Source: Bacillus sp. FJAT-45350 (GTDB lineage: Bacteria > Bacillota > Bacilli > Bacillales > NISU01). From it: a DNA stretch of 64,000 bases. Positions 1 to 64,000 of the stretch are shown piece after piece; positions within the stretch are counted from its first letter, which is position 1, and every line of letters begins with the position of its first letter. Below the pieces are notes generated by a model, which was given only the letters and a program-made list of their open reading frames with translations, ran no database searches and was not told the origin of the DNA. The stretch is from NCBI RefSeq assembly GCF_002335805.1, contig NZ_NISU01000001.1, positions 1,930,079 through 1,994,078 on the forward strand, read 5' to 3'. Position numbers and translations under genes: made by a program.

Positions 1-356
1 TGTAAGGCCATCCCAAAATGTGAAGCAATTAACATATAATTTTGCCAACCTAATGTAGCACCAGCTACACCAGCTGCTACATTCATAACAACAGCCCATA
101 GCCCATACTTAATTAATGTAACTGCCGCTAACGCCTCTAGTAATCCTATATTTCTTCCAGCAAGAAATGCCAAAATGACAAATAAAAAGAACAAACTTGC
201 CGTTGGACTATCAGGAACAAAAAGTAGAAAATGTGAGGGCGTAATGGTCAATTGTCCTACATACCACCAGTAGCCATAGAGTGTCCCAAAAAAATTAATG
301 ATAAATAATGTGGCTAATACCCATCTCTTTTTAAAAAAAGATAAAACAGAAGTCAT
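1..356 (-). CDS. ypjA: YpjA-like DUF1405 membrane protein (3' part cut off by window edge)
   Basis: The minus-strand reading frame starts at ATG 356 and runs off the window at base 1, so the C-terminus is missing. The visible 118 residues begin MTSVLSFFKKRWVLATLF and form several hydrophobic segments with small soluble links, as in a polytopic membrane protein. A good ribosome site (AAAGGA) precedes the ATG. In B. subtilis ypjA, a DUF1405 protein of unknown function, directly follows qcrC, and here it lies downstream of qcrC in the same direction. The identification rests on this position and on the hydrophobic pattern. No biochemical role can be read from the sequence. Confidence 0.75.
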   Translation of the reverse strand, partial: MTSVLSFFKKRWVLATLFIINFFGTLYGYWWYVGQLTITPSHFLLFVPDSPTASLFFLFVILAFLAGRNIGLLEALAAVTLIKYGLWAVVMNVAAGVAGATLGWQNYMLIASHFGMAL

Positions 357-512
357 TTTTTCTTTTCCTTTCTTAGAACACATATTCAACCATCTTTAAA
401 AAATTAATCGTATTTCTATTCTTTCTTATGAACATTGTCTCATACTAAAATATGTAAAATACTAGAAAAGAAGGCTAGTAAAAAGAGCTGACTATAAAGT
501 CAGCTCTTCCTC

Positions 513-1289
513 TTATTCTGCCGGATCGTGTCCGTCATTTTCGATAAATTCCGCTAAGACTCTTAGCTCTTCATCAGAACCACTGAAAGTACCACCTGGC
601 ATTGTACCGCGACCATTAGTTACGATATCTACTACTTCATCCGCCGTTAAGCCAGTACCAATTAAAGTTGGATAAGATCCACCTTCCATTTGGTTACCAT
701 GACAGCCTATACAAGCCATCTGCTGTGAATAGATTTCAAAACCATGTGCAGATTCATCAATGTCTACTTCAACAATCGCACCTTGTTGTGCTGCTGCTTC
801 CCAGTCATGCTGGTCTACAGATTCCCAAGTTAAGTAAATTGTCGCAATAACTGCAAGAAGCATTAAACCACTTGCAATTGGACGTCTTCCTGGTTTTCTT
901 TCTTTCCCAGTATCTAACCAAGGTGCTAATAATAGCGCACCAAAAGCTAATCCAGGAATAACTACAGCTCCAATTACAGTATAATCACCAGCTGCATACG
1001 GATATTTTAGAAGCTGATACAAGAATAAGAAGTACCAGTCAGGAAGTGGGATGTACCCTGAATCCGTAGGATCTGCCATACGCTCTAAAGGTGCAGGATG
1101 TGCAACCGTTAAAATTAAATAACCGATCAAGAATACGGCCCCTACCATCCATTCCTTTAAAAGAAAGTTTGGCCAAAAAGCTTCCGTTTTACCTGGATAC
1201 TCAGAGTAATCCTTTGGAATATTTGGCTTTCTATTGTTCGCAGTTACACGAGAATCTCCTACGAACTTCATACCTTTTCCACGATGCAT
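513..1289 (-). CDS. qcrC: Menaquinol:cytochrome c reductase cytochrome b/c subunit QcrC
   Basis: This 258-residue protein is the fused subunit of the Firmicutes bc complex. Its N-terminal half corresponds to the C-terminal part of cytochrome b (subunit IV), with hydrophobic segments near residues 48-63, 105-124 and 140-154 and the PDWY form of the quinol-site PEWY motif at 83-86. Its C-terminal third is a cytochrome c domain with the heme attachment motif CIGCH at 193-197 and a likely methionine axial ligand in the TMPGG segment near 230. It is co-oriented with qcrB and qcrA at short spacing. A GGAGGG ribosome site precedes the ATG. The enzyme oxidises menaquinol in the cytoplasmic membrane and passes electrons to cytochrome c. 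Confidence 0.96.
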   Translation of the reverse strand: MHRGKGMKFVGDSRVTANNRKPNIPKDYSEYPGKTEAFWPNFLLKEWMVGAVFLIGYLILTVAHPAPLERMADPTDSGYIPLPDWYFLFLYQLLKYPYAAGDYTVIGAVVIPGLAFGALLLAPWLDTGKERKPGRRPIASGLMLLAVIATIYLTWESVDQHDWEAAAQQGAIVEVDIDESAHGFEIYSQQMACIGCHGNQMEGGSYPTLIGTGLTADEVVDIVTNGRGTMPGGTFSGSDEELRVLAEFIENDGHDPAE

Positions 1290-1321
1290 CGGTTTCCCTC
1301 CTTTATTAGATTATCTTAATT

Positions 1322-1993
1322 TTATAGTGGTCCAGAAATACCTTGCTTACGAATCATGAAGAAGTGAGCCCCTAGTAACCCTAATAGCGCCCCTGGTAAG
1401 AAGAATACATGAATCGCAAAGAAACGTGTTAATGTTTGCGCACCAATAATTTCTCCACCGGCTAAAAGAGTTTTAGCAAATGGTCCAATTAGCGGTACAG
1501 CTTCAGCAATTTGTAAACCTACAACTGTTGCGAAGTAAGCTTTCATATCCCATGGTAATAAGTAACCTGTGAAACCAAGGCCTAACATTACGAAGAAAAT
1601 AAGTACACCTACAACCCAGTTTAATTCACGAGGCTTTTTATAAGATCCTGTAAAGAATACACGTAACGTATGTAAAAACATCATTACGATTACCAAACTA
1701 GCTCCCCAGTGGTGCATACCACGTACAATTACACCGAATGCTACTTCATTTTGTAAGTAGGCAACCGATTGGTAAGCATTAATAATATCTGGTACATAAT
1801 ACATTGTTAAAAACATTCCAGATAAAATCTGGATAACAGTAACAAAGAATGTTAACCCACCGAAACAATACACAAAAGCAGAAAAATGATGTGCAGGGTT
1901 AACATGCTCTGGAACTTCATGGTCAGCAATATCTCGCCACATAGGCGTAATATCCAGACGTTCGTCTACCCAATCATAGATTTTTTGTAACAT
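1322..1993 (-). CDS. qcrB: Menaquinol:cytochrome c reductase cytochrome b subunit QcrB
   Basis: This 223-residue protein corresponds to the N-terminal, four-helix half of cytochrome b (cytochrome b6 type). It carries the paired histidines that hold two b hemes (HH in RGMHHWG and single histidines in MFLHTLR and AIHVFF). Cys43 in the YCFGG segment is retained. In B. subtilis QcrB a cysteine at this position is known to bind a heme covalently, so a covalent heme is likely here as well. qcrA ends 14 bases upstream and qcrC starts 32 bases downstream, which indicates one operon. The length is normal for the family. Confidence 0.97.
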   Translation of the reverse strand: MLQKIYDWVDERLDITPMWRDIADHEVPEHVNPAHHFSAFVYCFGGLTFFVTVIQILSGMFLTMYYVPDIINAYQSVAYLQNEVAFGVIVRGMHHWGASLVIVMMFLHTLRVFFTGSYKKPRELNWVVGVLIFFVMLGLGFTGYLLPWDMKAYFATVVGLQIAEAVPLIGPFAKTLLAGGEIIGAQTLTRFFAIHVFFLPGALLGLLGAHFFMIRKQGISGPL

Positions 1994-2007
1994 TAATTAC
2001 GCCCCTC

Positions 2008-2508
2008 CTATACTTGTGGATTTGCTCTTCCTAAATAAATTGTTCCATCCTGCACTTCAAGGTCAAACTTGAAAAGTGGTTGTGTTGGCGGTGTTCCTGG
2101 AACATTCGTCCCGTCCATTTCAAAGGCACCATAATGACATGGGCAGAAGAAACGGTTAGGATTATCTGCATTTACATCCCAGTCTACTGTACAGCCTAAA
2201 TGTGTACAAACTGGTGATAACGCAATAACTTGGCCATCTTTTTCATAGATCCAAGCAGATCTGGTTACATCAGACGTGTACCAAGCATCAACTTGTTCAA
2301 ATGTAAAGTCAAAACGTTGTGGCTCATTCGTAATATCACTTACTTGAGCAACAGGTACGAAATCTTGATCAGCACCAACCTTTAAAGCTGGGTCTAAAGC
2401 AAAACGAGCCATAGGCATTAACATACCGGCAGCCATGAAGCCACCAACACCTGTTAGTGTGTAGTTTAAAAATTGACGTCTTGAAACTTTGTGTTCTTTT
2501 TCGCTCAC
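2008..2508 (-). CDS. qcrA: Menaquinol:cytochrome c reductase Rieske iron-sulfur subunit QcrA
   Basis: This 166-residue protein has the two Rieske cluster boxes, CTHLGC at 101-106 and CPCHYG at 122-127, whose two cysteines and two histidines ligate the 2Fe-2S centre and whose outer cysteines form the stabilising disulfide. The N-terminus has a twin arginine in SRRQFLN followed by a hydrophobic segment at about 17-33, as expected for a Tat-exported, membrane-anchored Rieske protein. It is the first gene of the qcrA-qcrB-qcrC operon. A sigma-A-like promoter lies about 75 bases upstream. Confidence 0.97.
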   Translation of the reverse strand: MSEKEHKVSRRQFLNYTLTGVGGFMAAGMLMPMARFALDPALKVGADQDFVPVAQVSDITNEPQRFDFTFEQVDAWYTSDVTRSAWIYEKDGQVIALSPVCTHLGCTVDWDVNADNPNRFFCPCHYGAFEMDGTNVPGTPPTQPLFKFDLEVQDGTIYLGRANPQV

Positions 2509-2581
2509 TATCTTTCCCCCCCTACGTTGTAAGTTAAGTCCATCCGGACTAAATTAACACATATTATACTAGGACATACCC

Positions 2582-2611
2582 ATGATAGCCTAATTTAACT
2601 TCGACTGTCAA
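2582..2611 (-). promoter_or_regulatory. Candidate sigma-A promoter of the qcr operon
   Basis: Read on the minus strand, TTGACA (2606-2611) is followed after 18 bases by TATCAT (2582-2587), about 75 bases upstream of the qcrA start. The -35 box is perfect and the -10 box matches four of six positions. A TATAAT at 2563-2568 lacks a good -35 box and could be an alternative start. The call is based on sequence pattern only. Confidence 0.45.
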
Positions 2612-2649
2612 TCTTTTGACGAAGCAATTAAGTCCGATTTTATATCGTT

Positions 2650-3111
2650 TTACCTATTTTGCCACTTGTTTGTCAAAATAGGTAGAAGCTGCTTGATTTG
2701 ATCTGATATTGTTTGTACCTTATATTGCTGTTCCATGTGTTCTAAAGGGATTGTCGGAAGCCATAATAGCATGTCCTTTAAATCTGACTCTACTGCTTTC
2801 CATTCTGAATCCGATGTTAAATAGACAATATGAGATACGCCATTTTGTTCTAATTCATTACTCCATTTTAAAAGCCTCATTATTCTTTCTTCCTGAGATT
2901 CAGATTTCAAATATGTAAAGGAAGGGAATTGAATTACTCGACCTCGAAACTGCCTCTCTAACTCATCAGTTATTATTGAAATAAACTCCCCCATTGAAAC
3001 AGTAGACTTAACATCTTTTTCCCATGAAATAGGTACTAATGGAATTAATGCAGTATCTACATATTCTTTCGCTTGCAAATACATATCAATCTCTTTTGCT
3101 TGCCACTTCAT
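2650..3111 (-). CDS. ypiF: YpiF family protein (DUF2487), unknown function
   Basis: This 153-residue soluble protein starts MKWQAKEIDMYLQAKEYV. It matches what is known of the B. subtilis YpiF family in length and in its position immediately upstream of qcrA. No catalytic motif or membrane segment is visible. It is not tightly coupled to qcrA, because 141 bases including a candidate promoter separate them. In B. subtilis ypiA, ypiB and ypiF are adjacent. Here the heptad array and an insertion sequence now separate ypiF from ypiB. The function is unknown. Confidence 0.8.
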   Translation of the reverse strand: MKWQAKEIDMYLQAKEYVDTALIPLVPISWEKDVKSTVSMGEFISIITDELERQFRGRVIQFPSFTYLKSESQEERIMRLLKWSNELEQNGVSHIVYLTSDSEWKAVESDLKDMLLWLPTIPLEHMEQQYKVQTISDQIKQLLPILTNKWQNR

Positions 3112-3188
3112 TAGCCACTCTCCTCGTTTCTTATATATTATCTAAATCCACTACTATTCTATATGAAAAAGGAAGGGGAATACAAATT

Positions 3189-3356
3189 GAATTATGAATT
3201 ATGAGTTATGAGTTATGAATTGCTAATTGCTAATTGCTAATTGCTAATTGCTAATTGCTAATTGCTAATTGCTAATTGCTAATTGCTAATTGCTAATTGC
3301 TAATTGCTAATTGCTAATTGCTAATTGCTAATTGCTAATTGCTAATTGCTAATTGC
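3189..3356. repeat. Tandem heptanucleotide array, 24 units
   Basis: The 168 bases are exactly 24 units of seven bases. The first five units vary (GAATTAT twice, GAGTTAT twice, GAATTGC once) and the remaining nineteen are identical TAATTGC. The period is unbroken throughout. The array lies between ypiF and the insertion sequence and contains no gene. The last unit runs into the left arm of a long hairpin. Identical 7-bp units at this number suggest slippage and a length that varies between strains. Confidence 0.97.
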
Positions 3357-3386
3357 GCGGCTGATAAATCAGCCGCGGCAATTAGC
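3348..3386. repeat. Long inverted repeat closing the heptad array
   Basis: The left arm is GCTAATTGC (3348-3356) followed by GCGGCTGAT (3357-3365). After the loop AA comes ATCAGCCGC (3368-3376), one unpaired G, and GCAATTAGC (3378-3386). This gives 18 base pairs with a single bulge. The outer nine pairs use the last heptad of the array, so any other heptad could in principle pair with the single right-hand copy by slippage. A smaller stem TTCTAGC/GCTAGAA follows at 3396-3412. Confidence 0.85.
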
Positions 3387-3502
3387 AAAAGCTGTTTCTA
3401 GCTTTGCTAGAACATCAAAAGCCTTTAATTTGCAATTTGCAATTCTACATTAATTAACCATTTACAATTAACCATTCACCTTTCACAAATAAAAAAGCCC
3501 CA

Positions 3503-3510
3503 GGTTCCCC
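3503..3510. repeat. Left copy of the 8-bp direct repeat flanking the IS
   Basis: GGTTCCCC here is repeated at 5204-5211 on the other side of the insertion sequence, directly outside the 15-bp inverted repeats. This is the simplest reading of a target-site duplication. The flanks also share the larger stem-loop of the interrupted terminator, so a longer imperfect duplication of that hairpin is an alternative. Confidence 0.7.
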
Positions 3511-3540
3511 GAGGCCACTGAAAAAGTCTCTATATTATAA

Positions 3541-3586
3541 AAAAAAGATATAGTACCTCAAAATTTGAGAGTGCTATATCTTTTTT
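3541..3586. terminator. Stem-loop terminator inside the left IS end
   Basis: A run of A plus GATATAG (3541-3553) pairs with CTATATC plus a run of T (3574-3586). The inner part, CTCAAA/TTTGAG, pairs as well. The T-run on either strand makes it a likely bidirectional terminator. It lies upstream of the transposase and would stop transcription entering from the left. Confidence 0.7.
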
Positions 3587-3626
3587 ACTGTATAATTAAA
3601 TTATCAAATTCGAGTGGGTGGATACA

Positions 3627-5075
3627 TTGATTCAACATCAACAAGTAAATTTAAGTCCTTATATGGCGATTTATGACATAGTCGTACCGAAAGATAATGT
3701 TTTGAGAAAAATAAATGACTTAGTCGATTTTTCTTTTGTATATGAAGAATTAGTAGATAAATATTGCCTTGATAATGGGCGTAATGCGATCCATCCTATT
3801 CGCATGTTCAAATACTTATTATTAAAATGTATCCACAACGTATCCGATGTTGATATTGTCGAACGCTCAAAATATGATATGTCATTCAAATATTTTTTAG
3901 ATATGGCGCCAGAAGATCCAGTTATTGAGCCAAGTTCCTTAACGAAGTTTCGAAAACTGCGATTAAAGGATGTAAATTTATTAGACATGCTAATCAATAA
4001 AACGGTTGAGATCGCAATCGAAAAAGAAATTATAAAAAGCAAATCTATTATTGTAGATGCTACCCATACCCAGTCTCGTTACAATCAAAAATCAGCCAAA
4101 GAAGTGCTGGTTGATCGGTCTAAAAACCTAAGAAAGACGATTTATCAAGTAGATGAAACAATGAAAAGTAAATTTCCAACCAAGACAACATCAGATGTAT
4201 TAGAAGATCAAATTGAATACTGTGAAAAGCTGATTAAAGTCATTGAAAAAGAAGAGGTTATTTGTGAATTCCCCAAAGTAAAAGAAAAATTAAACCTGCT
4301 TAAAGAAACTGTGGCTGATGATATTGAACATCTACAATTATCCAAAGATGAAGACGCAAAAACAGGACATAAAACAGTGGACTCCTCATTCTTTGGTTAC
4401 AAAACACACATAGCCTTAAGCGAAGAAAGAATTATTACTGCGGCTGTTGTTACAACTGGAGAAAAGAATGACGGAAAGCAATTAGAAACCTTAATTGAAA
4501 AAAGTATGGAAGCTGGTATGGAAGTTGATACTGTGATTGGTGATGCCGCCTATTCAGAAAAAGGGAATATTGAATATACAAAAACAAACGAAATGAAGTT
4601 AATAGCTAAACTCAACCCTGTTGTCACACAAGGTAACCGAAAAAAAGAAGACGAATTTGAGTTTAATAAAGATGCTAGTATGTATGTTTGTAAGGCTGGA
4701 CATATGGCTATTAGGAAAGCACGAACTGGAAAAAAAGGTGTAGCCACAAATCAAACACACACATATTACTTTAATGTAGAAAAATGTAAGGTATGTCCTA
4801 TAAAAGAAGGATGTTATAAAGATGGAGCTAAAAGTAAGACTTATTCTGTGAGCATTAAATCGAATATACACAAAGAACAAATAGCCTTTCAAGAAAGCGA
4901 TTATTTTAAAGAAAAATCAAAAGAAAGATATAAAATTGAAGCAAAAAACAGTGAATTAAAACACCGACACGGGTATGATGTAGCATCATCTTCGGGTCTT
5001 ATTGGCATGGAACTACAAGGAGCTATGTCGATATTTACAGTTAATTTGAAAAGGATTTTGAAGTTAATAGGTTAA
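3627..5075 (+). CDS. IS1182-family transposase
   Basis: The 482-residue protein begins (M)IQHQQVNLSPYMAIYD when started at TTG 3627, as is typical of the family. The longer GTG start at 3618 has no ribosome site, while GGGTGG lies at good spacing before the TTG. The order is an N-terminal DUF772-like helical region (about 1-110), then a DDE transposase core with the first aspartate in IIVDATHTQ near 140, a second in VIGDAAYSE near 305 and the terminal glutamate region near KIEAKNSELKHRHG around 440. Between the last two lies a cysteine-rich insert (CKVCPIKEGC). No frameshift or stop is seen. The protein would catalyse movement of this element. Confidence 0.93.
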   Translation: MIQHQQVNLSPYMAIYDIVVPKDNVLRKINDLVDFSFVYEELVDKYCLDNGRNAIHPIRMFKYLLLKCIHNVSDVDIVERSKYDMSFKYFLDMAPEDPVIEPSSLTKFRKLRLKDVNLLDMLINKTVEIAIEKEIIKSKSIIVDATHTQSRYNQKSAKEVLVDRSKNLRKTIYQVDETMKSKFPTKTTSDVLEDQIEYCEKLIKVIEKEEVICEFPKVKEKLNLLKETVADDIEHLQLSKDEDAKTGHKTVDSSFFGYKTHIALSEERIITAAVVTTGEKNDGKQLETLIEKSMEAGMEVDTVIGDAAYSEKGNIEYTKTNEMKLIAKLNPVVTQGNRKKEDEFEFNKDASMYVCKAGHMAIRKARTGKKGVATNQTHTYYFNVEKCKVCPIKEGCYKDGAKSKTYSVSIKSNIHKEQIAFQESDYFKEKSKERYKIEAKNSELKHRHGYDVASSSGLIGMELQGAMSIFTVNLKRILKLIG

Positions 5076-5105
5076 CTAAATGAAAAATTTAGCTCTACAT
5101 AAAAT

Positions 5106-5156
5106 AAAAAAGAGACGAATACACCCATTTAATGGATATAATTTCGTCTCTTTTTT
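5106..5156. terminator. Stem-loop terminator inside the right IS end
   Basis: A run of A plus GAGACGAA (5106-5119) pairs with TTCGTCTC plus a run of T (5143-5156), with a small inner CCAT/ATGG stem. It would end the transposase transcript. On the opposite strand it would catch transcripts coming from ypiB, whose own terminator the insertion interrupted. Confidence 0.8.
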
Positions 5157-5203
5157 ATTTCTCATTCTTTCGTCTCAAAAAACGGAAGTTTTTCAGTGGC
5201 CTC

Positions 5204-5211
5204 GGTTCCCC
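5204..5211. repeat. Right copy of the 8-bp direct repeat flanking the IS
   Basis: GGTTCCCC repeats the copy at 3503-3510. Joining the outer flanks without the element and with one copy restores a minus-strand stem AGCCTCGGG/CCTGGGGCT followed by six T, which is a normal terminator immediately downstream of ypiB. Confidence 0.7.
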
Positions 5212-5216
5212 CGAGG

Positions 5217-5753
5217 CTACTCTTCATTTAACTGCTTTGTTAGTTTATAAAATTTGTCCATATCATTTTCGTCTAAGGCTTTATCTATTTCTTCCTTTAA
5301 ACGTTGTTTTGTATAGTTTGTTGTGACCTTGTCCAAAAACATTTCCGCTACAAGACCATCTACCGTCGTCATTTCATGATGGTCTGGAATGAACGGATTA
5401 TCTTCAAGTACCGCAATGTAATGGGGATTTGTTCTTGAACCTTGAAAATTCAACTGAATATAAATAGGTTCTTCATTGTTTAATCGAATATCATGAAAAG
5501 CTTTTTCTGCATCCATCGATACATGCTGTTGCTTATGAAAGCAAAAGGCTACATTATCTACATCAGTAGTAGAAATAAGTAATGCTCGTGGACAATATTC
5601 AGCTTTTTCAACAAAATGAACATTTTCCATGATTCCATCATCACTTACTAAATAATTCAACAGCCACGCGCATTCTCTACGCTTTAATTGATATGCATTC
5701 AAAAACCACCTAAGAAAATCTTTCTTTTCAATGACAGAAATAATGCTACTCAT
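5217..5753 (-). CDS. ypiB: YpiB family protein (UPF0302)
   Basis: The 178-residue soluble protein begins MSSIISVIEKKDFLRWFLN. The start at 5753 is chosen because a strong GGGAGGG site lies before it. An in-frame start at 5768 would place that site inside the gene. The sequence shows the UPF0302 layout: a helical N-terminal region with conserved charged and aromatic residues (RWFLNAYQLKRRECAWLLNYL), a beta-rich middle, and an acidic helical C-terminus (EEIDKALDENDMDKFYKLTKQL). In B. subtilis it sits between ypiA and ypiF. Family members have been linked to quality control or menaquinol reductase production, but nothing visible here proves a role. Confidence 0.85.
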   Translation of the reverse strand: MSSIISVIEKKDFLRWFLNAYQLKRRECAWLLNYLVSDDGIMENVHFVEKAEYCPRALLISTTDVDNVAFCFHKQQHVSMDAEKAFHDIRLNNEEPIYIQLNFQGSRTNPHYIAVLEDNPFIPDHHEMTTVDGLVAEMFLDKVTTNYTKQRLKEEIDKALDENDMDKFYKLTKQLNEE

Positions 5754-5971
5754 TACAATCCCTCCCACATCAAAAAATTTCTCATGTCTATAGGCTATAC
5801 ATTAGAAGAAGGTAAGGGATGTAGCCTAAATAACTCTCAGACTACATACAATCAAGCTGTTTAAAAACTTCTTTTCTTCAACAACCTCTATGTAAGTAAT
5901 TCGTTGTTGTATACTATATTCCCTTTATTTAATTCCACTTTTTCAATAGAATAAACTTATAAAACAACTTT

Positions 5972-7234
5972 TTAGTAGTTCTGTTCTAATTCTGTTATAA
6001 ACTCACTTATATGAATACGACCCTTATCTAGAGTAAGTGCTTTAGTAAGTTCTACTATTGCTCTGTCCCTCTCACCCATCTCTAACAAAAAGTGACCGTA
6101 CTCTTCCAAAAAGTCTGGGTCGTGTTGGAATTGACTTTGTATTTCTTCATAAATGACAGAAGCTTTTTCATAATCATCCTCTTCTTTAAGAGCACTAGCT
6201 TCATACCAATCGAGTAAAGGATCCGTCTCACCAAAATCCTTAATATGAGAAACTAATTCTAACAAATCTTCGTATTTCTCCTCATGCTTCAAATAAGCTG
6301 CTAATGTTCTCACTGCCTCAAAATGAGAAGGGTTTATCGCGATTACTTTTCGTAAATAGTCTTCCCCTTTTTCAGGGTCTTTCATTTTAAACGATAATTT
6401 ACCTGCATGAACATATAGCTCTTCATTATACTCATCGACCTTCAAACCGTCTTCTAATACAGTCATCGCTTTATCTAGGAAGTGCTCAGCCTCATAAGCT
6501 TTGGCTAAATAAGGGTAAAGGCTACTAAATTCATGGTCCATTTCCTTGACTATCTTAAATTGTTCAATCGCTAACGGGAACATTTCTAATTGATAGGCAG
6601 TATAAGCGTAACCAAATACAGCAGACATCTCTGTTCTTTCCTTAAGTCCCTTTTCATAATACCCCAATGCATCCTCAAATTGACCAGTTGCACTATACGC
6701 CTCTGCCAAACACAGGTTAATACTTACATGCTCAAATGTTTCTCCAGATTGAAGAACTTTTTTAAAGAATTGAATACTTTTGTTATAGTCTCCACGTTCT
6801 AAATAAAACTGTCCTAACCCGTAAGCTATAATGGGCTCTTCTGGTGCAAGCTTTGATGCAAATAAAAGCTTTTGTTCAGCTACTTCATCTAATCCTTGCA
6901 TTTGATATAAATCAGCAAGTAATAACTGTCCTTGTAAAAATGCTGGGTCTTCCTCTTTAATTTCAAGAAGCATTTCAATCGCTTCATCTTCTTCCCCAAG
7001 GTCAATTAATAACTCAGCTGCAAATGCATATAAACTTCCCTCATCTGGATAGAGCATTAACAATTCATCAATTATATTTTTCGCCTTATCGATATGTCCT
7101 AATTCAAAATATGTTTCAGCAATTGTATATTTTGTATCGTGATTTGCATCTTGTTCAATGTTTTCTAACATTGCTAATCCTTTTTCTACTTCCCCAGCCT
7201 CAATTAATTCAAATACTTTGTTTACTTGCTGCAT
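5972..7234 (-). CDS. ypiA: TPR-repeat protein YpiA
   Basis: The 420-residue acidic protein is built almost entirely of tetratricopeptide repeats of about 34 residues, for example the segments starting GEVEKGLAMLENIEQ, GDYNKSIQFFKKVLQ and GQFEDALGYYEKGLK. It has no signal peptide or membrane segment, so it is cytoplasmic and probably a protein-interaction scaffold. ATG 7234 is preferred because GGGGAGG lies eight bases before it. A TTG directly in front is also in frame. The gene order ypiA-ypiB-ypiF-qcr follows B. subtilis. About 220 bases separate it from ypiB, with no obvious signal in the gap. Confidence 0.9.
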   Translation of the reverse strand: MQQVNKVFELIEAGEVEKGLAMLENIEQDANHDTKYTIAETYFELGHIDKAKNIIDELLMLYPDEGSLYAFAAELLIDLGEEDEAIEMLLEIKEEDPAFLQGQLLLADLYQMQGLDEVAEQKLLFASKLAPEEPIIAYGLGQFYLERGDYNKSIQFFKKVLQSGETFEHVSINLCLAEAYSATGQFEDALGYYEKGLKERTEMSAVFGYAYTAYQLEMFPLAIEQFKIVKEMDHEFSSLYPYLAKAYEAEHFLDKAMTVLEDGLKVDEYNEELYVHAGKLSFKMKDPEKGEDYLRKVIAINPSHFEAVRTLAAYLKHEEKYEDLLELVSHIKDFGETDPLLDWYEASALKEEDDYEKASVIYEEIQSQFQHDPDFLEEYGHFLLEMGERDRAIVELTKALTLDKGRIHISEFITELEQNY

Positions 7235-7380
7235 CAAAGTGCCTCCCCATCGTTAACATCTAAAATGAATGTATCACAACATGTATACCTGTTCAAATTA
7301 GAGGCATCTTAGTTGGTTAGTTGGATGACACTGTAATTAATTCCCTATAAAACAAGACTTCAAACAATCAGTATAAATTT

Positions 7381-8289
7381 TTAATAAAAAAGAGCATTTT
7401 TATACGCATCTTCAATCGTTACAAAATGTCCGGGCAATTGTATAACATATTCCTTACCAAAACCTGGCTTAGCATAAATTCTATTGCCAGCCTTTACAAT
7501 CTTTCCACGAATCACAACCACTTCTGGGTTTTCTTCTTTACCATATTTAAACTCTTTTTTACTGTACAAATTATAGTCAACATCACTCCCAGTAATTAGC
7601 TCGCCTTTAATAGGGAAAAGGCCCATTCTTTTAATTAATCTTTTTGGGTAAGGAGTTAATTCATTCGGAAGGAGCTCAGATGTAGGAATGCGGTATGAAC
7701 GGGACAAGCTATACCACTGCTCTCTTAATCGTCGTAGTTCCTTTGATTTTAATTGAAGGGAACTGTAATCAGGAATAATTAATATTTGATAGTTTAGCAT
7801 TGCTTCTTTTAAACGAGGCCATTGAATCTCATTTAACTCATCAATGGATTCTAATTTTACAGTAATCATTGGAACCTTTTCTCGTTTGCATTTCCTAATG
7901 AAGGTGGGGGTCAGTGCTTTCGCTCGAGTGGAAACACATACGACAAAATCAATACTACTATTTATCATCTTATGTCTTGCCTTTCGTATACTTTCTTTCA
8001 ATTGGCTTTCATAACGTACATGACTAAATGTTATAACTGTAGTGCACCCTTTAGAAATTAATAATTCCATGCGCTTCTTATATTCGTCCCATTTAGAAAT
8101 TTCTAATATAGTTAAATCATGCATAATATGTCCAGGAGTTAAAATAAAACCTTCAGCGTTCACTCTTAAATACTTTAGTTTATCCATACTTTCATTTACA
8201 TAAGAGACTGAGGAATCCTGAATAAAAAAACTTTTCTTTCTTACAAAATCTTCTTCCTGCTTCTCCACTCTATCCAAAATGTATTCCAT
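7381..8289 (-). CDS. Unrecognised protein, degenerate amidohydrolase-like
   Basis: The 302-residue protein resembles parts of the metal-dependent amidohydrolase superfamily without its metal site. Near residue 48 it reads AEGFILTPGHIMHDL, which parallels the usual start of the barrel where an HxH metal pair is expected, but only H-x-x-H is present. KGCTTVITF follows at about 80. The C-terminus EVVVIRGKIVKAGNRIYAKPGFGKEY (given in part) is like the C-terminal beta segment of dihydroorotase/allantoinase-type enzymes. The lysine, histidines and aspartate of the catalytic centre are not evident. It stands alone between ypiA and the aro operon terminator, with a GGGAGGG site before the ATG. It could be a non-catalytic paralogue. 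The function is unknown. Confidence 0.6.
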   Translation of the reverse strand: MEYILDRVEKQEEDFVRKKSFFIQDSSVSYVNESMDKLKYLRVNAEGFILTPGHIMHDLTILEISKWDEYKKRMELLISKGCTTVITFSHVRYESQLKESIRKARHKMINSSIDFVVCVSTRAKALTPTFIRKCKREKVPMITVKLESIDELNEIQWPRLKEAMLNYQILIIPDYSSLQLKSKELRRLREQWYSLSRSYRIPTSELLPNELTPYPKRLIKRMGLFPIKGELITGSDVDYNLYSKKEFKYGKEENPEVVVIRGKIVKAGNRIYAKPGFGKEYVIQLPGHFVTIEDAYKNALFY

Positions 8290-8386
8290 GGCCTTTTTCC
8301 CTCCCTAGTATTTTCAACTTAGCTTCTATGGCAACCTAAAATCTCTTTATAGAGACAAGCTATGCTATAGGATAAGAGAAAATGAC

Positions 8387-8433
8387 AAAAAAAAACGCCT
8401 AACCAGAAAACGAAAACGCTTTCATAATCAGGC
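8387..8433 (-). terminator. Strong intrinsic terminator beyond the aro-trp operon
   Basis: On the minus strand GCCTGATTA and GAAAGCG pair across a TTT loop with CGTTTTC and TGGTTAGGC, with one bulge and several G-T pairs. Nine T follow. It lies about 170 bases downstream of aroA and just upstream of the 7381-8289 gene, so it separates the two transcription units. Confidence 0.8.
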
Positions 8434-8568
8434 TTAGCAAGATGCTAAAAGTGTATTAGTATGGATAGGAGTGGAGAGAAACCATACGCTTAATTTTTAT
8501 TATAAACTTTTCCAACAAAAAGTCAACGATATATTCAGAAATTTTAGTTATGGATTAAATTTCAAAGT

Positions 8569-8594
8569 GACACGGCTAATTACTCAGCCGTGTC
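8569..8594 (-). terminator. Hairpin directly after aroA
   Basis: GACACGGCT (8569-8577) pairs perfectly with AGCCGTGTC (8586-8594) across an eight-base loop. It begins seven bases after the aroA stop codon. The T-run is poor, so it may stabilise the mRNA end or act with the stronger terminator at 8387-8433. Confidence 0.55.
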
Positions 8595-8600
8595 CGAAAT

Positions 8601-9890
8601 TTATTTATCCAAGCTTTCCAGGTGTTCAAAAAATGACGGATAAGAAACTGCAATCGCTTCACTGCCTTCAATAGTGACTTCTCCATCTGTTAAACAACCA
8701 GCAACTGCTAATGTCATACCAATACGGTGATCGCCGTGACTGCTAGTTACCGCTCCAGTAAGAGACGATCCCCCTTCGATGATCATTCCATCATCAGTTG
8801 CTCTAATCGATGCACCTAATTTTTTTAATTCACTTACGACCGTATCGATTCTATTCGTTTCTTTCACCTTAAGCTCTTCCGCATCTTTTATAATCGTTTG
8901 ACCTTCAGCCTGTGTTGCTAACAGGGCAATAACAGGAATTTCATCGATTAATCTTGGAATGATATCACCACTAATCTCTACCCCTTTTAAACTAGATGTT
9001 GAAATCTTTAGATCAGCCACCGGTTCACCATTCGCCGTTCTTTCATTTGTGATTGTTAATGATGCTCCCATTTTTTGCAGTACATCAATAATACCTGTTC
9101 TTGTTGGGTTAACTCCTACATTTTTTAATGTAATCTGACTATTAGGTACAATAGCACCTGCCACTAAGAAAAAGGCCGCTGATGATATATCACCTGGCAC
9201 AATAACATGCTGTGCTGTTAATTCCTGTCCACCTTGAACAGAGACAGTCAACCCATCCCTCTCGACAGTAGCACCAAAGGCTTCTAGCATACGTTCAGTG
9301 TGATCCCTTGAAAGATGTGGTTCTGTTACTTTCGTTTCTCCAGTACTGTTCATACCTGCAAGTAGAATCGCTGACTTCACTTGCGCACTAGCTACTTTGG
9401 ATTGAAAGTGAATTCCTTTTGTATTACCGCCACGTATGGAGAGAGGGGCTAAATCTCCTGAGTTTCTACCATCAATTTGCGCTCCCATTTCTCTAAGAGG
9501 AACAGTTACACGAGACATAGGTCTCTTACCAATTGACTCATCCCCAATGACAACTGAATGAAAAGGCTGTGTTGCTAAGATTCCAAGCATTAATCTTGTT
9601 GTGGTCCCTGAATTTCCAACATCTAAAATGTCACAAGGCTCCTGTAAGCCAAACCAGCCTTTTCCTTCAACTGTTACTCTGTCTTCTGTCTGCTCAATTG
9701 ATACTCCAAGCTTTCTAAAACAAGCAATTGTACTTAAACAATCTTCTCCAGGTAAAAATCCTTCAACCGTAGTTGTTCCATTAGCAAGAGCACCAAACAT
9801 GACCGCCCGATGAGAAATCGACTTGTCCCCAGGAACATTTAATTCCCCTATTAGCCCTTGTTTGGCTTTATTTACTGCTTTCGTTACCAT
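8601..9890 (-). CDS. aroA: 3-phosphoshikimate 1-carboxyvinyltransferase (EPSP synthase)
   Basis: The 429-residue enzyme joins shikimate 3-phosphate and phosphoenolpyruvate, the sixth step of the shikimate pathway. The N-terminal signature [11 protein letters not shown] carries the catalytic lysine at position 23, NSGTTTR follows at 93-99, and the C-terminal half has the SHGDHRIGM box. The length is typical. It is the last gene of the supra-operon, starting seven bases after tyrA ends, with GGAGTGAG as ribosome site. In B. subtilis this gene is called aroE. Two hairpins downstream end the operon. Confidence 0.97.
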
Positions 9891-9897
9891 CTTAGAC

Positions 9898-11001
9898 TCA
9901 CTCCATTATATATGTCTCATATAATTCTTTTTCTAAAATGTTCTTACCTTCATTCCTATCCTCTGATGAGCGGAAACTTAGGCGAAGAACCCCCATGATA
10001 TCTTCTCTAGTTTCGATGATACGTATATTTGTAATACTTATATTTGCTTTTGCCAAAATACCCGTCACATCGGAAATAACACCAGGGTGATCAGGTACAT
10101 CGACATACAAATCATAAAAGGCTGGAATAGCCCCTTTCTTATGTATAGGCAATCCATCACGAAATTGCTTAGCTTCTTCAAAGTATCGATGTATATTTTC
10201 GTCATCCGATTGCTCTATTAGCTTTTGAACATAGCTCATTTCTCCCTGCCATTTTTCTAATAGGGAAAGCAAGCTATCTTTGTTATGGAGAAGTATATCT
10301 CGCCACATTACAGGACTTCCCGATGCAATACGTGTAATATCACGGAATCCCCCCGCAGCTAACCTTGAAACAAGTGGGTCTTTCTCTTCTATTTTCGCAA
10401 CTTGATGAACGAGGCTTGCAGCAATAATATGAGGAAAATGACTAACCGCACCTGCTAAATCATCATGCTGCTCCGGTGTCAATTCAATGAATTTTGCCTT
10501 TGTGCCCTTCAGCCAATTTTGCAGTTGGATGACTCTTCTGCTATCAGTCTCTTCGGTTGGCGTTAATATATAGAAGGCATTTTCAAATAAATGAGCTCTT
10601 GCAGCTTCTACACCACTTTTATGTGAACCAGCCATCGGATGTCCACCAATAAAGCAAATGTCTTTCTCTTCAAGGCATCTTGATTTTTCAAATATACGCT
10701 TTTTTGTACTACCTACATCAGTAATAATCGCTCCAGGCTTTAAGTCAAACGTCATTAATCGTTCTAACAACTGTTCTGTTTTTGTAACAGGTGTAGCTAA
10801 AATAATTAAATCAGCATCCATCACACCATCTTTAATCGAATCTGCAACTTCATCAACGACCTTAAGAGATAAAGCCATCTTCACTTGGTGTTCATCTATA
10901 TCATAACCTGAGATGACAACATCATGCTCTCTCTTAATAGCTAAAGCGATTGAACCACCGATAAGTCCTAAACCAATAAAAAAAACCTTACGCTTTGACA
11001 C
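9898..11001 (-). CDS. tyrA: Prephenate dehydrogenase
   Basis: The 367-residue enzyme makes 4-hydroxyphenylpyruvate for tyrosine. The nucleotide-binding GLGLIGGS lies near the N-terminus, the central helical domain has the [13 protein letters not shown] substrate segment, and the C-terminal 75 residues ([20 protein letters not shown]) form an ACT domain, usually a site of feedback control. GTG 11001 is chosen because AGGGGG stands seven bases before it and the protein then begins (M)SKRKVFFIG. Upstream in-frame codons would add 14 residues without family support. It sits between hisC and aroA. Confidence 0.95.
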
Positions 11002-11124
11002 TCCATATCCCCCTAACCACTCTGTTCTTGATAGGTTATCCAAAAAGTTCGGGAAGAAGCTGATTCGTTAAGAATCCCAGCCCCTCTCCCGTTGTCCTCC
11101 TTTTTGAACATATATGAAAATACT

Positions 11125-11147
11125 AAAAAGGAAAAGTGGTCCTTTTT
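11125..11147 (-). terminator. Weak hairpin between hisC and tyrA
   Basis: AAAAAGGA and TCCTTTTT pair across a seven-base loop, so the T-rich arm could serve as a weak terminator or attenuator after hisC. Partial read-through into tyrA and aroA would be expected from the operon arrangement. Confidence 0.4.
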
Positions 11148-11171
11148 GAGCTAACTCTTATTGAAGATTTA

Positions 11172-12275
11172 TTATTGAGGGGAAACCGTAGCTTCTTCTA
11201 ATAGACGAGTTAGTTCATTAATAATTCCATCGTTTTCTTCTTTACTACCTACTGTAATTCGTGCACATGTCGGGAAGCCTAATGCTTCTCCAGAACGAAT
11301 AATGTACCCTCGGCTTAATAAATAATCAAACACCTCATTACCCGGACGTTCAAAATCAATTAAAATAAAGTTTGCTTGTGTAGGGTAGTATTTAAGATTA
11401 TGCTTTTCACAGAAATCAACATACTGCTTAATTCCTTCTACATTTTTATCATAACAATCTTTAATAAACTCTTGATCATCTAATGCTGCCATCGCTGCAA
11501 CATGCCCAAACGACGTTGTATTAAATGGCGGGCGTACTGGATCAAGCAACGAAATTGTAGACGCTTGTGCTACGCCAAACCCTACTCTTAATGCAGCTAA
11601 TCCATATGCTTTTGAGAAAGTACGTAATACCATTAGATTCTCGTACTTTTCAATAAGAGGAATTGTCACTGGAAAATCCTCTGCAGTTACATATTCATAG
11701 TAAGCCTCATCAGACACAACTAATACGTGTTTAGGAACTTGCTCTAAGAATTCTAGGAACTCCGTTTCGTTTACATACGTACCAGATGGGTTATTTGGAT
11801 TACAAACCCAAACAATACGAGTATTTTCATCAATTGCTTCTAACATAGCAGCTAAATCATGTACCCCATCTTTTGAAGGGATTTCGCGAATTTCTGCACC
11901 TTCTATTACTGCATTTAATTTATATTGGGAAAATGTTGGATATGCTGTAACTGTATTCAGTCCTGGTCGTAAAAACGTACGACATAAGAATTGAATAATT
12001 TCATCTGAACCATTTCCAAACACTAATTGTTCTTTTTTTACACCGACAAATTCTGCCACTTTATCACGTAATTCACCTGCATAGCCATCAGGATATAGTG
12101 CAGTATTTGATACAGTATCACTAATTGCCTTTTGTGCTAATGTAGATGATCCGAACGGGTTTTCATTTGACGCTAGCTTCACTACTCGTTCAAGACCGAA
12201 TTCACGTTTAACTTCTTCAATTGGTTTTCCTGGCTTATAAGATGGTAAGCCAATTAGTTGTTCTTTTGCTTTCAT
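11172..12275 (-). CDS. hisC: Histidinol-phosphate / aromatic aminotransferase
   Basis: The 367-residue class I/II aminotransferase has the PLP lysine at 222 in [15 protein letters not shown] and the SNENPFG and CNPNNPSG substrate and cofactor segments. In Bacillus this enzyme serves both histidine synthesis and the last transamination of tyrosine and phenylalanine, which explains its place between trpA and tyrA. ATG 12275, giving [17 protein letters not shown], has GAGGTG upstream. An alternative start at 12326 would add 17 atypical residues. A gap of 189 bases separates it from trpA. Confidence 0.95.
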
Positions 12276-12464
12276 AAACTTTAGCACCTCACATATAGGA
12301 TGTATGTGTCCAAAAAAGAAAGACAATTGTAAAGGGCAGCTTAGGATGTATTCACGTATACTCTAGTAAATTACTAGTCTTAAAAATACAAAACCATTAA
12401 ACTTAGCTTTATTGCCAGAATTTTTTGAACTTCTTATTTAAGTATTCTACCATTATATGCTATG

Positions 12465-13268
12465 TTACGAAGAAATCAAAGACTCAATATATCTTTTTAT
12501 TTTTAATAATCCTTCTTTTCTGTTTTTTTCATTTATTAACAATTCTTTATTCTGTTCAACAAGCCGAATAATCGCGCTTCCAACTATGATTCCATCACAA
12601 TACGGAGCTAATGCTTCCACTTGTTCTCGTTTACTTATTCCAAAACCAACTGCAATCGGAGCAGTTGAATGTTTACGAACTGTCGATAAAAAGTCATACA
12701 CTTTATCATCAAAATGATCCCTTACACCTGTTACTCCTAATGAAGAAACACAGTATAGGAACCCCTCGGCTTGCGATGCAATCATTTCAATACGAGCATT
12801 AGATGTGGGAGCAACGAGGGATATATATGATATTTGGTTATCGTGACACATCTGACGTAGGCTTTCACTTTCTTCATGTGGTAAGTCAGGAACGAGCAGA
12901 CCGTCCACTCCATACTTTGCTGCTTCCGCAATAAACCGTTCTTCTCCAAATTGAAGGAGAGGATTATAATAAGTAAAAACTACGACAGGTATTGTTAACC
13001 CTCGTTCTCTCATTTTTGGTACAAGACCCATCGCATTTTCTAGAGTTGTACCATTTGCTAGAGCTCGTTTTGCCGACTCTTGAATGACTGGTCCATCTGC
13101 TAAAGGATCAGAATATGGGATTCCTAATTCAATTACGTTTGCCCCTGCTTCCTCAAGTATGAGAGCTAACTCAATCGTCACATCAGGATGAGGATCTCCA
13201 GCCATTATAAATGGTATAAATAAATTTCGCTGGTCTTTCACACATGCTTCAAAACGTGGATTACTCAC
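12465..13268 (-). CDS. trpA: Tryptophan synthase alpha chain
   Basis: The 267-residue TIM-barrel subunit cleaves indole-3-glycerol phosphate and channels indole to TrpB. The [10 protein letters not shown] segment near the N-terminus, [17 protein letters not shown] with a catalytic aspartate near residue 60, and [11 protein letters not shown] near the phosphate site are all present. GTG 13268 is preferred because AGAGGTGAT precedes it at proper spacing. A GTG nine bases earlier lies within that site. The start overlaps the end of trpB by eight bases, so translation is probably coupled. Confidence 0.95.
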
Positions 13269-14460
13269 TTTGATCACCTCTGAAATGCTTCATTAATGTA
13301 TGAACGTCTTTGTCACCACGACCTGATAGACAGATTAGAATGGATTCACTAGGATTTAGTTTAGGGGCTCTTTTAAATGCTTCTGCTAATGCATGAGCTG
13401 ATTCAATAGCTGGGATAATCCCTTCTTTTTCAGATAATAGTTTCAGAGCGTCTAATGCTTCTTTATCTGTTATTGACTCATATTTAACCCTACCAGTGCT
13501 TGCTAGGTGAGCATGCTCTGGTCCTATTCCAGGATAATCTAACCCTGCTGAAATTGAGTATGGTTCTATAATCTGTCCAACTTCATCTTGAATTAAATAC
13601 GTCAGAGAACCATGAATAACTCCTTTGCTCCCCTTCGTAATCGTAGCAGCATGTTCAGTTGTATTTACTCCCTTTCCAGCTGCTTCAACTCCAACAAGTG
13701 AAACAGGGTCTTTTAAAAATGGGTAAAACATGCCAATCGCATTACTTCCTCCACCTACACAAGCAATTATCTCAGTAGGCAGTACTCCTTCAAGCTCGAT
13801 AAATTGTTTTCTTGCTTCATCACCAATAATGCGTTGAAATTCACGAACCATTTTCGGATAAGGATGTGGCCCTACTACAGAACCAATTAAATAGAAGGTA
13901 TCATCTGCGTGAGACACCCAATAACGAATTGCCTCATTTGTTGCATCCTTTAACGTTTGGCTTCCTGATGTAGCTGGAATGACTTCTGCACCTAACAACT
14001 CCATCCGAAACACATTTAATGCCTGTCGTTCCATATCTTCTGCACCCATAAAGACTTTACATTCAAGACCAAAACGAGCAGCAATTGTCGCTGTGGCAAC
14101 ACCGTGCTGACCCGCACCTGTTTCAGCAACAATTTTTTTCTTACCCATACGTTTAGCAAGAAGCGCTTGCCCCATTGCATTATTTAATTTATGTGCACCT
14201 GTGTGAAGAAGATCTTCCCTCTTTAAATAAATTTTTGCACCATTGAAATGATTGGTCATGTTTTCAGCAAATGTTAAAGCCGTTGGACGACCGGCATATT
14301 TAACTAAATGATCGAGGTATTCGCTTTGAAATTCCTCATCATGTAGAACTTTTTCTAGCTCCTCTTCTAATTCAGTTAACACGTTCATTAATGTTTCAGG
14401 AACGTATTTTCCACCAAACTCTCCAAATCTCCCATATTTATCTGGATAAATTATGCTCAT
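13261..14460 (-). CDS. trpB: Tryptophan synthase beta chain
   Basis: The 399-residue PLP enzyme condenses indole with serine. The PLP lysine is K91 in [11 protein letters not shown], the catalytic glutamate segment is AETGAGQHG, and the phosphate-binding glycines are GGGSNAIG. The length and the N-terminus [17 protein letters not shown] are standard. Its start overlaps the 3' end of trpF by 23 bases and its 3' end overlaps trpA, as in a compact trp operon. Confidence 0.97.
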
Positions 14461-15097
14461 GTTCAGTAATCCTCTTTTCTATCTCTGTCATTTTCACACT
14501 ACTTTTTGAACCGTCTTCTTCAATTCCACTAGAAATATCAATTCCATCAGGCTGATACGCTACAAGCTCGTGAACATTCTCACCATTAATGCCACCTGCA
14601 ATAAATACAGGTCTATTTAAATGGATTCCTTCATCGATATATGAAGGTATATGACTCCAATCAAAGACTTGACCAGTTCCACCCCATTGATCTTTTACTT
14701 TACTATCAATAACATAGGCAGAAACAAATGGTGCATATTGTTCCATCGTTTGCACAGCCTCTTCATCATGATGAATCACTTTCCATATTGGGAGATTTAA
14801 TTTCTCTTTTAATTCTCTTACTACTGAAACTGTTTCATTACCGTGACATTGAATAATATCTAAAGGTATTTTTGAGATAACATTCTCAATTTCTGAAAAA
14901 GTTGCATTAACAAATAGCCCTACAAGCTTCTGCTCTGGTCGTAGCTTTACTTCCGCTAGCCAAGTAAACAGTTCTAGCGGAGTTACTCTTCTCTTACTCT
15001 CAGCAAAGACAACACCAATGTAATCAGCATTACTTTTTACAACATGTTGTAGGTCCGCTAACGAATGGTTCCCACAATACTTAAGAAGTGGTCGCAA
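14438..15097 (-). CDS. trpF: Phosphoribosylanthranilate isomerase
   Basis: The 219-residue TIM-barrel enzyme begins (M)RPLLKYCGN when started at TTG 15097. That start matches the family N-terminus with its catalytic cysteine, and GGAGGGGAG lies just before it. A longer frame to 15124 would add nine unsupported residues. A catalytic aspartate is visible in AYVIDSK near 130, and [11 protein letters not shown] forms the phosphate-binding loop. The start overlaps the end of trpC by 17 bases, so translation is probably coupled. Confidence 0.93.
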
Positions 15098-15854
15098 TTG
15101 GCTCCCCTCCAAACAAATGAACAATCCCTTCTTCTGGGGAAGACGCTCTCATCAACGATTCACCGACTAATACTGCATTTCCCTTCGCTTGAATGACTCG
15201 ATCAATGTCCCTTCTTTCATGAATTCCACTCTCGCTTACAAAGAGACTCCCCTCAGGAATGTATCGACTCATTTTTTCAGTTTGTGCTAAATCTGTTTGG
15301 AACGTTTTTAAATTACGATTATTTACTCCAATAATTTTCGGTGTAAAGACAGCTAATGTCTCTTCTAGTTCTTTTTCTGAATGGACCTCGACTAAGCATT
15401 CCAGTCCTTTCTCATAGGCCATTTCGTATAAATATGATAATCTTTCAGCTTCAAAGATTCCTGCAATTAATAGGATCGCATCTGCACCAATACGAACACT
15501 TTCTTCTATTTGAATTTCACTAATAATAAAATCTTTTCGCAAAACAGGAAGTTCTACCTCCTGTTTTACCACCGTTACATAGTCTCTATGCCCTTGAAAA
15601 TACTGCTCATCTGTTAGAACAGAAATCGCATCCGCTCCACCTAGTTCATAGCTTTTGGCTATTTGAATTGGATGAAAATCCTCTTTAATGATTCCTTTAG
15701 AAGGAGATGCTTTTTTTACTTCAGCAATTAACCCTAGCTCTCTATTAGGGTTAGCTAAATGGTCATAAAAGGAAAAGTGAGGTACATCAATCGACTCAGG
15801 TAGTTCTATTTTTTCTATTTCAGTTAATTTCGTATCAATTATTTTATTAAGCAT
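15081..15854 (-). CDS. trpC: Indole-3-glycerol phosphate synthase
   Basis: The 257-residue TIM-barrel enzyme has the EVKKASPSKG substrate loop near 44-53, the LRKDFIISE segment with a catalytic lysine near 106, IGVNNRNLKTF, and SESGIHERRD near 210. It closes the indole ring in tryptophan synthesis. The start overlaps trpD by eight bases and the 3' end overlaps trpF, giving one continuous coupled block. Confidence 0.96.
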   Translation of the reverse strand: MLNKIIDTKLTEIEKIELPESIDVPHFSFYDHLANPNRELGLIAEVKKASPSKGIIKEDFHPIQIAKSYELGGADAISVLTDEQYFQGHRDYVTVVKQEVELPVLRKDFIISEIQIEESVRIGADAILLIAGIFEAERLSYLYEMAYEKGLECLVEVHSEKELEETLAVFTPKIIGVNNRNLKTFQTDLAQTEKMSRYIPEGSLFVSESGIHERRDIDRVIQAKGNAVLVGESLMRASSPEEGIVHLFGGEPIATTS

Positions 15855-16872
15855 GATTTATCTCCTGCCTTTCTACTTGCAACCTTTGAAACTGCTCAAA
15901 CACTTTTCCAGATGTTAGTGCCTCTTTCGCAAGCTGTACCCCTTCTTTTAATGTTTCGACTTCGTCAGATACATATAAGCCTGCTGCTGTATTTAAAAGA
16001 ACTATATTAGTTGCTGTTTCGTTTCCTTCTCCATGAATAATCGACTCTATCATTCTTGCACTTTCTTCCGTTGATTGTACCTGGATATCTGATAGTGGGC
16101 CTCGTTTCAAACCAACCTCTTCAGGAGTGATTGTATACCTTTCAATTATTCCATTTCTTAGCTCAACTACGTTTGTATGAGTCGAAATGGAACATTCATC
16201 AAGACCTTCTCCACCAGTCACAAGCATCGCCCTCTTCGTTCCTAGTCTTTGGAGAGTACTTGCCATTTTTTCTGCATAATTTGTATCAAAAACACCGATT
16301 AACTGCCTATCTGCATTGGCGGGGTTTGTCATTGGTCCTAATAGGTTAAATATCGTTCTGAAGCCAATTTCTTTTCTTGGTGTCACTGCATGCTTCATTG
16401 CATGATGGTATAAGGGAGCGAATAGAAAGCACATTCCATTACTCTTTAAGGCAGAAGCTGCTTCTTCTGGACTTCCCTGAATAGACACACCGAGGTTTTC
16501 TAATACATCTGCACTCCCACTTTTTGATGAAACTGCACGATTTCCATGTTTGGCTACCTTCACTCCCATAGAAGATAAAACAATCGCCGTCACTGTAGAA
16601 ATATTAAACGTTTTTGCTTTATCTCCCCCAGTACCACACGTATCAATAAGCTGCCCCTCTTGATGTGGAATTGTCGTCACATGACTTTTCATTGAACGTG
16701 CAAACCCTGTCATTTCATCTACTGTTTCGCCACGGAACCTAAGAATCGATAGTAAGCTAGAAATTTGACTTGGTGAAGCCTTCCCCGTCATAATCTCATC
16801 CATAATTGTCTTTGCTTCTACTTCTGTTAACGTAGCCCCATCAATACATTTCGCTAAAATCTCTTTAAACAT
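15847..16872 (-). CDS. trpD: Anthranilate phosphoribosyltransferase
   Basis: The 341-residue enzyme carries the PRPP-binding motif DTCGTGGDKAKTFNIST near 78-94 and the KHGNRAVSSKSGSADVLE segment near 106-123. The RKEIGFRTIFNLLGPMTNP box near 165 contacts anthranilate. It is a monofunctional TrpD without a fused glutamine amidotransferase. The start overlaps trpE by eight bases and the end overlaps trpC by eight bases. Confidence 0.97.
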   Translation of the reverse strand: MFKEILAKCIDGATLTEVEAKTIMDEIMTGKASPSQISSLLSILRFRGETVDEMTGFARSMKSHVTTIPHQEGQLIDTCGTGGDKAKTFNISTVTAIVLSSMGVKVAKHGNRAVSSKSGSADVLENLGVSIQGSPEEAASALKSNGMCFLFAPLYHHAMKHAVTPRKEIGFRTIFNLLGPMTNPANADRQLIGVFDTNYAEKMASTLQRLGTKRAMLVTGGEGLDECSISTHTNVVELRNGIIERYTITPEEVGLKRGPLSDIQVQSTEESARMIESIIHGEGNETATNIVLLNTAAGLYVSDEVETLKEGVQLAKEALTSGKVFEQFQRLQVERQEINHA

Positions 16873-18385
16873 GAGAAGTCACCTCCTCTTTTTCTCCAAA
16901 CATTGCCTCCGCCACTTGAATTGCTTTAATAAGTGCTTTTGCTTTATTTCTTGTTTCTTCATATTCATTTTCAGCAACAGAGTCAGCTACTACCCCCGCC
17001 CCCGCTTGAACGTATGCTTTTTTATTTTTTATAACCATCGTTCTAATAGCTATACAGGAATCAATATTGCCGTCATAGCCTAAATATCCAATAGCTCCTG
17101 CATAAATGCCTCGCTTAGTAGGCTCAATCTCTTGTAAAATTTCCATTGCGCGAATTTTAGGTGCTCCTGATACTGTTCCTGCCGGAAAAGAAGCCCCTAA
17201 CACATTGATAGGATGAACATCATTCGCAATTTCGCCAGTAACTTTTGAAATAATATGCATAACGTGTGAAAATTTACCAATTTCGAGTAATACAGGTGTT
17301 TTCACAGACCCATATTTAGCTACTCTTCCAACATCATTTCTTGCAAGGTCAACAAGCATAAAATGTTCAGCCCGCTCTTTCTCATCTGCTAGTAGTTCTT
17401 TAGCTAATTGTTGATCTTCTTCTTTCGAATTGCCTCTTGGTCTTGTGCCAGCAATAGGATGAATTTCAATATGACCATCCTGCACTTGTACAAGACGTTC
17501 GGGAGAACTACCTACTATTTCTAAGTTATTTATTTTTAAATAAAACAAATAAGGTGATGGATTAATCATTCGTAATACTCTGTATATTTCAAGTGCATTT
17601 ACAGTAATATCAACCTCAAACCTTTGGGATAATACGGCTTGAAATATATCGCCAGACTTTATATACTCTTTAATTTTCCCTACATCAGAAAGGAACTTTG
17701 AACGTTCATAATTGGATTTCACTCGTGAAAAGTCCACTTCAGCAGAGGTTGTTGGTGGAGCAAATAGCTTATGCTCTTCCCCTCTCGTTGTGATTTTCGC
17801 CACAATGTTGTTAATCTTTTTCGTTGCCGCTTGATATATTTCTTCATGATGTGATGTGCTTTCTCCACTAATGCGTGGTTGAGTCACAACATACATTTCT
17901 TTATTGATGTGGTCATAAGAGATGATTGTTTCACAGAATACGAAATGAATATACCCTTCATCAGCTACCTCGTCAGTCGCTAAAACAGGCTCAATTTTTT
18001 CAACAGTATCATATGACATATAACCAACAGCTCCACCTTTAAATGGAATAGGAACATCAATTGGTTTTACATTTACATAAGCTAATGCTTGATCAAACGT
18101 ATCTTGAAAATGCTCGCCTTCATAAATTCTTTGTTTGTCCTTTGTTTCAAGAACATACCCTTCTCCATGTTCATATAAGTAAAGAAAAGGATCTAAACCT
18201 ATAAAAGAGTATCTTGACCATGGAGACTGTTCATCCTTACTTTCAAGTAAGAACGTAGCCTCATTTTCTAGCTGTTGAAAAATTTGAATGGGTGTTAACG
18301 TATCTGCAAAAAAATGACTCACGACAGGAACCGTTTGATAGGATTTGGCATCCTCACAAAAAGTCGATAATGAAGTTTTAAACAT
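16865..18385 (-). CDS. trpE: Anthranilate synthase component I
   Basis: The 506-residue chorismate-utilising enzyme catalyses the first committed step to tryptophan. The C-terminal half has the family boxes SGDIFQAVLSQRFE, IAGTRPRGN and FPAGTVSGAPKIRAMEI. The N-terminal domain with the LLES segment near 45 is the usual tryptophan feedback site. No trpG lies between trpE and trpD, so the glutaminase subunit must come from elsewhere, as it does from pabA in B. subtilis. GGGAGTGAG precedes the ATG. Upstream lies a leader of about 290 nt with a TRAP target and an attenuator. Confidence 0.97.
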   Translation of the reverse strand: MFKTSLSTFCEDAKSYQTVPVVSHFFADTLTPIQIFQQLENEATFLLESKDEQSPWSRYSFIGLDPFLYLYEHGEGYVLETKDKQRIYEGEHFQDTFDQALAYVNVKPIDVPIPFKGGAVGYMSYDTVEKIEPVLATDEVADEGYIHFVFCETIISYDHINKEMYVVTQPRISGESTSHHEEIYQAATKKINNIVAKITTRGEEHKLFAPPTTSAEVDFSRVKSNYERSKFLSDVGKIKEYIKSGDIFQAVLSQRFEVDITVNALEIYRVLRMINPSPYLFYLKINNLEIVGSSPERLVQVQDGHIEIHPIAGTRPRGNSKEEDQQLAKELLADEKERAEHFMLVDLARNDVGRVAKYGSVKTPVLLEIGKFSHVMHIISKVTGEIANDVHPINVLGASFPAGTVSGAPKIRAMEILQEIEPTKRGIYAGAIGYLGYDGNIDSCIAIRTMVIKNKKAYVQAGAGVVADSVAENEYEETRNKAKALIKAIQVAEAMFGEKEEVTSHV

Positions 18386-18471
18386 TTAATCTCACTCCCT
18401 ATAAAAAATAGTGGAATGAATTAAAAGAAGAGGAAGGTTAGTAGTACATATCTATAACATTATTATTAATT

Positions 18472-18503
18472 AAAAAACCCTAAGACAAAATAAGGCCTTA
18501 GGG
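18472..18503 (-). terminator. trp leader attenuator terminator
   Basis: On the minus strand CCCTAAG (18497-18503) pairs with CTTAGGG (18478-18484) and is followed by six T (18472-18477). The hairpin ends the trp leader RNA about 87 bases before the trpE start. Its 5' arm is also part of an alternative antiterminator, so it fits a TRAP-controlled attenuation switch. Confidence 0.85.
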
Positions 18504-18537
18504 TAGTAAAATTCTATATCTCTACCTCAGCTAAAGC
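18495..18537 (-). promoter_or_regulatory. Predicted trp antiterminator stem
   Basis: Read as RNA, GCUUUAG (18531-18537) pairs with CUAAGGC (18495-18501), and inside it GGUAG (18522-18526) pairs with CUACC (18502-18506). This structure uses the 5' arm of the terminator, and its upstream strand contains four of the (G/U)AG triplets. TRAP binding would therefore block it and allow termination. Confidence 0.7.
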
Positions 18538-18569
18538 TCTCCTCAACTAATCCATTCTCAGCTCAACTC
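18514..18569 (-). promoter_or_regulatory. TRAP-binding site: 11 triplets in the trp leader
   Basis: In RNA order the triplets are GAG, GAG, GAG, UGG, UAG, GAG, GAG, UAG, GAG, GAG, UAG, each separated by two or three bases. Ten fit (G/U)AG and the fourth is a degenerate UGG exactly in register. Eleven is the number of RNA-binding sites of the TRAP ring, whose gene mtrB lies at 28370-28585. Binding with tryptophan would melt the antiterminator. Confidence 0.88.
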
Positions 18570-18613
18570 TAATTTTCAATTGCTTTCAACTAGTATATTT
18601 CACTATTGAAATG

Positions 18614-18671
18614 CCCTCTCTAACTATACGCTCTATAAACTCACTAAACTCTGCTCTCAAATTACTAACTC
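18614..18671 (-). promoter_or_regulatory. Second, irregular GAG/TAG triplet cluster at the 5' end of the trp leader
   Basis: The first 60 bases of the predicted trp transcript hold about ten GAG or TAG triplets, but the spacing varies from one to six bases instead of a steady two or three. The cluster lies about 45 bases upstream of the regular TRAP site. It could be an auxiliary TRAP contact, a decayed duplicate or a 5' structural element. Confidence 0.4.
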
Positions 18672-18684
18672 GTAAATTATGTTT

Positions 18685-18714
18685 ATAATAACGTTAATCT
18701 TGCTCTTTTGTCAA
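18685..18714 (-). promoter_or_regulatory. Internal trp promoter overlapping the end of aroH
   Basis: On the minus strand a perfect TTGACA (18709-18714) is followed after 18 bases by TATTAT (18685-18690). The -35 box lies inside the last codons of aroH, and the start of transcription would be near 18678. B. subtilis also places its trp promoter at the end of aroH, upstream of the TRAP-controlled leader. Confidence 0.75.
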
Positions 18715-19071
18715 TTGTAAATCTGGTCTTAGTTTCACCGCGTCTTCTAAATAAATATGCTGCACCTCTTGTTGAGTACGCTCAGTCTCTACAGTCATTA
18801 GGATTCGAACACATTTCTCAAGACTCCCTGGAACGGGAATTTCTAATGAGCATATGACAGGAACATACGTCCACTCTTTAAAGCGACGTAATGATTTAGC
18901 AGGAAATGTAGAATCAAGATCATGTGTAACAGTGATTAATACATGCGCAACATCTTCTGCCTTAATATCATTAGCTTCTATCATTTTATGTACGAGAATC
19001 TCAGTTGCATCTAGTATTGTCTCTTCTTCATTTACTTTTACAGTCGTTGCTCCACGAATACCTCTAACCAA
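18694..19071 (-). CDS. aroH: Chorismate mutase, AroH type
   Basis: The 125-residue protein begins (M)VRGIRGATTV, which matches the monofunctional AroH trimeric mutase family that makes prephenate from chorismate. Conserved active-site residues are visible in RGIRGATTV, in FPAKSLRRF near 58 and in KCVRILMTVETE near 86. TTG 19071 is chosen since GGGGAGG lies nine bases before it and the aroB stop is one base away. A TTG at 19089 would place the ribosome site inside the gene. The last codons overlap the -35 box of the trp promoter. Confidence 0.93.
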   Translation of the reverse strand: MVRGIRGATTVKVNEEETILDATEILVHKMIEANDIKAEDVAHVLITVTHDLDSTFPAKSLRRFKEWTYVPVICSLEIPVPGSLEKCVRILMTVETERTQQEVQHIYLEDAVKLRPDLQLTKEQD

Positions 19072-19072
19072 C

Positions 19073-20164
19073 TTACTGTACCTCCCCAACTTCTTCTTTT
19101 AATAAAGCTAACAGGTCCTCTTCACTGACAGCTTTAATCTCTACTACCCCTATTTGTTTAAGTAACACCATACGGATAACTCCATTGTGTACCTTTTTAT
19201 CTTTTTTCATTGTTTCTAGTAATTGCCCTGCAGTTAGTCCCTCTGGAATTGTTACACGGAATAGATAAGTTTTGAACCATTCTTCAATCTCTTGAATGTT
19301 CAAATTCGTTTGAAATACTCTTTCACTTAACTTCAAGGCAAATATCATACCAATGGCTACAGCTTCCCCGTGAGTAATTTTTCCATACCCTAATTCAGTT
19401 TCAATAGCATGTGCAAGAGTATGACCAAAATTTAAATAGGCTCTAATACCAGTTTCCTTTTCATCTTCAGCAACAACTTCAGCTTTTACAGAAATTGATT
19501 TCTTTAAAAGCTGTTCTGCCTTTTCACCTTTAATAACAGAGAAGTTCTCAATATTGTCTTGAAGCCATTGATAGAGTTCTTTATCCCAAATGAATCCATG
19601 CTTTAATACTTCAGCAAACCCCGAACGCCATTCATGCTCTGGCATGCTTTGTAATGTTTCAATATCATAAATGACTGCCTCAGGCTGGTGAAAGGCACCG
19701 ATCATATTTTTTCCTAATGGATGATTAATCGCAACCTTTCCTCCAACACTACTGTCATGAGCTAACAAAGTAGTTGGCACTTGTACGAAAGGAATTCCTC
19801 TCATATAAGTCGAAGCAACAAAGCCTGCTAGATCTCCAACAACGCCTCCACCTAATGCAATGACCAATGAATGACGGTCTAACCCCTTTTCTAAACTATA
19901 TGTCATAATGTCATAGTAGTTTTGAAAAGACTTTGATGCCTCACCACTCGGAATGATAAAATCAACAACGTCAGAATAGTTTGTTAACCCTGACTTAACC
20001 TCTTCTAAATATAATTCAGCAACAGTTGAGTCTGTAATAATCAAAATAGATGAAATCGAGCTATGAACATATTTCTCAAGCTGTTCCCCTAGGCGAAAAC
20101 GTAATCCTTCGCCAATGACAACAGAATAGGTTTTAGAAGAGGCAGAAACCTCAACATGCTCCAT
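19073..20164 (-). CDS. aroB: 3-dehydroquinate synthase
   Basis: The 363-residue NAD- and metal-dependent enzyme performs the second step of the shikimate pathway. The nucleotide-binding region SGEASKSFQNY and ALGGGVVGDLAGFVASTYMRG (in part) are present, as are metal-ligand histidines in LNFGHTLAHAIE and the KHGFIWD segment. Its ATG shares one base with the aroC stop (TAATG), and it ends one base before aroH. Confidence 0.97.
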   Translation of the reverse strand: MEHVEVSASSKTYSVVIGEGLRFRLGEQLEKYVHSSISSILIITDSTVAELYLEEVKSGLTNYSDVVDFIIPSGEASKSFQNYYDIMTYSLEKGLDRHSLVIALGGGVVGDLAGFVASTYMRGIPFVQVPTTLLAHDSSVGGKVAINHPLGKNMIGAFHQPEAVIYDIETLQSMPEHEWRSGFAEVLKHGFIWDKELYQWLQDNIENFSVIKGEKAEQLLKKSISVKAEVVAEDEKETGIRAYLNFGHTLAHAIETELGYGKITHGEAVAIGMIFALKLSERVFQTNLNIQEIEEWFKTYLFRVTIPEGLTAGQLLETMKKDKKVHNGVIRMVLLKQIGVVEIKAVSEEDLLALLKEEVGEVQ

Positions 20165-21336
20165 TAGAATGACCTCACTTTTTCATTGTGACGTTCAATA
20201 TTCTCTCCAATTTCATCAATTTGGTCACTACCGAACTTCTCTAGTAGTGCTGAAGCTACTTCCCATGCTACAACTGCTTCAGCTACAACTGCAGCTGCAG
20301 GTACTGCACAGCTATCTGAACGTTCGATACTAGCGGCAAATGTTTCTTTTGTATCGATATCTACACTTTGAAGTGGTTTATATAATGTTGGTATTGGCTT
20401 CATTACACCACGAACAACAATCGGCATCCCATTTGTCATTCCGCCTTCTAGGCCACCTAAGTTATTCGTACGTCGGCTATAACCTTTTTCTTCATCAAAA
20501 ATAATTTCATCATGAACTTCACTACCAGGTCTACTAGCAGCCTCAAAACCGATCCCGATTTCTACCCCTTTAAATGCATTAATGCTCATAACAGCACCAG
20601 CTAGTTTACCATCAAGCTTTCGATCATAATGAACATGACTGCCTAAACCTACAGGCACCCCTTCAATGACAACCTCCACAACTCCACCGATGGAATCTCC
20701 TTCTTTTTTCGCTGTATCAATTGCTTCCATCATTTTTGTAGAAGCTTCATTATCTAAGCATCGGACAGCAGACGCTTCTGAACGTTCTTGTAAATCTTTC
20801 ACAGAATTATACTCTGTGTTTTCCGCCTTAATTCCACCAATTTCAAGAACATGACTAGCAACTTCAATACCAAAAGTTTTCAAAATCTTTTTAGCAACAG
20901 CACCAGCAGCAACACGAACTGTCGTTTCCCTAGCAGAAGAACGTTCAAGTACGTTCCTCATATCACGGTGACCGTATTTAATAGCTCCATTTAAATCTGC
21001 ATGTCCAGGACGTGGTCTAGTAAGTTTTCTCTTTACGTCTTTCTCTTCTTCCTCAGTGATTGGGTCTGCTCCCATAATCTTTGTCCAGTTTGTCCAATCT
21101 TTATTTTCAACAACTAATGCAATAGGAGCACCTGTTGTTTTACCATGTCTCACACCACTTAAAATTTGAACCTGGTCCTTTTCAATTTGCATACGGCGAC
21201 CACGACCATGTCCACCTTGACGTCTAGCTAAATCTGTATCGATATCCTCCCTTGTTAATTCTAACTGGGCAGGAATCCCTTCTAATATTGTTGTAAGTTG
21301 TGGTCCATGCGACTCACCTGCAGTTAAGTATCTCAT
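20164..21336 (-). CDS. aroC: Chorismate synthase
   Basis: The 390-residue FMNH2-dependent enzyme makes chorismate, the branch point for Trp, Phe, Tyr, folate and menaquinone. The three signatures are visible: [16 protein letters not shown] at the N-terminus, [14 protein letters not shown], and [18 protein letters not shown]. The start at ATG 21336 has AGGAGGAG six bases before it. An upstream in-frame start would add 19 residues without support. It heads the aroC-aroB-aroH block. B. subtilis calls this gene aroF. Confidence 0.97.
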
Positions 21337-21537
21337 CCAACTCTCCTCCTCTTTCTCCCTCACTAAGCTTGTTAACATCTCTTTTTTAATCACAAGTATT
21401 CTTTAGCGCTTTTATGTACTAAATCATAACATATATTTTTGTGTTTGTCTTTTTAATTGTAAGAAAAATTAGTTTTTAAATAAAAAACGACAAATTATGT
21501 TATAACTGGTATATATATCTCTGTAATATATATAATT

Positions 21538-21567
21538 GTACCCTATGAAAGAACATTCATAGGGTAC
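21538..21567 (-). terminator. Perfect 12-bp hairpin after cheR
   Basis: GTACCCTATGAA and TTCATAGGGTAC pair perfectly across a six-base loop, 25 bases after the cheR stop. There is no clear T-run on the minus strand, so termination would be weak or assisted. It may separate cheR from the aro operon. Confidence 0.5.
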
Positions 21568-21591
21568 ATGGACTTGTCATTGTAAATTAAT

Positions 21592-22365
21592 TTATACTTT
21601 TCGATAGAAAAAAGTATCTTCAGTATCAAAAGAATAGGTCATCGGATTAAATATTTGTTCCGTACTTCCTACGAACAAGACGCCACCTGGCCTCAAAGCC
21701 TGGCTAAACTTATGATATAATTCATGCTTTGCTTCCTCAGTAAAATAAATCATTACATTTCTACAGACAATTAAATCATAGTTTTGGTCAAATCGATCAC
21801 TCAGTAGATTTTGTTGCTTAAAGGATACTGTGCGTTTAATTTCATCGTTTATACGGTGTCCTAAGCTTTCCTTTGTGAAATATTTTGAAAGCATTTCTCT
21901 TGGTACATCCTTTAACGAACGATCCGTATACAGACCAGACTTCGCTCTCTCTAGTATTCCCTTATCTAAGTCAGTAGCTAAAACAGACACTTTGTTTAAC
22001 GGCATGAATTTTCCTAGAATCATTGCAAGTGTATATGGCTCTTCCCCTGTCGAACAAGCAGCGCTCCACACTTTTAATCGATTATTCTCTTTATATAATC
22101 GCGGTAGAACTTTATTCTCTAATACTTCCCAACGCTTCGGATTACGATAAAACTCCGATACATTAATTGTCATACGGTCAAGAAACTCTTCAAAGAGGTC
22201 GTCTTCCTTTGTCATCGCTTGAAAGAAGCTAGAAAAGTCACTATAGCCTCTTTTTTCTCTAAGTGATTCTAATCTTCTTTTCATTTGCGCTTCTTTATAT
22301 AATGCTAAATTAATCCCTGTCTTACGCTTTATATTTTCGATAAACTTAGTATAATCTTGCTCCAT
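21592..22365 (-). CDS. cheR: Chemotaxis protein methyltransferase CheR
   Basis: The 257-residue enzyme methylates glutamates of chemoreceptors using S-adenosylmethionine. The N-terminal helical domain is followed by the SAM-binding region [19 protein letters not shown] near 100-118 and [20 protein letters not shown] near 206. [11 protein letters not shown] near 232 is the usual C-terminal beta segment. It stands alone between ndk and aroC, as in B. subtilis. The chemoreceptor at 61805-63874 would be a potential substrate. Confidence 0.95.
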
Positions 22366-22529
22366 TACTTGTTGGCTCCTCTATCAGTAACTGTGTACTC
22401 TATTATAAATTTATTATCTTTTTATCATATTTTTTCCGTTACGACTATACTATTCGTAAAAATTCATTATAAACTACATAGACTTCAAGCTAGTAAGTCT
22501 ATTTTAGCATTAATCTGAAAAATCGTCTC

Positions 22530-22580
22530 AAAAAAAAGAAAAAAAGAAGGATTTTGAAAATAAATTTCAAAATCCTTCTT
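22530..22580 (-). terminator. ndk terminator
   Basis: AAGAAGGATTTTGAAA (22544-22559) pairs perfectly with TTTCAAAATCCTTCTT (22565-22580) over a five-base loop, and on the minus strand a T-rich stretch follows. It lies 60 bases after the ndk stop. Confidence 0.85.
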
Positions 22581-22641
22581 CGTATTTAGGAGATATGTGT
22601 TTCTCTTTCTCTCCATAAAAGATATTACTAAATTATAACTC

Positions 22642-23085
22642 TTAAACCCACTTGCTAATTGTTTTTTCGTATGTGTTAAGCTCAACTTCGTTAAAGAAAA
22701 TACCGATTTCTCTTTCAGCACTTTCTGGAGAATCAGAACCATGAATTACGTTCATAGCAACTTGTACACCGAAGTCACCACGGATAGTTCCAGGTGCAGC
22801 ATCAGCTGGGTTTGTAGCTCCCATCATTGTACGAGCTGTAGAAATTACATTTTCACCTTCCCAAACCATAGCAAATACTGGTCCAGATGTAATAAAATCA
22901 ACTAACTCTCCGAAGAAAGGACGCTCTTTGTGCTCAGCATAGTGAGTTTCAGCAGTTTCCTTAGGAACTGTCATTAATTTAGCAGCAACTAGGTTAAAGC
23001 CTTTCTTCTCGAAACGAGAAACTACTTCACCTATTAAATTACGTTGTACTCCATCTGGCTTAATCATTAAATATGTTTTTTCCAT
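22642..23085 (-). CDS. ndk: Nucleoside diphosphate kinase
   Basis: The 147-residue enzyme begins [16 protein letters not shown] and carries the phospho-acceptor histidine at 115 in NVIHGSDS. It exchanges gamma-phosphates among nucleotides. ATG 23085 is chosen because GAGAGG precedes it. An in-frame start at 23193 would add 36 residues that do not belong to the family. It lies between hepT and cheR as in B. subtilis and has its own strong terminator. Confidence 0.97.
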
Positions 23086-23238
23086 TTTAAAAAACCTCTC
23101 TCTCATAAACTTTACTGTTATGTAAATTGTGCCAAAGTGATTATACCAAAGATAATTACGATTCGCAATAATTGACGAAAAAAGCGGTTTCATCAGCGGA
23201 ATTTAGTTGAGTAATTTACAACTTAAGTTCCAACTTGC

Positions 23239-23286
23239 TTAGGTTATAATCAAAAGCTTTCGATCAAAATTTTGATTATAACCTAA
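23239..23286 (-). terminator. Hairpin overlapping the hepT stop codon
   Basis: A perfect 17-bp inverted repeat (23239-23255 with 23270-23286) with a 14-base loop begins within the last codon of hepT. There is no T-run, so it may work as an mRNA 3' end stabiliser or a weak terminator between hepT and ndk. Confidence 0.5.
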
Positions 23287-24263
23287 AACTTACGACAACC
23301 AATATATTTCGCAATTTCAATTAAGTAGCTTTTTGCATCAATATCGGGTAAATCTTCAATTGCTCTATACGCCTTATTTAAATAACTATCACTTATTTCT
23401 AATGAGTACTCTATTCCGCCTGACTCTTTGATTGCTTCAATTACATGGTTCATATCGACAGCCTCGATAAATGGGTCTTCAAGTGTTTCAATAATCATTT
23501 TCTTTACTTTAGGCTGATGATGGATTGCGTACAGGGCTGGCAATGTCACATTCCCTTGAAGTAAATCACTTCCTGCAGGCTTTCCTAACTCTGCCTCTGT
23601 CCCGATAAAATCAAGAACATCATCTGTTATTTGGAAAGACATACCTACATTATAACCAAATGAATAGAGTTTAGACTGTACATCTGTAGTTGTCCTAGAA
23701 GCAATTGCTCCTAGTTGACAGCTTATCGCAATTAACAAAGCTGTCTTTCGTTTTATTCTTCTTAAATAACCACGAAAATGCTGGTTCCAATCATACTGAT
23801 CTCTAATTTGTTCTACCTCACCGATACACATTTCAACCATTGCTTTCGATAAGAAACGATGTATATCAGGGTTTTCAAAGGACACTGTTTTCTCGATTGC
23901 TCTAGCAAAAAGATAATCACCTGTATACATTGCAACACGATTATCATATTTTGACTTAATCGTCCTTTTTCCACGTCTTAATTCAGCGTCATCAATAACA
24001 TCATCATGTACAAGGGATGCCATATGAATTAATTCTAATGGAACTGCGATATTTTTAAGAGAATGTATATTATAATTTCCAAATTTTCCCGCTAACAAAA
24101 CAAAGACAGGGCGTATACGTTTACCCCCTGCTTTAAGAAGATGCGTTGAAGCTTCACGAAGCACTTTATGCTCTGCCTGCAGTGTATGTTCTAATTCCTG
24201 TTCAATTATCTCTATATCTTCTTTCAATTTTAAATAAATATCAGCTAAATTCATCTCTTCCAC
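23283..24263 (-). CDS. hepT: Heptaprenyl diphosphate synthase component II
   Basis: The 326-residue trans-prenyltransferase subunit carries the first aspartate-rich motif LVHDDVIDDAELRRG near 84-98 and the second, QITDDVLDFIG, near 212. With HepS it makes the C35 side-chain precursor of menaquinone-7. In B. subtilis it directly follows menG, but here three genes of the alternative menaquinone pathway stand between them. mqnA ends only six bases upstream, so it is in the same operon. Confidence 0.95.
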   Translation of the reverse strand: MEEMNLADIYLKLKEDIEIIEQELEHTLQAEHKVLREASTHLLKAGGKRIRPVFVLLAGKFGNYNIHSLKNIAVPLELIHMASLVHDDVIDDAELRRGKRTIKSKYDNRVAMYTGDYLFARAIEKTVSFENPDIHRFLSKAMVEMCIGEVEQIRDQYDWNQHFRGYLRRIKRKTALLIAISCQLGAIASRTTTDVQSKLYSFGYNVGMSFQITDDVLDFIGTEAELGKPAGSDLLQGNVTLPALYAIHHQPKVKKMIIETLEDPFIEAVDMNHVIEAIKESGGIEYSLEISDSYLNKAYRAIEDLPDIDAKSYLIEIAKYIGCRKF

Positions 24264-24269
24264 CCTAGG

Positions 24270-25127
24270 TTAAATAGAATGACAGTGGTCTAATGAATCC
24301 CATAAATAGATAGATTCTACCTTTTTCGTTAATAGACCCTGCTCATAGGCAAGCTTATAATAGTAACGTAAGCCTTCCAATTGCCTCATTTCTAAATCAT
24401 AGCATAATCCAGCAAAATATTCATTCCAAAATGAGCTAGATCCCCCGAAGAGATTTCTAATTTCAGTAATCATCGGCTGAAATTGATCATGCTGACTTTT
24501 CTTTTTACTCATTAAAAATTGTTCATATAACGCTTCTAATAAAGCTCCTTGATTTTCAATAACTTGATTCCTAACTGCGAAAACAGCATACGTCATTGGG
24601 AAACCAGTGTGTTCATACCAGAGCTGTCCTAAATCATAACGATATATATCTTTCTCATGATTCCACTTCGTTACAATTGCATCGTCTCCAATTAAAAGGC
24701 AAGCATCATGGTCAAGCATCATTTCATGAAAATTTGGTTTAGTCACATGATAGTCTACTTGATATTGATAAAAATGATGAAGAATAACCTTCAATAAATT
24801 TATCGATGTCGCAGAACTAGAGGTAAGCGCAATCTTCTTTTCGTTTAATTCTTCTATAGGTACCTTTGAAAACAAAAAGATAGAACCTACTTCTCGATGA
24901 GAAGAAACCGAAAGATTCGGCAGAAGATGATATTTATCAAAATGCTCACCATATGAAAACGAGGAGATACCACCTACATCCACAACTCCCTTAGACATTC
25001 CTTCATTTAATTGCGATGGAATCTGTGGTACAAAGCTACAGCCATTTTCAATTAGCTTGTTCCGTTCTAGATAGTAGTATAAAGGTAGAATGTTTGTATA
25101 TGAAATTTCACCAATTACAAGGGTCAT
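24270..25127 (-). CDS. mqnA: Chorismate dehydratase MqnA (futalosine menaquinone pathway)
   Basis: The 285-residue protein has a periplasmic-binding-protein-like fold and begins VIGEISYTNILPLYY, which matches the MqnA family (I-x-Y-x-N-x-x-P). VDVGGISSFSYGE near 49-61 and SSSATSINLLKVIL near 102-115 fit the ligand-binding strands. MqnA converts chorismate to 3-enolpyruvylbenzoate, the first step of the futalosine route. Its start codon overlaps the ubiX stop by one base. MqnB-MqnE are not in the window and must lie elsewhere if the pathway is complete. Confidence 0.9.
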   Translation of the reverse strand: MTLVIGEISYTNILPLYYYLERNKLIENGCSFVPQIPSQLNEGMSKGVVDVGGISSFSYGEHFDKYHLLPNLSVSSHREVGSIFLFSKVPIEELNEKKIALTSSSATSINLLKVILHHFYQYQVDYHVTKPNFHEMMLDHDACLLIGDDAIVTKWNHEKDIYRYDLGQLWYEHTGFPMTYAVFAVRNQVIENQGALLEALYEQFLMSKKKSQHDQFQPMITEIRNLFGGSSSFWNEYFAGLCYDLEMRQLEGLRYYYKLAYEQGLLTKKVESIYLWDSLDHCHSI

Positions 25128-25729
25128 TATTTATCCCCCCAACGAGTAAAAAGAGTGTGTTCTACACCAATATTGTCTAACGCTTTACCAACAACGAAAT
25201 TTATCAAATCATCCATCGTTTCAGGTCCATGGTAAAACCCAGGCATGGCCGGTAATATTTTTGCTCCTACTTTTGACAGCTTAAGCATATTTTCTAAATG
25301 AATTTGATTTAATGGTGTTTCTCTCGGGACGATTAATAATGGTCGTCCTTCTTTTAGCATTACATCAGACGTACGCTCCAATAGATTCCCTGATGCTCCT
25401 TGAGCAATACCAGATAACGTTCCCATTGAACATGGAATGATAATCATACCATGGTTTTGATAAGACCCACTTGCAATTGGAGCAGTATATTCATGAAGGG
25501 GATGATAATTAAGTCCATCCCCATAAGTACGAAATTGCTCGTCAAGTACAGCTTCTCGATTCGTAATATCAAGGCCTAACTCTTCTCTAAATACAATCCA
25601 TCCTGCATTTGTTATAATTAAATGAACCTTATAGTTTGCTTTAAGAAGTTGTTGAACAAGACGAATACCATAGATAGACCCGCTTGCACCTGTTATTCCG
25701 ACAGTCACTATACCTGTATGTTTGCTCAT
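25127..25729 (-). CDS. ubiX: UbiX-type flavin prenyltransferase
   Basis: The 200-residue flavoprotein has the family marks GITGASGSIYGIRL near the N-terminus, PCSMGTLSGIAQGASGNLLERTSDVMLKE (in part) in the middle and RETPLNQIHLENMLKL near 137-152. UbiX proteins prenylate FMN to make the cofactor of UbiD-type decarboxylases. In the futalosine pathway a UbiD homologue (MqnL) decarboxylates the naphthoate ring, which fits the position between mqnA and the prenyltransferase gene. It overlaps the upstream gene by four bases (ATGA) and mqnA by one. Confidence 0.9.
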   Translation of the reverse strand: MSKHTGIVTVGITGASGSIYGIRLVQQLLKANYKVHLIITNAGWIVFREELGLDITNREAVLDEQFRTYGDGLNYHPLHEYTAPIASGSYQNHGMIIIPCSMGTLSGIAQGASGNLLERTSDVMLKEGRPLLIVPRETPLNQIHLENMLKLSKVGAKILPAMPGFYHGPETMDDLINFVVGKALDNIGVEHTLFTRWGDK

Positions 25730-26589
25730 AATAAGATATCTCCTATCGTAAATACTAGCATTACTATTGCCAATATACCGTTCATAGTAAAGAAGGCTAC
25801 TCCTACCTTGGATAAATCATTAGGTTTAACAAGGGAGTGCTCATAAAGCATTATCCCCCCAGAGATTAAAACCCCTATTAAATAAATAATCCCAAGTGGC
25901 ATTACAAAAAAGAGTGAAACTAGTGCTAGAAAGCTCACTACATGAAATGATTTCGCCATATTTAACGCCTTGGCAATTCCAAAATAACTAGGAATAGAGT
26001 AAAGACCATTTTCCTTATCGTAATCGGCATCTTGACATGCATAGATGACATCAAATCCAGCTGTCCATAAAGCAACACCTAAGAACAATAGCATAGCTTC
26101 CCATGTAAGTGTTCCTGTTGTTCCTACCCAACCACCTAAAGGAGCTAATCCAATTGTTACACCTAAAATTAAGTGACATGCCCATGTAAATCTTTTTGTG
26201 TATGAATAGATAACTAAAAAGAAAACAGCTACAGGTAACAGATAAACAGCTAACATATTCAATTGGTACGCAGAATAAAACAATAAAGCAAAAGATACAA
26301 TAATAAAAAGTAATACTTCTGCTTTTGATACTAATCCTGCAGGTACCGCTCGGTCAGCAGTACGTGGATTATGCTTATCTATTTGAGCATCTATTACCCG
26401 ATTTAAGGACATTGCAGCACTTCTGGCACCAACCATAGCTAGTGTTATCCAAACCCATTGACTTAGAGTTGGCAAGTGTCCATTAATAATAACACTTCCT
26501 AGTATTGCTCCAAGAAATGCAAATGGTAGAGCAAATAAAGTATGTTCGAATTTAATCATTTCTAAGATAATTTTAATTTTCCTAATCAC
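25726..26589 (-). CDS. mqnP: UbiA-family prenyltransferase, probable MqnP
   Basis: The 287-residue protein has about eight hydrophobic segments and the two aspartate-rich motifs of UbiA enzymes, NRVIDAQIDKHNPRT near 63-77 and DVIYACQDADYDKENG near 179-194. It should attach the heptaprenyl chain from HepS/HepT to the dihydroxynaphthoate intermediate. The neighbours mqnA and ubiX point to MqnP of the futalosine route. A 4-hydroxybenzoate-type specificity or a menA role cannot be excluded by motif alone. It starts 15 bases after menG. Confidence 0.88.
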   Translation of the reverse strand: MIRKIKIILEMIKFEHTLFALPFAFLGAILGSVIINGHLPTLSQWVWITLAMVGARSAAMSLNRVIDAQIDKHNPRTADRAVPAGLVSKAEVLLFIIVSFALLFYSAYQLNMLAVYLLPVAVFFLVIYSYTKRFTWACHLILGVTIGLAPLGGWVGTTGTLTWEAMLLFLGVALWTAGFDVIYACQDADYDKENGLYSIPSYFGIAKALNMAKSFHVVSFLALVSLFFVMPLGIIYLIGVLISGGIMLYEHSLVKPNDLSKVGVAFFTMNGILAIVMLVFTIGDILL

Positions 26590-26604
26590 AATACGTCTCC
26601 ACTT

Positions 26605-27324
26605 CTACTTCTTTTCGTTTGATGGCTTACTTCCCATATGCATCGCAGCGACACCTGCTGAGTAAGACTTTACCTCTACATCTTGAAAACCGGCTTCCTC
26701 AAACATAGACGCAAGCTTATACCTATCTGGAAAGGACATCGTAGATTCTTGAAGCCATGAATATTCTTTATAGCTTTTAGCAATTAGCTTACCAAAGATG
26801 GGCATAATATGACGGAAATAGATAAAGTAGACTTGCTTGAACACCGGAGTCGTCGGTTGAGACGTTTCTAAACAAACTGCTTTTCCTCCCGGCTTTAAGA
26901 CCCGATTCATCTCCTTTAATACTTGCATGTAGTCAGGGACATTTCGAAGTCCAAATCCAATCGTAACAAAGTCAAACTGATTGTCTTCAAATGGTAATTC
27001 CATTGCATTGCCGTGTTGAAGCTGAATATTTTTATATCCACTCGACTTTACTTTCTCATCACCGATTTTTAACATGTTTTTACTGAAGTCAAGTCCAATC
27101 GCTGAACCATTTGTTCCTACTGCCTCAGCTAAAGCAAGTGTCCAATCAGCCGTACCGCAACATAGATCAAGCGTTTGGTCATCTTGTTGTACATTCATTC
27201 TCTTCATTGTATCTTTACGCCACGCCTTATGTCTTTGAAAGCTTATAACTGAATTCATCAAATCATACTTCTTATAAATTGATTCAAATACTTGATGAAC
27301 TCGTTCTTCCTTCGTTTGACTCAT
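26605..27324 (-). CDS. menG: Demethylmenaquinone methyltransferase
   Basis: The 239-residue UbiE/MenG methyltransferase carries the SAM-binding motif [16 protein letters not shown] near 48-63 and the family box [18 protein letters not shown] near 141. [14 protein letters not shown] is the C-terminal signature. It performs the last step of menaquinone synthesis, which is shared by the classical and futalosine routes. It begins four bases after hepS, in the operon hepS-menG-mqnP-ubiX-mqnA-hepT. Confidence 0.95.
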
Positions 27325-27328
27325 CCCT

Positions 27329-28141
27329 CTACCCTTCTTCCGCTACTTTTTCTCTATAATCTGAATTTACTATCTCATCCAACTGTTCATTAAGAAGAGC
27401 ATTTATCTGTTCGTCTTTTTCTGCTAATGCAAGGAGATTATAATGGGTTTGAGAAATTTTATGAGTAAGAAAATCAGCAACCAATTTTTCATCTACTTGA
27501 TTAATTGATTGTACAAAAAAATCCTGTTTTATCCCTATAATAATGGCACTATCCTTTTTCTCTAGCTCCCATTGTTCCCTTTCGTGCAATAGCCTCTTTA
27601 GTAAAAAAAACTCGCTAATCGCTTTTTTCCATTCTAAAAGTCCAAAATGCTCTGCTATATTTTGTAACAAAGCCGAATCGATCGAACGCAATTGACTAAT
27701 TGCTTGTTCGAATGTTAAATCTTTATTCTGGTATACAAACATTTTCGATTCATGAATTTCTTGTATAGACTGACTAAAAACTTTAATCATTTGTATTTGT
27801 CCACTGTCAGCTAATAAGTAATAATACAAACTACTATAATAATCCCCTGCTAACACACTTAATTGTCTGTTTTTCTTAACGTAATCAGAATTAACTTTGT
27901 GTAGTGAGACTTCTTCATGTGTTTTCAGAGCACTATCTACTAATAGCGTTGAGAGGGCAATAGCTTTCATATCTTTTTTCTGTCTTAACTCTTCATCTAG
28001 CATGGCATATAAAAAACAAAGCTTATCCTCATCAACACCTGGTCCTGGGATATACCTTTGCAAAAAAGAATGTTTAATAATTGTGTAAAATTGTTTCTTG
28101 CATTCAATTACTTTTTCATTGAAATGATGTAGTCTAACCAT
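27329..28141 (-). CDS. hepS: Heptaprenyl diphosphate synthase component I
   Basis: The 270-residue soluble, mostly helical protein is the small regulatory partner of HepT. It lacks aspartate-rich motifs, as the family does, and shows [18 protein letters not shown] near 110-127, typical of HepS. ATG 28141 ([10 protein letters not shown]) is chosen with GGGGGA upstream. An in-frame GTG at 28159 would place that site inside the gene. It leads the menaquinone operon, with a candidate extended -10 promoter about 50 bases upstream. Confidence 0.88.
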
Positions 28142-28192
28142 TAAACTTCCCCCAAACACAGTTACTATTAGTTAGATCGATTTTTCGTTATT

Positions 28193-28203
28193 ATTATAGC
28201 ACA
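28193..28203 (-). promoter_or_regulatory. Candidate extended -10 promoter of the menaquinone operon
   Basis: The minus strand reads TGTGCTATAAT, a perfect -10 box with the TGTG extension common in Bacillus. The -35 region (TTCTCG at 17 bases) is weak, as extended -10 promoters allow. It lies about 50 bases upstream of the hepS start and downstream of the hairpins that follow mtrB. Confidence 0.5.
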
Positions 28204-28299
28204 AGTCTAAAAGCACGAGAAATAATTCCTGTTTCAACAACAAGATAATGGAAAAAAAGATTTATTCCTAGACACTTTCATAAAAGTAGAAAACTCATT

Positions 28300-28340
28300 A
28301 GAGGTTGTCCTAAAAGGTATTACCTTTTAAGACAACCTCT
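28300..28340 (-). terminator. 20-bp hairpin between mtrB and hepS
   Basis: Two 20-base arms (28300-28319 and 28321-28340) pair with a single C/T difference. It is the second stem after mtrB and may reinforce termination. The sequence downstream on the minus strand is only moderately T-rich. Confidence 0.6.
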
Positions 28341-28344
28341 AAAA

Positions 28345-28371
28345 TAAAGAAAAGCAGGCTGACCTGCTTTT
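28345..28371 (-). terminator. mtrB terminator
   Basis: AAAGCAGG (28351-28358) pairs with CCTGCTTT (28363-28370) over a four-base loop and is followed on the minus strand by TTCTTTATTTT. The stem starts in the mtrB stop codon. Confidence 0.8.
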
Positions 28372-28585
28372 AGACTTCAGTATCTATTTCACCATGACTT
28401 GTTTGAATAACTGCTTTACCACGTACTTTTACTGCAGATGTATGATCTGTAAACTGTGCAATCATCACTTCACCTTTATCAAGTTTTTCAGAATGGTGAA
28501 AGCGAGTATCTGAACCTCTTGTAAGCCCAATGACATTTACGCCATCTTCTTTAGCTTTAATAACAAAGAAATCTTGATTAGCCAA
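28370..28585 (-). CDS. mtrB: trp RNA-binding attenuation protein TRAP
   Basis: The 71-residue protein matches the family along its whole length, with [33 protein letters not shown] and [16 protein letters not shown]. The lysines and arginine of the KKR RNA-binding set (in KLDKGE and VKVRG) are kept, as are the threonines near TRG and DHTS used for tryptophan binding. It forms an 11-subunit ring that binds (G/U)AG triplets when loaded with tryptophan. The cognate trp leader lies at 18472-18569. It follows folE, as in the B. subtilis mtrAB operon. Confidence 0.97.
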
Positions 28586-28720
28586 CGTGAATTCCTCCTT
28601 AATCTATATCGTTTAATTCTTATCCTAACTATTACGTATTCACGATTGTTTGTCAATTTCATTTATGGCGATTGTTAAAAATGTTTCTCTGACTTATAGC
28701 TAGGAGGAATTCGGTTAGCA

Positions 28721-29281
28721 TTACCCTTTTATGAATGAAAGAACTTCAGCTCTAGCAGGAGCATCGTCTACAAACACACCTCGTACAGCTGATGTTACTG
28801 TTGTTGCACCAGGTTTTTTCACACCACGCATCGTCATGCACATATGTTCTGCTTCTACGACAACAATAACACCGTGTGGATCTAACGTTTCCATTAGCGA
28901 CTCAGCTAAAGTTGATGTAATTCTCTCCTGTAATTGCGGGCGCTTTGTAACAGCTTCAACTGCTCTAGCTAATTTACTTAAACCTGTTACCTTACCTCCA
29001 CGAGGAATATAGCCAATATGAGCTTTCCCAAAGAAAGGTACTAGATGGTGTTCACACATAGAGTGGAACGAAATATCTTTAACAAGTACTAGCTCTTCAT
29101 GGTCTTCCCCAAATATTGTAGCAAAATGTTCTTTTGGGTCTTGATGTATCCCTTGGAACACCTCTTCATACATTTTTGCTACACGTTTTGGTGTATCAAG
29201 TAATCCCTCTCGGTTAGGGTCTTCACCGATTGCTTCTAATATCATTCGTACTGCTTGTTGTATTTTATCATGGTCTACCAT
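28721..29281 (-). CDS. folE: GTP cyclohydrolase I
   Basis: The 186-residue type IA enzyme opens the guanine ring of GTP to start folate synthesis. The zinc ligands Cys76, His79 and Cys148 are visible in [10 protein letters not shown] and EHMCMTMRG, and [20 protein letters not shown] and the catalytic region around them are intact. In B. subtilis it is mtrA, the first gene of the mtrAB operon. Here a gap of 135 bases separates it from mtrB. A hairpin terminator upstream divides it from hbs. Confidence 0.96.
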
Positions 29282-29353
29282 AATTTATATTGCCTCCATT
29301 CGACAAATTTCTAAAACATCTATAAGATTTTATCATAAGATTCTCAATTAAAG

Positions 29354-29400
29354 CAAAAAAAGAGGGGCTACAAAAGGGATTTTCCCTTTTGTAGCCCCTC
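29354..29400 (-). terminator. hbs terminator
   Basis: GAGGGGCTACAAAAGGGA (29362-29379) pairs perfectly with its complement (29383-29400) over a TTT loop, and seven T follow on the minus strand. It is one of the strongest terminators in the window. Confidence 0.92.
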
Positions 29401-29426
29401 AGCACATGAAATCATACACATATGTA

Positions 29427-29699
29427 TTATTTTACAGCGTCTTTCAACGCCTTACCTGGTTTGAAAGCTGGAATTTTTGACGCAGCAATTTCAATTTCTT
29501 CACCTGTTTGAGGGTTACGACCTTTACGAGCTGCACGTTCTCTCACCTCAAAGTTCCCAAAACCAATTAACTGTACTTTGTTACCTTCTTTTAACGTATC
29601 AGTAATCGCATCTAATACAGCATCAACAGCGTTAGTTGCATCCTTCTTTGATAATTCAGTTGCCTCTACGACTGCATTGATTAAATCTGTCTTGTTCAT
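29427..29699 (-). CDS. hbs: Histone-like DNA-binding protein HU
   Basis: The 90-residue basic protein begins [19 protein letters not shown] and contains the HU signature [21 protein letters not shown] near 46-66, the arm that grips bent DNA, and the C-terminal [14 protein letters not shown]. It compacts the nucleoid. GGGGAGGTG precedes the ATG. It is a separate unit between spoIVA and folE, with its own promoter and terminator, as expected for a highly expressed gene. Confidence 0.97.
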
Positions 29700-29761
29700 T
29701 ACGATTCACCTCCCCTCGATAATGAAGTACTTTATACCACGTGTGTTCTAGAAAACACCCT

Positions 29762-29790
29762 CTTATAAACCGTAGAGAATCATGACTCAA
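29762..29790 (-). promoter_or_regulatory. Candidate hbs promoter
   Basis: TTGAGT (29785-29790) and TATAAG (29762-29767) on the minus strand are separated by 17 bases, about 65 bases before the hbs start. The match to sigma-A boxes is good but not perfect. The rest of the 350-base spoIVA-hbs gap shows no gene. Confidence 0.4.
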
Positions 29791-30007
29791 ATCCCTTTAC
29801 TACGGTTATGGTAAACGATCATCACTTATAATTCAACAGTTTTTGGTAAGATAAGACCTTTTTCCCCTCTTTTTTCCGGGTTTTGTGCTCTAGAGAACGT
29901 AAAAAGTTGGGTTTGTCCCAAGCTAGTTCCCTAATGAACAATATGCAAAGCTGAATTTGTAGCCTTACTAAGTCACCACCTAAGTATTTTATAGTTACCT
30001 GGTAAGT

Positions 30008-30040
30008 AAAAAAACTACCCTACTTTTGAAAGTAAGGTAG
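30008..30040 (-). terminator. spoIVA terminator
   Basis: On the minus strand CTACCTTACTTT pairs with AAAGTAGGGTAG over a two-base apparent loop (the end pairs probably open), followed by seven T. It lies ten bases after the spoIVA stop. Confidence 0.85.
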
Positions 30041-30050
30041 CTTTTTCTAC

Positions 30051-31529
30051 TTATAATATAATTGCAATTAATCCGCCTGAGCCTTCGTTTATAATTCTTT
30101 CTAGAGTTTCTTTCAGCTTATAACGAGCATTTTCTGGCATTAATGATAATTTTGCTGAAATTCCTTCTCTTACAATTGAGTTGAGTGAGCGTCCAAAGAT
30201 ATCTGACTCCCATATCGATAATGGATTTTCTTCAAAATCTTGCATTAGATAACGTACGAGTTCTTCACTTTGCTTCTCTGTCCCAATTATCGGAGCAAAT
30301 TCAGACTCTACATCTACTTTAATCATATGAATTGATGGTGCTACTGCTTTCAGACGAACACCAAATCTTGATCCTTGACGGATAATCTCTGGCTCATCTA
30401 AGCTCATATCCGTAATCGTTGGAGCTGCGATACCATAGCCTGTTTGTTTCACCATCTTCAGCGCCTCAGCTACTTGGTCATATTCTGCTTTTGCATGAGC
30501 AAAGTCTTGCATAAGTTGTAGTAAGTGGTCCTTCCCTCTAATTTCCACACCTACTACTTCTTTTAAAATTTCATCATATAAATAGTCAGGTGCATACAAA
30601 TCAATTTCTGCTACACCCTGCCCCATCTCAATTCCAGCAAGACCAGCACTTTCAATAAAGTCATATTCTCCAAATTGTCCTACGACACGGTCGACATCAC
30701 GGAGACGTTTAATGTCGTTCACCGTATCTCTAACTGATTCTTCATAGCTCTTACGTAACCAGTGATCCTCACGTAATACCATTACCCAACTCGGTAGATT
30801 TACGTTAACTTCATGTACAGGGAATTCAAATAATACTTCTCTAAGTACATTATGAATATCATGGTCAGTCATGCTTTCGATACTCATTGAAAGTACTGGA
30901 ATATCATGCTTCTCTGCTAAGGCTGAACGTAATTCCTCTGTTTGTGGATTATGAGGATGAACACTATTTACAATCATGATAAACGGCTTACCAACCTCTT
31001 TTAACTCATCAATTACTCGTTCCTCTGATTCAATATAATCCTCTCTAGCAATGTCCCCAATAGAGCCATCAGTTGTTACTACAACACCTAGAGTAGAATG
31101 CTCTTGAATTACTTTTCTTGTACCTATTTCTGCTGCCTCTTGAAAAGGAATTGGCTCTTCATACCAAGGAGTATTAATCATTCTTGGACCATTTTCATCT
31201 TCATACCCTTTAGCACCTGGTACAGCATAACCAACACAATCAACTAAACGAATATTAACATCTAAACCTTCATCCACATGAATCGATATCGCATTGTTTG
31301 GAACGAATTTAGGCTCAGTTGTCATTATTGTTTTTCCTGCTGCACTTTGTGGTAGTTCGTCTTGAGCACGAGCTCTATCAGCCTCATTTTCAATATTTGG
31401 AATCACCACAAGTTCCATAAATTTTTTAATGAAAGTTGACTTACCAGTACGTACAGAACCTACAACTCCTAAGTAAATGTCGCCACCTGTACGTTCGGCG
31501 ATATCCTTGAAAATATCAACCTTTTCCAC
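30051..31529 (-). CDS. spoIVA: Stage IV sporulation protein A (spore coat ATPase)
   Basis: The 492-residue protein has an N-terminal P-loop, GSVRTGKSTFIKKF, near 24-37, the following TTEPKFVPN and DCVGYAVPGAKG segments, and NSVHPHNP in place of a G-protein NKxD motif. The C-terminus ending in GLIAIIL is the membrane-proximal polymerisation tail known from B. subtilis. SpoIVA hydrolyses ATP to polymerise on the forespore surface as the basement layer of the coat, anchored by SpoVM. A sigma-E-like promoter is visible upstream, in keeping with mother-cell expression. Confidence 0.97.
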   Translation of the reverse strand: MEKVDIFKDIAERTGGDIYLGVVGSVRTGKSTFIKKFMELVVIPNIENEADRARAQDELPQSAAGKTIMTTEPKFVPNNAISIHVDEGLDVNIRLVDCVGYAVPGAKGYEDENGPRMINTPWYEEPIPFQEAAEIGTRKVIQEHSTLGVVVTTDGSIGDIAREDYIESEERVIDELKEVGKPFIMIVNSVHPHNPQTEELRSALAEKHDIPVLSMSIESMTDHDIHNVLREVLFEFPVHEVNVNLPSWVMVLREDHWLRKSYEESVRDTVNDIKRLRDVDRVVGQFGEYDFIESAGLAGIEMGQGVAEIDLYAPDYLYDEILKEVVGVEIRGKDHLLQLMQDFAHAKAEYDQVAEALKMVKQTGYGIAAPTITDMSLDEPEIIRQGSRFGVRLKAVAPSIHMIKVDVESEFAPIIGTEKQSEELVRYLMQDFEENPLSIWESDIFGRSLNSIVREGISAKLSLMPENARYKLKETLERIINEGSGGLIAIIL

Positions 31530-31600
31530 GTGATCCCCTCCCGATCAATGTATAATTTTAAAAATTCACCTTTAACTCCGTTTTAACTAGGACAATACTA

Positions 31601-31629
31601 TACATATGATGTTGTCCACAAAATATGAC
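31601..31629 (-). promoter_or_regulatory. Candidate sigma-E promoter of spoIVA
   Basis: On the minus strand GTCATATT (31622-31629) is followed after 13 bases by CATATGTA (31601-31608), close to the sigma-E pattern of ATATT, 13-15 bases, CATACA. It lies about 70 bases before the spoIVA start. spoIVA belongs to the sigma-E regulon in B. subtilis. Confidence 0.55.
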
Positions 31630-31713
31630 TAATGAATATAAATGCTTTTACTAGAATCCTTTTATACTATCGAAGCAAAGTGAATTTCTATTACTAATAA
31701 TATTCAGGAACAC

Positions 31714-31758
31714 AAAATGCCCCTTCCTTTTGTATGTATATGAAAAAGAAGAGGCATT
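31714..31758 (-). terminator. Imperfect hairpin after yphF
   Basis: On the minus strand AATGCCTCTTCTTTTT pairs imperfectly with AAAAGGAAGGGGCATT over about 12 bases, followed by TTTTG. It lies about 35 bases after the yphF stop and probably ends that transcript. Confidence 0.55.
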
Positions 31759-31793
31759 ATCACTATTAATTTAAAAAAACTAATTTAATTTTA

Positions 31794-32519
31794 CTAAGGT
31801 AGAAAAAACATATACTCTGGTTCACCAGCTTCATTTATCGTATAAGGAAAACTAAATACTGGTACAAACGGTGAATCTTCGACTAAAATGGAACGAATAT
31901 CGTCCCCATTTTCAAAAGAATGGTTTTCTTTTTGGAGTAACGCCATATTTAAGTCAATTTTATAATCGATTAATATATTCCCTTTATTATCCAGCAATAA
32001 TGGAACAGAGTTCTCAAAATAACGAGTACGAACCCTAGGGTACTCATCATAATTTAACTCTTTATAGTCAATCGTAAACAAACCTACATCCACCATCTCA
32101 TCTACAGGCGGAAATTGATGGCGGCGTATGTAGTTATTTAAACGAGTTTGAAAGTCTTGAACTTCTCTCATAACAGCTAAGTCAACCAACTTCACCTCTG
32201 GAGCTTCTTCAACATTAATTAAAACGTATTGAAAAACTCCTCCATTCTCAAAGGAATTACCTGGTGCTTGCTGTAAATACCTTGGGACCAGCTGACGAAA
32301 ATCTACTGGATATTTTTGGTAGATAGGAGTATTCATATCACGAGTCTTGATAGGTAATACTCCATGATCCTGCTGGAACTGATTAACTGCCTGCTGAACA
32401 GAATTTAACTGATCTGGGTATGCTATTTGATTTTCAGCTCGTTGGTCATTAGGATAAAGACAACCACTTAACATAGTCATGACCATTAACAAGCTTATAC
32501 ATTTGATTGCTACCTTCAT
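31794..32519 (-). CDS. yphF: YphF-like lipoprotein
   Basis: The 241-residue protein starts with a lipoprotein signal, MKVAIKCISLLMVMTMLSGC, whose lipobox LSGC puts the mature N-terminal cysteine near residue 20. It would be anchored on the outer face of the membrane. The rest is a soluble domain rich in acidic residues. ATG 32519 is chosen with GGAGG upstream. A start at 32555 would add 12 residues before the signal. Position between yphE and spoIVA and the general pattern match B. subtilis YphF, whose function is unknown. Confidence 0.85.
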   Translation of the reverse strand: MKVAIKCISLLMVMTMLSGCLYPNDQRAENQIAYPDQLNSVQQAVNQFQQDHGVLPIKTRDMNTPIYQKYPVDFRQLVPRYLQQAPGNSFENGGVFQYVLINVEEAPEVKLVDLAVMREVQDFQTRLNNYIRRHQFPPVDEMVDVGLFTIDYKELNYDEYPRVRTRYFENSVPLLLDNKGNILIDYKIDLNMALLQKENHSFENGDDIRSILVEDSPFVPVFSFPYTINEAGEPEYMFFLP

Positions 32520-32609
32520 TTCATAAACCTCCATAACGAAACAGGTTACCGTCATATTTACTTTTATATACGGTACTGCTTGGATAGCTTGTCTCTATAC
32601 GTTTTTGCT

Positions 32610-32810
32610 TTAAACCGCAGTAGGACCACCAATAACAATAATAAAAACTATGAGACCAGAAATTACTAAACAAATAAAAGAAATCGTCAAAACTATCTTC
32701 TGTATAATCCCCTTTAACTTCGCACGACTAAATAGCGCAGTTATGGCAGATACAAACATAAGCCCTAGCGCTATAAATGAAACCCACATATTTAACATCG
32801 CTTGTGACAT
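32610..32810 (-). CDS. yphE: YphE-like small membrane protein (DUF2768)
   Basis: The 66-residue protein has two hydrophobic segments, about 5-24 and 38-60, joined by a short basic stretch (FSRAKLKGIIQK). It begins MSQAMLNMWVSFIALGLM. ATG 32810 follows AGGAGG. An in-frame start at 32903 lacks a ribosome site. The position between spoVIF and yphF matches B. subtilis YphE. The function is unknown. Confidence 0.8.
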   Translation of the reverse strand: MSQAMLNMWVSFIALGLMFVSAITALFSRAKLKGIIQKIVLTISFICLVISGLIVFIIVIGGPTAV

Positions 32811-32962
32811 CGTTCCCTTACCTCCTTTACTATCAGTCAACATTATATCATACAATTTTATAAAGAATAAAAGGTAAGCTTGTCCAATGGGTGAACTTGT
32901 CATTAATTATGAGTTTATAAATTAGAAGTTACTTGCTGAACACCCTCTTGTCTGTAAAAAAC

Positions 32963-33002
32963 AAAAAAATAGTTGGAGAAATAGGGGCAACATTCTCCAA
33001 CT
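32963..33002 (-). terminator. spoVIF terminator
   Basis: AGTTGGAGAA (32971-32980) pairs with TTCTCCAACT (32993-33002) across a 12-base loop, and seven T follow on the minus strand. It lies 100 bases after the spoVIF stop. Confidence 0.8.
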
Positions 33003-33102
33003 TGACTAAACACGTTCCTATATCTACAGCCTCAGTTTGATAGTCCGTTCTTTACACCATATGCTAAGTAGCAAGATGTTGCTTGAGCATATGCCTAACT
33101 TC

Positions 33103-33363
33103 CTATTTTTTATCAAACATTTTTGCAAGGGTTGCGAAATCAAGAGGCATGTTATTGTTAATAATCGTTTCAACGATTTTGTCTTCCTTTTCCTTTGAAA
33201 CCGAAACATTTGCAATTTGAGAAACTTGAGATATTAGTTGACGTATTGTATCCTCATCTTGTAAATCAGATTGACCAACTGAGTTAGCAATCTGAAATAA
33301 GTCTTCTTGTTTAATATTCGTCTTTTCCTCGAGATTATCGAAAAAAGAATTATTATTAGACAA
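33103..33363 (-). CDS. spoVIF: Stage VI sporulation protein F
   Basis: The 86-residue acidic protein has the SpoVIF pattern: FFDNLEEKTNIKQEDLFQIANS at the N-terminus, DEDTIRQLISQVSQIAN in the middle and KEDKIVETIINNN with DFATLAKMF at the end. In B. subtilis SpoVIF (YjcC) is needed for late coat assembly and GerE-dependent expression, and it lies elsewhere on the chromosome. In this window it follows gpsA, close to spoIVA. The identification is from family resemblance by eye. Confidence 0.8.
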   Translation of the reverse strand: MSNNNSFFDNLEEKTNIKQEDLFQIANSVGQSDLQDEDTIRQLISQVSQIANVSVSKEKEDKIVETIINNNMPLDFATLAKMFDKK

Positions 33364-33477
33364 ATGAAGTCCTCCCTCACTAATGGTGTCAACATATCCT
33401 ATGCGACCACTAGTTAGGTGTGCCTGTTTAAAGCTAGCGAATAATAGGATTACCCCTTCACTATCTTTACTAAATAT

Positions 33478-34509
33478 CTACTTCTCAGACAGGATTGATA
33501 TTAAATCTTCCACTTCATGTTTTCTTCCACGCTTCATTAATTCTTTCACAGCATCCTCTGGAACTTTCCCTTCAAATAAAACCTGGTATAACACTGTTGT
33601 AATTGGCATATCGACTTTTACTTGCTTAGAAAGATGATATGCAGCTTCAGTCGTTCGAATTCCTTCTACAACCATTCCCATACTACTTAACACTTCCTCA
33701 AGAGGTAACCCTTTTCCAAGCATGTTACCAGCACGCCAATTTCTACTATGTACACTTGTACAAGTAACAATTAAATCCCCTAAACCAGAAAGACCAGCAA
33801 ATGTTAATGGGTTGGCTCCAAGCTTTATTCCAAGTCGAGCAATTTCTGCCAGCCCTCTTGTCATAAATGCAGCTTTAGCATTATCCCCAAAGCCTAATCC
33901 ATCAGTCATCCCAATTCCTAATGCAATAATGTTCTTCAATGCTCCGCCAATTTCAACTCCAATTAAATCAGCATTAGTATACACTCGGAAATGCTCATTA
34001 ATAAATAGGTCTTGGGCAAATTCAGACGCTTCATTTAACTGTGAAGACACTGTTACAGTTGTAGGCTGTCTACGACAAACTTCCTCAGCATGACTTGGAC
34101 CCGATAATGTTACCACTGCTTTTATGTACTTTGCAGGAACTTCATCTTCAATCATTTCAGAAATTCGCTTAAACGTCCCTGGTTCGATTCCCTTACTAGC
34201 ATGGATAATATGAACTTTTTTCGTAAGGTATGTTCCTATTTCCTTTGAAACCTCTCGAATTGCCTTTGTTGGTACGACTAAAACAATTGATTCAACTTCG
34301 TTAACAGCTGATTCTATACTTGATGTCGCAACGATCTTTTCTGAGAGAGTGATATTTGGAAGATATCTACTATTTGTATGCTGTTCATTTATTTCTTGGG
34401 CTTGTTCCTCTCGACGTGCCCAAATTTTCACTTGATGATCATTGTCCGCTAATACAATGGCTAACGCTGTGCCCCAGCTCCCTGCACCAATGACTGCTAC
34501 CTTCGCCAT
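33478..34509 (-). CDS. gpsA: Glycerol-3-phosphate dehydrogenase [NAD(P)+]
   Basis: The 343-residue enzyme reduces dihydroxyacetone phosphate to glycerol 3-phosphate for phospholipid synthesis. The N-terminal GAGSWGTALA binds the nucleotide, SGPSHAEEV is the conserved middle segment, and GALKNIIALGIGMTDGLGFGDN (in part) with its catalytic lysine lies near 190. It is 18 bases downstream of plsY, whose acyltransferase uses its product, so the pair forms a two-gene lipid module. Confidence 0.97.
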   Translation of the reverse strand: MAKVAVIGAGSWGTALAIVLADNDHQVKIWARREEQAQEINEQHTNSRYLPNITLSEKIVATSSIESAVNEVESIVLVVPTKAIREVSKEIGTYLTKKVHIIHASKGIEPGTFKRISEMIEDEVPAKYIKAVVTLSGPSHAEEVCRRQPTTVTVSSQLNEASEFAQDLFINEHFRVYTNADLIGVEIGGALKNIIALGIGMTDGLGFGDNAKAAFMTRGLAEIARLGIKLGANPLTFAGLSGLGDLIVTCTSVHSRNWRAGNMLGKGLPLEEVLSSMGMVVEGIRTTEAAYHLSKQVKVDMPITTVLYQVLFEGKVPEDAVKELMKRGRKHEVEDLISILSEK

Positions 34510-34527
34510 TATCTCAACTCCTTATCA

Positions 34528-35139
34528 TTAGGTCGTTTTTTCTTTCTTACCAATCTTATTTTCCGTTCCTTGAATTAATCTAACAATGTTTGTTCTATGT
34601 CGCCAAAATGAAAGAAGCGCAACAATACATGCTAGATAGAAATATGAGATAGGATATTGATAATAATCGAGAAAAATAAATGTAAAAATAGCAGTAAACA
34701 AAACAAATAATAAAGACCCTAATGAAACAAATCTTGTGATGACAATAGTTAAAATAGCTATAATTCCTGCAAGTAGTGCTGGTATAAATACAATGGTGGC
34801 AATCATACCAATTGTTGTTGCGACACCTTTACCACCTCGAAACCCATGAAACAATGGCCAGTTATGTCCAATAACAGCAGCAAATCCTGCTAAAACAGGA
34901 GCAATACCTGGTCCCTCTATCGATAAAGCTATAAGTACGGCTACAACCCCTTTAAGAGCATCTAAAAGAAGAACTGTTACAGCCGGTCCCACCCCCAAAA
35001 CTCGTAAGGTATTTGTAGCGCCTGCATTTCCACTTCCATGCTGACGAATATCTACCTTTTTAATTTTTTTAGCAATAATATAACTAAAACTTATCGAGCC
35101 TAGGAGATATGAAATAATAATTGATAATATAATTCCCAT
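34528..35139 (-). CDS. plsY: Acyl-phosphate:glycerol-3-phosphate acyltransferase PlsY
   Basis: The 203-residue integral membrane protein has five or more hydrophobic segments and the three PlsY motifs: SGNAGATNTLRVLG near 36-49, GHNWPLFHGFRGGKGVATTIG near 90-110 (given in part) and a C-terminal RHRTNI with LIQGTENKIG. It transfers an acyl group from acyl phosphate to glycerol 3-phosphate, the first step of phosphatidic acid synthesis. It precedes gpsA. Confidence 0.95.
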   Translation of the reverse strand: MGIILSIIISYLLGSISFSYIIAKKIKKVDIRQHGSGNAGATNTLRVLGVGPAVTVLLLDALKGVVAVLIALSIEGPGIAPVLAGFAAVIGHNWPLFHGFRGGKGVATTIGMIATIVFIPALLAGIIAILTIVITRFVSLGSLLFVLFTAIFTFIFLDYYQYPISYFYLACIVALLSFWRHRTNIVRLIQGTENKIGKKEKTT

Positions 35140-35169
35140 AGTTTCTCTCCCTTTTTAAAGCTAGTTAGA

Positions 35170-35193
35170 GAGGTTGGCTATATAACCAACCTC
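35170..35193. terminator. Hairpin between der and plsY
   Basis: GAGGTTGG and CCAACCTC pair across eight bases. No T-run follows on the minus strand, so it may only attenuate or mark the end of the der mRNA. Confidence 0.35.
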
Positions 35194-35278
35194 ATTTTAC
35201 ATATAATACATACCCAATCGTTATGGTCCACTCATTTCATCAAAATAAGACAAAAAGCAGTCCTAACACTTTATTGGT

Positions 35279-36592
35279 TTAATCATTTTTTTTACGTGCG
35301 AAGATTTTAATTGGCGTACCTTCAAATTCAAACGTATCACGTAAACGGTTTTCTAAGAAGCGTTCATATGAAAAGTGCATTAATTCTGGTTCATTTACAA
35401 AGAAGACAAACGCTGGTGGTCCAACAGCCACTTGTGTAACATAGTTAATTTTTAAACGCTTTCCTTTGTCAGTAGGTGTTGGGTTCATTGCTACGGCATC
35501 CATTATGACATCATTTAATACATTTGTTGGTACACGTAAATTGTGGCTTTCTGATACTCTTTTGACCGTTGGAAGAACATGTTGTAAACGTTGCTTTGTT
35601 TTTGCAGATAAAAATAGAATTGGTGCATACGTCAAAAACAAGAAGTGATCACGAATCTTCTGCTCGAATTTCTGCATTGTTTTATCATCTTTTTCAAGTG
35701 TATCCCATTTATTTACGACAATAATAACGGCTCTACCTGCTTCATGAGCATAACCAGCAATTTTTTTATCTTGCTCAATAATTCCTTCCTCAGCATTAAT
35801 TACAACAAGAACAACGTCAGAACGTTCAATCGCTTTTAACGCACGAAGAACACTATACTTCTCGGTTGTTTCATATACTTTTCCACGTTTTCTCATCCCA
35901 GCAGTGTCAATTAGGACATAATCTTGTCCATCTCTTGTAAATGGCGTATCAATCGCATCTCTAGTCGTACCTGCGATATCACTAACAATCACTCGCTCTT
36001 TCCCAAGCATCGCATTGACTAAAGAAGATTTCCCTACATTCGGACGTCCAATTAATGAGATTCTAACAGTATCCTCATCGTAATCATCCTCTTGCTCATC
36101 AGGAAAATGCTTAATTACTTCATCTAGAAGATCCCCTAATCCAAGTCCATGAGAACCTGATATTCCAATTGGGTCACCAATACCAAGTGAATAAAACTCA
36201 TATAGCTGTTCTTGCATATCCGGATTATCAATTTTATTTACACCTAGTACAATCGGTTTTTTTGAGCGGAAAAGGATTTTAACAACTTCTTCATCAGCAC
36301 TCGTAATTCCTTCACGACCATTAACAATAAAGATAATTACATCTGCTTCCTTTATTGCTAATTCAGCTTGCTCTCTCATTTGATTTAATAACGGTTCATC
36401 ACCAAGTTCAATTCCACCTGTATCAATTAGGTTGAAATCACGGTTTAACCATTCTCCTGAGCTATACAGTCTATCTCTTGTGACACCTGGCATATCTTCA
36501 ACTATCGCTACTCTTTCCCCAACGATACGATTAAAGATAGTTGATTTCCCTACATTCGGGCGCCCAACTATTGCAACAACTGGTTTTGGCAT
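35279..36592 (-). CDS. der: Ribosome-associated GTPase Der (EngA)
   Basis: The 437-residue protein has two G domains in tandem, the first with [16 protein letters not shown] and NKID near 8-120, the second with [16 protein letters not shown] and NKWD near 183-295. A C-terminal KH-like domain ends in basic residues (FARKKND). It is essential for assembly of the 50S ribosomal subunit. ATG 36592 ([11 protein letters not shown]) follows AAGGGTG. A start three codons earlier is less likely. Confidence 0.97.
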
Positions 36593-36880
36593 GACGTACA
36601 CCCTTTCATCTTCTCTAATTATATTTTAAATTTTTTACTGTATGTCCATTTTTAACTTTCAGAGGGGCATAATGGCGGTTCAAAACCTTTTAGCTCCTCA
36701 AAGCAATAATTCTCCTCACTGTTGTTCCAAAAGCACCTTGGTTATAGCGCCTTACAATGAATAGAAGAATTGCACGACCCTTTTTAAAATTAACATATTT
36801 ATCAAATTATCGGGATAAGTCTGGAAACATAGCTAATCTATTCTAACAAAATACCTACTAAACGACAATGTTATTCCGCT

Positions 36881-37498
36881 CTAGCCACTAAAATCTTTTA
36901 GCCTGCTGACGTTTTCATTATAACGATTCACATAAAGTTCAAGCCTTTTTACAACGTACTCTAGTACTGACCAACAAGTGATTAATAAAATTGCTATTGA
37001 AAGTATATCAAAATAGAGTAAGCTTCCTATGTTCATGTTTACAAACATATCTTTCATAACAAGTGAAAGAATCAAATCCCCATGTCCTGTTCCTATCAAT
37101 ACAGTTGCTAACCGCACTGAATTTTTTTTAATAAGAGCAATGACTAAAAGCGCTATCATCATTCCTATCATCCAGCTTTGATGAAACATAATAATAACGG
37201 GGTCATAAATCCCAAATAAATGAAAAGATACGTATAATAATGTACACATTAAGCAAACGATAAATACAAATAGTTTTTGGGTTCGTTGAAAAGTTCCTAT
37301 TAATCCATAGCCAATGAATAAACAAGTTATAAAAGCAAGATGAAAGCTAAACCCTAAAAAAGTAATTGAATATTGTACAGATATTATTAAAAATAATATA
37401 GTTAGTGATAATCTTGTCCGCCTTTTTCCCTTTTCCATAATAAACGTACAGTAAAGCCAAAACATCCAAGAAAACCAGTAAAAGAAAATACCATCCAT
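36881..37498 (-). CDS. yphA: YphA-like integral membrane protein
   Basis: The 205-residue hydrophobic protein has about six membrane segments and few polar loops. A short charged tail (KRLELYVNRYNENVSRLKDFSG in part) follows. ATG 37498 is chosen with GGAGGTG upstream. The position between fni/ypzI and der fits B. subtilis yphA. The yphB/seaA gene that follows yphA in B. subtilis is not seen here, and the 288 bases between this gene and der hold nothing recognisable. The function is unknown. Confidence 0.7.
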   Translation of the reverse strand: MDGIFFYWFSWMFWLYCTFIMEKGKRRTRLSLTILFLIISVQYSITFLGFSFHLAFITCLFIGYGLIGTFQRTQKLFVFIVCLMCTLLYVSFHLFGIYDPVIIMFHQSWMIGMMIALLVIALIKKNSVRLATVLIGTGHGDLILSLVMKDMFVNMNIGSLLYFDILSIAILLITCWSVLEYVVKRLELYVNRYNENVSRLKDFSG

Positions 37499-37665
37499 CA
37501 ATTTTCACCTCCATTTTTTAAGCGTCCACTATCAATTTCCGAGTTATAAGCTTCTCCTTTCATTATTGAACATTTTTTTAGAAGCTAATCATTTTTTTAC
37601 AATTATTACAACATGTATGTCGACTTAAAATGGAGGAAAACTAACAATTGAAGGAGGGATGACGA

Positions 37666-37797
37666 ATGGGTAAGGACAGACAAGAAACGAAGCTAAGAAA
37701 AGAAGGAAAAGTTGCAAGTGACAGAGACCAAAGCTTGCATTATGGTGGCGCTACAAAATTAGAGGGGCCAGATGAAGCAAGGAAAAGACAAAAGTAA
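37666..37797 (+). CDS. ypzI: YpzI-like small protein, 43 residues
   Basis: This plus-strand gene encodes MGKDRQETKLRKEGKVASDR followed by DQSLHYGGATKLEGPDEARKRQK and a TAA. GAAGGAGGG lies before the ATG. The strongly charged, hydrophilic product with its GKDRQE start and DRDQSLHYGGAT core resembles YpzI of B. subtilis, found at the same place between fni and yphA. It runs against its neighbours and ends at a bidirectional terminator. It is probably a sporulation-linked protein, but the sequence does not show its role. Confidence 0.85.
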   Translation: MGKDRQETKLRKEGKVASDRDQSLHYGGATKLEGPDEARKRQK

Positions 37798-37812
37798 GAG
37801 ATTTGCCCATAC

Positions 37813-37841
37813 AAAAAACACCATAATAAATGGTGTTTTTT
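37813..37841. terminator. Bidirectional terminator between ypzI and fni
   Basis: A run of six A plus CACCAT pairs with ATGGTG plus six T over a five-base loop. It lies between two convergent genes and has T-runs on both strands. Confidence 0.9.
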
Positions 37842-37860
37842 GTATAATTATGTAGTCCTT

Positions 37861-38922
37861 TTATTTCATTCGTTCAGACATCATTTTTGAGGCTAATCCT
37901 CTTTGTTCAAGCCAATGGTGTGTATCCCCATTTATGACAATCGGTGCTTTTTGAAGCTTAGCTATTGTTGTCGTCCCTAATGCAGTCATAATCATCTTCA
38001 TATCTTCATGAATTTCTTGGATTTGTGTAGTTAGTGCTTCAATTCCTTCTTCCATCATAATCTTAAGGAAATAGCCAGCAATTCCAGTTGCTGAAGCACC
38101 TAAGGTAATCGCTTTGACAATATCAAGCGCATTTTGTAGACCGCCCGAACCTATTACTGATAATGTTGGTGCACTAAGTTTTGCCTCAACTATCGAAGAA
38201 GAAGTAGAAATACCCCAGTCATTAAAGTATTCTAGTTTTTTTTGCCTTCTTTCATTTTCAATTGCCGAGAAATTTGTTCCACCAAAACCACCTACATCAA
38301 GGATAGAAACCCCGACATCGGCTAATTGCTTAGCTGTGTCACCACTCATCCCAAATCCAACTTCCTTAACAATGACAGGAACGCCAACCTTGAGAACGAT
38401 ATCTTCAATACGCTTAATTGCATCAATAAAGGAACGGTCTCCCTCAGGCATCACTAATTCTTGTATTGTATTCAAATGAATTTGAATGCCATTTGCTTCA
38501 ATCATATCAACAGCACGTTTTGCTTGGTCGACCGTAGCTTCGCTACCTAAGTTACCGATAACAATCCCATTTGGATGTTGCTCACGTATCACTTTATAAG
38601 ATGGGATTTGTTCAGGTTCTTTAATTGCAGCCATTTGAGATCCTACAGCCACAGCTAAATTACAGCTAGCGGCTACTTTTGCTAATTGCTTATTTATCTC
38701 AACAGTTTTTTCTCCGCCCCCACCAGTCATTGCGTTGATAAAAATAGGCGAACTCAAATGAAGTTCGCCTATTTCTGTAGAGAGGTCTACTTGTTCAACG
38801 CTGCTATTCGGTAAGCTGTTATGAACAAATTGAACATCGTCAAGTCCATGAGTACGCTTTTGACCAGTAGTAATTGCGTGTTTTATGTGTTCTAGCTTCC
38901 TAGTAGCCCTGCTCTCATTCAT
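37861..38922 (-). CDS. fni: Isopentenyl-diphosphate delta-isomerase, type 2 (FMN)
   Basis: The 353-residue FMN- and NADPH-dependent enzyme interconverts isopentenyl and dimethylallyl diphosphate, feeding prenyl chains for menaquinone. The signatures are [11 protein letters not shown] near 61, VGSQMAA near 93, [16 protein letters not shown] near 150-165 with the metal-binding glutamine and glutamate, and [15 protein letters not shown] near 207. It ends a short block with ypfD, whose stop codon lies 12 bases upstream. Confidence 0.95.
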
Positions 38923-38934
38923 CTAAATCACCTA

Positions 38935-40089
38935 TTACTTATATTTTTTTAATTGGTCACCTATCATATCACCTAATGAAAAGCCTTTATGTTCTTCTTC
39001 ATTTCTTTCATACTCTTGATACTGCTGTTGTTGAATTGATGCATCATCTTCTAATAATTCACGAATGCTTAGTGAAATACGTTTCTCATTCATATTTACA
39101 TCTAACACTTTTACTTCAACTGTATCGCCTTCTGTAAGAACTTCACTTGGTGTTCCAATGTGACGATTAGCAATTTGAGATATATGAACAAGTCCCTCGA
39201 CACCTGGTGCAACTTCAATGAAAGCTCCAAAGGAAACTAGACGTTTAACTGTACCTTCGACAACATCACCTTCTTTAAACTTCCCTTCAATAGCTTGCCA
39301 AGGTCCTGGTAACGTATCCTTAATTGAAAGGGAAACTCTTTCGTTATCTACATCAACTGAAAGGACTTTCACCTTAACTTTGTCCCCTTCATTAACAACT
39401 TCTGAAGGTGTATCAACACGTTGGTGTGATAATTGCGAAATATGTACAAGTCCATCAACACCACCAATATCAACGAAAGCTCCAAAGTCCGTTAGACGCT
39501 GAACTGTACCTTCAATGACGTCACCTTCTGAAATCGTGTGAAGTACTTTCTTTTTACTTTCTTCAACTTCAGCATCTAATACAGCACGTTGAGATAGAAT
39601 TAATTTTTTATTTTCTCGATCAATTTCAACTACCTTTAAACGAAGGGTACGACCTTTGTAATCAGAAAAATCTTCAACATAATGACGCTCTACTAATGAT
39701 GCTGGAATGAAACCACGAACACCTACATCCACAACTAATCCACCCTTAACAACATCAGCCACTTCTACTTCCATAACTTCTCCTGATTCAAACTTCTGTT
39801 GCAGCTCAGTCCATGCCTTTTCAGCTTGCACAGCACGCTTTGACAAGACCAGCTCATCATCTTCTGATTTAATGACCTTTAATTCTACTTCATCACCTTC
39901 AGATAATACATCACTAACCTTTTCAACGTGTAGGCTTGAAAGCTCACTAATAGGAACAATGCCATCTACTTTAAAGCCAACATCAACTAATGCTTGTTTA
40001 TCTTCTACTTTTGATACCTTACCTGTAACTACTTCTCCTACTGCAAAGGACTTCATTTCAGTCAATTCTTGATTCATATCTTCCACCAT
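38935..40089 (-). CDS. ypfD: S1-domain RNA-binding protein YpfD
   Basis: The 384-residue acidic protein consists of four S1 domains, each starting with a G-x-V-x-G-x-V pattern (GEVVTGKV, GEVMEVEV, GDVIEGTV, GDVVEGTV) and reaching to about residue 345. A charged tail follows. It is the short Firmicutes homologue of ribosomal protein S1 (six domains in E. coli). ATG 40089 (MVEDMNQELTE) follows GGAGG and is similar to the B. subtilis start. Confidence 0.92.
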   Translation of the reverse strand: MVEDMNQELTEMKSFAVGEVVTGKVSKVEDKQALVDVGFKVDGIVPISELSSLHVEKVSDVLSEGDEVELKVIKSEDDELVLSKRAVQAEKAWTELQQKFESGEVMEVEVADVVKGGLVVDVGVRGFIPASLVERHYVEDFSDYKGRTLRLKVVEIDRENKKLILSQRAVLDAEVEESKKKVLHTISEGDVIEGTVQRLTDFGAFVDIGGVDGLVHISQLSHQRVDTPSEVVNEGDKVKVKVLSVDVDNERVSLSIKDTLPGPWQAIEGKFKEGDVVEGTVKRLVSFGAFIEVAPGVEGLVHISQIANRHIGTPSEVLTEGDTVEVKVLDVNMNEKRISLSIRELLEDDASIQQQQYQEYERNEEEHKGFSLGDMIGDQLKKYK

Positions 40090-40187
40090 TGATAATAGCC
40101 TCCTTCTACCCGAATTAACGGGAACATCTCACATGATTTATATAGTCTTCTTTCACTAAAGCGAAAGAGATTAAACAAGTTAAGAGT

Positions 40188-40772
40188 TTATACTCGGTGC
40201 TCTTCAATTAAGGAACGAATGCCCTCCATGATGTACTCAGTTGCTTCATCCGCTGATTTCTTTAGTTCTCTATATTCAGTAAAGTCTAATGGTTCCCCAT
40301 AAACTAATTTAATTTTATTAAACTTCTTAAAAGGTCCTATGATTGCACAAGGTAATATAACAGCATTAGTGCGAAGAGCAAAAAATCCCGCACCTGTTAG
40401 GCCTTTACCAAGTTCTCCATCTTTACTTCTCGTACCTTCTGGAAATAGACCGAGCATATTATCTTCTTTTAAGATTGCTAGACCATTTCTAAGGGCTTGT
40501 TTATCGCCCATTCCTCTTTTGACAGGAAACGCTCCAACTTTAGGTAACAAACCTTTTAACACTGGGATATCAAAAAGCTCAGCTTTCGCCATAAAGTTTA
40601 TCGGTCTTTCTATAAAACAACCAAGAAATGGAGGGTCTAAGTTACTTATATGGTTGCAACATAAAATAACGGGACCTTCCTTAGGAATGTTATCAGACCC
40701 TATTACTTCCGGCTTATAAAAAGAACGAAGATACGTTCTGAATATTGTTTGTCCAAATACATATGTATCCAT
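40188..40772 (-). CDS. plsC: 1-acylglycerol-3-phosphate acyltransferase
   Basis: The 194-residue acyltransferase has the catalytic NHISNLD motif (His41, Asp46) and FPEGTRS near 109-115 for phosphate binding. It would acylate lysophosphatidic acid at the membrane surface, following PlsY. It lies four bases after cmk, so it is translated from the same message. B. subtilis plsC is at another locus, but the cmk-plsC pair is common in other Firmicutes. Confidence 0.92.
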   Translation of the reverse strand: MDTYVFGQTIFRTYLRSFYKPEVIGSDNIPKEGPVILCCNHISNLDPPFLGCFIERPINFMAKAELFDIPVLKGLLPKVGAFPVKRGMGDKQALRNGLAILKEDNMLGLFPEGTRSKDGELGKGLTGAGFFALRTNAVILPCAIIGPFKKFNKIKLVYGEPLDFTEYRELKKSADEATEYIMEGIRSLIEEHRV

Positions 40773-40776
40773 AAAT

Positions 40777-41448
40777 CTACTTCCTTTTTTCAGCCAACTG
40801 AAGAATTGTTTGTACTACATCTACTATCGACATTGAGGTTGAATCAATTTCAATCGCATCTTCTGCTTTCCTTAAAGGTGCAATCTCTCGATTTGAATCT
40901 TTCTCGTCTCGTAGTGCAATATCCTTCTTTAGTTGCTCTAAATCTGATTGATAACCCTTTTCTAGGTTTTCCTCATGACGCCGTCTAGCTCGTTCGTCTA
41001 CAGTAGCATTTAGAAATACCTTTAGCTCTGCATCTGGTAGCACATGAGTCCCAATATCTCTTCCATCCATTACCGCACCACCAACTGAAGCTAATTGTCG
41101 TTGCTGAATTAACATAGCATCTCGAACAACTTTATGACTAGCAACAAGAGAAACATTATTTGTAACGTCAGTTAAGCGAATTTCTTCGGTAACATTAACA
41201 TCATTAATGAAAACGTCCGCTGTTACTCCTTTTGTTGTAAGCTTAATAACAATTTCGTCCAGTAAAGGTTTGAAAGTAGCTTCATCTTCAAGATTAATCT
41301 GACTTTCTAACGCTTGATACGTAATCGCTCGATACATAGCGCCTGTATCTATATAGACATACTCAAGCTTCTTTGCCACTTCTTTTGCTACTGTACTTTT
41401 CCCAGCACCTGCTGGACCGTCAATCGCAATATTTATTCTTTTACTCAT
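40777..41448 (-). CDS. cmk: Cytidylate kinase
   Basis: The 223-residue kinase has the P-loop GPAGAGKSTV at 11-20, YIDTGAMYRAIT for nucleotide binding near 34, and DGRDIGTHVLPDAELKVFLNA (in part) with the CMP site. It phosphorylates CMP and dCMP. ATG 41448 is chosen with GAGGTG before it. An upstream start would add ten residues without support. Confidence 0.96.
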   Translation of the reverse strand: MSKRINIAIDGPAGAGKSTVAKEVAKKLEYVYIDTGAMYRAITYQALESQINLEDEATFKPLLDEIVIKLTTKGVTADVFINDVNVTEEIRLTDVTNNVSLVASHKVVRDAMLIQQRQLASVGGAVMDGRDIGTHVLPDAELKVFLNATVDERARRRHEENLEKGYQSDLEQLKKDIALRDEKDSNREIAPLRKAEDAIEIDSTSMSIVDVVQTILQLAEKRK

Positions 41449-41575
41449 TTCACACCTCATTAAACCGAGAATGAGCAAATGGAATTTATCTATTTATTCA
41501 CACAATATCATACCATATTCAGCTTAGATGGTCTAATTTAATCCATTTGTTCAAACCCTAAAGTTTTTATCTAAA

Positions 41576-42265
41576 TTACGACTTTTTTCGCTTAGCCGCT
41601 ACTTGCTTTTCAAAGCAAAAACGAATCACTTTTTGTCGGTCTTGCTCGCCGATTGTAACAAATTGAAGAGAAGCTCTCTCTCTTGTCTCAGGAAATTTCT
41701 TAAACACTCGTACAATTTTACATACTGTTTTAACATAGTAAGTTTCCCCTGATTGCATAGGTAGTACGAGCCAACAGTACAATTCGCCCTCATGAGGAAT
41801 TTTTTTACCCGGTGGTATTACAATTGCAGCACCACCCCCACTTATGTCAAGAGTAATTGTTGTAAACGGGTCAAACTCATTAACTTTGGGGTGAATCGCA
41901 ACATCTACTGAGGTATCAACCCTTACATAATTACGCCTTTGAATTCGTACATAGTTTTCTTTGCCTGGGTCCTTCAATAATAGTGTTGGCACTTGCCCTT
42001 TCTGTCTCCCTTGAATTTCTGTTTCAAAAGAGTAAACAGCTTGGTCCTTACCGACAAACCAGGCACTAAATTGGGTTCCTTCAAAAAAATAACTTATTTT
42101 TTTTGTTTCCTCACTTACTGGATAATCAATAACAAACTTGTCCTTTTGTAAATCGACAAGCCTGGATTTAAATCTCCGTGAGCTTAATTTATCTTTATTA
42201 TGATCCTTTTCATTATTTACTTCTTCTTTTAGTTCAAGAAAAATAGTTGTCCCAATCTCAATCAA
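41576..42265 (-). CDS. motI: PilZ-domain c-di-GMP receptor MotI (YpfA)
   Basis: The 229-residue protein has an N-terminal YcgR-like domain (about 1-95) and a PilZ domain (about 105-215). Both c-di-GMP boxes are present: RRNYVR at 110-115 and DISGGG at 140-145. In B. subtilis the protein binds c-di-GMP and then acts as a clutch on the flagellar stator MotA. Conservation of the two boxes suggests the same use here. It stands alone between ypeB and cmk. Confidence 0.9.
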   Translation of the reverse strand: MIEIGTTIFLELKEEVNNEKDHNKDKLSSRRFKSRLVDLQKDKFVIDYPVSEETKKISYFFEGTQFSAWFVGKDQAVYSFETEIQGRQKGQVPTLLLKDPGKENYVRIQRRNYVRVDTSVDVAIHPKVNEFDPFTTITLDISGGGAAIVIPPGKKIPHEGELYCWLVLPMQSGETYYVKTVCKIVRVFKKFPETRERASLQFVTIGEQDRQKVIRFCFEKQVAAKRKKS

Positions 42266-42368
42266 TCGAAAAACTTCCTCCCCATTTTTATATGGTTAGT
42301 CCACTAATAATAGTTCCCAAAAAAAGTGGGAAATGGTCTCTATTGATTATTATGGCATGAATTTAGAA

Positions 42369-42399
42369 AAAGAAGAAGCAATAAATACGCTTCTTCTTT
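42369..42399 (-). terminator. ypeB-sleB operon terminator
   Basis: AAAGAAGAAGC and GCTTCTTCTTT pair perfectly across a nine-base loop, with TTTTTC following on the minus strand. It lies eight bases after the ypeB stop. Confidence 0.85.
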
Positions 42400-42406
42400 G
42401 AAAAAA

Positions 42407-43762
42407 TTATGAGGTTTGATAGATTGGTTCTGCTCTGTCAAGCTTCTCTACATGTTCTTCATCACCGTTTTCTGCATTAATGAAGATACGATATGTATCA
42501 TCGTTAATAACACCATAAAACTCGTAACAAAGAACTTCATCTCCAATGTCATTTATGATCACAGCGAGATGATCTTCCATAACTTCTAATTTTCCATTTA
42601 AGTAATCTCTAGCTTCTTCTTTCGTAATACTTGGTTGACTAAGGTCACGGTCATCTTTGTGGTTTAATAAATAGTCTTCACCTTCGTATCCGATAACAAC
42701 ACCATCGTCTAATGCCACTTCAATCACAATATGATCAGCATATATGCGAACATTATCATCTAAGTAAGCAAATTCGAACACTCCAATTGAATCATATTGC
42801 TTACTATCAACAAGTTGCATACCTTGAATGCCATTTCTCTCTAAAAATTGTTTTGCATTCTCAGAAGCTTCGTTTAAACTTATGTTTTGTTCAGCAATTT
42901 CACGATTCTGCAAGAACCATAGAACATGTCCACCACTTTCAGTAATGTCCATATAATAATGTGTTTCATGATCAGGGTCATCAATCGTTAAGCTATAAGC
43001 TTTATAAGCTAATCCATCTCCCGTTTCAGCAACGTGTACCTCTACATTTTCATCAATACCAATAAATTCTAATCCTTTTTGTCTCGCTTCATCGGCATTG
43101 ATTGTTTCACCATTCAATCTTTCTGCCAGGTCCTCATCATTATAAACATCCATTTGTGAAAAGCCCGCTCCCCATTCGGTTTCGCTATAGCCCGTCACCA
43201 TCTCGTTTACGTGTTCAAAACCGTTTAATACTGTATTATCAAGAGGCTCATTCATTGCTTGAACTTCTTTGTCAATATCTAACCAGCGTAAATCGTTTTG
43301 TAATAAATTTGCTTGTGCTCTCCGCAACTCATTTTGAACATCTGAAGACATGTGATACAAATGTTCTATTGTGTTATATTCCTCAGACGTTAATGGTTCC
43401 GTTTCCAAGTCCCGTACCGCTGTTTTATAACTAAATGTACCTACATCATCTAAAAACTTTTTCGCTTCGTGTAATTCCATCATCCCTATTGGTAACTGTC
43501 CGATTTCACTTTGAGCTAGTGAAGTTACCCTCCAAATATCAGCAAGCTTAGGTGAGATATGCTTTTTCGTATTCATCGCTAATACCGCACCTAAATCATC
43601 ATCTAACTGATCCATATGATATACAAGTGAGTGAAAGGCACGTTGATAACTAGCCTCTACATTATTTGCCAGCACTACATTTTGCTGACTTTCAGAATAT
43701 CCCCAATACCCAGTTGCAATTATTCCTAGTGCTAATACTCCAATTAAGATAGAACGAATCAA
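42407..43762 (-). CDS. ypeB: Germination protein YpeB
   Basis: The 451-residue protein has one N-terminal membrane segment (about 4-20) and a long soluble part that ends in PepSY-like repeats (for example near 225-290 and 300-375). YpeB is made in the forespore with SleB and each protein stabilises the other at the inner membrane and in the cortex. The gene lies 16 bases after sleB and ends the operon. The length fits the family. Confidence 0.95.
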   Translation of the reverse strand: MIRSILIGVLALGIIATGYWGYSESQQNVVLANNVEASYQRAFHSLVYHMDQLDDDLGAVLAMNTKKHISPKLADIWRVTSLAQSEIGQLPIGMMELHEAKKFLDDVGTFSYKTAVRDLETEPLTSEEYNTIEHLYHMSSDVQNELRRAQANLLQNDLRWLDIDKEVQAMNEPLDNTVLNGFEHVNEMVTGYSETEWGAGFSQMDVYNDEDLAERLNGETINADEARQKGLEFIGIDENVEVHVAETGDGLAYKAYSLTIDDPDHETHYYMDITESGGHVLWFLQNREIAEQNISLNEASENAKQFLERNGIQGMQLVDSKQYDSIGVFEFAYLDDNVRIYADHIVIEVALDDGVVIGYEGEDYLLNHKDDRDLSQPSITKEEARDYLNGKLEVMEDHLAVIINDIGDEVLCYEFYGVINDDTYRIFINAENGDEEHVEKLDRAEPIYQTS

Positions 43763-43778
43763 TTACTTCACCTCCAAC

Positions 43779-45044
43779 CTATTTAGCAAATACATGTTTC
43801 CCAATTGTTTTAATTTGCGGTCTTGACCAAATCCAAGGTGACCTCGCTGTAGAAGGGTTAAAGAAATACAATGCATGCCCAGTAGGATCCTGACCATTTA
43901 CTGCATCTAACACTGCTCTTCTTGCTTCATCACTTGGATTGTTATAAATCGTACCATTAGCAACTGGTTCAAATGCACGTGGTTCAAAAATAACTTCAGA
44001 AATTGTATTTGGAAAATCTGAGCTATTTACCCGATTTAAAATAACAGCAGCTACCGCTACCATACCAACATATGGTTCACCCCGTGATTCAGCATGAACA
44101 CACTGAGCCATAAGTTGAATGTCATTATCACTCATACCACTTGGTACATTTATTGCCTGCTCAATTGTTGGCTCGTCATCTCCTGGTGCAACAGGTGCCT
44201 CTTCAGCTGGTACTGGCTCCTCCGGTGTTGGTGCAGGCTCCTCTGGTGCAGGCGCTGCTTCTTCCGGAGTTGGCGTAGGCACTTCTGGAGTTGGTTGAGC
44301 TTCATCAGGCACTGGCGCTCCTTCTTCTGGTGCTGGTACTCCTTCTTGTGGTGCTGGTACTCCTTCTTCTGGTGCTGGTACTCCTTCTTCTGGTGCTGGC
44401 GCTCCTTCTTCTGGTGCTGGCGCTCCTTCTTCTGGTGCTGGTACTCCTTCTTGTGGTGCTGGTACTCCTTCTTCTGGTGCTGGTACTCCTTCTTCTGGTG
44501 CTGGCGCTCCTTCTTCTGGTGCTGGCGCTCCTTCTTCTGGTGCTGGTACTCCTTCTTCTGGTGCTGGTACTCCTTCTTCTGGTGCTGGCGCTCCTTCTTC
44601 TGGTGCTGCATCTCTCTTAGCTACACCCGTCCTGCTACCTTTTTCACCTTTTTGATTTTCTAGCGGTACGCCACCGTAATGAGTAAATTTTCTTCCTTCT
44701 CGTAGTGCTTGGTGAACAAATTCTTTATTAAAGTCCGTGGACCTCTCTAGCATATCTTTCATTTGTGGACCTACTAATCCATCAACATCTAATCCAAACT
44801 CTTCTTGGTATTTACGAACACTCCAATATGTGCTCCAGCCATATACTCCGTCAATTGTCCCATCGTAGAAACCGTTATACTGAAGTCTTGACTGTAATTC
44901 GACCACATCGTCGCCTGTTGCTCCTCTTTGAACAATTTGTTCAGAAAATGCTCCAACAGGTTCGCTTCCTAATACAAAAAAGAAATGACTCATACATAGC
45001 AAGATTATCATTGGATACATCCATGCTCTATGTTTGTTGCTCAT
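43779..45044 (-). CDS. sleB: Spore cortex-lytic enzyme SleB with a long repeat linker
   Basis: The 421-residue protein starts with a signal segment (about 8-33), then a peptidoglycan-binding domain (about 36-98, GATGDDVVELQSRLQYNGFYDG in part). A repeat linker of PAPEEG units follows (about 145-260). The C-terminal hydrolase_2 domain (about 302-421) has the catalytic glutamate in AQCVHAESRGEPYVGM. It is a lytic transglycosylase that opens the spore cortex in germination. B. subtilis SleB is near 305 residues, and the excess is mostly linker. ATG 45044 is chosen for the GGAGG eight bases before it. Confidence 0.95.
   Translation of the reverse strand: MSNKHRAWMYPMIILLCMSHFFFVLGSEPVGAFSEQIVQRGATGDDVVELQSRLQYNGFYDGTIDGVYGWSTYWSVRKYQEEFGLDVDGLVGPQMKDMLERSTDFNKEFVHQALREGRKFTHYGGVPLENQKGEKGSRTGVAKRDAAPEEGAPAPEEGVPAPEEGVPAPEEGAPAPEEGAPAPEEGVPAPEEGVPAPQEGVPAPEEGAPAPEEGAPAPEEGVPAPEEGVPAPQEGVPAPEEGAPVPDEAQPTPEVPTPTPEEAAPAPEEPAPTPEEPVPAEEAPVAPGDDEPTIEQAINVPSGMSDNDIQLMAQCVHAESRGEPYVGMVAVAAVILNRVNSSDFPNTISEVIFEPRAFEPVANGTIYNNPSDEARRAVLDAVNGQDPTGHALYFFNPSTARSPWIWSRPQIKTIGKHVFAK
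44310..44608 (-). repeat. 21-bp coding repeats in sleB (PAPEEG heptads)
   Basis: The linker has 14 tandem copies of a 21-bp unit encoding PAPEEG(A/V), plus a degenerate fifteenth. Two units read PAPQEGV. Units 4-8 and 9-13 have the same order (A, A, V, V, QV), so a 105-bp block was duplicated whole. Further proline- and acid-rich sequence follows to the hydrolase domain. Copy number should vary between strains. Confidence 0.92.
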
Positions 45045-45167
45045 GTTGCTTACCTCCTTGAGCTCTTTTTTAATGATTTTCACAGTGATTTGACCTTTTA
45101 CCTATGATTGTCACTTTCGTAGTTGTATTGTTTGTAGTCATCCATTTTTTATACAAAAATACCATAA

Positions 45168-45294
45168 AATTATGAGTTATGATGGATGAGTTTTGAATTA
45201 GGAAAGAAAAAATCTCCGAGATGAAATAATTTTCATCTCGGAGATTTTTTTAAAGTTCTTTCAATTCATAACTCATAACCCATCATTCATAATT
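45168..45294. repeat. Inverted heptad-like repeats around the metH terminator
   Basis: The left arm (about 45168-45199) and right arm (about 45262-45294) are related as imperfect inverted repeats of the TTATGAG/TTATGAA type seen in the 3189-3356 array. The metH terminator lies in the middle. The arrangement looks like a dispersed AT-rich element or a foldback unit. Confidence 0.5.
45207..45250 (-). terminator. metH operon terminator
   Basis: Two perfect 20-base arms, 45207-45226 and 45231-45250, with the core TCTCCGAGATGA and a four-base loop, end in runs of T. It lies about 50 bases after the metH stop and upstream of sleB. The A/T tails also allow it to work in both directions. Confidence 0.92.
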
Positions 45295-45297
45295 AAC

Positions 45298-48200
45298 TTA
45301 GAGTACATTAAAATATCTTCCCTCAGGATGGGCAAAGACCATTGCTGTTACTGATGCTTCTGGTTCCATCATGAATTCTTCTGTTAGACGAATGCCTATT
45401 TTTCCTGGGTCAATGAGTTTAAATAGTTTCGCTTGGTCCTCTAGATTCGGACAAGCTGGATACCCATAGGAAACACGAACTCCTTGATATTTAGCTGAAA
45501 ATCTGTCTTGCATCGTGAAATCAGCTGGGTCTGGGAAGCCCAATTGATCTCTCATTAATTGATGCACTCTTTCAGCAAAGCCCTCTGCCATTTCAAGAGC
45601 AATCGCTTGAATTAAGTGGCTATATAAATAGTCTCCATTTTCTTTCGCTTGTTCAGCTAGTTTCCTTACCCCTTTCCCTGCTGTTACAGCTAAGAAACCT
45701 ACGTAATCCATTTCATTTGAAGTAACCGGACGCAGATAATCAGCTAAACATAAGTAAGGTGCTTGATGTTGTCTTGGGAATGTGTAACGCTCGATTTCAG
45801 TTTTTTCATCTTCTGGACTATAAATGATAACGTCATTTCCATCAGATTGAGCAGGGAAGAATTGATACAAACCATGCGCTGAAAGTCGACCACTGACTTT
45901 TGCATCGGCAATAATGCTTTCTACTTTGTCCTTTAACTGAAGAGCTTTTTCATCTCCCTCATCAAGAAGGCGACTCACTTTCCCTTGTAAACCTAGATGC
46001 TTACCTAGTAGCATTTGAAGATTAATGTATGGCTCTAAATGTGATATTTTATAATCCTTTAATACGTGAGGCTTAAAATCATTCGGTTTAAAGATAGGAG
46101 CTGTTTGAGAAACATTTGAGCGAATCCCTTCATCTACTTTAGCCTTCACCTGATTGTCAACTTGTTCTGCTGTTGCTGATTTTCTTTGCTCTTGCTCTTC
46201 TAGTAACTTAGCGCGCTCATCTTCTTTAACTAATTTATTAGCTAAATCTAAGCCGTTCATCGCATCCTTTGCATAAAGAACAAGTCCATCATATTCAGCG
46301 GAGATTTTATTATCAGTAAACTTTCTCGTTAATGCAGCACCACCTACTAAAATAGGAATGGAGATACTTTGTGCTCGTAAATCTTGAGCAGTTAATACCA
46401 TCTGTTGTGCTGATTTTACTAATAGTCCAGATAAACCGATGGCACTTGGATTTTCACGTTTTACTGCTTCTATTAACTCATTAGATGTTACTTTAATCCC
46501 TAAGTTTACAATTTTAAAGCCGTTGTTTCCTAAAATAATCTCGACTAAGTTCTTTCCTATGTCATGAACGTCGCCTTTAACAGTTGCTAAGATGATCTTT
46601 CCTTTGCCGTTGTCATCCTCTTTCTTCTCCATATGAGGTTCTAGAAATGCAACAGATGCTTTCATCACTTCGGCACTTTGGAGTACTTCTGCAACAATTA
46701 ACTCATTATTATTAAAGAGACGTCCTACTTCATCCATTCCAGTCATTAATGGTCCATTAATAATATCAAGTGGTTCATCATAGGAATCTAACGCTTTTTG
46801 TAAATCATCAAGTAAACCATCTTTTGTTCCCTCTACAATATAATTCGATAGCCTTTCTTCTAATGTAAGGTTTGATTGTTCAACTTTCTTCTCTACCTTT
46901 TTCCCACGATAAAAAGCGGTAAATTCTGCAAGAGTTTCATCCGTTGTCTCATATAAAAGAGTTCTTGAAAGGAGCTTCTCTTCATCAGAAATTGAAGCAT
47001 AACGCTCAAGCTTTTCTGTATTTACGATAGCATAATCTAAACCAGCTTGAGTACAGTGATATAGATAAACTGCATTTAAAACTTCACGTCCTACTGGTGG
47101 TAAACCGAAAGAAACATTACTTACACCGAGTATTGTTAAACACTCTGGTAACGCTTCTTTAATTAAACGTATTCCCTCAATGGTCGCTTCTGCAGAACCT
47201 ATATACTGCTCATCACCCGTTCCAACTGGAAACACAAGTGGGTCAAAAATAATATCAGTAGGTGCAATTTTATATTTATTTACAAGTAAGTCATATGAGC
47301 GTTTCGCTACCTCAAGCTTCCTTTCAGCTGTTACTGCCATCCCATCCTCATCAATTGTACCAACGACAACCGCAGCACCATATCGATGAATTAAAGGGGC
47401 TACCTTTTCAAAACGCTCTTCTCCATCCTCCAAGTTGATAGAGTTAATTATAGCTTTACCTTGTGAATATGTTAAAGCACGTTCAATGACTTCATCATCA
47501 GTTGAGTCAATCATAAGAGGTACCTTAACTTTGTTTACAACAAATTTCAGGAACTCTTCAATATCTTCTAGTTCTTCGCGGTCTGGGTCAGCTAAGCAGA
47601 CGTCGATTACATGAGCTCCTCTTTTAACTTGAGCTCTTGCAATTTCAGAAGCTTCTTCATATAATCCATCCGCAATTAGATTCTTAAACTTTCTAGAGCC
47701 GATAACATTTGTTCTTTCACCAACAAATAACGGACGCATCGAATCATCATATACTAATGGCTCAATTCCTGACACAGCGTGAGGATGATTCTTTTGAGGT
47801 TGTCTCGGTTGATAGTTCTTCGTCATTTCAACTATTGCTTCAATATGCTCAGGCCTTGTACCACAACAACCACCAACAATATTTAACCAACCCTTCTCAG
47901 CAAAAGCAGTTAATTTTTGTGCAAGCGATTGTGGTGATTCATGATAGTTCCCTTCTTCATCAGGTAAACCCGCATTAGGGTAACAACTTACATATGAAGT
48001 AGCTAACTCAGATAATGAACGAAGATGATCTTGCATAAACTCAGGACCAGTCGCACAGTTTAAACCCACTACTGTCGGCTTCATATGCTCTAACGACAAA
48101 TAAAACGCCTCGATATTTTGCCCAGCTAAAGTCGTACCCATTGGCTCAATTGTACCCGAGACAATTAATGGTAATTTTTTACCTGTAGAACCAAACGCAC

Positions 48201-48741
48201 GATCAATCCCAATGTAGGCGGCTTTAACATTTCTCATATCCTGACTTGTTTCCAATAAAAGTAAGTCGACTCCACCATCCATTAGAGCTAGTACCTGTTC
48301 CTCATAGCAATCAGCAAGCTGGTCAAATGTAACACCACCTGTAACAGACAAAGACTTCGTTGTCGGACCCATTGCACCAGCAACAAAACGAGGCCATTCG
48401 CTTGTTGAATATTTATCTGCAGCAGCACGAGCAAGCTTAACTGCTTCGATGTTAATTTCTTTCGTTAAATGCTGAAGGTCATAATCCTCTAATACAATGC
48501 TCGTGGCACCAAATGTATTCGTTTCAACAATATCTGCTCCTGCAGCAAAATACGCCTCATGAATATTTGTAAGTACATGAGGAGCTGTAATGTTTAAATA
48601 TTCATTACAGCCATCATAATCATCCCCACCAAAATCCTCAGCGGTAAGGTTTGATTGCTGAAGCATTGTCCCCATTGCACCGTCTAATACTAGTATTTTT
48701 TTTTGTAATTGTTTTTCAAATTCTGTTATTGTATTACTCAT
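45298..48741 (-). CDS. metH: Cobalamin-dependent methionine synthase MetH
   Basis: The 1147-residue protein has all four modules: homocysteine-binding (about 1-310, with LNCATGPE and GGCCGTRPEH zinc cysteines), pterin-binding (about 335-620, GERTNVIGSRKFK), B12-binding with cap (about 640-880, GDVHDIGKN carrying the cobalt-ligand histidine), and the SAM-dependent activation domain (about 900-1147, SYGYPACPNLEDQ). It moves a methyl group from methyl-tetrahydrofolate through cobalamin to homocysteine. It is somewhat shorter than the E. coli enzyme (1227). yitJ lies 42 bases upstream and supplies its folate substrate. Confidence 0.97.
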   Translation of the reverse strand: MSNTITEFEKQLQKKILVLDGAMGTMLQQSNLTAEDFGGDDYDGCNEYLNITAPHVLTNIHEAYFAAGADIVETNTFGATSIVLEDYDLQHLTKEINIEAVKLARAAADKYSTSEWPRFVAGAMGPTTKSLSVTGGVTFDQLADCYEEQVLALMDGGVDLLLLETSQDMRNVKAAYIGIDRAFGSTGKKLPLIVSGTIEPMGTTLAGQNIEAFYLSLEHMKPTVVGLNCATGPEFMQDHLRSLSELATSYVSCYPNAGLPDEEGNYHESPQSLAQKLTAFAEKGWLNIVGGCCGTRPEHIEAIVEMTKNYQPRQPQKNHPHAVSGIEPLVYDDSMRPLFVGERTNVIGSRKFKNLIADGLYEEASEIARAQVKRGAHVIDVCLADPDREELEDIEEFLKFVVNKVKVPLMIDSTDDEVIERALTYSQGKAIINSINLEDGEERFEKVAPLIHRYGAAVVVGTIDEDGMAVTAERKLEVAKRSYDLLVNKYKIAPTDIIFDPLVFPVGTGDEQYIGSAEATIEGIRLIKEALPECLTILGVSNVSFGLPPVGREVLNAVYLYHCTQAGLDYAIVNTEKLERYASISDEEKLLSRTLLYETTDETLAEFTAFYRGKKVEKKVEQSNLTLEERLSNYIVEGTKDGLLDDLQKALDSYDEPLDIINGPLMTGMDEVGRLFNNNELIVAEVLQSAEVMKASVAFLEPHMEKKEDDNGKGKIILATVKGDVHDIGKNLVEIILGNNGFKIVNLGIKVTSNELIEAVKRENPSAIGLSGLLVKSAQQMVLTAQDLRAQSISIPILVGGAALTRKFTDNKISAEYDGLVLYAKDAMNGLDLANKLVKEDERAKLLEEQEQRKSATAEQVDNQVKAKVDEGIRSNVSQTAPIFKPNDFKPHVLKDYKISHLEPYINLQMLLGKHLGLQGKVSRLLDEGDEKALQLKDKVESIIADAKVSGRLSAHGLYQFFPAQSDGNDVIIYSPEDEKTEIERYTFPRQHQAPYLCLADYLRPVTSNEMDYVGFLAVTAGKGVRKLAEQAKENGDYLYSHLIQAIALEMAEGFAERVHQLMRDQLGFPDPADFTMQDRFSAKYQGVRVSYGYPACPNLEDQAKLFKLIDPGKIGIRLTEEFMMEPEASVTAMVFAHPEGRYFNVL

Positions 48742-48783
48742 CCTTTAATCGGTCCTTTCTTATGTCAAAAGCATGTTCGATGG

Positions 48784-50616
48784 TCACTTTGTTGTAAGTA
48801 CACCGACTTTTTCATGGATATACTTTGTTAATTCAACTGTCATTCCGTAACGTAAAAACGGTGTAATAAGATAAATTCCGTGGAAATGTTTTAACGCAAC
48901 ATCGATTAACGACTTTGATAAATCTACCCCTTCTTTTTGAGCAGCTTCTCTATTATCACCATGTGTAGCCATTCGAGCTCGAATCTCATCCGTTAACTTT
49001 ATACCTGGAACTTCATTGTGTAAAAATTCTGCGTTCCTTGAACTTGTTAAAGGCATAATTCCTATATAAATTGGCTTCGTAATATGCTTTGTCGCATGAT
49101 AAACATCAACAATTTGTTCTTCACTATAAATAGGCTGAGTCATAAAGTAATCCGCACCTGACTCAATCTTCTTTTCCATTCTTTTAACTGCCTTATCTAA
49201 ATGACGAACATTAGGGTTAAAAGCGGCCGCAACAGAGAAATTCGTTTTCTGACCTAACGACTTCCCTGAAAAAGAAATACCTTCATTAAGCTGTTTAATT
49301 AACTGTATTAAATCAAAAGAAGTTAAATCATATACAGATGTCGCTCCTGGAAAATCACCTATTTTTGTAGGGTCACCAGTAATTGCTAACAATTGATCAA
49401 TCCCTAATGTATGTAAACCCATTAAATGAGACTGAAGACCAATTAAATTTCTATCTCTGCACGTAACATGAATTAGAGGACGCGCCCCTACTTGGGTTTT
49501 TATAATTGAGCCTAATGCCATATTGTCAACACGTGGCGATGCTAATGAATTATCTGCCATTGTTACAGCATCAACACCAGCTTCTGTTAATTTTTTCGCT
49601 CCTTCTACAAATCCTTCAATTGAAAGTTGCTTAGGAGGATCTAGCTCGACAATGACGGAATGACGCTTTCTAACAATTTCATGTATTGGCTCTTCTGAAT
49701 TATTCTTATATATATTGATTTTTTCTGGCTCTGAAGAAATAACGACCTTTTCTTCAATTGGTGCTTTTCCTTTTAATGCTTGAGCCATTGCTTCAATATG
49801 CTCTGGCGTTGTACCACAACAACCACCTAATAGTCGAATCCCTTGCTCACGGAACTTTAACGCACTTTCTCCAAAGTAGCTAGGGTTAGACTGATAGAAA
49901 AAGCGTCCATCACGGTAATCTGGCAAACTTGCATTTGGATAAGCAGACAAGAATGCATTATCTAGTAATGGTACCTCTTCGAAGGATCGAGTCATATGGT
50001 AAGGTCCCATACGACAATTTAAACCAACTACATTTGCACCGACATTCGCCAATTGAGTTAGTGCACTTGAAATCTTCATTCCATTGTGTAGTACGCCAAT
50101 ATCCCCTAAAGATACTTGAGCTATTATTGGAATATCTGTCATTGTTCTAGCTATTTTTACAGATTCAAAAATTTCTTCAAAGTCGTAATAAGTTTCAAGA
50201 AGTATTCCATCTGGTGTTTCTTCTAATAAACTATCAAGCTGGTTTACAAAACTACTTTTAATCTCCTCTAAAGCCCATGCCTTCTTCTGAATTCCTCTAA
50301 TTCCACCAATAGTACCTAGAACGTAGCTTTGATTTTTGGCTGCTTTTTTTGCAATGTTAACTGCTGCACGATTAAGTAATTTAACCTTATTATCGAGTCC
50401 ATATTTTTCTAATTTAATTGAGTTTGCCGCATACGTATTTGTTTGAATAACATCAGCACCAGCGTCAATGTAGGCACGGTGAACATCAAATATCTTCTCT
50501 TCTTGAGTAATGTTTAATTCTTCATAACAATTATCGACACCTTGAGCATACAGAAGCGTACCCATGGCTCCATCACCAATTAAGATTTTTGATTGTAAGT
50601 CTTTTAATAGGTTCAT
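48784..50616 (-). CDS. yitJ: Bifunctional homocysteine S-methyltransferase / methylenetetrahydrofolate reductase
   Basis: The 610-residue protein is a fusion. The N-terminal part (about 1-290) is a homocysteine methyltransferase domain with GLNCRMGP and [16 protein letters not shown] zinc cysteines. The C-terminal part (about 315-610) is a MetF-type reductase with [15 protein letters not shown] and [10 protein letters not shown]. It reduces methylene-tetrahydrofolate to the methyl form used by MetH. The order metC-yitJ-metH under one S-box leader joins carbon supply and transfer. Confidence 0.95.
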
Positions 50617-50694
50617 ATGTTTCGCTTCCCTTCGCTCTGTTCAAAAACTAGTAGCAATTGCCTTTGATTGTCCAAGAACAATCTTTTTTCTTTT

Positions 50695-51858
50695 TTATAC
50701 TTTCTGACTAATTTTCTCGAAAGCTTGTTTAAAGTCTTTAATAATATCTTCTGTTTTTTCTAAACCTACAGATAAGCGTAGCAACCCTTCAGAAATCCCT
50801 CGCTTCTCACGTTCTTCTTTAGGCATTGCAGCATGGCTCATTGTTGGTGGATATGACAAAATTGATTCAACAGCACCGAGACTAACAGCAAATACAGGTA
50901 GCTCCACTTGCTCTACAAATCTCTTAACCGCATCTCTATCACGCAATGCAAATGAGAGAACAGCCCCAAAACCATCCGCTTGTTCCTTTTGTAATTGATG
51001 ACCTGCGTGCTTTTGTAAACCTGGATAGTAAACAGTTTCTACCTCTGGCACTGTTTCCAACCATTCTGCAATCTCAAGTGCTGCTTTGGATGAGTGCTCC
51101 ATTCGAACATGCAGAGTCTTTAAGCCACGTAATACTAACCAGCAATCTTGAACTCCAAGTACACAACCAAATGAGTTTTGTAGGAATGCTATCTGTTTTC
51201 CTAGCTCTTCATCTTTTACAACTGCTAAGCCTGCGATAACATCACTATGACCACCGATGAATTTCGTTGCACTATGTAATACTACATCTACACCAAATTC
51301 AATTGGTCTTTGTAATGCAGGAGTTAAAAACGTATTATCAAGGAATGTTAAGCAGTTATACTCCTTAGCAATCTGCACCAGTCCTTTAATATCCGTCACT
51401 TTTAACGTTGGGTTTGAAGGAGTTTCAATATATAGTAATTTTGTGTTTTCTTGAATATTGGTTCTTACTTCATCAAGGTTCGTCATATCAACGAACGTAA
51501 CTTCTATCCCTAGTCGAGGTAATACTTCTGTGACAAAACGAAATGTCCCGCCGTATACATCACTTGTAATTACTACATGGTCTCCCTTCGATAAAAGCAT
51601 AAAAGCAGTTGAAATTGCTGCCATACCTGATGCGAATGCAAAACCACGAGTGCCTCCCTCTAACTGAGCTATTGTCTCTTCTAACACTTCTCTTGTCGGG
51701 TTACCCGAACGTCCATAGTCATATTGTCCAAATGTATCAAAATCAAATTGATGAAATGTTGATGCATGTTGGATCGGGACACTTACTGCGCCGTTATGTT
51801 TATCAACCTTATGGTTATTATGCAATAATTGTGTTTGAAAGCTATATTCATTACTCAT
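50695..51858 (-). CDS. metC: Cystathionine beta-lyase MetC
   Basis: The 387-residue Cys/Met-metabolism PLP enzyme has the PLP lysine in HSATKFIGGHSDVIAG, YGRSGNPTREVLEE for cofactor phosphate and LGAVESILSYPP near the C-terminus. Position after metI and the length point to the beta-lyase that makes homocysteine from cystathionine. Gamma-lyase or sulfhydrylase activity cannot be excluded by motif. ATG 51858 follows AAGGGGAG. An upstream start would add 15 residues. Confidence 0.9.
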   Translation of the reverse strand: MSNEYSFQTQLLHNNHKVDKHNGAVSVPIQHASTFHQFDFDTFGQYDYGRSGNPTREVLEETIAQLEGGTRGFAFASGMAAISTAFMLLSKGDHVVITSDVYGGTFRFVTEVLPRLGIEVTFVDMTNLDEVRTNIQENTKLLYIETPSNPTLKVTDIKGLVQIAKEYNCLTFLDNTFLTPALQRPIEFGVDVVLHSATKFIGGHSDVIAGLAVVKDEELGKQIAFLQNSFGCVLGVQDCWLVLRGLKTLHVRMEHSSKAALEIAEWLETVPEVETVYYPGLQKHAGHQLQKEQADGFGAVLSFALRDRDAVKRFVEQVELPVFAVSLGAVESILSYPPTMSHAAMPKEEREKRGISEGLLRLSVGLEKTEDIIKDFKQAFEKISQKV

Positions 51859-51874
51859 ATTTATTAAACTCCCC

Positions 51875-52990
51875 TTATTTGATATTCTCTTCAACGTATG
51901 CAAATGCTTGTGCTAAATCTGCTATTAAATCCTCGACAAATTCAATTCCTACTGAAAAACGTAATAATCGATTACAAACACCATTCGCTAAACGAACTTC
52001 CTCTGGTACATCTGCATGTGTTTGAGTTGTAGGATATGTCATTAAACTCTCTACTCCGCCAAGACTTTCTGCAAATGAGATAAGCTTTAATTGTTGAAGG
52101 AAAGGATTGACCCAGTCCTCTTTCTTAATACGGAATGACATCATGCCCCCTCTGCCCGGGTACAAAACATCAACGACACTTTCATGCTGTTGTAAATATT
52201 CTACAATCGCCTTGGCATTTCTTTCATGCTGTTCCATTCGTAATGCAAGAGTTTTCATTCCTCTAATTAATAGCCAAGAATCAAATGCACCCAATGTACC
52301 ACCCATGCCATTAAAGAACATAAACAATCGCTCACAAAGCTCTTCTCCTTTAGCGACGATTAAGCCTGCTATTACATCGTTATGCCCACCTAAATATTTA
52401 GAAGCACTATGAATCACAATATCTGCTCCTTCTACTAATGGCTGTTGTAATAGGGGTGTGTAAAATGTGTTATCAACGATAAATAATAGATTATACTTTT
52501 TTGCTATTTTTGCTAAAGCTGAAATGTCCGCTTCCTGCATTAGTGGATTAGTAGGTGTTTCGATAAAAAGAGCTTTCGTTCTCTCATTAATCTTACTTTC
52601 AAATGTAGCCAAATCCCGTGGGTCACTATAGCAAAACGTTAAGCCCCAGTTATTCCAGCCTTGCTCGAATAATCGATAAGTGCCTCCATAAAGGTCTTGC
52701 GAGGCAAGAATTTCATCTCCTTGTTTAAACAATGAAAGGACCGTTTGCACCGCTGCCATTCCTGAGCTACAGGCGTACCCTCTATCTCCATGCTCTAATT
52801 TCGCTATAGCATTTTCTAATACTTCCCTTGTCGGGTTTCCTGTTCTAGCATAATCATATCCAGTTGACTCACCAATTCCTGTATGACGATAAGCTGTTGA
52901 AAAATAGACAGGTGTGTTAATTGCTCCTGTACGCTCATCTAGTCTGTTTCCGATTTGCACCAATGTTGTCTCTAATTCTTTTCTGTTCAT
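51875..52990 (-). CDS. metI: Cystathionine gamma-synthase / O-acetylhomoserine thiolyase MetI
   Basis: The 371-residue PLP enzyme carries YDYARTGNPTREVLENAI and the PLP lysine in HSASKYLGGHNDVIAG, and LGGVESLMTYPTTQTHAD near the end. As first gene of the S-box operon it corresponds to B. subtilis metI. ATG 52990 and TTG 52996 are both possible behind AGGAGG, and the ATG is preferred. It ends 16 bases before metC. Confidence 0.9.
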   Translation of the reverse strand: MNRKELETTLVQIGNRLDERTGAINTPVYFSTAYRHTGIGESTGYDYARTGNPTREVLENAIAKLEHGDRGYACSSGMAAVQTVLSLFKQGDEILASQDLYGGTYRLFEQGWNNWGLTFCYSDPRDLATFESKINERTKALFIETPTNPLMQEADISALAKIAKKYNLLFIVDNTFYTPLLQQPLVEGADIVIHSASKYLGGHNDVIAGLIVAKGEELCERLFMFFNGMGGTLGAFDSWLLIRGMKTLALRMEQHERNAKAIVEYLQQHESVVDVLYPGRGGMMSFRIKKEDWVNPFLQQLKLISFAESLGGVESLMTYPTTQTHADVPEEVRLANGVCNRLLRFSVGIEFVEDLIADLAQAFAYVEENIK

Positions 52991-53228
52991 GTTCAATCTT
53001 CCTCCTATCCAATTATGCCACTCTATCTCTTTACAATAAACTCATAATACTCAGAATCTTAAATAAATATTTGTATACAAAAAGGAAAATTAAACACACA
53101 ATGCGCCTTTTCTTTTAAAAAGGAGTAATTTTTCATTCCTGATTATAGAACAAAATTTGCATAGCTGAATTTGTTAAAAATATGCTTTCACTTATCCACA
53201 TTGAAATATTTTAAAGTTCCTAAGCAAC

Positions 53229-53394
53229 AAAAAACCCTTCCTCTTAAAATAAGAAGAAGGGTTTGTCATATAACTGGCTTCTTCTTATCTTTCAAGCTGG
53301 CTTTAAAAACGCTTGCTGGATTTAGCACCTGACCAGTTTCGGCTGGTTGCTGAGACTTCACAGGGCCATGTCCCTCCATCTCTCTTGATAAGAA
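53229..53394 (-). promoter_or_regulatory. SAM-I (S-box) riboswitch with terminator
   Basis: The minus strand shows the S-box core in order: CTTATCAAGAGA, GGAGGGA, GGCCC, TGAAG, CAGCAACC, GGTGCTAA, CCAGC, and the closing AGATAAG that pairs with the start. The terminator stem AAACCCTTCCTCTT (53232-53245) with AAGAAGAAGGGTTT (53251-53264) follows, with a T-run. SAM binding would favour termination and shut off metI-metC-yitJ-metH. Confidence 0.95.
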
Positions 53395-53560
53395 TGTTCT
53401 AACTATTTAATTGGTTGATATAAAATTACACTAAAAAACTGTTTAATGCAATAGTAAATCGATAATTTTTCTCACTTTAACGCAGAAATGTTTTATAAGA
53501 GTCAAATGTAGCTTGTAAAACATTTACACAGTTTAGGTGTTAAAGAAAAATAACCCTCAC

Positions 53561-53722
53561 TTATTCAGGTGTTGCATCCACTTCTAAATTGTTTTCGTTT
53601 CCACAAATACAACGTTTGAAGCCAGTTTCATATCCACCCTCACTGTTCGGCTTCCCTCGTAAAATATACTTTTCACCACACTCTGGGCATCGAATAACAA
53701 CACGATATCTATCGGCTCCCAT
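53561..53722 (-). CDS. Small zinc-ribbon protein, 53 residues
   Basis: The frame encodes MGADRYRVVIRCPECGEKY and goes on with GFKRCICGNENNLEVDATPE. The two pairs CPEC and CIC are spaced like a zinc ribbon. GGAGGG lies six bases before the ATG. It lies 13 bases after prsW and probably shares its message. Not recognised as a named gene. Plausible roles are nucleic-acid or protein binding. Confidence 0.8.
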   Translation of the reverse strand: MGADRYRVVIRCPECGEKYILRGKPNSEGGYETGFKRCICGNENNLEVDATPE

Positions 53723-53735
53723 TACAAATCCCTCC

Positions 53736-54422
53736 TTACAAAACTTGACGCTCGTTTGCTTGTTTTACTTTTGATAGAGCCAGCCACCATAAAGCTATCA
53801 TCAACGGTATCATCGTATAGATAAAGATGTCTGCTGATATGATTAGTATGTAATCATATCCACCATGAATTAATATAGGGATTACGAGGGATAAAATAAG
53901 CCATTTATTTTTATCCAACTCAAACCTCGCCCTTCCTAAATAATAACCCATCATTACTCCAAAAATTGCATGACTAGCAACTGGCAGCAACGCTCTACCT
54001 AAAGCTGTCTCAATTCCATACGCAAATAAATAAAATAAATTTTCTGCTGTTGCAAAACCTAGCGATAGTGATACACCGAATACAATCCCGTCATAAGGCT
54101 TGGTAAAGTTCCCATGTTTATAAGAAACAAAAAACAAAAGAAACCATTTAAAAAATTCCTCAATCAAGCCGCTTAAAATAAAAGCTTTATAAATAGGAGC
54201 AAGGAAAAAGCCTTCTTCAATAAAAGCATATTGTAGAACCATAACAGGAAACACTAATAGTATTCCCATAATAAAGCTTTTTGTAACTTGACCTATTGTT
54301 TGTAAGCCGTAACCATTCCTCAAATAGAAATAACTAAGAAGTGCTAAACCTGGTGCGGCTGCGGCTGTAATTAAAGACAGCACGTAAATTCCATTCCCCT
54401 CTATTATTTTCAATTGTAACAT
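53736..54422 (-). CDS. prsW: Membrane protease PrsW (site-1 protease of anti-sigma factor)
   Basis: The 228-residue protein has eight or so hydrophobic segments and the glutamic-protease motifs: EExxK at 88-92 in LIEEFFKW, LGFATAENLFY near 121-131 and SHAIFGVMMG with His151. PrsW of B. subtilis cleaves the anti-sigma factor RsiW after envelope stress to free sigma-W. The C-terminal HGGYDY box is also kept. It lies upstream of the zinc-ribbon gene. Confidence 0.93.
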   Translation of the reverse strand: MLQLKIIEGNGIYVLSLITAAAAPGLALLSYFYLRNGYGLQTIGQVTKSFIMGILLVFPVMVLQYAFIEEGFFLAPIYKAFILSGLIEEFFKWFLLFFVSYKHGNFTKPYDGIVFGVSLSLGFATAENLFYLFAYGIETALGRALLPVASHAIFGVMMGYYLGRARFELDKNKWLILSLVIPILIHGGYDYILIISADIFIYTMIPLMIALWWLALSKVKQANERQVL

Positions 54423-54599
54423 GTCATATTTCTTAATAAAAGTTTATACAATAGAGCCGTATTACAGGTAGAAACCCGACATGGTGGTTACCCTTGTAAG
54501 ATAATATTTGCTAAGTTTATTATTTTAAAGTAACGTAATTATATGGTAATAATGGAACATGGTCAACAAAAGAAGCTATATAACAAGAGGTGAAAATAA

Positions 54600-55568
54600 A
54601 TGAAAAAAATACTGATTATACACACTGGTGGTACGATTGCAATGAAGGAGGACGAAACTGGTTCTGTCAAACCCAACACAGAAAACCCCCTCTTTTCTAC
54701 TATTGATTCTATCTCAGATAAAGCATCTATCATTGTCGATGACTTTCTTAATATTCCTTCTCCTCATATGACACCTACTCATATGGTCGATTTAGCAAAT
54801 CGAATAAAAGAAAAAATAGCAAGAGAAGCGATTGACGGTATAGTTGTAACTCACGGTACAGATACGTTAGAAGAAACTGCCTATCTGCTTGATTTACTTG
54901 TTCATACGTCCATACCAATCGTCATTACAGGTGCGATGCGCTCGAGTAATGAGCTCGGCTCTGACGGACCACATAATTTAATTTCTTCTATTCAAACAGC
55001 TAGTAATTCAGAAGCTCATGGTAAAGGTGTACTCGTAGTTTTTAATGATGAAATTCATACGGCAAAGAATGTAACAAAAACTCACTCTAGTAACATTTCA
55101 ACTTTCCAAAGTCCTCAATATGGACCAATTGGGATAGTCACAAGAAGAGGAGTCTTCTTTCACCACACCCCATTGAAGCGAGAATGCTTTCAAGTAGATA
55201 AACTGACAAAGAAAGTCGCACTATTGAAGACATATGCTGGTATGACAGGTGATATCATAAAGGCAATTGCAGACACAAAGATAGATGGACTGATTATTGA
55301 GGCTTTCGGTCAAGGGAATGTCCCACCTTCGATAACAACAGAATTAAAAGAACTTGTAGAAAAAGAGATCCCTATCGTACTTGTTTCTCGCTCCTATAGC
55401 GGAATTGTACAAGACACGTATGGATATGAAGGAGGGGGTAGAAAACTGAAAGAAATGGGCGTAATTTTCACAAACGGCCTAAATGGTCAAAAAGCAAGGT
55501 TGAAGCTTATGACAGCACTAGAGACAACGACTAACCTGGAGGAATTACAGGAGATTTTTTTACGCTAA
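54600..55568 (+). CDS. ansA: L-asparaginase, type I-like
   Basis: This plus-strand gene encodes 322 residues. The nucleophile threonine is T12 in HTGGTIAM and the second catalytic set is THGTDTLEET at 84-93. It hydrolyses asparagine to aspartate and ammonia. It has no signal peptide, so it is cytoplasmic. AGAGGTG precedes the ATG. It is a single gene on the strand opposite to its neighbours, and a bidirectional terminator follows. Confidence 0.93.
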   Translation: MKKILIIHTGGTIAMKEDETGSVKPNTENPLFSTIDSISDKASIIVDDFLNIPSPHMTPTHMVDLANRIKEKIAREAIDGIVVTHGTDTLEETAYLLDLLVHTSIPIVITGAMRSSNELGSDGPHNLISSIQTASNSEAHGKGVLVVFNDEIHTAKNVTKTHSSNISTFQSPQYGPIGIVTRRGVFFHHTPLKRECFQVDKLTKKVALLKTYAGMTGDIIKAIADTKIDGLIIEAFGQGNVPPSITTELKELVEKEIPIVLVSRSYSGIVQDTYGYEGGGRKLKEMGVIFTNGLNGQKARLKLMTALETTTNLEELQEIFLR

Positions 55569-55626
55569 AATAACTTTGACATAGTTTTCAAGAAGCATAG
55601 TATATGGAACTTCTTAAACATTCTTA

Positions 55627-55659
55627 AGAGCACACTATTCCAAACGAATAGTGTGCTCT
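55627..55659. terminator. Bidirectional terminator between ansA and ypdA
   Basis: AGAGCACACTATTC pairs perfectly with GAATAGTGTGCTCT across a five-base loop, between two convergent stop codons. T-runs are short, but the stem is strong. Confidence 0.8.
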
Positions 55660-55661
55660 AT

Positions 55662-56627
55662 TTACACTCGTTCTTTAATTGCCTTTGCGATCGACTCTCC
55701 ATGAAACCGTCCATTTTCTATGAAAATTTCATTTGCATTATTACCAGCTGCGATAACACCAGCAATAAAAATATTTTCTACATTAGTTTCCATCGATCCT
55801 ATATTAAAAACAGGTCGGCCTGTTTCCTCTTCTATATCAACACCAATTGACTTCAAAAATTGATGGTCAGGATGGTATCCAGTCATAGCAAAGACAAAAT
55901 CAGCCGGGGCTACGCGCTCTTCCCCAGCAACTGTATAAATAACTTCGTTTTCCTTTATTTCTATCACATTTGCTTCAAAATCCATTTTAATAAATTCGTT
56001 ATTTAATAACGATTCAAACTCTGGTAGTATCCATGGTTTAAGACTTTGTGAAAATTCACTTCCTCGGTAAAGAACGGTTACTCTCGCTCCCGCTTTCTCT
56101 AATTCAAGCGTAGCATCAACAGCTGAATTTTTCCCACCTATAACTACAATATCCCTATCAAAGTATGGATGAGCTTCCTTAAAATAATGAAAAACATGTG
56201 GTTGGTCCTCACCAGGGACTCCCATCACGTTCGGATGGTCATAATAACCTGTTGCAATAACTATGTAGGTCGCACGGTAACTATCTTTTGAAGTTCTAAT
56301 AACAAAAGAAGTATTACTTTCTTTTGTTATTTTCTCTACCTTTTCAAATGGATGAACTCGAATGTTCTTTCTCCTTACAACATCACGATAGTAAACTAGC
56401 GCTTGGTTTCTTTTTGGCTTTCGTTCCTCCGTTACAAAAGGAACTCCTCCAATTTCTAATTTTTCACTTGTACTAAAAAACGTTTGATGTGTTGGGTAAC
56501 GATAAATTGAACTTACTACATTATCTTTTTCTATCACTAAAGGGTCGTACCCTTGTTCCATCAATGATAGTGCAGCTGCTAAGCCACAAGGTCCTCCACC
56601 TACAACAATCACTTTTTCTTCTTTCAT
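55662..56627 (-). CDS. ypdA: Bacillithiol disulfide reductase YpdA
   Basis: The 321-residue FAD- and NADPH-binding protein begins MKEEKVIVVGGGPCGLAAAL with the FAD-binding GGGPCG, whose cysteine is typical of YpdA. The second nucleotide-binding box VVIGGKNSAVDATLELEKAG (in part) follows near 160, and FIAGVIAAGNNANEIFIENG near 288 ends the FAD fold. It reduces bacillithiol disulfide in Firmicutes. ATG 56627 has AAGGAG upstream. Confidence 0.92.
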   Translation of the reverse strand: MKEEKVIVVGGGPCGLAAALSLMEQGYDPLVIEKDNVVSSIYRYPTHQTFFSTSEKLEIGGVPFVTEERKPKRNQALVYYRDVVRRKNIRVHPFEKVEKITKESNTSFVIRTSKDSYRATYIVIATGYYDHPNVMGVPGEDQPHVFHYFKEAHPYFDRDIVVIGGKNSAVDATLELEKAGARVTVLYRGSEFSQSLKPWILPEFESLLNNEFIKMDFEANVIEIKENEVIYTVAGEERVAPADFVFAMTGYHPDHQFLKSIGVDIEEETGRPVFNIGSMETNVENIFIAGVIAAGNNANEIFIENGRFHGESIAKAIKERV

Positions 56628-56701
56628 ACAATACACTCCTTGATAAACTCTCTCCCCAAATTTTACAGTTCTTTCACCAAATTTGCCAGGAAATACGTAT
56701 A

Positions 56702-56735
56702 GGGGATGTCATCCTACCTCTATATTGACATCCCC
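56702..56735 (-). terminator. Hairpin after ddl
   Basis: GGGGATGTCA and TGACATCCCC pair across 14 bases, nine bases after the ddl stop. There is no clear T-run, so it may be a weak terminator. Confidence 0.5.
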
Positions 56736-56743
56736 TGGCTTTA

Positions 56744-57661
56744 TTATTTTTTAAATGATAACTGAACAAATGTTTCAATCATTTCCTCGTAAGATAAACC
56801 ATACTCTCGAGCTGCATCTGGATACAAACTTGTTGGCGTCATTCCAGGTAATGTATTTACCTCTAATATTACCGGCTCTGTACCATCAGTTGGTACAATA
56901 AAGTCAACCCGAGAATAGACATCACAACCAAGAGATTGATGTGCGAGAACAGCATTTTTCTGTAAAGATTCTGTTACTTCCGCTTTAAATTGAGCTGGAA
57001 CTATATGCTCACTCATTCCGGGTGCATACTTCGCTTCATAGTCATAGTACGTATTTTTTGAGACAATTTCCACGACTGGTAATGCCTTTTCTTCCCCTTT
57101 TTGACCAAGTACCGCCACTGTAACTTCTCTTCCTGAAACAAATTCCTCCACTAGAACCGTATCATCGTGCTTAAATGCCGCTTCTATTCCTTGTTTTAGT
57201 TCTTCTTGGTTGTTAGCAAACGTAATACCAATTGTAGATCCTTCTTGATTGGGCTTAACAACTGCAGGAAAAGGAAAATTAATTTCTGCTGCATCTTTTT
57301 TATAGTTGTGTTTATATAGAACTCTTTCTTTAGCTACACGAATTCCTTCTCTTTGGAAGAAGTGCTTTGCTTTCGCCTTATCCATTGCTAAAGCTGAGCC
57401 AAGAACCCCTGACCCTACATACGGTAATCCGACCATATCTAATAGCCCTTGAATTCGACCATCTTCACCGAACCGCCCATGTAATCCAATATACACAATA
57501 TCAACATCTAATGATAAAATTTCATTTATTCTATCGGGGTGAAAGTCAATACCAATTACATCATGACCTTTTTTCTCGAGTGCTGCGATAATACCTTTAC
57601 CTGAGGATAAGGATACCTCTCTCTCAGCAGACGTTCCACCATATAGTACAGCTATTTTCAT
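56744..57661 (-). CDS. ddl: D-alanine--D-alanine ligase
   Basis: The 305-residue ATP-grasp enzyme makes the D-Ala-D-Ala dipeptide of peptidoglycan. The N-terminal YGGTSAEREVSLSSG, the FPAVVKPNQEGSTIGI segment near 125-140, RVDFIVPTDG and EVNTLPGMTPTSLYP near 262-276 cover the ATP, magnesium and dipeptide sites. It is the shorter DdlB-like form. ATG 57661 follows GGAGTG. A GTG four codons earlier is in frame but too close to that site. Confidence 0.95.
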   Translation of the reverse strand: MKIAVLYGGTSAEREVSLSSGKGIIAALEKKGHDVIGIDFHPDRINEILSLDVDIVYIGLHGRFGEDGRIQGLLDMVGLPYVGSGVLGSALAMDKAKAKHFFQREGIRVAKERVLYKHNYKKDAAEINFPFPAVVKPNQEGSTIGITFANNQEELKQGIEAAFKHDDTVLVEEFVSGREVTVAVLGQKGEEKALPVVEIVSKNTYYDYEAKYAPGMSEHIVPAQFKAEVTESLQKNAVLAHQSLGCDVYSRVDFIVPTDGTEPVILEVNTLPGMTPTSLYPDAAREYGLSYEEMIETFVQLSFKK

Positions 57662-57849
57662 AAGCTTAATCACTCCTACAGACGATTATGTATTCATTAT
57701 ATTCGCCTACTTCTATCTTGGTACATTGTTTACATTATAACTTTGTACTAGATAACGGTAGACACTTACCTTATATAACCAAAAGGCTACTGATATCTTA
57801 TCACTTTTACAGCAAATAGAGAATCCGCAATCACTACTAATAACTCCAT

Positions 57850-57897
57850 AAAAAAATACCGATATAGTGACTTCAACGAAACCAGCTTATCGGTATT
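57850..57897 (-). terminator. ypbH terminator
   Basis: AATACCGATA (57855-57864) and TATCGGTATT (57888-57897) pair over a 23-base partly paired loop, and about six T follow on the minus strand, ten bases after the ypbH stop. Confidence 0.75.
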
Positions 57898-57907
57898 ACG
57901 TACTTTT

Positions 57908-58513
57908 TTATTTTTTTCGATTAATAAACGTGTGATAGGTACGGTATATCGCCTCTAGTTCCATAAGAACCTTACCGTATTCAAATACCCGATAGGATGT
58001 AATCGTTGAAGGGTTTCCAAATTCAGCAAGAATGGCGATTAATGACTCTTCGTTAATGCCATAAATATCATGCTCATCAAATCGTAAATAAAATTTATCA
58101 TTAAATGAAATAAGTGTTCCAGCAGTAACGCCGAATGGATATAATCTTGATGCTAGCCCAATTATATCTTCAAAATTTTCAAATTCATAAAAGATTTCAT
58201 CGCTTTCATCAAGAGTTACTTGCATCTCTATATATCCATCATCATAGTCATCGTCAATATCCTGTTCTTCTGGATTCCCCTTTGTTACGATTATTACCAT
58301 GCCTTGCGCTGGTAACGAAAACACTTCTACAGCCACTGGGCCATCTGCTTTAAAGCCTAACTCATCGTTAGCTTCAAGCATTAAATCTCTAAATAAATCA
58401 TGAACCTTAGGTACATCGAGCCATAAATCTTCCTTTGATAAGCCTCGCTCACTTAGGTCATCATACGTTAAGAAAATCTTTATTTTATCAACGTCTAAAC
58501 GTTCCAACCTCAT
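57908..58513 (-). CDS. ypbH: MecA paralogue YpbH (ClpC adaptor)
   Basis: The 201-residue acidic protein begins MRLERLDVDKIKIFLTYDDL and has the MecA family N-terminal substrate-binding domain (about 1-85), a variable acidic linker (EEQDIDDDYDDGY), and the C-terminal ClpC-binding domain (about 115-201). B. subtilis YpbH is a second MecA-type adaptor that acts with ClpC in competence and sporulation. The position beside ypbG and the length fit ypbH. Confidence 0.92.
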   Translation of the reverse strand: MRLERLDVDKIKIFLTYDDLSERGLSKEDLWLDVPKVHDLFRDLMLEANDELGFKADGPVAVEVFSLPAQGMVIIVTKGNPEEQDIDDDYDDGYIEMQVTLDESDEIFYEFENFEDIIGLASRLYPFGVTAGTLISFNDKFYLRFDEHDIYGINEESLIAILAEFGNPSTITSYRVFEYGKVLMELEAIYRTYHTFINRKK

Positions 58514-58701
58514 ACATGACCCTCCCTTAGCGGTAACCTCGATAATTCGAGAATTAACCCCTTGGTCCTCTTCTAATTACTCATAGGATATGTGAAACTC
58601 TACTTAATGGTTCATACTTTACAATAAAAAGGGCAGGAGGGAATGTTAATGATAAATTATGAGTTATAGATTATGAATTTCATTAACAAATAGTACTTCC
58701 C

Positions 58702-59610
58702 TTACAGTAATAAAAACTTAGATAGCCACTGTTCCCATTCTTCCTTTGTATTACCAACCATATATTTTTTATAATCTTCTTGTTGCTTTTTCGACAGGGC
58801 TTTTAGAGCTCCTCCCCCAACACCAATAACAACTTCAGAGAAATTTTCATCAACCATATCGATTAACTCAATAGTTTCCTTAAGATTTTCAACCATTGTA
58901 CAAGAAGTAAAGAAGAACTTCGCCTCTACCTCTTCTAATACAAACTGAACATCTTTCTTCGGAACTCCAGCTCCTATATAAATCACTTCAAACCCCTTTT
59001 GACGTAAATAAAGCATAAAAATGAGTAGACCGATTTCATGTGTCTCATTTGGGCCACAGACAGCAACTACCTTGGGCAGAAAACTATCAATTGGATAGCC
59101 ATGAAACACATTGCCTATTCTTGTACGTAAAAAGGCGGAAATATAATGCTCATGAGCTACGGTTATTTCACCGCGCTCCCACATATTACCGACTTTTACC
59201 AAGAGTTTTCCTAGTATATCTACAGCTACCTTTTCAATACTAAATAAACTAAATGCATGGTTAAGCAACTCCTGAGCTTTTGATTCCTCGAACTTCAGAA
59301 GCGCAGACAAAATATCATCTGCCATTTTTACTGATTTATCATCAAAATGAGCTTCTACATTTATATCCGATGTGAATTCACCTTTTTCCATAAGACCAAC
59401 AGCCTGTCCAATAGTAAACCCTTTATTCACTTTATCAATTAACCATTTTAACTTAGAAACATGTTCATCTGTATACAAACGATGACCAGCTTGATTTCTG
59501 ACAGGCTCAATAATTTGATACCTTCTTTCCCACGCACGTAAAGTACCTGCCTGTATTCCAAGCATATTAGAAATAGCTTTAATATTATATTTGCCCTCAT
59601 TCGATGCCAT
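58702..59610 (-). CDS. MerR-type regulator with B12-binding domain (CarH/LitR-like)
   Basis: The 302-residue protein has an N-terminal MerR DNA-binding domain (IKAISNMLGIQAGTLRAWERRY, given in part, about 8-75), a helical B12-binding four-helix region with Trp144 and Glu154-His155 in the W-x9-EH pattern, and a Rossmann cobalamin-binding domain with E-x-H-x-x-G at 189-194 (His191 is the lower ligand). This is the architecture of CarH/LitR, which use adenosylcobalamin to bind DNA in the dark and release it in light. No carotenoid or photolyase genes are seen nearby, so the targets are unknown. It lies between ypbG and ypbH. Confidence 0.88.
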   Translation of the reverse strand: MASNEGKYNIKAISNMLGIQAGTLRAWERRYQIIEPVRNQAGHRLYTDEHVSKLKWLIDKVNKGFTIGQAVGLMEKGEFTSDINVEAHFDDKSVKMADDILSALLKFEESKAQELLNHAFSLFSIEKVAVDILGKLLVKVGNMWERGEITVAHEHYISAFLRTRIGNVFHGYPIDSFLPKVVAVCGPNETHEIGLLIFMLYLRQKGFEVIYIGAGVPKKDVQFVLEEVEAKFFFTSCTMVENLKETIELIDMVDENFSEVVIGVGGGALKALSKKQQEDYKKYMVGNTKEEWEQWLSKFLLL

Positions 59611-59653
59611 AATTTTATCCCCCAGCAGGTATAATGAATGTAATTAGATACTT

Positions 59654-59684
59654 CTTGTATAATCTCTTTATCATATCCTACAAG
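59654..59684 (-). promoter_or_regulatory. Candidate promoter/operator of the MerR-B12 gene
   Basis: On the minus strand TTGTAG, 16 bases and TATACA form a possible promoter, and its ends form the inverted repeat CTTGTA-N19-TACAAG. The palindrome TTGTACAA lies at 59720-59727, just upstream, and contains TGTACA, a core reported for some CarH/CarA operators. Self-regulation is an inference. Confidence 0.4.
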
Positions 59685-59754
59685 AAAATTATATAGGATA
59701 AACACACATCGTGTAAATTTTGTACAACTTATGAATAAACACTCTATAGGAGTC

Positions 59755-59787
59755 GTCTCAAAGGGGAAAAGTGACCCTTTTGAAGAC
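59755..59787 (-). terminator. Imperfect hairpin after ypbG
   Basis: GTCTTCAAAAGGG pairs with CCCCTTTGAGAC on the minus strand with one bulge, 22 bases after the ypbG stop. No T-run follows. Confidence 0.4.
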
Positions 59788-59808
59788 TATTTTAAATACT
59801 CCAATACT

Positions 59809-60579
59809 TTATTTATCTTTTTTCGCTCTTAAGGTTAGTAAATGTGTCTCAGATGGGGCTCCTAAACGAAAAGGAACTCTTGTCGTACCATAACCATTAC
59901 TATTTAAATGTAGGAAATTCCCATGCTTCTTTAACGAGCCAACTTCTCCAAGTCCAAATCCCCAAAACCTAATCTGGCCACCGTGCGTATGGCCAGATAA
60001 TAATAATCCAATTCCATCATCCTCTGTAATCTTATCAATGATCTCCGGATTATGACTAACTAATAACCTAAAGCTACTATGATCACAATCGGAAAGTGCA
60101 TAGTCTAATCGATCTCTTTTATGTCCAACATCATCTACTCCAAGCAGATAAATTTTTTCATTTTCCATTTCTAGAGATATAGCTTTATTATCTAATATCG
60201 TTACATTTTTCTCCAATAAGAGAGCATCTAAACTCCTAAAGTCACCTTCATAATCATTGTTCCCCCAGACAAAGTAAGTCGGGGCTATAGAACGCAGTAC
60301 TTCTATATTCTTTTTTACCCTATCGAAAGGAACCTTCTTTTCAAGTAGGTCTCCTCCTATAACGATAATATCGGCTTTTCCGCGTATTTTCTCAAGTATC
60401 TTTTCATTAATTCTTCTAAAGTGAATATCAGAAATAAAAAAAACCTTCATCCCATCAAATGACTTGGGAAAGGCATCTGGAAAAAGTTCAAACATATTCA
60501 CTCTATTTCGGTGTGCTTCAACGAACATATAAATAGTGATGAATACACAAATTAAAATTCCAACTACAATGAATATCAT
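59809..60579 (-). CDS. ypbG: Calcineurin-like phosphoesterase YpbG
   Basis: The 256-residue protein has an N-terminal membrane segment (about 2-19) and a metallophosphoesterase domain with the usual metal motifs SDIHF near 50, GGDLL near 75, GNNDY near 105 (an N in place of the usual H in GNHD), SHNPE near 174 and GHTHGGQIRFWG near 197. It is membrane-anchored with the active site probably outside. The substrate is unknown. It lies downstream of ypbF, 31 bases away. Confidence 0.9.
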   Translation of the reverse strand: MIFIVVGILICVFITIYMFVEAHRNRVNMFELFPDAFPKSFDGMKVFFISDIHFRRINEKILEKIRGKADIIVIGGDLLEKKVPFDRVKKNIEVLRSIAPTYFVWGNNDYEGDFRSLDALLLEKNVTILDNKAISLEMENEKIYLLGVDDVGHKRDRLDYALSDCDHSSFRLLVSHNPEIIDKITEDDGIGLLLSGHTHGGQIRFWGFGLGEVGSLKKHGNFLHLNSNGYGTTRVPFRLGAPSETHLLTLRAKKDK

Positions 60580-60610
60580 ACCATTGATGTACCTCCTGAG
60601 ATGAAAGTTC

Positions 60611-61018
60611 TCAGCCTTGAACTTTATCCTTTTCTTTTTTCAAATCAGCGTCCATTATACCATAAAATAGGGAAAGTCCTAAAGCGAATAGGGCTACCCA
60701 TATTTGTAGAAAAAAAAGAATGGCAAAGCTAATAAGTAATAGAAACGTAATTTTTTTATCATACGACTTCAACTGCCGATTGCCCTTAATTTTATGATAA
60801 TAGGCTTTCGTTAACTTTCTTATTACTACAGAAAAACATAGAAAACCGACGATAAAGGCGATAACTGAACCAAGTAAGCTAAAAGGCCCAAATACCAATT
60901 CAGCAAAAATTAGTGAGACTGTGAATTTTTCAGGCACTGGAAAAGAAACCATCGCGATCGTCACCCCAAGTACCCCCACCATAAGAAAAAGGATGTTACG
61001 GTCTAGTTTTCTTCTCAT
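60611..61018 (-). CDS. ypbF: YpbF-like membrane protein (DUF2663)
   Basis: The 135-residue protein has hydrophobic segments at about 7-25, 35-65 and 92-120, with a basic middle loop and a charged C-terminus (DADLKKEKDKVQG). ATG 61018 (MRRKLDRNIL) follows GGAGGG at seven bases. A longer frame to 61045 has no ribosome site. The place before ypbG matches B. subtilis ypbF. The function is unknown. Confidence 0.6.
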   Translation of the reverse strand: MRRKLDRNILFLMVGVLGVTIAMVSFPVPEKFTVSLIFAELVFGPFSLLGSVIAFIVGFLCFSVVIRKLTKAYYHKIKGNRQLKSYDKKITFLLLISFAILFFLQIWVALFALGLSLFYGIMDADLKKEKDKVQG

Positions 61019-61119
61019 CTGTATCCCTCCATAGTAACTATACATTTGTACATTTTATTCATTTCCTATATCGATATGCAGTTGTAGCTAAATTGAAAAC
61101 ACTAAGGTAAAAAACACCA

Positions 61120-61148
61120 TTGATATTTGTGTGAGCATGATGTATTAT
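61120..61148 (+). promoter_or_regulatory. Promoter of the candidate RNA at 61155-61404
   Basis: TTGATA (61120-61125) and TATTAT (61143-61148) on the plus strand are separated by 17 bases, so a start near 61155 is expected. It points away from ypbF, into a region with stems and a terminator but no convincing gene. Confidence 0.6.
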
Positions 61149-61154
61149 AGCAAT

Positions 61155-61404
61155 ATAAGAACAAGCTGATTTGTTCGTATGAATAATAAAGTTTTAACCT
61201 TTAAACTGTAATAGGGAGTTTTAATCGAAGCTCGAATGACAAACCTCTGTCTATATGACAAGGAGGGCACGCAGGAACGCTTCTGCAAACACCCACTTTT
61301 AGGAGTGGTGGTTTTAAAACTTTATTATACCAATCGTACGGCAAAACCGGCTCTAAATTATAACATTTCAAACCAGCTCCCTAATGGAGGCTGGTTTTTT
61401 TATT
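61155..61404 (+). ncRNA. Candidate structured RNA, about 250 nt, unrecognised
   Basis: Between a good promoter and a terminator lies a compact set of stems. A 5' hairpin GAACAA/TTGTTC (about 61160-61177) comes first. ATAATAAAGTTTTAA (61183-61197) then pairs perfectly with TTAAAACTTTATTAT (61314-61328) and encloses at least three inner stems: TGTC/GACA with CCT/AGG (about 61244-61266), GCAG-AA/TTCTGC (about 61271-61286) and CCAC/GTGG (about 61293-61308). The terminator AAACCAGC/GCTGGTTT with seven T lies at 61370-61401. It could be an sRNA or a riboswitch-like leader. It does not match any family I know. Confidence 0.55.
61370..61401 (+). terminator. Terminator of the candidate RNA
   Basis: AAACCAGC (61370-61377) pairs with GCTGGTTT (61390-61397), inner pairs close with CC/GG, and seven T follow. 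It is 120 bases upstream of the small gene at 61521. Confidence 0.85.
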
Positions 61405-61520
61405 TTATGCCTTCCTTTACTAGCAAGAGATACACATTTGATTATTTTACTAGAATCTAGCTACCTGTCCGTACCATTTTTTCAATATAGTAATACCTTT
61501 ATAGTAAGGGAGGGTATCAA

Positions 61521-61658
61521 TTGAATAAAGAAGAAGCGTTAGAGATTATTGCCCTTTTGGATCAATTGGAAGAAAAACTAAAAATGACGTCGTACAATAA
61601 TTTACTTGTCGGGATTATAAATACAAGAAATCGTATTATTAATGACTACCTAGAGTAG
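61521..61658 (+). CDS. Small protein, 45 residues, unrecognised
   Basis: The frame begins at TTG 61521 behind GGGAGGG and encodes (M)NKEEALEIIALLDQLEEK, then LKMTSYNNLLVGIINTRNRI and INDYLE. It is acidic at the front, helical throughout, and has no cysteine or membrane segment. The ribosome site is strong and the codon use is like that of its neighbours, which supports a real gene. The candidate RNA lies upstream in the same direction. The function is unknown. Confidence 0.65.
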   Translation: MNKEEALEIIALLDQLEEKLKMTSYNNLLVGIINTRNRIINDYLE

Positions 61659-61756
61659 TTTTGATGCGGGGATTCCAATTTCAATTCACTATAAACAATA
61701 ATATACAAAAAGAAGTAAAGATAGTTCAACTTCCTACTACCTCCTCTTTTAAAACA

Positions 61757-61791
61757 GAAAAATGCTAGGGTCTATTTTTCCCTAGCATTTC
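61757..61791 (-). terminator. Terminator of the chemoreceptor gene
   Basis: AAATGCTAGGG and CCCTAGCATTT pair perfectly over a nine-base loop, and T-rich sequence follows on the minus strand. It lies 14 bases after the gene. Confidence 0.85.
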
Positions 61792-61804
61792 TTACTATAT
61801 TGCC

Positions 61805-63874
61805 TTACACTTTAAATTTATTTACTTCTTCTTGTAGTTGTTCAGCCATGTTCGCTAATTCCGATGCACTTGCTGTAATCTCCTCAACAGTGGCTGATTG
61901 TTCCTCTGCTCCGGCTGCAACTTGTTGGGAGGAAGCTGCTGATTCTTCTATAATACTTGAAATTTCCTGTATAGATTGTAAAACATTTTCTGTGTTTGAT
62001 TTTAATCGTGTAAAAATTTGTTTTGTATCTTTTGCCCCTGCTTCTGTTTCTTCAGCCTGTTTTACAATTACTTTAAGTGAATCTCCACCTTTGCCGATTA
62101 ACTTCACTTGTTCTTCAACTGAAAGTAAATTCTTCTCCATCAAGTTTACAGCAACAGATGTTTCACCTTGAATTTCTTTTATTATTTGTGTAATTTCACC
62201 AGCAGATAGACTTGATTGCTCGGCTAACTTACGCACTTCATCTGCAACAATCGCAAAGCCCTTACCATGCTCACCAGCACGAGCCGCTTCTATCGCTGCA
62301 TTTAATGCAAGTAAATTTGTTTGGTCTGAAATATTTGTAATAATTGTAATAATGTCACCAATCTTCTCAGAGTATTCACCCAAAGCGTGAACAGAACTTG
62401 ACGCAGAAGATACAATTTTACGAGTTTGGTCAATTTGATTGATTGCTTCAACTATTGAACGCTCTCCATCTCGTGCAATCGCTGTAGATGTTTCAGCATT
62501 ATGTAATGTTATATCTACATGATTGTTTCCATTCTCTACTTCTTTCACTGACTCTTCCATCATCGTTAAAATTGATGATGCATAATCATTTTGCTTAATA
62601 ACCCCTTCAGACACTTCATTAATTGTCGTAGCAATTTGTGTTGAAGACTGTTCTGTTTGTTCTGCACTTGCAGCTAACTGTTGTGAAGAAGAAGTCGCAT
62701 GCTCTGCGCTCTTCATAACATTTTTTACAATTGAACGAACATTACCTACAAATTGATTTGTAGCAGTAGCCAATTCTCCAATTTCATCTTCACTATCTAC
62801 CTTTATTTCCTTTGTTAGGTCCCCACCACTTGATGCCAATACATTTAACTCATGACGTAGGTGATTAATAGGTTTACTCATTCTAGATGAGAACCACAAT
62901 GAAAGAAGTACAGTTACTAAAATAATAGCTGTAGCTATTGCTATTATGTCATTACGCAATTTATACAGTTCAGTAAAAGCCTCTACTTCATCAACCTCAA
63001 TCACCAATCCCAAAACTTGTTCACCAATTAATACTGTTCCCACAGCCCCTAAAACTGGATTCCCAATATAGTCTGGATAAATCCCATTAAACTCAAATGT
63101 CAAATCACGATTTCTAATAGGTTCACTAAGTACACCTACCGCCATCGTATTAATCGTTACGTTCATTGCGGCACCTTCTGTATAATCACCTAATCTTGTA
63201 TCTGTATATAATAAACCTTCTTCGTTAATTAAATATGCGTCTCCACTTTGACCAATTCTATGAATCTGATTATGTACAAGATTTGATATTAATTGCTGAT
63301 CAAGTAAGATATTAACGGTACCAACAAAATCACCACTCGTTCCATTACTATAAACAGGTGTAGCTAGAATTTTTACATTTGAACCATAGACATCTGAATA
63401 GAATAATTCAGACCAAAATTGTTCCCCCTGCAACGAATTGATGAAATAATTTCTATCTGAAATATTTGTTCCTTCAATTCCTTTTTCAACTGTCGCATAT
63501 GTTACGACACCAGATTCGTCAGCTATAAATATATTAGTAAATTCGTATTCTTCTAAAGTCGTAGTTAAAATTCGGTCCAATTCATTGTATGAGCTTTGTC
63601 CTTCACCAATCGTTTCATCTATCATATGTAACTCGGCTATCTTTTCATACAATGAACTTGCCATGACTTGCCCATCACCAGCTCGTTCCGAATAATAATT
63701 ATTAATTTTTGATTTTGTTAGCTCAAGAAATATTTCATTACCTTTTATTACCTCAGTCGTCATATTATTCTTCGCATCATTGTATATCAAGGTACTTATA
63801 CCCACTAATGGTAGGAACGATACGAAAAACACTAATACTAAAAGCTTATTCCTTATTTTCATTCTCTTCCACAT
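61805..63874 (-). CDS. Methyl-accepting chemotaxis protein with Cache sensor
   Basis: The 689-residue receptor has membrane segments at about 8-30 and 308-330. Between them is an extracellular double-Cache sensing domain (about 35-300). A HAMP linker (about 330-385, [13 protein letters not shown]) follows. The long cytoplasmic signalling domain carries the hairpin tip [21 protein letters not shown] (in part) near 540. Methylation by CheR (gene at 21592-22365) is expected. The ligand is unknown. GGGAG precedes ATG 63874. A promoter-like pair and a 16-bp palindrome lie upstream. Confidence 0.93.
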
Positions 63875-63897
63875 AGTACTTCTCCCTTCCTATTTAT

Positions 63898-63913
63898 CTA
63901 GTACCAGTACTAG
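63898..63913. repeat. Palindrome upstream of the chemoreceptor gene
   Basis: CTAGTAC-CA-GTACTAG is a perfect palindrome with a two-base centre, 24 bases before the chemoreceptor start. It lies just downstream of a promoter-like pair, so it could be an operator or a 5' UTR stem. Confidence 0.5.
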
Positions 63914-63935
63914 GAATTTCTTATCACAATAAAAT

Positions 63936-63964
63936 ACTATACCTATTTTACTGTCCTTTGGAAA
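63936..63964 (-). promoter_or_regulatory. Candidate promoter of the chemoreceptor gene
   Basis: On the minus strand TTTCCA (63959-63964), 17 bases and TATAGT (63936-63941) form a weak sigma-A-like promoter about 62 bases before the start codon. No sigma-D pattern of the type used by motility genes was recognised. Confidence 0.35.
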
Positions 63965-64000
63965 GTAATTACACTCAAAAAAATTAACTACCTATAGAAA

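Follow-up and report, generated by a model that had tools for sequence, protein, structure and literature searches.

A divergent third 6S RNA gene in Bacillus sp. FJAT-45350, probably of the 6S-2 (BsrB) lineage, which occupies a different chromosomal site in almost every family

What is the structured RNA encoded between ypbF and a 45-residue reading frame in Bacillus sp. FJAT-45350, and how did it come to lie there? In the window (the whole stretch of 64,000 nucleotides that was analysed), the initial annotation had described a structured, non-coding RNA that stands free, with a promoter and a terminator of its own, and this description stands. The TTGATA-17-TATTAT promoter, the perfect 15-bp long-range stem, the internal stems that it encloses and the strong intrinsic terminator are all present (Table 1), and the fold of positions 61155-61404 reaches -77.2 kcal/mol versus -49.6 +/- 4.6 kcal/mol for 200 shuffled sequences, none of which is equally stable (z -6.0). 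The RNA had also been presented as unrecognised, and comparison by eye had found no match to 6S RNA. A search of Rfam gave a direct match to RF00013, the 6S RNA family, which is the outcome that had been named beforehand as speaking against novelty; the 6S family had been missed by eye. Positions 61120-61400 can be read, with a probability of roughly 93%, as an entire 6S RNA gene belonging to the 6S-2 (BsrB) lineage.

The promoter is of sigma-A type, with its -35 element at 61120-61125 and its -10 element at 61143-61148, and gives a 10/12 match in a promoter scan of the window copy; by themselves, matches of this kind arise often by chance (nine found versus 6.6 expected). The terminator consists of a hairpin at 61370-61397 followed by a T-run, with a stability of -15.7 kcal/mol. 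Both elements are considered genuine because they recur in most homologous copies: in most of 40 copies, the promoter is present and the terminator has the same ACCAG...CTGGT form. The order of elements is that of a closing stem, a central bubble with a 3' hairpin and a terminal stem. The inner closing stem, which is the 15-bp stem, borders the central bubble, and the stems enclosed by it correspond to the central-bubble hairpin and the terminal arm. The terminator scan picked up the inner hairpin alone, which is actually the 3' hairpin of the central bubble.

Table 1. Features of the 6S-2-type locus (positions in the window)
Feature	Position	Strand	Basis and remarks
Sigma-A type promoter TTGATA-17-TATTAT	61120-61148	+	Read from sequence; equivalent -35/-10 elements in most homologous loci
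6S-2-type RNA (RF00013): closing stem, central bubble, terminal stem	61160-61357	+	Rfam and family model R1
5' arm of inner closing stem (15-bp stem)	61183-61197	+	ATAATAAAGTTTTAA, exact complement of 61314-61328; covaries among 6S lineages
Predicted product-RNA template AGTTTTAACCTTT	61190-61202	+	Position as in the 6S-1 template; putative start site
3' central-bubble hairpin CCACTTTTAGGAGTGG	61293-61308	+	Paired in 40/40 copies
3' arm of inner closing stem	61314-61328	+	TTAAAACTTTATTAT, exact reverse complement of 61183-61197; covaries among 6S lineages
Intrinsic terminator, hairpin and T-run	61370-61400	+	Recurs in most copies

RF00013 is the sole above-threshold Rfam match in the region. 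It spans model positions 1-187 of 187 and scores 46.6 bits, a marginal excess of 0.2 bits over the gathering cut-off of 46.4 bits. Scanning of 61000-61700 otherwise yielded a sub-threshold antisense sRNA match and no match to any known riboswitch family. The genome has three 6S genes, of which the other two score 90 and 88.7 bits with the same model; the third, in the window, is divergent. As an annotation this is ordinary, namely a missed third 6S gene lying just at the Rfam cut-off, and the comparative pattern described below is the more useful result.

In a tree of 110 6S genes, 6S-1, the type represented by L001 (one of the other two genes of this genome), a third type and the lineage of the window copy form separate groups. 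The names of the genes flanking L001 and L002 were read from sequence. The genome's own 6S-1 (L002) stands at the gene of the tRNA threonylcarbamoyladenosine dehydratase (TcdA/YrvM), which is the 6S-1 locus; it forms a separate clade, shares about 50% identity with the window copy and carries the product-RNA template GUUUUGAGCCAAC, versus GUUUUAACCUUU in the window copy. With B. subtilis 6S-1 (BsrA; aspS-yrvM) the window copy shares its family and mechanism class. L001 lies between the genes of an MFS transporter and a penicillin-binding protein. Its type, which family model R1 detects at 47 bits, is by the tree the nearest paralog of the window copy, a weakly supported placement, with 60% identity, the template GUUUCGAACCGUG and a locus fixed in 8/8 genomes. 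The third type of the tree, a further 6S lineage with the template TGTCT[CT]AAACC, was noted at loci L220, L221, L223, L226, L227, L232-L235, L238, L239 and L242; none of its 63 between-family locus pairs share neighbours.

The name 6S-2 comes from synteny. In five genomes of one family (G042, G111, G139, G216 and G363), the lineage of the window copy is found beside a RecQ helicase gene (TIGR01389), and in all but G042 an FMN-dependent NADH-azoreductase gene also adjoins the copy; YocH-like and DesR-like genes occur near the RecQ-site copies for which longer stretches were read. BS203 RNA, later called bsrB or 6S-2, was described from the yocI-yocJ intergenic region, according to the title of Ando et al. 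2002 as cited in PMC4211561. The window RNA is assigned to the 6S-2 type because the same lineage occupies this RecQ/yocI-azoreductase/yocJ site in genomes of the B. subtilis group. Its predicted orthology to bsrB is thus a matter of lineage synteny and not of direct alignment with B. subtilis 168. Architecture and size (about 200 nt) are shared with B. subtilis 6S-2, whereas the location differs, the window copy having ypbF on one side and a chemoreceptor gene on the other. The lineage has no conserved location, and the yocI-yocJ site is not a defining feature of 6S-2 across species.

Sequence and structure, on the other hand, are held firmly. Forty aligned copies have a mean column identity of 80%, a nearly invariant product-RNA template and an invariant 3' hairpin, and 98.9% of the structure cells are paired over 37 pairs. 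Compensatory change in the 15-bp stem, the evidence that the initial annotation had asked for, was found at two levels. Within the near-invariant 6S-2 lineage, five pairs show two-sided changes, two of them in this stem. Across the four 6S lineages of the order, with nine antisense rows removed, two-sided changes occur at 24 of 37 pairs, versus 16.4 in shuffles (0/500 as high), and in 163 cells versus 57, in an alignment that was fitted to the model and so leans towards the structure; the stem covaries there as well. Its unbroken 15 bp are peculiar to the window copy, nearly all other copies in the alignment of 40 being mismatched there.

A DNA search detected the lineage in 175 of 397 genomes of the order. 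In a class-wide draw, 36 of 299 genomes were positive with both orders counted, including one family of another order. The promoter-stem-terminator block that the initial annotation had proposed to seek in relatives is widespread, but not at the same place: 28 YpbG-ypbF loci taken from other genomes yielded no 6S match. Those empty loci had made the window copy look like a lone oddity, a notion overturned by the 175 positive genomes. In general, the 6S-2 lineage occupies a different chromosomal site in almost every family, while the sister 6S-1 stays put: a gene within 1.5 kb is shared by 451 of 518 between-family pairs of 6S-1 loci and by 22 of 22 pairs of the L001 type, versus 21 of 1008 for the 6S-2 lineage. 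Here, ypbF is separated from the pxp genes by the 6S-2 RNA, the 45-residue frame and genes for the chemoreceptor, for an IS3-type transposase and for a malic enzyme; in the relative G050 this place is taken by a sigma/anti-sigma pair. Frames of the IS3-type transposase were seen just past the window end (L270:4178-5316), downstream of the 6S-chemoreceptor block.

Phylogenetic distance is poorly reflected in this distribution. Among the nine nearest genomes by SpoIVA and Der identity (G044, G088, G005, G050, G002, G086, G070, G028 and G048), the lineage is absent from eight, and G002 has it elsewhere in its genome. The window copy is 88% and 87% identical to those of G077 and G049, members of far families with Der identities of 74-76%. 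The 6S-1 gene, compared with that of the closest genome G044 (Der identity 91%), reaches 81%, below these values. Over 20 genomes, between-family identity is related to Der identity with a Spearman coefficient of 0.48 for 6S-1 versus 0.08 for the 6S-2 lineage, and Mantel tests over all pairs give p 0.001 and p 0.14, respectively.

Such a pattern could arise by horizontal movement, or else by vertical inheritance in which 6S-2 has moved solely by chromosomal rearrangement and has been lost independently in close relatives. The latter account can draw on the 18 of 65 within-family pairs that keep their neighbours, and on the strong constraint on a short RNA, which could hide a distance signal. 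It fits badly with the lack of correlation with Der, with absence from nearly all close genomes of a gene so similar to far-family copies, and with the carriage of an intact copy by a plasmid; it is possible but rather doubtful. Horizontal movement is favoured because of the scattered loci, the absence in near genomes, the missing Der correlation, the plasmid copy and the occurrence of multiple copies together, several genomes holding two or three copies of the lineage. For the window copy, a lineage-specific arrival between ypbF and the chemoreceptor gene by this route is likely. The broader proposal is that 6S-2 travels horizontally as a self-contained block of promoter, RNA and terminator, about 290 bp long, which spreads among Bacillales and a second order, partly on plasmids, the window copy being one gain. 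As constraint could also blunt the distance signal, this proposal is held at even odds. If it is true, bacteria can acquire, duplicate or shed a brake on their own RNA polymerase. That a global regulator is constant in sequence but not in address, and is carried by a plasmid with its own promoter, suggests a context-independent, mobile function, and the possible mobility of 6S-2 is the aspect that most deserves pursuit.

The plasmid in question is a 22-kb circular Niallia replicon, on which an intact 6S-2 gene with promoter and terminator lies beside parA. In the record of Niallia sp. XMNu-256 (NZ_CP137638.1, L145:4429-4621), this gene is unannotated and adjoins parA and a replication initiator gene, and the plasmid also bears two tyrosine recombinase genes. 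Integrase genes near 6S-2 copies occur only there and at one other locus. No report of a plasmid- or phage-borne 6S RNA was found in the literature searched. A copy on a 690-kb 'plasmid' of Cytobacillus spongiae was rejected as a case of plasmid carriage, its neighbours (peptidylprolyl isomerase and MtnX genes) being those of copies in ordinary genomes. In a genome of the other order (G626), three 6S-2 copies lie within 8 kb (L341:4992-12857).

Phage records gave no match to 6S-2. Two IMG/VR contigs were discarded as phage-borne copies: the sequence common to both begins precisely where the RNA ends at its 3' side and extends into phnA, and the RNA on them is accordingly taken as host flank beside a prophage. 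On these contigs (L177:8745-8950 and L178:9144-9340), the right ends of two different prophages, with tail fibre, holin, endolysin and DnaD-like genes, abut the exact 3' end of a 6S-2 gene behind which phnA lies. The usual 6S-2 terminator is absent there, and at these two loci the 3' end of 6S-2 resembles an attachment site for prophages.

The identity of the window RNA has also to be weighed against other readings. A decaying 6S pseudogene would explain why its Rfam score is low beside those of the genome's other two 6S genes. This is very improbable, as the promoter, the terminator and all conserved elements are intact, the closing stem is more perfect than the stems of its relatives and family model R1 gives 200.9 bits, the window copy having belonged to its training set. 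A new, unrecognised class merely resembling 6S RNA, to which the marginal score and local departures from the RF00013 consensus at several places might point, is scarcely credible given the full-length in-register match, the covariation across 6S lineages and the presence of the lineage at the bsrB locus of B. subtilis-group genomes. Equally remote is the suggestion, made in the initial annotation, of a riboswitch or leader that would control the 45-residue gene at 61521-61658: the order of structured RNA, terminator and small gene with a Shine-Dalgarno-like GGGAGGG speaks for it, but the RNA is 6S, and the idea is not supported because homologous copies stand before unrelated genes with no conserved downstream association (the downstream frame is on the opposite strand in 15 of the 43 loci having one) and because 100 other genomes of the order contain no homolog of the 45-residue frame. 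This plus-strand frame has a good Shine-Dalgarno sequence and no match in Pfam or NCBIfam.

Taken as a 6S-2 RNA, the window transcript can be given a probable mode of action. It is established that 6S RNAs mimic open promoters on the RNA polymerase holoenzyme and are freed after templating a short product RNA (PMC7430163, PMC8876501, PMC11077062). For 6S-2 itself, a review from 2020 still called the role unknown (PMC7430163). Transcription of the window RNA, its binding to polymerase, product-RNA synthesis and release can be inferred by analogy with the 6S RNAs of B. subtilis and E. coli. The transcript would fold into a rod with a central bubble that mimics an open promoter, and the sigma-A holoenzyme would bind it in place of DNA. 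Polymerase would then copy the 5' strand of the bubble into a short product RNA, predicted as 5'-AAAGGUUAAAACU, which would open the inner closing stem and release the enzyme. The published product RNA of 6S-1, GUUCGGUCAAAACU (PMC8876501), implies the 6S-1 template AGUUUUGACCGAAC, and the window RNA has AGUUUUAACCUUU at the equivalent place. In verified cases, a GG occurs near positions 4-6 of the product RNA and an adenine just before the start (PMC8414754). The CCUUUA of the window RNA would give AAAGG, with GG at positions 4 and 5 and an adenine just before the predicted start, which fits this rule. A constrained fold with the template masked revealed no obvious refolding helix upon product-RNA binding.

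Two other features of the window were recorded. A SAM riboswitch (RF00162, 88.4 bits) lies on the minus strand at 53282-53394, just upstream of methionine genes at 45298-52996, and a transposase with DUF772 and DDE domains is encoded on the plus strand at 3618-5075.
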